Of a DNA stretch of 34,978 nt, positions 1 through 34,978 are shown in pieces (positions within the stretch are counted from its first letter, which is position 1; the number at the start of each line of letters is the position of its first letter). The notes beneath the pieces were generated by a model, which had not been told where the DNA came from, did not search any database, and was given only the letters and a program-made list of their open reading frames with translations. The DNA is taken from contig MGEK01000030.1 in NCBI GenBank assembly GCA_001791325.1, positions 1-34,978 on the forward strand. Direction: 5' to 3'. The position numbers and the translations under genes are program-made. The stretch comes from Candidatus Uhrbacteria bacterium RIFCSPLOWO2_01_FULL_47_25 (GTDB lineage Bacteria > Patescibacteriota > Patescibacteriia > GWA2-46-9).

Positions 1-2125
1 CATAGGCGTTAATAGTAGACCCGCCAGTTGAAGTAACATTCGCGCCAAGAGTGGCTGAGGTGGTGGTGATGTTTGATTTAGTAGATGAAGTAACGATAGG
101 AGCAGAAATAACATTTATACTCACAAGAGAGGTTAAATCACCAAACCATTCGCCACCTCCTTCCGTTAACATTCTACGCTGAAAATTATATGTGCCAGGT
201 GTAGATGGAGCTGTAATATTAAAAGTAAAAGTAACTTGACCTCCCGAAGCAACGGAAGAAACAGGCAACAAAATACGCCATGCCCCCCATTCTACATATT
301 GTGAATCGGTGGAATCAGGAATTTGCCCTAATTTATACAAATCAACTTGCGTCCATGTCTTCAAGTTAGAACAATCCCCACTTGAACGGCAATTTTTCAT
401 TGTCACAGAAACTGATCTTACCTCTCCAGTGTTCATCGTTGATGGAACAGACTGACTTATAAATGCGGCGGCGTTAATAAGAGAAGTGATTGTAACGGTA
501 AATGTTTGAGTGCGGCAATTATTTGTTTCATTACTCTCAGCAACCTCGCCATTAATATCAGCGCAAAATTCAATCTTATGCGTTCCTGATTTCGCAGACC
601 AAGCATTTACCCAATTTACGTATTCTGTAACACCACCATTCAACGACGAGGTTGGTTGTATAATGCCACTTATGTTCCACGTGCCATTATTGTCCTCATC
701 AAAGCGCATTCGAGTAGATGACGGCCCCGCGGGTAATTCGCCTTGGTTCTTTACACCGGCGGTGAATGATACCATTGTCCCCGTCATGGCAGTAAAACCG
801 CTTGAAAGAGGATAAGAATACGTTGTGCCACCATCTACAGAATAACCCGTAGTAGATGATGGAATATATAAATCGGGAGGATTTCTATTATCTTGTATTG
901 CGTAAAGATAAATTCCACCAGAATCAGCGGCAATAATAGGATGGCGTTCATGCTTATCTAAGCCGATATCATATCTTTTCTCCCATTCCATATCGCCGTC
1001 GGCTGTCCTATATTTAAAAAATAACAAATCATCATCACTTGTCACGCCTTGATAACCACTTAAATATACATAATTACCAGCAGGGTCCATCGCAATTCCG
1101 TAAGCACACTCATATGTATAGCGACTGTCCGAAGGCGATTTTTTCCATATCAAATTCCCAAAAGAATCATATTTGACAATCCCAATATCTTTATCTTGTG
1201 CTCCCAGATTTGTATAGCAATAAGACACATAAACATTGTCACTGCTGTCCAAAACAACATCAGTAGCCGCGCCTGCGCCATACCAGAGACCGCTTAATGT
1301 CTCTATATTTTTTCGCCACATCTCTTGGCGAGGATTAGTAATTTTATATTTGACAATGGTCGGTACCGAACTCTTGCCTACAGCAAGATAAGCAAATTGC
1401 TCGTCCGGTGAGAGTTTTATGCTATTTGCACCCTCACCGTTACCTGGACTCCCTGTTGGATCATCGTCTCTATAATTTAATGATAAATTATTATTAAACT
1501 CTGATATCATCCATTCCGGTTGCGGAGCACTTGAACAATAATTATCTGCAACAATGTCACCACCGGCCGCATAAATATAATTACCAGCTGGAGAAAAGCT
1601 CAATCCATTAACATTGGGTTTCTCGTCGCATATTCCAAAATAACTGTCGCCATTGCTTGGAATAGTTGCGCTGCCTACAAGATTATTGCTTGAATCAAGT
1701 TTATATACTTTATCCTTTGCTCCAAAAAAAGTATTACCTAAATTATCTGCTGCCAATTGATGCGATGAGTTAAATTCATCATAGGAACCATGATTATTCG
1801 TATCGTCGCCTATTAATGATAATAAATCGACTGTATTGAGCAAATTTGCTGATGAGCCAAAGAAGTGTAATTTATCAAGCGAAAGAAATATTCTGCGACC
1901 TAAACTGTCTTGAGAAATAATTCCACTAACACCCTGAGCATATGATCCAAAAAAAAGATTATTATTCGTCTTAGGATCCCATTCAGCAATAATATTACCA
2001 TTAAAATCAAATTTGGCTACAAAAGTACTGGAGTTAGGAACAGCGGCTAACACATTTGATACATAACTGAATAAGATTGTACCAGTGGCAATGATAATAA
2101 TGGACGAACGAAAAGGAAGATGCAT
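1..2125 (-). CDS. secreted beta-propeller/SBBP-like repeat protein, C-terminus off the left edge (partial)
   Basis: Manual reverse translation from CAT at 2123-2125: MHLPFRSSIIIIATGTILFSYVSNVLAAVPNSSTFVAKFDFNGNIIAEWDP..., open through the regions checked. Signal peptide ending VLAA, then repeated FxKFDFNGN / VKYDSFGNLIWKK / YLSGY-type blades. Absent from the ORF track, presumably because it runs off the edge. Confidence 0.75.
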   Translation of the reverse strand, partial: MHLPFRSSIIIIATGTILFSYVSNVLAAVPNSSTFVAKFDFNGNIIAEWDPKTNNNLFFGSYAQGVSGIISQDSLGRRIFLSLDKLHFFGSSANLLNTVDLLSLIGDDTNNHGSYDEFNSSHQLAADNLGNTFFGAKDKVYKLDSSNNLVGSATIPSNGDSYFGICDEKPNVNGLSFSPAGNYIYAAGGDIVADNYCSSAPQPEWMISEFNNNLSLNYRDDDPTGSPGNGEGANSIKLSPDEQFAYLAVGKSSVPTIVKYKITNPRQEMWRKNIETLSGLWYGAGAATDVVLDSSDNVYVSYCYTNLGAQDKDIGIVKYDSFGNLIWKKSPSDSRYTYECAYGIAMDPAGNYVYLSGYQGVTSDDDLLFFKYRTADGDMEWEKRYDIGLDKHERHPIIAADSGGIYLYAIQDNRNPPDLYIPSSTTGYSVDGGTTYSYPLSSGFTAMTGTMVSFTAGVKNQGELPAGPSSTRMRFDEDNNGTWNISGIIQPTSSLNGGVTEYVNWVNAWSAKSGTHKIEFCADINGEVAESNETNNCRTQTFTVTITSLINAAAFISQSVPSTMNTGEVRSVSVTMKNCRSSGDCSNLKTWTQVDLYKLGQIPDSTDSQYVEWGAWRILLPVSSVASGGQVTFTFNITAPSTPGTYNFQRRMLTEGGGEWFGDLTSLVSINVISAPIVTSSTKSNITTTSATLGANVTSTGGSTINAY

Positions 2126-2135
2126 ATTAATTTCT

Positions 2136-2900
2136 TTATTGAACTGTTGTTAAATACATGGCGTTAAAACAGACTTGTCGCATGGAGATAGTTTTCAAAT
2201 CTTCGCAGGTCGATGCTTCTCTTAACGGAACGGATGCTAACATATGACGAACTGTATTGCAGTCATACTCAAAGTCGGGAGAGAACAAAGAACAATTAAA
2301 ATCTTTTAAGTTTAGACCAAATTCTACGAGAAAGGCTTCGTCACGACAAACGGTCCTATTAGGCTCATTAGTAATGACACTGCACACCAAAGGATCTCCT
2401 CGGCGTCTGGCTTCTTTAATTAAAAAAAGATTTTTACATCGATCCACTAAATCATTCTGCTGAAGACTATTGCATGCGCTAATTTCTGACGCATTACTCG
2501 CAACTGCATTGAATACTTTTTCCGTACAATCTAGCCTATTCATCAACACGCCATCTAATTGTTGGCAATAAGCAGGATCAAGATTCTGCATTGCCAAATT
2601 TAATGCAATGTTATTCCGGCATACAATGCGGTAATTAGCACCATCTATCACAAGATTGGCGTACGCGTCGCAAGCAGCTAGATCGCCCCCAGTGATAGTC
2701 TCTGCCACGGCTTGTTGTTTCATCTCTCTGGCCTCCTTGGTTAGTGGCTCGAGTGGCGATAGTACACGACGCCAGCCTGGCAACACCAAATACACGACAG
2801 CAATAAGAATAACCGTCAGGGCGCCGGCGGCAATAGCAATAAACGCTTTTGTTTCTGGATTATATTTATTATTATCTACCCCGAAGACACGTAACCACAC
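2136..2900 (-). CDS. membrane-anchored cysteine-pair repeat protein, unknown function
   Basis: 254 aa ORF, one N-terminal TM helix (AFIAIAAGALTVILIAVVYLVL), then about six C-x(12-17)-C modules. Its stop lies 11 bp before the start of the next minus-strand gene, suggesting an operon. Confidence 0.7.
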   Translation of the reverse strand: MWLRVFGVDNNKYNPETKAFIAIAAGALTVILIAVVYLVLPGWRRVLSPLEPLTKEAREMKQQAVAETITGGDLAACDAYANLVIDGANYRIVCRNNIALNLAMQNLDPAYCQQLDGVLMNRLDCTEKVFNAVASNASEISACNSLQQNDLVDRCKNLFLIKEARRRGDPLVCSVITNEPNRTVCRDEAFLVEFGLNLKDFNCSLFSPDFEYDCNTVRHMLASVPLREASTCEDLKTISMRQVCFNAMYLTTVQ

Positions 2901-3123
2901 ATGAAAACATAGAAATGATTAATGAATTTAGTATAGCACAAAAAACAAAGTTTGGCCATACTTTTTAACATGTTTTTAACAGACACGGTATTTGCCTCTG
3001 CCGAACAATTACTGATGACTGGTAAAATATCTATTTCCAGCCCATTTTTTGATTAGAAGATGCAGCAAAAAATGAACCTCCGTATGATAAGACCGCAAAA
3101 AATAATCACATCTAACCACGCCC

Positions 3124-3159
3124 TACCACCTTCTTGCGCAATTGCGATAAAAGGTGGTA
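3124..3159. repeat. imperfect 36-bp palindrome, copy 1
   Basis: TACCACCTTCTTGCGCAATTGCGATAAAAGGTGGTA centred on CAATTG; differs at one base from copy 2. Confidence 0.85.
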
Positions 3160-3286
3160 CCTTACTAAGACGACACATTACTTATAAAATTTTTTAACCC
3201 ACCACCTTCCTTCGCCAGAATGCCGCTTTTCACCCGAACATTATATTCCATCATTTAATTTCAATCATTCAATCAACCACACCAAC

Positions 3287-3322
3287 TACCACCTTCTTGC
3301 GCAATTGCGACAAAAGGTGGTA
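3287..3322. repeat. imperfect 36-bp palindrome, copy 2
   Basis: TACCACCTTCTTGCGCAATTGCGACAAAAGGTGGTA; similarity to copy 1 continues downstream (ATTACYWATAAAA). Confidence 0.85.
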
Positions 3323-3429
3323 ATATTGCCAAGAGGATATATTACCAATAAAAGGATACATAAATTATAGAGTCTTTAACCATCGTAAATAACTGTGATA
3401 CCTAAGTTTAACTACTAAGCTGATACACT

Positions 3430-4026
3430 ATGATGGCACACAACAAGAATTCACATGTTGGCCAGCAAAACATTAGACAAGACATTGGAAAAGTTATCCT
3501 CACAGTCTTGAGCGTTGCCGGTGTATTAGCGATTGCGCTAGTCGCGCCAAATGCTCTGCAAGTCCTTATACCGCGAAAGGGGCGACAGGGCCAACGGGTT
3601 TCTGCGTGGGAAATTGAGCGCGCACTAAAGCGCCTATTGAATGGTGGGTACGCTGAAAAGCAACTGCATCAGGGCAACACATTCGTACGTATCACAACGA
3701 AGGGTAATTATAAACTTAACAAATTAAAGCTCCGGGACGCACACATTAAAACTCCCGCCAAATGGGACAGGAAGTGGCGACTCGTATTTTTTGATATCCC
3801 CCACACCAAAGGATCGCAACGAGACATTATACGTAGAAAACTGAAGGAACTTGGTTTTTTGCAGGTTCAAAAAAGTGTCTACCTGCATCCATATGAATGC
3901 TATGATATTATTCAAAACATGCAAAATTTTTATCAAATCAAATCATACTTTCACTATGCTGTGGTGGAAAAAATTGAAGGTGGTCATAAATACTTGAGTC
4001 ACTTCAAGCTCAAAAAACCGGCGTGA
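3430..4026 (+). CDS. PaaX-like/Cas2-like domain protein (winged-helix plus C-terminal PaaX/Cas2-fold region), N-terminal hydrophobic helix
   Basis: 198 aa; KWDRKWRLVFFDIPHTKGSQRDIIRRKLKELGFLQVQKSVYLHPYEC resembles the PaaX central/Cas2-like domain common in Parcubacteria genomes. Upstream ISAWEIERALKRLLNGGYAE...ITTKGNYKL is winged-helix-like. Confidence 0.75.
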   Translation: MMAHNKNSHVGQQNIRQDIGKVILTVLSVAGVLAIALVAPNALQVLIPRKGRQGQRVSAWEIERALKRLLNGGYAEKQLHQGNTFVRITTKGNYKLNKLKLRDAHIKTPAKWDRKWRLVFFDIPHTKGSQRDIIRRKLKELGFLQVQKSVYLHPYECYDIIQNMQNFYQIKSYFHYAVVEKIEGGHKYLSHFKLKKPA

Positions 4027-4109
4027 CAAGGATGAGCACGGGATTATTTGCAAAAATATAATAATTACGAAACTGTAGCTGGTCGTAAATCAAGCACGTA
4101 GTAAACATA

Positions 4110-4151
4110 TTTTATCACCTTTTGTCGCAATTGCGACAAAAGGTGATAAAA
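4110..4151. repeat. perfect 42-bp palindrome, copy 3 of the family
   Basis: TTTTATCACCTTTTGTCGCAA/TTGCGACAAAAGGTGATAAAA, two perfect 21-nt arms with no loop; shares TGCGACAAAAGGTG with copy 2. Confidence 0.95.
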
Positions 4152-4266
4152 ATTAAGGGTGATGAGGAATTATTTATAGATGCCTACGTCCGATTTGATG
4201 AAGAATTTTAACGAAGCGATTACGGTCACTATGCTCGCGCTATAGACTTATAGTTAGTATTTATTT

Positions 4267-5052
4267 CTAAATCAAAGGTTGCCAAAACCAAGAATATATT
4301 AACTGCCCATAGACCATCGCAATAAAGGTCCCCATAGTCAAAAAAGTACCCATGGGCAATTTACTGCCAAATTTCTTTTGCCCGGTGGCAAGTAAGAAAA
4401 CGGCGATAATACCGCCAATCATATAAGCAATAAAAAGAGCGGCAAGAGCTCCCTTCGTGCCAAGTATGGCACCGAGAAGCAGACCTAAACGAATATCTCC
4501 GGCGCCGACCCAACGGCCTTGAGAAACAAACCATAATAAAAAGTACAGTCCCCCGCCAATAGCCATACCCAGCAGTAGAGAGGCAAAAGGTATGCCCAAA
4601 AAAATATTGGCGAGGAGAGCAAAAATAATAAGCGGAATTGAAACTTCATCGGGCACAATATACCAGCGAAAATCTAAAATAAAAAGAGCGATGAGGCCGG
4701 AGGTGAAAATGAGATCGCGAAGTAATGTTGAGTAGGTAGTGGGTAGTATGTAGTATGTAGCGGGTTCAAAATGACGGGCCGCAACTAAAATAAACATAAA
4801 AGCGGTGGCGAGCTCTACGAGCGGATACTGCCAAGAAATTGGCGTGCGGCAGTAGCGGCATTTGCCCTTGAGCCACAAAAAACTAATGACCGGAATCAAA
4901 TCTTTGACTGCTAGCACATGCCGACAGTGTGGACAATATGAACGCTGGACTTTGAGCGACTCTTCGTTTGCCAGCCGGATAGTCAGCATATTCAAAAAAC
5001 TGCCGACATTCAACCCTACGAAACCCGTGGAAATATAAATTAAAAATAGCAT
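4267..5052 (-). CDS. pilD: type IV prepilin peptidase / leader peptidase (A24 family)
   Basis: GxxVGSFLNMLTIRLANEE, CPHCRHVL...CRYCRTPIS zinc pairs, polytopic, DFRWYIVPDEVS and GAGDIRLGLLLG catalytic Asp motifs. Confidence 0.93.
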   Translation of the reverse strand: MLFLIYISTGFVGLNVGSFLNMLTIRLANEESLKVQRSYCPHCRHVLAVKDLIPVISFLWLKGKCRYCRTPISWQYPLVELATAFMFILVAARHFEPATYYILPTTYSTLLRDLIFTSGLIALFILDFRWYIVPDEVSIPLIIFALLANIFLGIPFASLLLGMAIGGGLYFLLWFVSQGRWVGAGDIRLGLLLGAILGTKGALAALFIAYMIGGIIAVFLLATGQKKFGSKLPMGTFLTMGTFIAMVYGQLIYSWFWQPLI

Positions 5053-5177
5053 GGGCTTAGAATTATCATTGAGCGAACCATGTTTATCAGTGTAGCGACC
5101 TTAACTCTCTTAGTCAAAAGTTCTTAGTCAGAACTTGACTGCAAACTTACAACAATCAATTAGCACGCGAGGCAACC

Positions 5178-5211
5178 CTATGTATCATTGTACTAGTACG
5201 GTGATACATAG
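5178..5211. terminator. intergenic hairpin, possible terminator or processing structure
   Basis: CTATGTATCATTGTACTAGTACGGTGATACATAG: near-perfect inverted repeat between GT2 and pilD; the two inner T/G mismatches could be G-U pairs in one strand's RNA. No strong T-run. Confidence 0.4.
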
Positions 5212-5263
5212 CCCAAGCCCCATAATCAAATGGCCTAGCCCGTTGGGCGCATATTATGTTGGA

Positions 5264-5989
5264 CTAAAATTTCCGCAAGCCGGTTTTGTAGAGAAAAATA
5301 TTGTATAAAATTTCCGAGCCGTATTTGATTGATGGCCAAAGGCCAATTTGCGACGATTCTGGAAAATAACGGGTGGTAATGGGGATTTCTTTAATCTTAA
5401 TTCCACGAGCGGCAAGTTGAATAATAATTTGCGTATCAAATACAAAATCATCGGAATTCATCTCAATATCAATTTGTTCAAAAACGCGGCGATCATAAGC
5501 GCGAAAACCGGAATGAAATTCCGTAAGATTAGTGCCCAGAAAAAAATTACCTATTTTAGTAAGCACGATATTAAAAAAGAATTTCCAGCGCGGCATACCG
5601 CCAGCTAAGGCATCTGAACGGTTAATCATTCGGGAGCCAAAAACCGCCCAGTAACCGTCATCAACCATGGTTTTAATCATTTCTGGAATAAATTTAGGGT
5701 CATATTGATGGTCCGGGTGCACCATCACCATAATATCCGCTCCCCTTTCCAGCGCGGTCTTATAGCATGTTTTCTGGTTGCCGCCATAACCGCGATTTTT
5801 TTTGTGCACGACGACATGCACCGGTAATGTTTTTGCTACCTCCACAGTATCGTCGCGACTGGCATCATCAACCAATATCACCTCATCAATCATCTCGTGC
5901 GGTAAATCATTATAGGTTTTCATCAAAGTTTTACCCGCATTATACGCGGGCATCACCACAATTATTTTTTTATTATGATATGGCATCAA
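5264..5989 (-). CDS. glycosyltransferase family 2 (DPM1-like polyprenol-phosphate glycosyltransferase)
   Basis: VVMPAYNAGKTLMKTYNDLPHEMIDEVILVDDASRDDTVEVA...NRGYGGNQKTCYKTALERGADIMVMVHPDHQYDP...GSR. Confidence 0.92.
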   Translation of the reverse strand: MMPYHNKKIIVVMPAYNAGKTLMKTYNDLPHEMIDEVILVDDASRDDTVEVAKTLPVHVVVHKKNRGYGGNQKTCYKTALERGADIMVMVHPDHQYDPKFIPEMIKTMVDDGYWAVFGSRMINRSDALAGGMPRWKFFFNIVLTKIGNFFLGTNLTEFHSGFRAYDRRVFEQIDIEMNSDDFVFDTQIIIQLAARGIKIKEIPITTRYFPESSQIGLWPSIKYGSEILYNIFLYKTGLRKF

Positions 5990-6007
5990 TTTTAATTAGC
6001 TAATGCG

Positions 6008-6268
6008 CTATTTATAAAGATTGCTGTGCGTGTCTATAATCACAAATAAACAAACGTCATCTGAAATCATTTTGTAAATTACCCGAAGATCGCCGGCGAT
6101 GCCGATGCTTCTGTACCCATGATAGCGCCCGTGAAGTTGATGATTCTTAAGTATTGAGTTGAATGGATCCTCTAGAAAAATGTTTCGACGTTCCTTAAAT
6201 TTTTCCATTTGGGCTGGCCGCAACTTCTTATACGCCTTGATGAAGTCCTTATGCAGGACAATGTTCAT
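6008..6268 (-). CDS. RelE/ParE-superfamily toxin, YafQ-like
   Basis: 86 aa; HKDFIKAYKKL...NHQLHGRYHGYRSIGIAGDLRVIYKM...LFVIIDTHSNLYK; overlaps the antitoxin ORF by 4 nt. Confidence 0.85.
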   Translation of the reverse strand: MNIVLHKDFIKAYKKLRPAQMEKFKERRNIFLEDPFNSILKNHQLHGRYHGYRSIGIAGDLRVIYKMISDDVCLFVIIDTHSNLYK

Positions 6269-6540
6269 ACTTCATCAAGGTAATCATCCATTGCCTTCGC
6301 AGACGCAAATTTCGGCGAGATATTGCGCCCGGTCTTGATATCGGCCTCAACCCGACCGAGAATTGCCTCAAGCGCTGGCGTCATGCGCGGCGCCGCCGAG
6401 AGATAAACCTGACGACCGCGAATAAACTCCTTAAGGTAGGCATTAATCACAGTGCTCAAGGGCAAGCCCAATTCACGAGCGACCTCCTGCGCCTGCTGTT
6501 TTACCGCCTTGTCGGCTTTAATATTGATGACGGTCTTCAT
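6265..6540 (-). CDS. RelB/DinJ-family antitoxin
   Basis: MKTVINIKADKAVKQQAQEVARELGLPLSTVINAYLKEFIRGR ribbon-helix-helix. ATG at 6538-6540 preferred over the track start at 6564 because conserved similarity begins there. Confidence 0.85.
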   Translation of the reverse strand: MKTVINIKADKAVKQQAQEVARELGLPLSTVINAYLKEFIRGRQVYLSAAPRMTPALEAILGRVEADIKTGRNISPKFASAKAMDDYLDEV

Positions 6541-6673
6541 ATGAAGTTCCAAAATTATTATCATTCGACGGAATCCGCCGAAGCTTCCATCCTCACCGAA
6601 GAGAGCCGAGGATGTTGCTCATAGCCGATGCATACTTCATCCTCATGTATTTCTGGCGAAGGTGAATAACCAA

Positions 6674-6702
6674 AGTATATACAACGGTTATTTATATGTC
6701 AA
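6674..6702 (-). promoter_or_regulatory. sigma70-type promoter for the toxin-antitoxin operon
   Basis: Minus strand TTGACA (6702-6697), 17-nt spacer, TATACT (6679-6674), upstream of the antitoxin. Confidence 0.65.
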
Positions 6703-6704
6703 TA

Positions 6705-7037
6705 GCCACAAGCGGTCGTTGTGGGTTTTCACCAGAGTTTACCCCGTTACAAGAAAGCCACAGGGTAAAAGCTGTGTATGAACCCAATCTGGCAAACCCG
6801 AGGATAAACGCATAAGTGAAGCTCCTCGACTTTATGGTCAAGGCCTCCACAGAGATTGGGGGAGCGCCTGCCTGCCGGCAAGGCAGGAAACCCCGCACCG
6901 TCCCGCACCATCCGTCCATGGCGGATCGGTGCGGGACTGGTGCGTTGGGTATGAATCTTGTGGTCATCTTGTAACGGGGTTTTTTCCGCATTATAGGCGG
7001 GCATCACCACAATTATTTTTTTATTGTGATATGGCAT
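6705..7037 (-). pseudogene. truncated GT2 gene fragment interrupted by a small TIR-bounded element
   Basis: MPYHNKKIIVVMPAYNAEKT (7037-6981) nearly identical to the N-terminus of the 5264-5989 GT2. Homology resumes after the insert as TLVKTHND (6740-6716; intact copy TLMKTYND), then a stop. Confidence 0.8.
6741..6980. mobile_element. MITE-like element (240 bp), non-coding, terminal inverted repeats
   Basis: TIRs ACCCCGTTACAAGA (6741-6754) / TCTTGTAACGGGGT (6967-6980), with CCACA also matching after 3 mismatches. Internal hairpins CCTGCCTGCCGGCAAGGCAGG and GTCCCGCACC...GGTGCGGGAC. Confidence 0.7.
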
Positions 7038-9621
7038 TGCTGTGAAGTGACTTATTGATTGATTTGCTACCCAATAAATCTAAAATTAACAGTACCATCA
7101 CTACAGTCAGTGCCAATATGGCAAAAATTACAGACGCTGTCCAAAAAGTTGGTGTATATATAAACGTCACAATGTGTTTGCCCTTAGGCACGAATACTCC
7201 GCGAAAAGCTATATTAGCTGGATAGATTTTTTGCTCTTTACCATCAACATAGGCTCTCCATCCGGGATAATATGAATCTGTTAGAACTAATAACCCATCG
7301 TATTGACTGTCGGTTGCTATTTTAACTTTCTCGTTCTGATATTCTGTGATGTTGGCCGCACTTATTAAATCACCAGAAGCATCAACTTTGTTTAATAAAT
7401 CAGCTGGCATTTGTTTGTCTTCTAATATCGCTGTTTTATCTTCATTAAATTGCGATGCCGTAAATGTTGACAGTGCTTCTTCGGGACTTCTCACGAGCTG
7501 AATGTTGTAAGCAATGAATGCGCGCGGCAAGACAGATTTATTTTCATAAATATTTACTGAATCGTCAGAATAAACCAAAGAGAGGTCCGAGCGTTGTCGT
7601 AATTCAATATTTTCTAGATCATTTTTTGATTGAACAAAATATTTAACACCCATTAATCTAAAGGCATCACCTGCAAAAAAGGCATAATACCATCGCTGAT
7701 CTGCAACAACTAAATTATTTTCAATACCACGTATGTGTTTTTGCAATATCTGGTATCGCCCAGGAGCCAGTGGATCATAGCCACGGATATCTTGTAAATG
7801 CCATATAGTGCTACTATTTGGAATAACAGCAGTAGTGGGATAGTATTTATACTTAAAACTTGTAAAACGATATAAGCCAGCATGATCTTGAAGAAATTCT
7901 AAAGCATTGGTCTTTGGATAAACCAACTCCCGCGATGAGCGTGGATGCAGAATCATAGCATAATAAAATAGCGGAGCAATAACGGCCATGAACAATCCAG
8001 CTTTTATATAGAAAGTATTAAACTTACTGTGGAAAATGCCAATGATTACAGTGCATATAAATAAGAGTGCAACAAAAAAAATCCAAAGAATATCACGCAT
8101 GAGCACTTCCGTGAATACTATATATCCCCATAACGCTGGCAGTATTAAAGTAACAAGAATGCTCAAGTATGCAAGAATAGTGGCTGGAGGAATTGGAATG
8201 TTATTACTATAAAATGGTCTGCTAAGTGGCTGATGGTGTTTAATATTTGATAGATATTTTTTAACTTCTTCCATCATAACATCTGCTCCAATGGCGGCTA
8301 GGATTGCTAAAGAAAAAACGAAAACGAAACGAATGCGTTCAAGTTTTATTTTACTAAACGGAAATACGTATCCAATGAAGCCAATGAAAGAAAAATTAAC
8401 AATTATTAGTAGACAAAATACTGCCACTAAAAACCAAAAAGTGCGATACTTGGAAAATTTCCTTTTGCTAAATAATACTGCCACTATAGCCAACGCAGTA
8501 GCAGAGGCTCCTATAAAACCAGCTCTTTCATTATTATTGAGTATAATTTGACTCCTAACACCAACCATAGAATTTGATACTGGATTACCAAAAAAATCGG
8601 GGTACAAAAGTACCAAAAAATTAGCCAAACCAGATCGACGATCTTTCGCATTATGCTTCTCCGGTATCTCGGCAACATTTACGGTCTCTGTGCTTAACGA
8701 TAGATAAGGATCGCGGCCCTGTTCCAATGCCTCGCTCTGCACAATATATTCAACTGTAGGAATTACCTGCGGAGCCGCCATGGATAATCCCAAAATAATC
8801 ATTATAATCACCGATGATACTAGGCGAAAATAATAGTGAGCCCGTTCCTTGATAACACTTGGTGATTGAAAATAGGCCAGAAATAATGTGAAGATTGCTA
8901 TTATACAAAAAATTAATAACGACATTTGTGGTTGTCCTGAGTAAAACTGCGCCGCTACGCCAATGGCTCCAATAACGATCCAGCGCACTCGTCGTGACGT
9001 TGAAATATTATTTATATTCCAGAGAATAAATGGTAACCACAAGAAGGCGCTAGAAAGAGGATACCCCAACCACGCTGTCATTGGGCCGGATAAAACGAAT
9101 ATTACAGAACCAATCAGTGCGCCAAATGTTTCTACAGAAAATGCGCGTAAAAACAGATACATGAAAAATCCGCCAAATATGATCACAAACAATAACGAAC
9201 TTTCGAATATCTCTTGCGCATCTAGACGGGAAAAATACCCGATTATTTTGGTGAAATCAAAAACTGAAGATTGGCCGTTTGCAATGAATGGAGCCCCATT
9301 CATTGTATAGGGGTTCCACATTGGCAACTGCCCAGAGTCAATACGTTCCTTCGTAAATACAATACTTGGATATACATATTGCGTTAAATCAGACAATAAA
9401 CTATTTCCGCTTACCTGTTCCTGGAGCTCGTTGCCTTTATATATTGAATCAAGACCAATAATGACGTTCGTTGGCAATATTGTTTTTTTGTTAAGTATAG
9501 ACGGCAACAAGAATACGTTACCGATTAAAATGAAAACTAATAATGCTATGAAGAATTCATTTTTTACTGATTCCACTAAACGTAAATGCAAGGTATATGC
9601 TTTTTTAAAATTAATTCCCAT
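7021..9621 (-). CDS. YfhO-like polytopic membrane protein (probable glycosyltransferase-related)
   Basis: 866 aa, many TM segments, C-terminal LVLTDSYYPGWRAYVDGKEQKIYPANIAFRGVFVPKGKHIVTFIYTP typical of YfhO-like proteins. Confidence 0.85.
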   Translation of the reverse strand: MGINFKKAYTLHLRLVESVKNEFFIALLVFILIGNVFLLPSILNKKTILPTNVIIGLDSIYKGNELQEQVSGNSLLSDLTQYVYPSIVFTKERIDSGQLPMWNPYTMNGAPFIANGQSSVFDFTKIIGYFSRLDAQEIFESSLLFVIIFGGFFMYLFLRAFSVETFGALIGSVIFVLSGPMTAWLGYPLSSAFLWLPFILWNINNISTSRRVRWIVIGAIGVAAQFYSGQPQMSLLIFCIIAIFTLFLAYFQSPSVIKERAHYYFRLVSSVIIMIILGLSMAAPQVIPTVEYIVQSEALEQGRDPYLSLSTETVNVAEIPEKHNAKDRRSGLANFLVLLYPDFFGNPVSNSMVGVRSQIILNNNERAGFIGASATALAIVAVLFSKRKFSKYRTFWFLVAVFCLLIIVNFSFIGFIGYVFPFSKIKLERIRFVFVFSLAILAAIGADVMMEEVKKYLSNIKHHQPLSRPFYSNNIPIPPATILAYLSILVTLILPALWGYIVFTEVLMRDILWIFFVALLFICTVIIGIFHSKFNTFYIKAGLFMAVIAPLFYYAMILHPRSSRELVYPKTNALEFLQDHAGLYRFTSFKYKYYPTTAVIPNSSTIWHLQDIRGYDPLAPGRYQILQKHIRGIENNLVVADQRWYYAFFAGDAFRLMGVKYFVQSKNDLENIELRQRSDLSLVYSDDSVNIYENKSVLPRAFIAYNIQLVRSPEEALSTFTASQFNEDKTAILEDKQMPADLLNKVDASGDLISAANITEYQNEKVKIATDSQYDGLLVLTDSYYPGWRAYVDGKEQKIYPANIAFRGVFVPKGKHIVTFIYTPTFWTASVIFAILALTVVMVLLILDLLGSKSINKSLHSNAISQ

Positions 9622-9711
9622 ACTATATACTCAATTATATCGTCCTTGATTATTTATTAAAGGCATTATTGATCATCAGCCAAGTACCGAGTCTCGACGT
9701 ATGAGTTTTGC

Positions 9712-10467
9712 TTAATCTCTTTTACTAGCATAAATGACGATAGATGTCCCAAACGGCAAATTAATTCCCAGTCGAAACATTAAACCTTCGATACATAATA
9801 ACCACATGAAAAATGAGTTCATAAATTCAGGTACGACCACATAAGATGAAGTTTGTTCCATTTTGCTCGTTCTGGTTACGAGTCGATACAAAGCAATAAT
9901 GGGAAAAAGTATACTTATGGCATAACTTTGAAACTCAATATAGAATCCAGCGTCTATTACTTTTTTAATGATCTTATTCTTTACATAACGTCTTATATGC
10001 CCCAATGCTTCATCGTGTCCGCTCCAAAGCCACTGATATGCAGGAACTGTTAATAAGAAACCACCGTTCGGTTTCAATACCCTATATGCCTCTTCTAGCG
10101 CAGAATAATCGTCTTCTATGTGTTCAAGGACATCAAGCATAACTACGCAATTAAATTTCTGATCTGTAAATGGTAGGTCAATAGCTGACGCTACCACCGT
10201 CTCGGTGTGGCCTTTTTGTTGTGCGAATTCTAATGCTTGCTTAGAATTGTCCACTCCAACAACTTTTCCAAAATCTCTTAGGGTATTAAAGTTACCACCC
10301 GTACCACAACCAATATCAAGTATAAGTTGATTGCCATTTGTTGATAAGTATTTTTTTAGTATGGTTTTGACAATATATCTTCTTCCTATATGCCACCAAT
10401 ATCTATGCTCTAGTTCATGTATTGTTTGATACTCTTGATCATTCATAATAATCAATGCTTTGATCAA
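9712..10467 (-). CDS. class I SAM-dependent methyltransferase
   Basis: LILDIGCGTGGNFNTL, VVMLDVLEHIEDDYSALEEAYRVLKPNGGFLLTVPAYQWLWSGHDEALGHIRRY. Confidence 0.9.
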   Translation of the reverse strand: MIKALIIMNDQEYQTIHELEHRYWWHIGRRYIVKTILKKYLSTNGNQLILDIGCGTGGNFNTLRDFGKVVGVDNSKQALEFAQQKGHTETVVASAIDLPFTDQKFNCVVMLDVLEHIEDDYSALEEAYRVLKPNGGFLLTVPAYQWLWSGHDEALGHIRRYVKNKIIKKVIDAGFYIEFQSYAISILFPIIALYRLVTRTSKMEQTSSYVVVPEFMNSFFMWLLCIEGLMFRLGINLPFGTSIVIYASKRD

Positions 10468-10674
10468 TCATATTTTGAATATAACTGTCGCCAATAGTAA
10501 CCAACAGTAAAGCATATTGACAAACAAGCAACGACTGCCGTGAAAATCAAAAAAATACACTTGAATAAAAATTATAGTGAGTACCCATTCCTATGCATGA
10601 CGTTGTGGCACTCAGTAAACATAGCTCTCAAGGTATAGTTTATTGGGGCCATCCTTAATTATGCTGGACAACGG

Positions 10675-12339
10675 CTATTTATTTTCAACTTTCTTCTCGT
10701 ATAATTCTAACGGCAAAAGTTTATGGATTGAAGAAAACTCTTTGTTCCAACCTCGTTCTTTTGCCCAATTTTCCATCCAAGTGGGCCAGATGAAAAAGGT
10801 CAACCAGATACGTTTAGCCTTGTTGAATTTAACTAGATTATCCATTCGCGAGAAAAATTCCTGCTGTGTTGGCTGGCCAAGATGAAAATGAAATTCAGTT
10901 TCAGCCAAACCCATCGTATCCCGACTATTCATAAAATCAATACCGTAATAGTTTGTAGGATAAAAACCGATAGTTGATAGTTCGGGACGCAAATAATAAT
11001 TTAAGTCGGTGCGCAAAATATTGTACCCCGAAACAACTATATCGCCCTTGTTATAATTATCATTTATAAAGGAAGCGATGCCCTCTAAGCGGTACTGCAC
11101 ATCCCAAAGAGAATCGTCACCTATAACATTTACTGTAAAGGTCAATAAACTGGTTAAGAATAAAGAAATAAATAATAACTGCAGTTTCAAAGAAAATTGA
11201 TCAATAATGACGGCTATGAATAAAGCCACCATGATTGAAACAATAATTATGTGCTGTTGAGGAATTGGTGTATAAGGAATAGAAACCGGAGAAAAAAGAT
11301 ACATTGTCATCGGCACTATAATCATCCATGACAAAAAAGTGATGGCACTAGCATGCCCTTTAAACAACTGGCGGATCTGCTCATTTTTAACCCAAAAAAG
11401 GTATGCCACAAAACCTATCAATGCTAGCTTAACCAATAAAATGGAAAAAACTTCTATCCTGCTTACTGGCAAACCCTTAGACGTCCATAATAACTGACCA
11501 ACGGTGATGCCAAAGAAACTAACATCGCGGAGCGCGAAATGCATAGACTCTGGAAGCGAGAATATTATGTATTTATTAAAGATCAATTTATAAAGAAAAA
11601 ATTCAAGCCAAGGATAAAATGCTAGGAATATAACAGCATGGACTGACAACCATGTTATAAAACTACGTACTAATGATTCTTTATCGCGCAATAGTGTTTC
11701 AATTATCCAAAAAACGGCCACGGGTAATAGAATGAAAATAAAAGAATAGTGAGCATAAAGTCCTAGCACCGAAGAGATTACATAGAGAATAATGGCGACG
11801 AAAGAGCGCTCCTGGTTATAACGTACGTAAGCAAATGCGGCGAGAAGACCAAATAAGGAAATCATTGCATAGGGTCTGATAGACTGACTAAAATTGATTT
11901 GCATCGGCAAAACGGCCACAATCAAGGCGGCGTATAGACCAACGCGCCGGCCATTAAACATGGTCTGCCCAAATAGGTATGTTACGAATATAGTAATAGT
12001 GCCAAGAATCATTGAAGGGGAACGCATGGCTAGAACGCTATCCCCAAAAATACCAGACCAGAAATGCAATAGGATATATGAAAGTGGAGGATAATATTCA
12101 ATGAGGCGGACATACTGAATGAGATCGCCCAAGTTTGCGTAATGGCGCAAAACTCCTGCGGAAAGAGCTTCATCTCCCCAATATGGCTGATTGCCCAAAT
12201 TAATGAGCCGAAGAGCAGCTCCAAGGATTAGAATCAACACCAATTGCACCCGCTCGTTAAGCACGGCGACGAATGATCTTTTAAAAATTAATTTAACGTA
12301 TGAGATAATTGCTGATAATTTAGGATTAACTGTATCCAT
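10675..12339 (-). CDS. GT39/ArnT-like polytopic glycosyltransferase
   Basis: 554 aa, NLGNQPYWGDEALSAGVLRHY (acidic loop motif), YYPPLSYILLHFW, many TM helices. Confidence 0.85.
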   Translation of the reverse strand: MDTVNPKLSAIISYVKLIFKRSFVAVLNERVQLVLILILGAALRLINLGNQPYWGDEALSAGVLRHYANLGDLIQYVRLIEYYPPLSYILLHFWSGIFGDSVLAMRSPSMILGTITIFVTYLFGQTMFNGRRVGLYAALIVAVLPMQINFSQSIRPYAMISLFGLLAAFAYVRYNQERSFVAIILYVISSVLGLYAHYSFIFILLPVAVFWIIETLLRDKESLVRSFITWLSVHAVIFLAFYPWLEFFLYKLIFNKYIIFSLPESMHFALRDVSFFGITVGQLLWTSKGLPVSRIEVFSILLVKLALIGFVAYLFWVKNEQIRQLFKGHASAITFLSWMIIVPMTMYLFSPVSIPYTPIPQQHIIIVSIMVALFIAVIIDQFSLKLQLLFISLFLTSLLTFTVNVIGDDSLWDVQYRLEGIASFINDNYNKGDIVVSGYNILRTDLNYYLRPELSTIGFYPTNYYGIDFMNSRDTMGLAETEFHFHLGQPTQQEFFSRMDNLVKFNKAKRIWLTFFIWPTWMENWAKERGWNKEFSSIHKLLPLELYEKKVENK

Positions 12340-12433
12340 AACAAATTACTAAAGTTGATAAAGTTGATTTAGAATGTAATGAGTATATAAGAAAATCGCA
12401 CGCAAGACAAATTTGTAAAATACAAAGCTCAAC

Positions 12434-12463
12434 TTCAAAAGCACCCAAAAGGGTGCTTTTGAA
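12434..12463. terminator. hairpin downstream of the prepilin gene
   Basis: TTCAAAAGCACCC-AAAA-GGGTGCTTTTGAA, perfect 13-bp arms with A/T-rich ends, following the minus-strand pilin stop. Confidence 0.8.
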
Positions 12464-12489
12464 ACTCACTCAAATTGCAAGATATCAAA

Positions 12490-13011
12490 TTACTGAATTC
12501 CAGCAGGAGTCGCGGTGTGCCCACCTGCGTTCAAAGATCCTGTTACCCCCTCTAGACCAAATGTCATAGTATACGTAGCACCACTAGCATCGCTAACATA
12601 GGTATAAGCGGTACCAGCAGTTGGTGTTGGATTAGATGGTACTTGACCCATATATATTGTGCCATAGCAATTCGCCGCACCACCCGCAGTGCTAGTCCCG
12701 GATCCTGACCACCCATCATCATCCAGACAACTTGAATTAACCGCAGTCGAAGTATCCCCAAGAACCAAGGCGGCAGTTCCAGCTGCTGTCGATATTGGAT
12801 ACGCATTTTGGTTACGGTTCGCGTAGTAAAGCTCCAGTGCGGTTTGCATCTGCTTAATGTCTGCCACGCGCTTACCGTCTCGTGCTTTTGCCCGAGCATT
12901 ATTCAAAGCTACCACGGCGAGGGTTGAGAGCAGGGCGATAATACCGATAACAACCAAGAGTTCAATTAAGGTAAAACCTTTTCGCTTTATCATGTTCTCA
13001 CCCCCTTTCAT
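12490..13011 (-). CDS. type IV prepilin / major pilin-like protein
   Basis: KRKGFTLIELLVVIGIIALLSTLAVVALNNARAKARDGKRVADIKQMQTALELYY: canonical prepilin leader and N-terminal helix. Likely start is the internal ATG before IKRKGFTL. Confidence 0.95.
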   Translation of the reverse strand: MKGGENMIKRKGFTLIELLVVIGIIALLSTLAVVALNNARAKARDGKRVADIKQMQTALELYYANRNQNAYPISTAAGTAALVLGDTSTAVNSSCLDDDGWSGSGTSTAGGAANCYGTIYMGQVPSNPTPTAGTAYTYVSDASGATYTMTFGLEGVTGSLNAGGHTATPAGIQ

Positions 13012-13094
13012 AATAACGGCATGGAAAATTAGTTATCCACACCCTTAATTTCATAATTATTATTCATAATGATACCATAAATATCACAAAGAGC

Positions 13095-14303
13095 CTAGAA
13101 TGCTCCGGACGACAACTGGTATATTGGCTGAATAACGGCGGCAAAGAGAAGACCCACGCCGCCAGCAATAACAATAATCACAAATGGTTCAATAAAGGAA
13201 GTTATATTTTGAACGGTATTGTCTATTTCGCGAGTATAAAACTGGCTGATTTTCTCCAAGATGTCATCTAATTTACCGGTCTGCTCGCCAATAGCCATCA
13301 TCTGCGGCACCATGGGCGGAATAAACGCGCTCTGGGCAAAGACCGTGCTGATGGAGTTACCGCCCTCTACTTCTTTAATTGTTCTCTCAATAAGCTGGCG
13401 ATAAATGGTGTTGCCAACAACTTCAGAAACAATGGCCAGGGCGCGCGTGACAGTAATACCGCCTATAAGCAAAGTCTGAAATGACCGACAAAACCGCACC
13501 AAATACACGCGTTGAAACAATTTGCCAAAAAGAGGAATGCGTAATTTAAGGGCGTCCCAGTGCCACCGACCATAATCTGTTTTGATAAACATTCTAAGGC
13601 CGACCACGGCGCCCGCGACAAGAATAATAATAATCCACCACCAGTGAGTAATGATAGCCGATGTTTTCATCAAAATGCGCGTTGCCAGCGGCAACTCTAC
13701 GCCACCCTGCTGAAGCAGATCAGTCAGCTTAGGAATAACGAAGATAATCATCACGCTACCCACTACTACCATTAAAGACACTACCAGGGCCGGATAAATC
13801 ATGGCCCCTTGAATCTTTTTAGTAAGATCATAGTCGCGCTCTTTCTGGTTAGCCACATATTCCAGAACTTCGTCCAGTTTACCGGAAGTTTCGCCAGTCT
13901 GAATCAAACTGCAATCAAGGTCGCTAAAAATATGAGGATAGCGGCTCATGGACTGCGACAGCTTGGCTCCGCCGTCAATATCCGCGGCCAGCTCTCCGAC
14001 TGTTCTTTTTAATGTCGCATTGTCCACCTGACCTTCAAGCACGCGCACGGCCTGCACCATCGGCACATTGGCGGAGATAAGCACGGAAAGCTGACGGAAA
14101 AGAATGACTATATCGCGTGATTTAACGTGCTCCCAGCCCGTGAGGGAACGCTGCCAAATCGGCTTTTGCGCGGAGGCCAAACTAACTACAGCCAGCCCGT
14201 GTTCAATCAAAATATCCGCGGCCGTATTTTCGTCAGCGGCTTCCACCACCCCTTCCACGGGCTCATTATTTTTATTTATTGCGCTGTAGGAGAATTGGGG
14301 CAT
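13095..14303 (-). CDS. pilC: type IV pilus inner-membrane platform protein PilC
   Basis: 402 aa; two T2SF domains; FRQLSVLISANVPMVQAVRVLEGQ and GEQTGKLDDILEKISQFYTREIDNTVQN. Confidence 0.95.
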   Translation of the reverse strand: MPQFSYSAINKNNEPVEGVVEAADENTAADILIEHGLAVVSLASAQKPIWQRSLTGWEHVKSRDIVILFRQLSVLISANVPMVQAVRVLEGQVDNATLKRTVGELAADIDGGAKLSQSMSRYPHIFSDLDCSLIQTGETSGKLDEVLEYVANQKERDYDLTKKIQGAMIYPALVVSLMVVVGSVMIIFVIPKLTDLLQQGGVELPLATRILMKTSAIITHWWWIIIILVAGAVVGLRMFIKTDYGRWHWDALKLRIPLFGKLFQRVYLVRFCRSFQTLLIGGITVTRALAIVSEVVGNTIYRQLIERTIKEVEGGNSISTVFAQSAFIPPMVPQMMAIGEQTGKLDDILEKISQFYTREIDNTVQNITSFIEPFVIIVIAGGVGLLFAAVIQPIYQLSSGAF

Positions 14304-14420
14304 ACCATTGTTAGAATATGGAATATGGAATAATGAATATAGGGATTGATTGCTAATTGACGACGATTTTCATAATATAATATAGATTTTTATTCTAAAT
14401 TCTATATTCAATATTCTTAA

Positions 14421-15503
14421 TTAGGCTCCTCTCTTGAAGAGCGACTGCAAATAATGCGGGTCCACGGCTTCTCTTTGGGCATCATCGGCAGAAATCTCAT
14501 TGGCTCTGACCGCTTCGGCCAAGGCCTGATCCAGACTGATTAATCCTTCGGCGCGAGAGGTTTGAATTATGTTGACCAGTTGTATCAGTTTTCCATCACG
14601 AATGATGGTTTTAATGGAAGGGGTGCCCAAAAGTATTTCACAGATCATGGTTCGCCCGCCTTGCGCCCGCGATAATATGCGCTGAACCACCACGCCACCC
14701 AGCACGTCAGCCAGCGTTGAGCGTATTATAGCTTCTTCGGCGGCCGGAAACAAAGAGAGGATATGTTCAATGACTTTAACAGAAGTGGGGTCATCAAACA
14801 TTGCCAATACTAAGCGACTGCTGGCAAGCTCCATCAGTAAAGAAGCGACATTGGCGCTCGTCACTTCAGCCACCATCACCACGTCAACATCTTCACCCAG
14901 AATCTGACGCAGAGCCGCTTCATAAGATTCGGCATCGCGGCCAACTTCTCGCTGTTCCACTAAACTTTTGGCGCTGTCAAAAATAAACTCTATGGGCGAC
15001 TCCAATGTTAAAATGCGGGCCGCGCGAGTTTGATTAATGGAGTTCAAGAGCGCCGCAATTGTTGAAGATCGCCCCGAGCCATACGGCCCGGTTACCGCCA
15101 CCAAACCGTGCGGCAGTTTGCTTAACGTCTCCACTATTTTAGGAAGGCGAAGCGACTCAATGGTGGGCAAATTTTGCGGCAGTAGATGAATGGAAAAAGA
15201 TGGATATCCTTTCTGAAAAAAAACATGATAACGACATCGCAAGCCATTGGGAAAAGTGTAAGCGCCGGTTATCTCGCGCCGGGCGCGGAGGTACTCTTGT
15301 TCACTTTGACTTAAAAACGAGGCGGTTATTTCTTCGGCCTGCTCGGGAGTCAGAGCCGGAAAACCGTCAATGGGTACGAAATTATCAGCCAATCGCATAA
15401 TTGGAGAACTGCCCACGGCATAGTGAACTTCCGAGGCCCCCTGTTTGTCGGCGACAACTAAAGCATCGTGGAATTGAGGCTGTGGATTTGATGTATTGGT
15501 CAT
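14421..15503 (-). CDS. PilT-like type IV pilus ATPase with substituted catalytic motifs
   Basis: 360 aa co-linear with PilT, but Walker A is GPYGSGRSST (K to R) and the Asp/His-box regions are VAEVTS and LAMFDD. Confidence 0.88.
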   Translation of the reverse strand: MTNTSNPQPQFHDALVVADKQGASEVHYAVGSSPIMRLADNFVPIDGFPALTPEQAEEITASFLSQSEQEYLRARREITGAYTFPNGLRCRYHVFFQKGYPSFSIHLLPQNLPTIESLRLPKIVETLSKLPHGLVAVTGPYGSGRSSTIAALLNSINQTRAARILTLESPIEFIFDSAKSLVEQREVGRDAESYEAALRQILGEDVDVVMVAEVTSANVASLLMELASSRLVLAMFDDPTSVKVIEHILSLFPAAEEAIIRSTLADVLGGVVVQRILSRAQGGRTMICEILLGTPSIKTIIRDGKLIQLVNIIQTSRAEGLISLDQALAEAVRANEISADDAQREAVDPHYLQSLFKRGA

Positions 15504-15563
15504 GCTATTGATAGAATTTGGAATATAGAATTTAAAATATTCCAGCCATAGGCTGGTATAGGA

Positions 15564-15983
15564 TTATTTAACTAAAGCTTGTATATGAGCCAGGACTTCG
15601 GACGGCACAAAATAGGCCTTAATCATATAGTCACTGGCGCCAAGCTTAAGACCAGTTTTCACTTGCTCGGGGTCACCCAAGTTGCTAAGGATAATAACTG
15701 GGACGCTGGCCAGCTCTTTATTGGACTTTAAGCGTCGCAATACTTCAAACCCGTCAATGATAGGCAACATAACATCCAATAAAATGATGTCCGGATGATT
15801 GGCCAGAGCCAAGTTCAAACCAGCCTCGCCATCAAAGGCGCTGTGCACTTTAAAACCGACGGAAATCAATTTGTCCGCGTACATGCCGGAGACAAAACGA
15901 TCGTCCTCTATAATCAGAATGGTTTTATCTTTTACTTTTGTTTTGGTTGGTTTAGTTTTAGATAGCTTTGACATATCTCTCAT
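15564..15983 (-). CDS. stand-alone response-regulator receiver (CheY-like)
   Basis: ILIIEDDRFVSGMYADKL...PDIILLDVMLPIIDGFEVLRRLK...VIILSNLG...GASDYMIKAYF; no output domain. Confidence 0.93.
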   Translation of the reverse strand: MRDMSKLSKTKPTKTKVKDKTILIIEDDRFVSGMYADKLISVGFKVHSAFDGEAGLNLALANHPDIILLDVMLPIIDGFEVLRRLKSNKELASVPVIILSNLGDPEQVKTGLKLGASDYMIKAYFVPSEVLAHIQALVK

Positions 15984-16021
15984 TGATAAAGAATTTCTAA
16001 TATCTAATTCCTAATCTCTAA

Positions 16022-16123
16022 ACCCCGTTAGAAATATAATAATGTTTACTATGAGGAAAATAAGGTTATTTCGCGTCAAGTACATATCGTATGGGTGTAT
16101 TACAATCTAATTTCTAACGGGGT
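16022..16123. mobile_element. MITE-like element (102 bp) with ACCCCGTTA-type termini
   Basis: TIRs ACCCCGTTAGAAAT (16022-16035) / ATTTCTAACGGGGT (16110-16123); flanked by TAAA on both sides if the core is read as CCCC...GGGG. Confidence 0.6.
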
Positions 16124-16223
16124 AAACAATTTCTAAATTCCAATAACGCAAATTTGATATTTGTAATTTAAGTATTGAGATTTGTTTAGAAATTAGAGAT
16201 TAGTGCTTAGAAATTATTCAAAG

Positions 16224-17963
16224 TTAGTCCGTCGTCACCCTTATCACTTCTTCAATGCTGGTCATGCCCTGCAAAACTTTCAACATACCGTCTTGACGCA
16301 TATTGAAAAACTTCTGCCGTTTAAGTTCGGCTTTCACCTCTTCGGGCTTGTTGCCGCCCATTACCACCTGCTGCATTTCCGGAGTCATGGTAATGGCTTC
16401 GGCAATGGCTAATCGCCCACGGTAACCGGTATTACTACACTTGGCGCAACCCACTGAATGGTACAGTTTGGTATCGGGAGCGATAGTTGGCCTTAATTCT
16501 GCGGACAAAGAAGTGAATTCCGCAATCACTATCTCTATGAGTTGCTTAACATTCTCCACTGGCGCCTGACAATCAGGGCAGAGCTTGCGCACCAAGCGCT
16601 GAGCAACAATGGTGTCCAGCGTTGACACCATTAAAAAAGGTTCAACTTTCATGTCCAGCATGCGCGGCACCGCCCCCAAGGCGTCGTTGGTGTGAAGGGT
16701 GGAGAGCACATAATGCCCGGTAAGACCAGCGTGGATGGACAACTCCGCCGTTTCATTATCGCGAATTTCGCCAACCATAACAACATCGGGGTCTTGGCGC
16801 AAAATTGACCGAAGGCCATTCGCGAAAGTGTAGCCGATTTCCGGCCGCACCTGCGACTGGTTCACGCCCTTGACGTAATATTCTATGGGATCTTCCAAAG
16901 TGATGATATTAACGCCTTCACGGTTCAATAAATTTAGGACGGCAAACAGAGTTGTGGATTTGCCCGATCCAGTTGGTCCGGTTACTAAAAACAAACCGTG
17001 CGGCCGTTTGATGCTTTTTTCAATGACGGCCCTGGTGTCATCACGAAAGCCCAAATCAGCAAGCGTTGGCGGCGTAACTGAAGCGTCTAAAACACGCATC
17101 ACCACCTTTTCGCCGTCTGCCAAGGGTAGCACGGAAATACGCAAGTCAACATCACGCCCCTCCACATTTAAACGAATGCGCCCGTCTTGCGGCAAGCGAG
17201 TCTCATCCAGCTTGAGGTTAGACAGCACTTTAATGCGCGATACCACCGCATTGTGAATGTATTTAGGCAAGAGCAGAGAGATATGTAAAATACCGTCAAT
17301 ACGATAGCGCACTCTGCTTTCACGCATTAATGGCTCAATGTGAATGTCGGAAGCCTTGCCCTCAACAGCATGCTGAATGATTACCGAAACAATCTTAGCC
17401 ACCGGCGCGCGCTTGACCACTTCGTCAACTTCCTCTTGTTCGGTGGCGACAACATCGGCGAATTTTTCTTCGGCCTGCGTAAGCACGGATTCAATTTCTT
17501 TGGAAAGAGTATGGTACTGCCTCACCGCTGCCTGGAAACTTGCTTCCGAAATAATAAAATAACGAATACGCCAATTATGTTCTTTGCTTAAAAACTCCAG
17601 CACCTCAAGAGCGGCGACGTCATGAGGCTTCACCAAGCCAACAGAAAGATCTTTGCCGCTCCGCTCAAAAGCAACCATGTGATAATTCTTGGCGGCCGAT
17701 TCGGTAATAGCCTGAAGTACTGACGGCGGAGTGACTAAGCCCGTCAAATCCTTATAGGGAATCCCCCAAACATCTCCCAACAGGCGAACCCAATCTTCCT
17801 CGTTAATGACATGCTTCGTCATCACCAATGATTTCAAATCATCTGATGCTGATCCGCGAGCACGCCAAGCCGCAATTTCTTCACCGCTGACCAAATTTTT
17901 CTTCTGCAAGGCCGTGACGAGCTGGCTATCCAAAAATTTCTGATCCAAGACGTTGAGAGGCAT
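16224..17963 (-). CDS. pilB: type IV pilus assembly ATPase PilB/GspE
   Basis: GPTGSGKSTTLFAVLNLL, RSILRQDPDVVMVGEIRDNETAELSIHAGLTGHYVLSTLHTNDA, CPDC...CAKCSNTGYRGR. Confidence 0.96.
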   Translation of the reverse strand: MPLNVLDQKFLDSQLVTALQKKNLVSGEEIAAWRARGSASDDLKSLVMTKHVINEEDWVRLLGDVWGIPYKDLTGLVTPPSVLQAITESAAKNYHMVAFERSGKDLSVGLVKPHDVAALEVLEFLSKEHNWRIRYFIISEASFQAAVRQYHTLSKEIESVLTQAEEKFADVVATEQEEVDEVVKRAPVAKIVSVIIQHAVEGKASDIHIEPLMRESRVRYRIDGILHISLLLPKYIHNAVVSRIKVLSNLKLDETRLPQDGRIRLNVEGRDVDLRISVLPLADGEKVVMRVLDASVTPPTLADLGFRDDTRAVIEKSIKRPHGLFLVTGPTGSGKSTTLFAVLNLLNREGVNIITLEDPIEYYVKGVNQSQVRPEIGYTFANGLRSILRQDPDVVMVGEIRDNETAELSIHAGLTGHYVLSTLHTNDALGAVPRMLDMKVEPFLMVSTLDTIVAQRLVRKLCPDCQAPVENVKQLIEIVIAEFTSLSAELRPTIAPDTKLYHSVGCAKCSNTGYRGRLAIAEAITMTPEMQQVVMGGNKPEEVKAELKRQKFFNMRQDGMLKVLQGMTSIEEVIRVTTD

Positions 17964-18075
17964 GTTGTTGATAGAATATAGAATTTAGAATATTGAATAC
18001 AGAATTATCATAATTCATCATTCATGATTCATAATTCTCAATCGTTACATTCTCCATTCTATATTTCACATTTTT

Positions 18076-18687
18076 TTAAGGTTTCGTAGCCGGAACCGTA
18101 TATTCTAAATCTGGAGCGGTTTCTAAGTCCACTTTCAAAGTGTAGGAAGCACCGTCGCTCGTATACAAATACTTATTATTACCAGGATCGCGCGGCGCTG
18201 AATCTAAATACTGATTCACCGCCTTTTCGCAGGCTTCTTTGCTAAGCCAGCCGGCCGGAGCCAAGCAACGCGCCCCCTCGGCGCCCACCTCCACTGATTC
18301 CCCTTTTGGATACAGACTTATGTCCTGACGATATTTGGCCAGCGCCGAAATAATGGTGAGAGCATGGCGGACACGCAAGGCATCTCGCGATCCTGGCGTA
18401 TTGGCCGAGCCCAATGTCGCCAAAAACGGATTCGCCCGGCCCGTCGGGCGCGGCTCAATGGGTAAACGTCCATATAATTTTAGAGACTGCCAAAAATCCG
18501 ATTTAAATAATCTATCCGCGTCAGAGATGGTCTCGCCCGCTGTTTCTTCAATAGGACTGGCTGACTGGAAAAAGCCTATAATCTTGTCCCAATACTGAAA
18601 GGATCCTCCGATCAACGCGACTATGATCAAAAACGTGAAAAGCATCAATCGCCGGCGCGGAATTATTTTTATACTTGGAGGCGGCAT
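18076..18687 (-). CDS. pilus-locus membrane protein, pseudopilin-like C-terminal region
   Basis: One TM helix (LMLFTFLIIVALIGGSFQYW); C-terminal RHALTIISALAKYRQDISLYP...YLDSAPRDPGNNKYLYTSDGASYTLKVDLE resembles pseudopilin globular tails. ATG at 18685-18687 preferred over the track GTG at 18696, which lies in a repeat terminus. Confidence 0.65.
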   Translation of the reverse strand: MPPPSIKIIPRRRLMLFTFLIIVALIGGSFQYWDKIIGFFQSASPIEETAGETISDADRLFKSDFWQSLKLYGRLPIEPRPTGRANPFLATLGSANTPGSRDALRVRHALTIISALAKYRQDISLYPKGESVEVGAEGARCLAPAGWLSKEACEKAVNQYLDSAPRDPGNNKYLYTSDGASYTLKVDLETAPDLEYTVPATKP

Positions 18688-18688
18688 A

Positions 18689-18893
18689 CCCCGCACCTTT
18701 ACGGCGTTAGCGTTCTTATGGGCTCCAGTCTATGGTAGACTGGCCCAAAAGAAACGATTCCGGCCATAATTAGGCCATAACGTTCATGACGAACGCCGAG
18801 GCCAATGTTTGGCTGGATTGAATAAGCATTATGATTGGTCATAGAGGGTAATGTGATTTAGTACTGGCGTTCGGAACGCCGAAAGGTGCGGGG
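18689..18893. repeat. TIR-bounded intergenic element (205 bp), second MITE-like type
   Basis: CCCCGCACCTTTACGGCGTT (18689-18708) versus AACGCCGAAAGGTGCGGGG (18875-18893): inverted repeat with one extra base. Confidence 0.6.
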
Positions 18894-18904
18894 CATACAA
18901 ATAA

Positions 18905-19543
18905 TTACGGCAGATGACGAGTGGTTATCTTTAGGCTCGCCGATCCGTCTGTACTGTTGTAAATAAAGCTCTCAATATCCAAAAGTCGCAGATTCTGCTG
19001 AACGACGGCCAGCACCTTCTTTAAGGATTCATACTCATTGGCCTTAAAAGAGATGTTCACGGCGTCGGATAAGGTCTTAGCGGCAATAAAATCAGCATCC
19101 TGATTTGAGGAAACGCTCTTGGCGGCGACATTGCCGCTGGGTTGAGACCCAGCCGCGAAACTGAATTTACCTAAGGGCAAATTGAGATTATTCATAAAAG
19201 CCTCCAGCTGAACAAGAGTTTCCAACTCGTTAGGCCCCGTGGGCAGAACTATTTCCATTCGTTCACGCTCGACCGCAGGAATTGACTCCAGCTCCGCCGC
19301 GTGCTTCTGCAACCTCACCAATTGCCGTCGTGCGTCACTAAGCGCGAGTTCCGCTTCTTTAACTTTTAGTGAGTCCTGACCACTGCGAAACGACTGATAG
19401 GTCTTGCCAAAAATTAAATAAATAGACGCGGCGGAAGCCGCCAGCAACACAATAGTCAGCGGCAAAAAATAGCGCTCCGTAACCTTGGTGGTGAAATTCT
19501 TGGCGCCCTGCTCTACCTGCAGAATATTTTTAGAATTTGCCAT
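18905..19543 (-). CDS. pilO: type IV pilus assembly protein PilO
   Basis: 212 aa, one TM helix, coiled coil, LPTGPNELETLVQLEAFMNNLNLPLGKFSF; position after pilN. Confidence 0.85.
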   Translation of the reverse strand: MANSKNILQVEQGAKNFTTKVTERYFLPLTIVLLAASAASIYLIFGKTYQSFRSGQDSLKVKEAELALSDARRQLVRLQKHAAELESIPAVERERMEIVLPTGPNELETLVQLEAFMNNLNLPLGKFSFAAGSQPSGNVAAKSVSSNQDADFIAAKTLSDAVNISFKANEYESLKKVLAVVQQNLRLLDIESFIYNSTDGSASLKITTRHLP

Positions 19544-20795
19544 AATGCCAAACCTCTGGTTTAAGACTAATTTTTAAGCCGAAAGTGACAATTTGTTTGC
19601 CTTGATCAAAATCAAAAGAACTGATGTCTACCTTAGCCACTCGAGCCTGATCTGCCCTAAGAGCCAGTACTTGTTTGGCCATCTCTTCATAACTGACCGT
19701 CTCGGCCGTCACGGCTATAGCGCCGTCGTTAGTAAAAGAAGCGGACGTGTATTGCACTAAAGGACTGACTGTTTCCTCTAAAAATGCAAACACTGGAGTG
19801 ACCATCACGTGCTCTCGCAGTAAGGCGGCAATTAACTTAAGCCGACTGTTAAGCTTGGCCCATTCTGCTTCCTTGAGCTGGTATTTCGCGATATCGCTCT
19901 CTATAGTTTGTTTGGCTGTCTGGAATTCACCAAGGCGCTGTTTTTTATAAGACACAAAAAAATAACTTCCGATGTAACTGCCCAATAAGCTGACCACAAA
20001 AATAATAACTAAAGCCAGCAAAACTCTGCGCCTAAACTGAGCAGTGACCGATAAATTCCATGACCAATCCGGCGGCAACAGGTTGATGCCAAACGGCGGC
20101 GGGCCAAGTGGTGTGGCGGTTACTTTGGTATCGCCTGGTTTTATGGTCACTGGCGGCGCAGTTGGCGCTTCTTTGGCTAACGGACGAAGGGCCGAAACGA
20201 TGGCTATCGCCGGTACTGACGCGGGCGCCGGCGGGGTTGCGATCTTGGCTGGTTCAGGAATAGCTGGCTGTTTGACCAAAGCATCGCTTGCGAATGGATA
20301 AATTGGCGGCGTGGCTTTCTCAATCGCGACACCGGGCGCTCGCCCAGGCACCGGCGGAGGCGTTGGCGTTGATTCTTTGACGACCGCTGGTTTGGGTGGA
20401 ATTGATGATGGCAAGGCAGAAGGAGATATCGGCCCCCCTTTTGGAGCGGGGGATACTACCACCCGGCGTACAGGAGTCCGGAAAAAATTCAATAACCGAC
20501 GCCACCATGGCAATCCAGAACGCACCAAGGGGGCGGCGGCTCGCTTAGCTTCGTGAATAATTTTACCTTCAGGAGTAACTTTATGAAGATAGGACTCTTC
20601 GCGAAGATGCGGCAGTTTTGGCTCCTCTGCTTTGGCTGATGGCGCGTTTGAGGCGGGCACAGAAAGATGACGCTGCTTGTCTGTCGCATCCTTAATCGGA
20701 GATGACATAGGCACCTCAATAGGCTCTTTTAACTTACGTCGCAACTCTTCTTCCTCGCGCTTTTTTAATTCGTCCGGCAGTAAATTAACATCCAT
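19530..20795 (-). CDS. pilN: type IV pilus assembly protein PilN with long Pro-rich N-terminal extension
   Basis: Residues about 236-421: FGINLLPPDWSW...VLLALVIIFVVSLLGSYIGSYFF...coiled coil = PilN; extra ~235 aa begins MDVNLLPDELKKRE. Confidence 0.88.
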   Translation of the reverse strand: MDVNLLPDELKKREEEELRRKLKEPIEVPMSSPIKDATDKQRHLSVPASNAPSAKAEEPKLPHLREESYLHKVTPEGKIIHEAKRAAAPLVRSGLPWWRRLLNFFRTPVRRVVVSPAPKGGPISPSALPSSIPPKPAVVKESTPTPPPVPGRAPGVAIEKATPPIYPFASDALVKQPAIPEPAKIATPPAPASVPAIAIVSALRPLAKEAPTAPPVTIKPGDTKVTATPLGPPPFGINLLPPDWSWNLSVTAQFRRRVLLALVIIFVVSLLGSYIGSYFFVSYKKQRLGEFQTAKQTIESDIAKYQLKEAEWAKLNSRLKLIAALLREHVMVTPVFAFLEETVSPLVQYTSASFTNDGAIAVTAETVSYEEMAKQVLALRADQARVAKVDISSFDFDQGKQIVTFGLKISLKPEVWHYGKF

Positions 20796-21010
20796 AAAAA
20801 TAAGTCAAAATTCAAAAGGCAGAAGTCAAAAATACAAGTTAAAAGTAATCAAGTTTCGTATCTTAGGCCAATAATCTCTATTCAATGTACGGCGGCAATA
20901 TTATAAAAAACATAATAGTTAAACCGAGAGAGTAGCACCGTGCCGTACATTACTTTTTAATTTTGCCTTGGAATTTTGCATTTTGACTTATGAATTTTGA
21001 ATTAAAACTT

Positions 21011-22048
21011 TTATTTAATATCTCTCATGGCCAACCCTACGGCGATGGCAAAACGCGACGCTGATTCTTGCAACATTCCCTTTAACTCTACGGGATAGCG
21101 CACTCTCGCCCACGGATCGCCAACATACACTCGGATGTTCAACTTTTGCGAAAGATAACCAGCGAAATTAGCGAGTAAAGAAGAACCACCGGAAAGAATA
21201 ATTTTCTCTATTGTCTTTTTTGACTGCCCCTGAAAAATTGTAATGGTATATTTAATTTCATTTAATATCGGCGTGATCGCTTCTTCAATAGTGCGCGGTA
21301 TTTCACTATTTGACGATTCCAACGCGCTAAGGCCAATGTCAAACTTGAATTGTTCGGCGCGCGGTAAAGAAATGTCTAAACTCCGACTGATAGATTTGGT
21401 GACGTTTAACCCCCCCATATCAATACTGCGATTCAGAAACGGAATATTGTTATCAATAACCAATATATCAGTAGTTGAGGCGCCCATATCTATAATCATG
21501 GTCGGCGCTCGATCGCGGCCAACCAAAGATCGAATCAGGGCGAAACCTTCAGTTTCAAGTCCTAAAAGCATTAATCCAGTTTTTTGAAAAATTTTTAAGT
21601 AACGATCAACTATCGTTTTGGGGGCGCCAGTTAAAAGGACTCTCATAGATCCATTGGGCCCGGCCTCGTCCAGCACTTGTGGGTCAAGAATCATCTCTTC
21701 CACCGGCAAGGGCATAACTTTCTTGGCCTCAAAATGAATAGCTGATTTAAGATCATTTTTAGACATTTTCGGCAAACTAATAATAGATGTAAACACGGCG
21801 TAGGTGGGCAAGGCGGCAAACGCCAGCTTGGATTTGGTTTGAGCTTTTTTGCAAGTCTCGGTAATAGTAGCTGCTATATCAGCCATGCTTGTCTCAGAAT
21901 CTCCGGGCGATTTGTCCAGGGGTAGTTCGGCCAAACCATAAGTTAACAATTCAGGCACCTTGTTGACATCTTTCAACTCTACAACCTTAATGCTGACTGA
22001 CCCTATATCAATCCCTAGATAAGAACGGCCTGATGATGAAAAAAACAT
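21011..22048 (-). CDS. pilM: type IV pilus assembly protein PilM (actin-like ATPase)
   Basis: YLGIDIGSVSIKVVEL, MIIDMGASTTDILVIDN, KIILSGGSSLLANFAGYLSQKL. Confidence 0.95.
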   Translation of the reverse strand: MFFSSSGRSYLGIDIGSVSIKVVELKDVNKVPELLTYGLAELPLDKSPGDSETSMADIAATITETCKKAQTKSKLAFAALPTYAVFTSIISLPKMSKNDLKSAIHFEAKKVMPLPVEEMILDPQVLDEAGPNGSMRVLLTGAPKTIVDRYLKIFQKTGLMLLGLETEGFALIRSLVGRDRAPTMIIDMGASTTDILVIDNNIPFLNRSIDMGGLNVTKSISRSLDISLPRAEQFKFDIGLSALESSNSEIPRTIEEAITPILNEIKYTITIFQGQSKKTIEKIILSGGSSLLANFAGYLSQKLNIRVYVGDPWARVRYPVELKGMLQESASRFAIAVGLAMRDIK

Positions 22049-22276
22049 AACCCTTCTTTAGGCGCGAAACCGCCCAAAAATGATGCCAGAGAAGCATCTC
22101 TTATCTTTTGACGAAATAGCCAATAGCATTATATAATAATTACAATAGCGTAAGCGTTTCTGATGTATTTACTATAGGTAAATAAAAAAATAACTAATGA
22201 AAAAGGGGATTCTAAAAATTTACATTTTGTGAATTTATAAAACTTTTATAGTTTGTCTTGAATTTTAGTGCTTTTA

Positions 22277-22308
22277 TTGTTGATAGGTCAACAACCACTT
22301 TCTATATA
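22277..22308 (+). promoter_or_regulatory. candidate clpC promoter with overlapping operator-like inverted repeat
   Basis: TTGATA (22280-22285), 17 bp, TATATA (22303-22308); TTGTTGA-TAGG-TCAACAA (22277-22294) overlaps the -35. Confidence 0.5.
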
Positions 22309-22410
22309 GGATCATTTACTGCACCGCTTACCGCGCTAAATTAGCGTTACCATTATACCATAAAATTAAAAAACTTCCAAAATACCTAATTATTTCAACT
22401 TTTACTGAAT

Positions 22411-24846
22411 ATGGAGCAAAATGTATTTAATAAATTCAGCCAACACCTTCGCGCCTCCTTACAGCAAGCTGCCGAGATAGCGACAACTTTTGGGCATTCA
22501 AGCATTGAGCCAGCCCATCTACTTTTAGGACTGGCCCACGTTCATGGAACACTTGGCCATGAACTGCTTGAACAAACAAAACTTGATCTAGCCGCTCTTG
22601 ACGACTTTCTAAAAAGCATGATGCCCATAACTGGGGCACCGGCGAGTTTTTCATCGGCCAGCCAAGGCCTGATTGCCAAAGCTGCTCTCCTCGCCTACAA
22701 GGCCAAACACTACTACATTGGGACCGAACATCTACTGAAAGCAATTATTGATAACCCCGGGCCCGCTCTTTATGAATTTACTTCCGCTAATCATTGGAAC
22801 ACCCAAGCCATAGCCAAACAAATTGATATGATTCTCAAAAGCGCGTCAAAACTTCCCGAACTAACTGCCAGCTTTGCCGCCACTAATGATGTTTCAGAAA
22901 CCGATGATCTCCCTGCCCCGACTCACCCATTTATGATTAACCTCACCCACCCTGATTACGACCAACGTCTTGATCCAGTGATTGGACGCGACAAAGAAAT
23001 TGAACGAGTCATACAAATACTGGCTCGCCGCACGAAAAATAATCCGGTGTTATTGGGAGACCCGGGCGTTGGCAAAACTGCTATCGTAGAAGGACTGGCG
23101 AAAAAAATAATACACGGACAAGTACCGACGATCTTAAAAGACAAAAAAATCATGGCGCTAGACATGGGCGGCTTAATCGCCGGCACGATGTTTCGCGGGG
23201 AATTTGAGAATCGCTTGAAGCAAATTATTGAAGAATTACAGCGTCATCCGGAGATTATTTTATTTATTGATGAGCTTCATACTATCGTTGGCGCGGGCGC
23301 GGCCAGCGGCTCTGTTGACGCCGCCAATATCTTGAAACCGGCGCTGGCGCGCGGCGAAATCAAATGTATCGGCGCCACAACCATTGAAGAATATCGGCGC
23401 CACATTGAGAATGATGGGGCGCTGGAAAGACGTTTCCAGCCAGTTTATATTAATGAACCAAGTCCGCGCGAGACGCGTCATATCTTGGATGGCCTAAAAA
23501 ATTATTATGAATCATTTCATGGCTTAAATATAGCCGACGAAGCGCTGGACGCAGCCGTCGCCCTGGGAGAGCGATACTTAACCGATCGCTATCTCCCCGA
23601 TAAAGCTATTGACCTCATTGATGAAGCAGCGGCTAGAGTAAAAATAAAAAGCACCACGCCGCCGGAAATAGAACGTTTGCAAGAACTAAACCGCGCCGAG
23701 CGCTTGGCTATGGAACGTAAGGAACGAGCGGTTAGCGCCGAAAAGTTTGAGGAAGCCCTGCGCTGGCAGAAAGAACATCATAATATCAAGACGCAGAAAG
23801 AGCGAGTGGCCGCTCACCTAAAAAAACATCCACCGGTCTACCCGTCAGTTGACCGTCAAAGCGTGGCGGAAGTATTGACGGGCTGGACTAATATTCCTGT
23901 TTACAATCTGCTGACTGAAGAAATGGAGATGCTCAAAAATCTGGAAGATAAGTTACAAACGATAGTGACGGGACAAAAAAATGCTATTCAAACGGTAGCG
24001 GCTACGATTCGCCGCGCCCGCTTGGATCTTTCTGATAGAAGACGGCCGCTTGCCTCTTTCTTCTTTGTTGGACCAAGCGGCGTGGGCAAAACGACACTGG
24101 CCAAGGCCGTCGCCGCGGCGCTTTTTGGCAACGAACAGGCGCTTTTGCGGCTCGATATGACCGAATTTTCTGAAGGATTCACCGTTTCCAAACTTATTGG
24201 CGCCCCAGCTGGCTATGTTGGCTTCAAAGAAAGCGGCCTTTTAACCGAGCGGGTACGACGCCAGCCATACCAAGTTGTCCTCTTTGACGAACTGGATCGC
24301 GCCCACCGAGAAGTTTACCAACTAATAATGCAAATCCTTGATGAAGGAGTATTAAGAGATGCCACGGGTCGGCTGGTGAATTTTAAACAAACAATCATCA
24401 TTGCTACAGCCAATCCTTTGCGCGGCAGCATTAAATTGCTCGGCTTTGATGACAAAAAAAATAATCATTTTTACGACGCTGACGAAAACCGACACCTGCT
24501 AGACGCCCTAAAAGATATTTTGCCGTCTGAACTTTTGCACCGCTTTGACGCGATTTTACCATTCTCGTCATTAACAGTTGAAGATCTCAAAATTATCTTG
24601 CGCAATGAAATCGCGGCCCTCAATAAACGGCTGGAGGCGCGCCAAATAATAGTATCTATACCAACATCAGCCGAAGAAGAGCTGGTGCGCTTAACCATTG
24701 ACAGCGGTGAAGGCGCTCGCAATCTACTGCATAATCTACAACAGCTGGTGGAAAATACGCTAGCGGAAAAAATTATGGAACGAACACACACCATGCCTAA
24801 AACATTCACTCTCCGCCGAAGGGGCGACCGCTGGACGCTAAATTAA
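22411..24846 (+). CDS. clpC: ATP-dependent Clp protease ATP-binding subunit, ClpC-type
   Basis: 811 aa; Clp N domain, [21 protein letters not shown]-like [34 protein letters not shown]-terminal D2-small. Confidence 0.93.
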
Positions 24847-24865
24847 ATTACTAACCAAAAAATAC

Positions 24866-26089
24866 ATGGTTGCTCTCTCCTATAAGCGCGCTCTGGCCAT
24901 TATCGGTTTTATCGCCTTAACTATTTTCTTTGCGGTAATGCTGTATTTACTCTTCTTCCGCCAGCCGACAACTCCTATCACCAATGAAATAACAGGTGGC
25001 CCGGCTGGCAGATTGCCTCCAATTGGAACCGGTAGGCCGGGAACGGGACCAACGGGAGGGCCCGGTGGACTGCCTATTGGCGAAGAAATCGAAAAAGAAA
25101 AACCATCAAAAGAAGCTAACGGGGGCTTAACTGAAATTACCCCGATTATATCAACATTAACTGACGCTCCAACGACCGATGGACAAACCGTGCTTTATTA
25201 CCAGCCAACTGACGGACTATTCTATAGAATCACTCCGGAAGGTCAAGTGAATAAACTATCCGAACAGGTGTTTTATAATGTCAGCCAAGTAACCTGGTCA
25301 CCCAACCGCAGCGCGGCGGTTTTAGAATATCCGGACGGATCAAATATTGTTTATAATTTCCAAACTAAAAGTCAAGTCACTCTGCCTAAGCATTGGGAAG
25401 AATTTTCTTTCTCTCCGGACGGCAACCAACTCGCTTTCAAAAGCATGGGCATTGATCGCGATAGTAGATGGTTGGCCGTATCTAACGCTAGCGGCGGAGA
25501 TAACGAGGCCATCGAACCGTTGGGCGACAACGCCAAAACAGTGACTGTGACATGGTCTCCCAACAGGCAAATTGTGGCCCTACAAAGGGAGGTAACCGGC
25601 ACTGACAAACAAGAGATCTTTTTCATTGGACTTCAGGGAGAAAATTTTCGCTCTATGACAGTGCCGGGGTTGGGACTCCGCAGCCAATGGACGCCCGATG
25701 GACGATCTCTGCTCTACAGCGTTTCCTCTCCGGCCAATGATTACAAACCAATGTTGTGGATCGCCGGCGCTTCGGGTGAAAATATCGGCGCCAACCGACA
25801 CAGCTTGGGCCTCAACACCTGGGCTGATAAATGCGCTTTCACAGATGCTGCTAACGTAATATGCGCCGTACCGCAAGAACTCCCCGCCGGTGCGGGGCTG
25901 ACCCCAGGCATTGCCGCTACTATTCCCGATAATTTATATTCCGTGAACCTAAACACTGGCGAAAAAAAACTTCTGGCTATTCCCTCAACCAACATCACCG
26001 CCGAAAACGTAATGGTGACGAGCGACAAAAAATGGATTTTTCTAAAAGAAGCGCTCACGGGAAATCTTTATAAAGTAGCCCTGCCGTAA
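24866..26089 (+). CDS. membrane-anchored TolB/WD40-like beta-propeller protein
   Basis: One N-terminal TM helix, Gly/Pro-rich linker, repeated TWSPNRSAAVLEYPDG / FSFSPDGNQLAFKS / TVTWSPNRQIVALQ / QWTPDGRSLLYS blades. Confidence 0.82.
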   Translation: MVALSYKRALAIIGFIALTIFFAVMLYLLFFRQPTTPITNEITGGPAGRLPPIGTGRPGTGPTGGPGGLPIGEEIEKEKPSKEANGGLTEITPIISTLTDAPTTDGQTVLYYQPTDGLFYRITPEGQVNKLSEQVFYNVSQVTWSPNRSAAVLEYPDGSNIVYNFQTKSQVTLPKHWEEFSFSPDGNQLAFKSMGIDRDSRWLAVSNASGGDNEAIEPLGDNAKTVTVTWSPNRQIVALQREVTGTDKQEIFFIGLQGENFRSMTVPGLGLRSQWTPDGRSLLYSVSSPANDYKPMLWIAGASGENIGANRHSLGLNTWADKCAFTDAANVICAVPQELPAGAGLTPGIAATIPDNLYSVNLNTGEKKLLAIPSTNITAENVMVTSDKKWIFLKEALTGNLYKVALP

Positions 26090-26187
26090 ATTAGGAAATA
26101 GGCGTCAGAAATTAGGCACTAGTAGTCTTAAATTACAATGGTCACATACTACATACTAAATACTAGATACTAAATACTAACATTAAC

Positions 26188-26904
26188 ATGAACAGACTTC
26201 CGCCATCATTCGCTCCCGTCTTTGGTGTTATTCTGCTCGTCGCTGGCGGCATTCTTTACGCTTTCTATGCATTTGTGGTCGCCATACCGCGTTCTCAGGT
26301 GCGAATAAATAGCGCCGCGCCTTATGAAAGCTCTGACCCGCTAATCAGCAAGGTAGGTGGTCCAACGTACACAACACCGCAGTTGAGACCTGATAATTTT
26401 ACTTTGGGGAACGCGGATGCCCCTGTCAAGATTTTTGAATTCTCTGATTTTTCTTGTCCTTATTGTAAAACCATGGCTTCCTCTCTTAGTACGGCGGTTG
26501 CCCGTCATCCGGAAGTTCAGTTGATCTGGAAAAATTTTCCCGTTACCTCACTGCATCCCGAATCAATGCTTGCCCACCAAGCGGCTTATTGCGCCGGAGA
26601 GCAAAATAAATTTTGGGAATATCACGATAAATTATTTGAGGCTCAAGGAACATTCTCGCGGGAGACCTTCCTCGCTATTGTCCAAGCGCTTGGCTTAAAA
26701 TTGCCATCCTTCACCGCTTGTATTGATGACACTGCGCCCCGTCAGCTCATTGAAGCCGACATTCAAGAAGGCAATGATTTAAACATTGACGGCACGCCTT
26801 ACCTTTTTATCGGCGACCAGCAGTTCTCTGGCGTCTTGTCAGATGAAGAATTAGAACAAGTCATCAACTTTCAAAAACAACTAATCCAAGCGACTAAAAA
26901 ATAG
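26188..26904 (+). CDS. DsbA-family thiol-disulfide oxidoreductase
   Basis: FEFSDFSCPYCKTMASSL (CPYC), NFPVTSLHPESMLAHQAAYCAGEQNKFWEYHDKLF, IDGTPYLFIGDQQFSG; N-terminal TM. Confidence 0.92.
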   Translation: MNRLPPSFAPVFGVILLVAGGILYAFYAFVVAIPRSQVRINSAAPYESSDPLISKVGGPTYTTPQLRPDNFTLGNADAPVKIFEFSDFSCPYCKTMASSLSTAVARHPEVQLIWKNFPVTSLHPESMLAHQAAYCAGEQNKFWEYHDKLFEAQGTFSRETFLAIVQALGLKLPSFTACIDDTAPRQLIEADIQEGNDLNIDGTPYLFIGDQQFSGVLSDEELEQVINFQKQLIQATKK

Positions 26905-26905
26905 C

Positions 26906-28117
26906 ATGCCGCGATACAGGCGTCATAATTTTTTTTTACTGGCTTTATTGCCGGCAATTTTTCTGTGGCCGCTCCTCACCAGCGCCCTAAACATCCCTGC
27001 TCCTGATCCAGTAATTAAAATCCCGGGCTTGAGTGATTTAAGTCAAATTGAAGAAAAACCGTGCCCCGATCTTGAAAAGAAAATTGGTGCCTCTGGTTGC
27101 TTATATATACCCTGGATTGGAGAATACGTTGGTGGGCTCTACAAATTTGCCGTGCTTGCTTCAACCATCTTGGCTACGGTGGTTATCATGGCCGCCGGAT
27201 TTATCTGGCTGACCGCCGGCGGCAATGTCAGCCAGATTGGAACGGCCAGAAGCTACATTGGCGGCGCAATTATGGGCCTAGTCTTGATGCTTGGCTCATA
27301 TACTATTCTCAATCTTATTAATCCAGATCTTGTGGTCTTTAATGCCTTGCGAATACCAGTCATCAAAAAAGTCCCAATTCTAGACTTCGCACAGCAGGTC
27401 TACGACAGCGGCCAGGCCATCGGGCTCTGCGTCGCCAATGGGCGACTCTTCCCCCCGCTCAACAATACTGACCTTGATCCCGCCCTCCAGCAGAATTTTA
27501 ATGACGCGGGTGCTGCGGCGAAGATTGACCCGGCTTTCGTAGCAGCAATTTCGGCCTGGGAGTCTCGTGGGTGTTTTAATTCAACGACAGGTGCCTGCGC
27601 CAATCGAGCTCTCATTAGTCCTAAGGGAGCCGCCGGTATTGCGCAAATCATGCCAAAAACCGCCGCCGACATTTGGGATAAATATGCCACCGACCAATTT
27701 GCTCGTCCCAAAGATTGTGCTGGCGACGATGACCCCCGTAATGGAACATACACTCCCACGTGCGCGAAATGGATGAACGCGCACGACCGCGAGGTCATCT
27801 TCATGAGTGCGGCCTACGCCAGCAAGTACGTCAGCCCGCAACTCGCGCGTTGCGGCTTCGGTGTTCGTCTCGATATGGTGGCCGCCGGTTACAATGCCGG
27901 ACCCAACGGCGCTGACCTCTGCACCGGCGTACCGAAAGCACAGGAAACGAAGGATTATATTGTTGGAACCAAAGGATTCTATTCCAAGTACTGCTCACAG
28001 TCTGGCGGCACATTGCAGAAGCCACTGCCACCCGAGACCGAACAGCGGCTTAACCCATCCGACAGCCTCCCCGATCTCTTGAACCCCATGCAGCCGTTTC
28101 CTCCAGACATCCTCTAA
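26906..28117 (+). CDS. VirB2/TrbC-like membrane region fused to SLT lytic transglycosylase domain
   Basis: YVGGLYKFAVLASTILATVVIMAAGFIWLTAGGNVSQIGTARSYIGGAIMGLVLMLGSYTILNLINP, then DPAFVAAISAWESRG...SPKGAAGIAQIMPKTA...AAGYNAGPNG. Confidence 0.8.
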   Translation: MPRYRRHNFFLLALLPAIFLWPLLTSALNIPAPDPVIKIPGLSDLSQIEEKPCPDLEKKIGASGCLYIPWIGEYVGGLYKFAVLASTILATVVIMAAGFIWLTAGGNVSQIGTARSYIGGAIMGLVLMLGSYTILNLINPDLVVFNALRIPVIKKVPILDFAQQVYDSGQAIGLCVANGRLFPPLNNTDLDPALQQNFNDAGAAAKIDPAFVAAISAWESRGCFNSTTGACANRALISPKGAAGIAQIMPKTAADIWDKYATDQFARPKDCAGDDDPRNGTYTPTCAKWMNAHDREVIFMSAAYASKYVSPQLARCGFGVRLDMVAAGYNAGPNGADLCTGVPKAQETKDYIVGTKGFYSKYCSQSGGTLQKPLPPETEQRLNPSDSLPDLLNPMQPFPPDIL

Positions 28118-28120
28118 AAC

Positions 28121-29473
28121 ATGGTTCACATAACGACTATCTACCACTGCGTCAACTGCGACGCGCAATTTCCCAAGTGGGAGGGACGCTGTCGGGAATG
28201 CGGACAATGGGACACGCTAAAAGAAACCGTCAAACCGGCCAAGACCGCGCCAAGCGCCAAAGCGAGTGAGGTTATTGACTTTTCTTCTCTGGCCGAACAA
28301 TCCAGCGCGCCCAGAGCGAGCACCGGCTTTAATGAGTTTGATCGCGTCCTCGGCGGTGGTCTTGTGCCCGGCGTTCTTATTTTAATCGGCGGCGACCCGG
28401 GTGTCGGCAAATCAACCCTGCTTTTGCAAACTGCCGCCGCCATGGCCAGCCATGAAGAAGATTCCAATAAATCAGTTTTATATATTTCCGGCGAAGAGGG
28501 CGCCGAACAAATAAAGCATCGCCTGGATCGCTTAAAAATTTCCGCTCGCAACCTTAAATTTCTCGGCAGTTCTGACATTGAAACTATCGTTGCTACCATT
28601 GCCGAAATTAATCCGCGTCTAGCCATTATAGATTCACTCAACACCATTAGATCAGAGGGAGGCCTAGTTGGTCAGCAGTCTCATTTGCGCCGAGCCACTG
28701 AAAGACTAATGACCCTAGCCAAACAAACAAACATTCCAATTCTTCTTATTGGGCATGTCACCAAAGAACGGCAAGTGGCCGGACCAAAAACTTTGGAACA
28801 TCTAGTGGACGCCGTTTTGTATTTTGAGGGCGTGGAAGGCGGCGCGCATAGGATTCTTAGAGCCGTAAAAAATAGATTCGGCGGAGTACAGGAAATAGGA
28901 ATTTGGCGAATGACCGGCGAGGGGCTTATTGAAGTACCTAATCCTTCAGCCGCTTTTTTGAAAGAACGACAAATAAATGTGCCCGGCTCTGCCGTTACCG
29001 CCCTTCTTCAAGGTTCAAGAGTTTTTTTGATAGAAGTGCAAGCGCTTGTCTCAAAAACGCGATTTGGTTATCCGCAACGCCGTGTAACTGGTTTTGACTT
29101 AAGCCGCCTGCAGTTGTTAATCGCTGTTTTGGCCAAACGTTTACGCCTCCCTCTTGCCTATTACGACGTACACCTCAATATCGCGGGCGGGCTTAAAGCG
29201 AATGAACCAGCCATGGATTTACCGGTGGCGTTGGCTATCGCATCAGCGCTTAAAAACGTGCCCCTGTCGGACGATGTAATAGCTGTAGGGGAAGTTGGTT
29301 TGCAGGGAGAAGTGCGTGGGGTCGTTGATTTGGAACGCCGACTTGAAGAGTCAAGCCGTCTTGGATTCAAACAAGCAATTATTCCCAGCCAAGAACTGCA
29401 TGGACAAATAAAACTAACTCTCCTTAAAGTTTCTTCGGTGCAGGAAGCGGTTAATCAAACCATCGCCTCTTGA
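28121..29473 (+). CDS. radA: DNA repair protein RadA/Sms
   Basis: CVNCDAQFPKWEGRCRECGQWDTL zinc finger, GGDPGVGKSTLLLQ, LRAVKNRFGGVQEIGIW (KNRFG), Lon-like C-terminal domain. Confidence 0.97.
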   Translation: MVHITTIYHCVNCDAQFPKWEGRCRECGQWDTLKETVKPAKTAPSAKASEVIDFSSLAEQSSAPRASTGFNEFDRVLGGGLVPGVLILIGGDPGVGKSTLLLQTAAAMASHEEDSNKSVLYISGEEGAEQIKHRLDRLKISARNLKFLGSSDIETIVATIAEINPRLAIIDSLNTIRSEGGLVGQQSHLRRATERLMTLAKQTNIPILLIGHVTKERQVAGPKTLEHLVDAVLYFEGVEGGAHRILRAVKNRFGGVQEIGIWRMTGEGLIEVPNPSAAFLKERQINVPGSAVTALLQGSRVFLIEVQALVSKTRFGYPQRRVTGFDLSRLQLLIAVLAKRLRLPLAYYDVHLNIAGGLKANEPAMDLPVALAIASALKNVPLSDDVIAVGEVGLQGEVRGVVDLERRLEESSRLGFKQAIIPSQELHGQIKLTLLKVSSVQEAVNQTIAS

Positions 29474-29512
29474 CCAAAACATCCACTCCATAATTTTAAT
29501 CATAAAAATCTA

Positions 29513-29550
29513 TATATACAAAATGTGACGGTCGTCACATTTTGTATATA
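29513..29550. terminator. 38-bp inverted repeat between convergent radA and recG (candidate bidirectional terminator)
   Basis: TATATACAAAATGTGACG-GT-CGTCACATTTTGTATATA, perfect 18-bp arms, 2-nt spacer. Confidence 0.6.
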
Positions 29551-29588
29551 ACATTATTTTCGCTAATTCTCTAAACCCCCTCTTAAGG

Positions 29589-31655
29589 TTAAGACAAATG
29601 ATGCTCTTTTTGCAAAAGATCTTCTATTTTTATTCTAATTTGCTCATAACTAACTAATCCGGGATCGTGCTCAATTATTTCTCTGGCCGCCTCCTGCGCT
29701 TCGGCTAAAAGCACGACGTCGTTCAGATCCGCGACCTTAAATTCGGTAAAGCCGGATTGTTCAGTGCCAAACCAATCGCCTGGACCTCTTAATTTCAAAT
29801 CTTGCTCGGCCAGTTTGAAGGCGTCGTTAATATTGGCAAAAGCTTCCAGCCGACTGCGCGCAATGGTTGATGGATAAGAAGAAAAAAGCGCGCAAATTCC
29901 CTCTTTGCCGCGGCGCCCTACCCGTCCACGCAACTGATGAAGCTCGGCTAAGCCGAACCGATCGGCGTCTTCAATGACCATAATTGTCGCGGCGCCAATG
30001 TCCAAGCCCACTTCAATGACCGTGGTCGCCACCAGCATTTGCAATTCTCCGGCACGAAATGATTTTAATATAGTTTCCTTTTCCCGACTGGTAAGCTTGC
30101 CGTGAAGCACGCCAATTTTGACATCGGGAAATGATTCTTGACGCAAACGCTTGTATTCGGCGGTGACTGATTTAATGCCGAGTTTGTCTGACGGATCAAT
30201 CAATGGACACACCACATAAACCTGTTCGCCTTTATCAATGCGCCGCCTAATGCCGATTTCCACGCGTCGACGATCTTGATGTCCAAAAATAAAAGTCTTA
30301 ACCGCCCGCTCGCCATAAGGCATTGTACGCAAAGTAGAAACATCTAAATCACCCAAAAAAGCTAATTGTAAAGTTCTCGGTATTGGTGTTGCGGTCATAG
30401 ATAAAAGATGCGGCGTCAACCCCTCTGATTTTTGTTGAGCGGCTATCCTTTGCTTAATACCAAAACGATGCTGCTCATCAACAATTACTAACCCGATTTT
30501 ATTGAATTTTACTTTTTCCTGAAGCAAGGCATGCGTTCCAATAGCCACCTGCGCCGAGCCGTCGCTCATCGCCTTAAGAACAGCCCGACGATCAACCATG
30601 GACGGCATTGAAATATCAGTTTTAGAATGAGTAAGAAGAGCGATTGTCATGCCCGAATTGGCAAACAAATTATGGAAGGTCTCATAGTGCTGATGTGCTA
30701 AAACCTCGGTTGGCGCAAGGTAAAGCACTTGATATCCGGCCTTAACGACAACCGCCGCTGCCAGCGCGGCCACTAGTGTTTTACCGCTTCCCACTTCCCC
30801 CTGCAACAATCGCTGCATGGGATATGGCTTACTCAAATCCCTAATAATCTCCTCAACCGCGCGTTCCTGATCATCTGTTAATTTAATAGGCAACTGCATC
30901 TTGATTGATTGAAGTAATCCCCTATCCATAAATTGAGAAGCCATTAAAGCTTTCCGCCGCTCACGCATAAAAAGGCGCGAAATCTGCAAAAAGAACAATT
31001 CATCAAAAGCCAAACGCCGACGAGCCAAAGCCTCAACGGTTTCGCTCTCTGGAAAATGAATGGCGGCGATGGCGGCAATAATAGACATAAAATGATGCCG
31101 CTCTCTGAATTTTTCGTCAAACCAATCGTCAAGCTTCAATCCTTTAATGGCCGTCTCAATAAAAAAACGAATTTGTTTATGAGTCAGCCCTTTGGTCAAG
31201 CTATAGAGCGGTACCAGTCGCGAGGTATGAACAGGACGACTATCGCTAACGCGTTCCCACGCCGGATTAGTCATCTGCCGCGCGCCTTGATAAATTTCAA
31301 TGATACCGGATAAGTACAAGGGACTTTGCAGAGGAATGGCGCGCGCCAAAAACGGCTGGCCAAACCAAACTACTTTCATGGCGCCGGTGTCATCTTGAAA
31401 AACACCTTCCGTGATATGGAGACGTCTTTGTCGCCAACTCTGACGATTGGCAAAACTAACAAACGAACCTTTAAGTGTTACTGGCACGCCAACTGGGGTG
31501 GCGGCAATGGCATACTGTTGTCTAAAGTCCTCGTATCCGATTGGAATATGATACACTAGATCTTCAATCGTAGTGATGCCTAACCGCCGGAACGCGGCGG
31601 CCATAACGCGCCCTATGCCCTTGAGGTCGTTTAACTGTGTTTCAAAAAAATACAT
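29589..31655 (-). CDS. recG: ATP-dependent DNA helicase RecG
   Basis: LLQGEVGSGKTLVAALAAAVVVKAGYQVLYLAPTEVLAHQHYETF, VDEQHRFGIKQR, MTATPIPRTLQLAFLGDLDVS, QLRGRVGR. Confidence 0.97.
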   Translation of the reverse strand: MYFFETQLNDLKGIGRVMAAAFRRLGITTIEDLVYHIPIGYEDFRQQYAIAATPVGVPVTLKGSFVSFANRQSWRQRRLHITEGVFQDDTGAMKVVWFGQPFLARAIPLQSPLYLSGIIEIYQGARQMTNPAWERVSDSRPVHTSRLVPLYSLTKGLTHKQIRFFIETAIKGLKLDDWFDEKFRERHHFMSIIAAIAAIHFPESETVEALARRRLAFDELFFLQISRLFMRERRKALMASQFMDRGLLQSIKMQLPIKLTDDQERAVEEIIRDLSKPYPMQRLLQGEVGSGKTLVAALAAAVVVKAGYQVLYLAPTEVLAHQHYETFHNLFANSGMTIALLTHSKTDISMPSMVDRRAVLKAMSDGSAQVAIGTHALLQEKVKFNKIGLVIVDEQHRFGIKQRIAAQQKSEGLTPHLLSMTATPIPRTLQLAFLGDLDVSTLRTMPYGERAVKTFIFGHQDRRRVEIGIRRRIDKGEQVYVVCPLIDPSDKLGIKSVTAEYKRLRQESFPDVKIGVLHGKLTSREKETILKSFRAGELQMLVATTVIEVGLDIGAATIMVIEDADRFGLAELHQLRGRVGRRGKEGICALFSSYPSTIARSRLEAFANINDAFKLAEQDLKLRGPGDWFGTEQSGFTEFKVADLNDVVLLAEAQEAAREIIEHDPGLVSYEQIRIKIEDLLQKEHHLS

Positions 31656-31689
31656 TTAAATCTCAAAACAATACGCCTGCCATCGCCTA

Positions 31690-31761
31690 TGCCCCCGCCA
31701 AGAATCGAACTTGGATCACGAGCTCCGCAAGCTCGCATTCTATCCGTTGAACTACAGGGGC
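31690..31761 (-). tRNA. tRNA-Arg, anticodon GCG
   Basis: GCCCCTG...CGGGGGC acceptor stem; anticodon arm CGAGC-TTGCGGA-GCTCG gives GCG; T-arm CCAAG-TTCGATT-CTTGG. Confidence 0.88.
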
Positions 31762-31820
31762 ACAGGCCATGGCAGACGAATCTAGCCGTGGCAACTCAAC
31801 ATGATTATGTCAGCTGCCAA

Positions 31821-32321
31821 TTATAATCGCAATAATCGACTTAGGGCGTCACTGGTTGGTTCTGATTCACGGCTTAAATCTTCTTCAAGATATTTTAAAA
31901 GAAGACGGCGAACCTCAATTGGGTTTTCATCTTGCAGGGGAATGGGTAGGCGTGGCCGCCAGGCGTTTTTGAAATCAAAATATAACATCTTCACCTCCGG
32001 CGGCTCATAAATAATCCAAAAACTCTTTAAATCTTTAAAAGGGTAAAATCCTTCGCCAACTTGAATACCGTCTTCAAAAACAGAAACCATTAATTGAGAC
32101 GGCATTTCAGAATGGCGGACGAGTAGAATTATGACCGTCAACATGATGAGAACGGCAAATAAAAAATTATTGGTGATAAGAGCCCAGATTAGCAAGCCAG
32201 CGGCCACCAAGCTGGCAACGACATACCAGCTTCGCCCCCTTTCATGCTGGGTATATTCCGCGATAACCCAGTGGCGCAGCGCCGTACCGTGATCTGGTGT
32301 TTGTGCCTCTTGATTAGCCAT
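31821..32321 (-). CDS. membrane protein of unknown function (two TM helices, PH-like C-terminal region)
   Basis: 166 aa; SWYVVASLVAAGLLIWALITNNFLFAVLIMLTVIILLV then FEDGIQVGEGFYPFKDLKSFWIIYEPPEVKMLYFDFK. Confidence 0.7.
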   Translation of the reverse strand: MANQEAQTPDHGTALRHWVIAEYTQHERGRSWYVVASLVAAGLLIWALITNNFLFAVLIMLTVIILLVRHSEMPSQLMVSVFEDGIQVGEGFYPFKDLKSFWIIYEPPEVKMLYFDFKNAWRPRLPIPLQDENPIEVRRLLLKYLEEDLSRESEPTSDALSRLLRL

Positions 32322-32386
32322 AATAGCTTAAAGTATACGTGATTGGAGGCAGGATGGTCAACAACAGGTGCGATATCGTTGACAGG

Positions 32387-32421
32387 CTTGCCTCTCGCCA
32401 GCTACACTGGCGAGGGGCAAG
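32387..32421. repeat. intergenic hairpin
   Basis: CTTGCCTCTCGCCAG-CTACA-CTGGCGAGGGGCAAG; 15-bp arms, one mismatch. Confidence 0.7.
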
Positions 32422-32571
32422 ACAAGGATTAAACAAACAATTTTGAAGGTGCTAGATAATTAACATAGAAAGCCACCGCCCAAACGGGGTCCCGTTTTGC
32501 GGGAGTGGCTGCTAGCCCGTGGCTGGTCAGCCTTGGGCTGAAGTGGTTAAAATAGTTACATAGACTTCTAT

Positions 32572-32589
32572 GGAAAGGTGGCTGAGTGG
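32572..32589 (+). repeat. partial duplicate of tRNA-Ser(GCU) 5' end
   Basis: GGAAAGGTGGCTGAGTGG identical to the first 18 nt of the tRNA at 32686, followed by unrelated sequence. Confidence 0.75.
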
Positions 32590-32685
32590 GCGAGGAGCGA
32601 GCTGGCGCAGCTCCGAGCGGGCGTCAAAAGGACGCCCGGGGAGCACGAAGCCCACAGTTTTTTGTCCGAGGGTCTTGCCGAGCAT

Positions 32686-32776
32686 GGAAAGGTGGCTGAG
32701 TGGTCTAAAGCGGCGGTTTGCTAAACCGTTGTACGGGGTTAAATCCGTACCGAGGGTTCGAATCCCTCCCTTTCCG
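32686..32776 (+). tRNA. tRNA-Ser, anticodon GCU
   Basis: GGAAAGG...CCTTTCCG; anticodon arm GGTTTGCTAAACC; long variable arm GTACGGGGTTAAATCCGTAC; T-arm GAGGGTTCGAATCCCTC. Confidence 0.95.
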
Positions 32777-32930
32777 AATGGGCAACGACGCCCACCGAGC
32801 GTGGGCTACGCTGCCCATATCAGTTGAGAAGGGATTCGAAGGGCGCGAGATAGTGAGCGGAGCGAACGGAAAGCAACCGAGTGTGAGCAGGTTGCTGAGT
32901 GTAGCGCCCCGGACTGTGAGTCGGAGCGAG

Positions 32931-32955
32931 CAGGAATCCCTCCCTCTCCGAATGG
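32931..32955 (+). repeat. partial duplicate of tRNA-Ser(GCU) 3' end
   Basis: GAATCCCTCCCTCTCCGAATGG matches the tRNA 3' end plus flank (GAATCCCTCCCTTTCCGAATGG) with one mismatch. Confidence 0.75.
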
Positions 32956-32979
32956 ATTTTAAAGTATCGGGCGACCCAT

Positions 32980-33564
32980 ATGCCCGAAAAATCTTACGAG
33001 GTAATTATGGTAGAAAAACTAACTCCCGAGATTTCCGATTTTAGTTCAGATGCTAAAGATCGACACAAACAGAGTAATTTTGAGTACCTTTACGAACAAG
33101 CAAAGAAAACGGGAGATGAACGAATGGAAGTTCTTGCCTATATGGAGGCCGCTAAGGAACGACTCTATAGATATTTTGATATTACAGATCTATCAACCAT
33201 CGAGGCGGTTAGGTTGCGTATTATTGTTGAAGAATCCCTAACAAAAGAAAAAAGAGACCTAAAAGCCGCAAAGAATCAAGAAATAGACATATCCTCAGTC
33301 ATTGATACTGAAGTTGAGGCCGCCGCTCGCTGGCTTGCCGAACTTTATGGAATCCTTCCACAAGATGTTCCTTATGTATACATTCTCACCGATCATACAG
33401 ACGGAAATAATGAGTATAAGTTTGAGATTGCGCATCATCAGGCTGCTGAAAAGAAAAAGAAGGAGCTAGAAAAAATTGGACATCATGTCTTTCTTGGTTC
33501 TGAAATTCCCAAGGACTTCAAGGAATACCTTCGACGGATACGAGAGCAAAGCCATAAACCCTAG
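32980..33564 (+). CDS. hypothetical protein, no family recognised
   Basis: Clean 194 aa charged ORF with no strong competing ORF; a start at 33007 (MVEKLTPE) is also possible. Confidence 0.6.
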   Translation: MPEKSYEVIMVEKLTPEISDFSSDAKDRHKQSNFEYLYEQAKKTGDERMEVLAYMEAAKERLYRYFDITDLSTIEAVRLRIIVEESLTKEKRDLKAAKNQEIDISSVIDTEVEAAARWLAELYGILPQDVPYVYILTDHTDGNNEYKFEIAHHQAAEKKKKELEKIGHHVFLGSEIPKDFKEYLRRIREQSHKP

Positions 33565-33775
33565 TTCTTCAAACTCCCGAGATCGCCCGACCCACGTGCC
33601 TAAATCGCCGTCTGGCGAAATCGCGCAAAACCCCTTACAATACCCTTCAGGAAATGGTACCTGACCCATGTGGCCCGCCAGTTAGGAAATAATCATAATG
33701 TATTACCATATTTTGCAAAACCCCCCTACGTCGCACCGCTGTCAATATAAAAAAGGACGCCATCAGATATGCCGC

Positions 33776-34617
33776 ATGCGGCAGCCCGCAATGCTAGGTT
33801 TCACCCTCCTTGAACTCCTCGTCGGAATTGCAGTTATTGGACTTCTAGCGAGTATTGCACTTGCCGGTTCCAATATCTTACGTGACCGAGCAAGAATTGC
33901 TGGCGCAAGACAGTTTAGCTCTTCAATCAAGAATATGATGTTGCCGGTAGCTGAATGGAATTTTGAGGAACCAAGCGGGAATATTGCATATGATTCTTCC
34001 GGAACGAAAAATGACGGGACGCTCATTAACTCACCAGCACGAGTTGCTAATAACGTATTAGGGGGAACGGCTTTACAATTTGATCGACTAGTATCCAAAT
34101 ATGTGGCCGTACCTAACTCACCATCTCTTAACCCCACTACTGCCTTTACTATTGAGGCATGGGTTAAACCAACGAGTATAGCAAGCGGGACAAATTTTAA
34201 TATCGTAGCCAAACACGATGTTGCTGCCAAACTTGGTTATAGAATGTTCCTTGGGGGCTACGGACCGGGGAATAATCAATTTTCGTGTACCGTTGGCGAT
34301 GGTAACATACGGACAGAAGCGGGGGGGGTGTTTTTTTAAACAACACCTCAAGATGGTATCATATGGCGTGCAGTTTTTCCCCAGGATACATACGACGATA
34401 TGTTGACGGTAAATTTATTAACACAACAACTACGACTATCACCGCTATTGCTCCTACATTTACATCATTACGAATTGGAGGGAGCAATACCGGCGGCGAG
34501 CTTTTTGACGGCATGATTGATAACGTAGCGATATATATGGAAGCGTTATCAACTGCCGAGATTCGTCGACACTATGTTGAAGGATTGAAAAAATATTTGA
34601 CCCGTGGGGTGCCCTAG
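33776..34617 (+). pseudogene. prepilin-like leader plus LamG/concanavalin-like domain protein, frameshifted at G8/T7 tract
   Basis: MRQPAMLGFTLLELLVGIAVIGLLASIAL then WNFEEPSGNIAYDSSGTKNDGTL...FTIEAWVKPTS; after 34321-34337 the frame changes to FLNNTSRWYHMACSFSPGYIRRYVDGKF...GMIDNVAIYMEALSTAEIRRHY. Confidence 0.82.
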
Positions 34618-34642
34618 AACAGTTTTTCGCGATCCCGTCAGA

Positions 34643-34662
34643 AAGCGGTGGGTGCAGGATTC
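34643..34662 (-). repeat. partial duplicate of tRNA-Ser(UGA) 3' end
   Basis: AAGCGGTGGGTGCAGGATTC identical to 34845-34864; similarity then stops. Confidence 0.85.
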
Positions 34663-34847
34663 TCAGTCCGGCTAATGCGCCTCGGGCGTAGAACCTCTGA
34701 GACCCTCACGGATCTGGCAGTTTTCTCGCACTTTAATTTCAAGTATTTGAAGGTATGCGGGATCCCGTCTCACGGCGGAGAGGGTGAGATTCGCCCCGCA
34801 ACCTTTGTGGGGATGTAAAATTTTTGTAGATGTCGTAAAACGCCAAG

Positions 34848-34934
34848 CGGTGGGTGCAGGATTCGAACCTGCGATGCCTTTACAGGCATTCCGGTTTTCA
34901 AGACCGGTGCATTCAACCACTCTGCCAACCCACC
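34848..34934 (-). tRNA. tRNA-Ser, anticodon UGA
   Basis: Minus strand GGTGGGT...ACCCACCG; anticodon loop CTTGAAA gives TGA; long variable arm; T-arm GCAGGTTCGAATCCTGC. Confidence 0.95.
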
Positions 34935-34963
34935 GCCTGAAGTCCAACGTCTTTTAGATTTAC

Positions 34964-34975
34964 AAAGGTGCGGGG
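34964..34975 (-). repeat. second copy of the CCCCGCACCTTT terminus at the window edge
   Basis: AAAGGTGCGGGG, identical 12-mer to 18882-18893; element continues off the window or pairs with CCCCGCAACCTTTGT near 34795. Confidence 0.5.
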
Positions 34976-34978
34976 TTC

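Follow-up and report, generated by a model that had tools for sequence, protein, structure and literature searches.

A composite inverted-repeat element in a duplicated glycosyltransferase fragment of Candidatus Uhrbacteria, with a GIY-YIG nuclease as candidate mobiliser

Gene context of the interrupted fragment

The window, i.e., the whole stretch of 34,978 nucleotides that was analysed (contig MGEK01000030.1 of Candidatus Uhrbacteria bacterium RIFCSPLOWO2_01_FULL_47_25), carries on its minus strand an intact GT2 glycosyltransferase gene (5264–5986; Pfam PF00535) and a fragment of a second copy, which is split in two. The 5′ part of this fragment (MPYHNKKIIVVMPAYNAE.., 6984–7037, minus strand) shows 93% identity over 59 bp to positions 5928–5986, the start of the intact copy, and its continuation (..TLVKTHND) is found at 6716–6737 on the same strand. 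From 7037 to 6981 the minus strand reads MPYHNKKIIVVMPAYNAEK; after 240 bp, the frame picks up again at TLVKTHND. At the junctions, the order is ATGCCATATCACAATAAAAAAATAATTGTGGTGATGCCCGCCTATAATGCGGAAAAA, the insert from ACCCCGTTACAAG to CTTGTAACGGGGT, and then AAACTCTGGTGAAAACCCACAACGAC. The similarity to GT2 extends over about 27 codons and stops after the continuation, which indicates a truncated fragment rather than a whole interrupted gene. The first-pass annotation had claimed that a GT2 fragment is split here by a 240-bp element, and this claim held, both in the minus-strand reading and in the perfect 13-bp inverted ends of the element.

A single clear orthologue of the GT2 gene is present in each of six other searched genomes (46–57% identity) and no match was obtained in the genus-mate at a cut-off of 1e-10; consequently, the fragment is most likely the remnant of a local duplication. 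It was not found in any other genome among those searched. The 3′ end of a gene for a YfhO-family membrane protein (7021–9621, minus strand) overlaps the ATG of the fragment. Between the 5′ duplicate and the intact GT2 gene, and outside the element, sits a YafQ-type toxin-antitoxin pair (6008–6564, minus strand), which consists of the toxin gene (6008–6268; Pfam PF15738) and a putative antitoxin gene (6265–6564; weak PF19891 match, below cut-off) that overlaps the toxin start. A promoter-like TTGACA-17-TATACT sequence is located at 6702–6674, near the putative antitoxin gene. It is possible that the arrival of this module duplicated the start of the GT2 gene.

Ends, duplication and excised frame of the insert

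The insert is a non-autonomous element with terminal inverted repeats (TIRs), located at 6742–6979 on the minus strand (238 bp, CCCC..GGGG), or at 6741–6980 once the outer A/T pair is added. Its arms, ACCCCGTTACAAG at 6741–6753 and CTTGTAACGGGGT at 6968–6980 (both given on the plus strand), are perfect 13-mers and can be extended to 22 bp with 86% complementarity. These ends are those of 58 other parsed elements of the genome, save for one shared G-to-C change: the family end is ACCCCGTTAGAAG, and the window copy carries variant ends (GTTACAAG) that differ at one position, altered in both arms. Paired copies of this end variant were found nowhere else in 381 genomes. The full 240 bp is unique in its own genome, and its DNA fold z-score is −8.7.

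The two copies of the target duplication lie at 6738–6741 (TTTA) and 6980–6983 (TTTT) on the plus strand in the family-wide 4-bp register, in which three of the four positions agree (AAAA/TAAA). The 2-bp AA duplicate that had been claimed earlier falls inside these copies; it is exact, but it lies in an A-run and the family duplication is most likely 4 bp, and hence this claim held only in part. Both registers excise the identical 242 bp (240 bp plus 2 bp), leaving MPYHNKKIIVVMPAYNAEKTLVKTHND. The claim that excision restores the frame held as well: the flanks minus one duplicate form an 80-bp alignment, free of gaps, with the intact GT2 start (near 5905–5986), and their match to this start within 5900–5989 supports insertion, the intact gene serving as a paralogous empty site. 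The predicted empty-site allele of the fragment is GCGGAAAAAACTCTGG. Frame restoration alone is weak evidence, since it has one chance in three of occurring; the insertion is certain because the ends belong to a family of 59 parsed copies in the own genome.

The window copy is placed at codon 20 of the GT2 fragment, not at a start codon or at the 5′ end of an RNA gene. No Rfam match was obtained at the gathering threshold for positions 5000–8000, i.e., no group I or group II intron and no known RNA family. Among the open reading frames, none inside the 240 bp encodes a DDE transposase. The open reading frame list likewise contains no GIY-YIG ORF within the element, and the window copy can therefore be at most a non-autonomous derivative. 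All MITE criteria are met, namely inverted ends, a short duplication, a dispersed family without a transposase ORF and an empty site. Taking the ends, the duplication, the nesting described below and the paralogous empty site together, the insert is a non-autonomous MITE-like element within the GT2 fragment. It represents a dead-end insertion in a gene fragment, for which no function is needed, and spontaneous precise excision received no support.

A second repeat nested in the element

Within the element, a second repeat of about 135 bp occupies 6816–6950 on the plus strand (GTGAAGCTCC..GTGCGTTGGGT) and contains variable hairpins. Pieces of it are found again in the own genome (contigs C14, C22 and C39) and in the genus-mate, and it recurs without the outer ends in both of these genomes (L003, L004, L032, L058 and L166). 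Minus the 135-bp repeat, the outer element measures 105 bp, which places it in a size class with many sister copies, and folds as an end-to-end hairpin. The window insert is thus a composite of a 105-bp outer element and an unrelated 135-bp structured repeat, and the nesting implies at least two events after the GT2 duplication. The earlier view that the insertion history is legible in the sequence itself held but was incomplete, as it left out both this nesting and a family of at least 59 copies with a probable GIY-YIG partner.

The 135-bp repeat family occurs in both genus-mates with exchangeable hairpins, often CCTGCCTGCCGGCAGG. In the genus-mate, 31-bp hairpin elements (L156, L171) adjoin a similar AAAGYCGTGG sequence. 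Elements within elements were also observed in the form of ATCCCG..CGGGAT or ACCCCG..CGGGGT copies inside GCCCCG..CGGGGT copies (L077 779–1017; L099 223–461; L069 2041–2283).

The element family in the own genome and its relatives

The own genome (G000; 1.2 Mb in 40 contigs) contains 137 exact occurrences of TTCTAACGGGG, 68 and 69 per strand, whereas the reversed control yields 1 and 0. Searching it with CTTGTAACGGGGT at one mismatch returns dozens of CTTCTAACGGGGT, mainly as facing pairs. A total of 59 elements of 31–287 bp with inverted CCCCGTTAGAA..TTCTAACGGGG ends were parsed, the window copy included; this is a lower bound, as the copies came from targeted stretches and not from the whole genome. 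The defining ends of the proposed family are CCCCGTTAGA(A/G), and the window copy, one position different, was counted as meeting them. Relatives of the family occur in 68 of 286 genomes of the class, many of the searched genomes being metagenome assemblies.

With the ends taken as CCCC..GGGG, an exact 4-bp duplication flanks 35 of the 59 elements (shuffled mean 6.7, maximum 15), while 3-bp and 5-bp duplications are found in three and one, respectively. A 2-bp model, which fits 40 of the 59, was dropped for the 4-bp one in view of the low controls of the latter, and an apparent asymmetry between G-ended and A-ended elements is explained away by the 4-bp duplication. Exact 4-bp duplications were also detected in the genus-mate (G001, 11/17), in G264 (7/12) and in G055 (5/8); in G167 they are absent from all 20 elements. 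This last genome (L196–L215) contains bare 30-bp palindromes (ACCCCGTTAGAAATAAATTTCTAACGGGGT) and copies of about 100 bp between T-runs and A-runs, which may constitute a degenerate or terminator-like branch. A 1.78-kb TIR pair on contig C25, considered as an autonomous transposon, was rejected: it carries GTPase and LytR-type genes and no transposase.

Placement at start codons

Nearly half of the own-genome elements (29/59) lie directly against the ATG of an ORF with at least 50 codons, as at rplB, rplT, rpsG, fusA and dnaB. In controls, this occurs at 0.9% per side for random positions and 4.3% for AT positions; relative to the two-sided 8.6%, the excess has a binomial p of 6e-16. The arrangement reads TATG, CCCCG...CGGGG, TATG. 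Pfam identifies the genes concerned as those of ribosomal proteins L2, L20, S7, S20 and L14, an EF-G-type GTPase, DnaB, HrcA, DNA polymerase III delta and an ABC protein.

At rplB, the own genome has an element directly 5′ of the ATG, and the genus-mate reads GAAGGAGTATAAAGT immediately followed by ATGGGC, with no element; the family-mate has none either. This constitutes an orthologous empty site for a sister copy of the window element. At the GT2-fragment locus itself, the empty site in related genomes that the first-pass annotation had looked to was not found, no other genome with the fragment having been detected. Two genes carry an element in both genus-mates, one encoding the MSENYMNEQ/MNENYMNEQ protein and the other beginning MPNKP.. 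(S20 in the own genome), and occupancy is therefore partly inherited. At rplT, the flanks, once joined, would fuse rpmI and rplT; some start-codon copies are consequently not clean insertions. A subfamily of 123–140 bp shows a conserved interior, exchangeable hairpins and a fixed orientation relative to the gene.

Boxes of the −10 type are not significantly enriched upstream of the targets, either for the MITE copies (4/31 vs 1.8 in shuffled sequence) or for the GIY-YIG units described below (5/35 vs 2.8), and control gene starts carry them in 12 of 99 cases. Targeting of leaderless promoters was rejected on this ground. Shine-Dalgarno sequences upstream of the left copy are likewise not enriched (2/31 and 3/35, background 8%).

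Some copies adjoin a CIRCE-like GAGTGCTAA box, one upstream of hrcA in the own genome (L099 223–461) and one, a GIY-YIG unit, in G264 (L180 926–1210). Copies in this position could conceivably change heat-shock regulation.

GIY-YIG units with family ends

Family ends also enclose units of 277–287 bp whose sole ORF encodes a single-domain GIY-YIG nuclease of about 86 aa. Those of the own genome (L107, 287 bp) and of G264 (L180, 285 bp) contain a complete 86-aa ORF with its stop in the right TIR. Tight bracketing by TIRs (inverted-repeat score ≥ 12) was observed for 14 of the 52 single-domain GIY-YIG ORFs in 13 genomes and for 13 of the 26 closest relatives in 381 genomes of the class; across GTDB, inverted repeats with a score ≥ 10 bracket 56 of the best 80 relatives. 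Of the other small ORFs in these loci, 156 in number, only 3 are bracketed, none at a score ≥ 12. No TIR is detectable for the remaining 24 of the best 80 GTDB relatives, nor for most of the more distant GIY-YIG ORFs. According to their record titles, the relatives derive from many Patescibacteria lineages and from Omnitrophota, Scalindua, Neomarinimicrobiota, Planctomycetota and others, with the caveat that single MAG contigs may be misbinned.

Once redundancy was removed, 76 units with an NCCC core remained, and the right end of 46 of them coincides with a start codon. In this set, the 4-bp duplication is exact in 20 units in one register (expected 4.2) and in 17 in the adjacent one (expected 2.0). 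Where the ends are TCCCG..CGGGA, the insertion site is TGAA or TGAG, and the ATG is completed by the final A of the element.

Several different TIR sequences each enclose a GIY-YIG ORF within about 277–350 bp, with no space for a second gene, and no DDE transposase was found in the autonomous units. Furthermore, identity between proteins is correlated with identity between their ends (rho 0.73 vs a permutation maximum of 0.28), and the motif residues Y, Y, R, H and E are 99–100% conserved in 67 aligned proteins. At least eight TIR hits are present in 8 of 21 genomes with the nuclease vs 12 of 265 others (p 1.5e-5), a test that is partly circular because every autonomous unit contributes two TIR hits. 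The nearest solved sequences to the nuclease are UPF0213 (1zg2, E 5.8e-6) and, weakly, SLX1 (7wme, E 0.035). A further GIY-YIG ORF (L216) is bracketed by TGTCATCCTGAGCTTGTCGAA, a hint that more repeat families may belong to the GIY-YIG class.

RNA genes as insertion sites

GIY-YIG units are also located at the exact 5′ ends of tRNA genes (L325, L332 and L380; right ends near 1757–1764) and directly before an RNase P RNA gene (L222). In the tRNA genes, the CGGG end of the unit appears to restore the first tRNA bases. The only 16S gene detected in the own genome contains a 103-bp family copy (L109 362–464; C19:26261–26363) with CCAG duplicated. This copy lies in the 530 loop (GCCA^GCAGC), three bases beyond the apparent end of an intron-like insert of about 500 bp. 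A 2024 survey of rRNA insertions in CPR bacteria reported that all GIY-YIG ORFs lie in insertions unlike either intron class, together with many ORF-less insertions below 200 bp of uncharacterised type and origin (PMC11270868). The element family is a possible explanation for these insertions; no comparison with that data set was made.

Proposed mechanism and rival explanations

The history of the locus, as read from its ends, duplication, nesting and paralogous empty site, is that a TIR element with CCCCGTTAGAA-type ends and a 4-bp duplication entered the duplicated 5′ fragment of the GT2 gene, and that an unrelated 135-bp structured repeat later invaded it. The nuclease of about 86 aa, the sole gene of autonomous elements of 277–330 bp with family ends, is inferred to mobilise the family: it would recognise the ends, which form hairpins, and cleave in a staggered manner, from which the 4-bp duplication would result, and the short copies would be moved in trans. 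Insertion would favour the exact start of a gene, with TATG or (A)TGAA/TGAG start codons as the main targets; the position itself is shown. The right-hand duplicate, at times with the last base of the element, would re-create the start codon, and by this inferred mechanism even essential genes would tolerate the insert.

Among the alternatives, it is unlikely that a conventional DDE transposase, lost from this genome or unassembled in it, moves the MITE family in trans and that the GIY-YIG ORFs are captured passengers. DDE MITEs are generally recognised by their TIRs, their short target duplications and the abundance of copies without coding capacity, all of which are seen here. The sole kilobase-scale TIR pair examined in the own genome, the 1.78-kb pair on C25, has no transposase, in a search that was not exhaustive for the remainder of the genome. 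Against this reading, distinct TIR sequences independently bracket GIY-YIG ORFs in spaces (about 277–350 bp) that leave no room for another gene; and protein and TIR co-vary, with no DDE ORF seen between such ends. Even less probable is that the elements are intron- or IVS-like intervening sequences, removed from the RNA so that the excised frame is expressed. The long terminal stems, the copy that follows a probable intron end by 3 nt in the single 16S gene, and the many short ORF-less insertions of unknown type in CPR rRNA genes (PMC11270868) would agree with it, but most copies are intergenic or precede a start codon, so that splicing would gain nothing, the joined window fragment codes for only about 27 codons, and no Rfam intron matches.

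The start-codon copies could instead be selected 5′-leader or promoter cassettes, in a family that spreads by recombination and by insertion at random, with selection acting afterwards. This is compatible with either mobiliser and remains a live alternative for the 123–140-bp subfamily, given its conserved interior, exchangeable hairpins and fixed orientation, and the at least two genes occupied in both genus-mates. It is opposed by a distance to the ATG of exactly zero rather than a spread upstream, by the same placement of GIY-YIG units with unrelated interiors, and by the negative Shine-Dalgarno and −10 results. A chance hairpin or an assembly artefact could be invoked for a single window, but can be practically discarded in view of the fold z-score of −8.7, the 59 parsed copies and the relatives in 68/286 genomes of the class.

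Overall, the window insert is likely a non-autonomous copy of a family whose mobiliser is, by inference, the GIY-YIG nuclease; no transposition was observed. The limits of this nuclease-mobilised reading are that the end variant of the window copy is paired in none of the other genomes searched and that its duplication agrees at only three of four positions. It also remains conceivable that another enzyme moves the MITEs and that the nuclease is a passenger. A bolder reading, which the evidence favours by a narrow margin, is that of a class of DNA transposons with the nuclease of about 86 aa as only enzyme, comprising 277–330-bp units with hairpin-forming TIRs, 4-bp duplications and exact insertion at start codons and RNA-gene 5′ ends, present in Patescibacteria and other phyla and accompanied by many non-autonomous derivatives, short rRNA insertions included.

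Significance and comparison with known systems

Taken alone, the window copy is an ordinary dead MITE insertion, and its value lies in the family that it reveals. If the nuclease is the mobiliser, it would be a new catalytic type in DNA transposition and would show how a parasite can enter the start codons of essential genes. Given the known sizes of insertion sequences, the size of a self-sufficient transposon would then be roughly halved; to our knowledge, no autonomous transposons are smaller than the proposed 277–330-bp units. The family also offers a testable origin for two oddities of Patescibacteria, the non-intron GIY-YIG rRNA insertions and the short ORF-less ones (PMC11270868). No published description of the end sequences or of GIY-YIG elements with inverted repeats was found in the open-access literature searched, preprints excluded.

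That rRNA survey is a close precedent, with its non-intron GIY-YIG insertions and short ORF-less insertions, and a 103-bp family copy is likewise present in the own 16S gene; in contrast to the present analysis, the term "inverted repeat" is absent from it and no tie to the start codons of protein genes is made (PMC11270868). The catalytic family and motif residues are shared with GIY-YIG homing endonucleases of the I-TevI class and with single-domain UPF0213- and SLX1-like proteins. Here, however, a free-standing 86-aa domain lies within TIRs, with duplications at many unrelated sites, no single homing site and no intron. Penelope-like retroelements are transposable elements that combine a GIY-YIG nuclease with a reverse transcriptase, whereas the present unit has no reverse transcriptase and is DNA-only.

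Bacterial MITEs resemble the short copies in their size, lack of a transposase gene, terminal inverted repeats, short duplication, high copy number and nested insertions. They differ in that no DDE partner was found here, the candidate partner being a GIY-YIG nuclease in a 277–330-bp unit, and in the exact start-codon placement. REP/BIME sequences and their RAYT (Y1) partners are similar in that the smallest members are bare hairpins of 30–31 bp and the helper is a small nuclease. Unlike these, the present family has 4-bp duplications and true TIRs, and its putative helper is of the GIY-YIG rather than the Y1-HUH type, with its gene inside the repeats.
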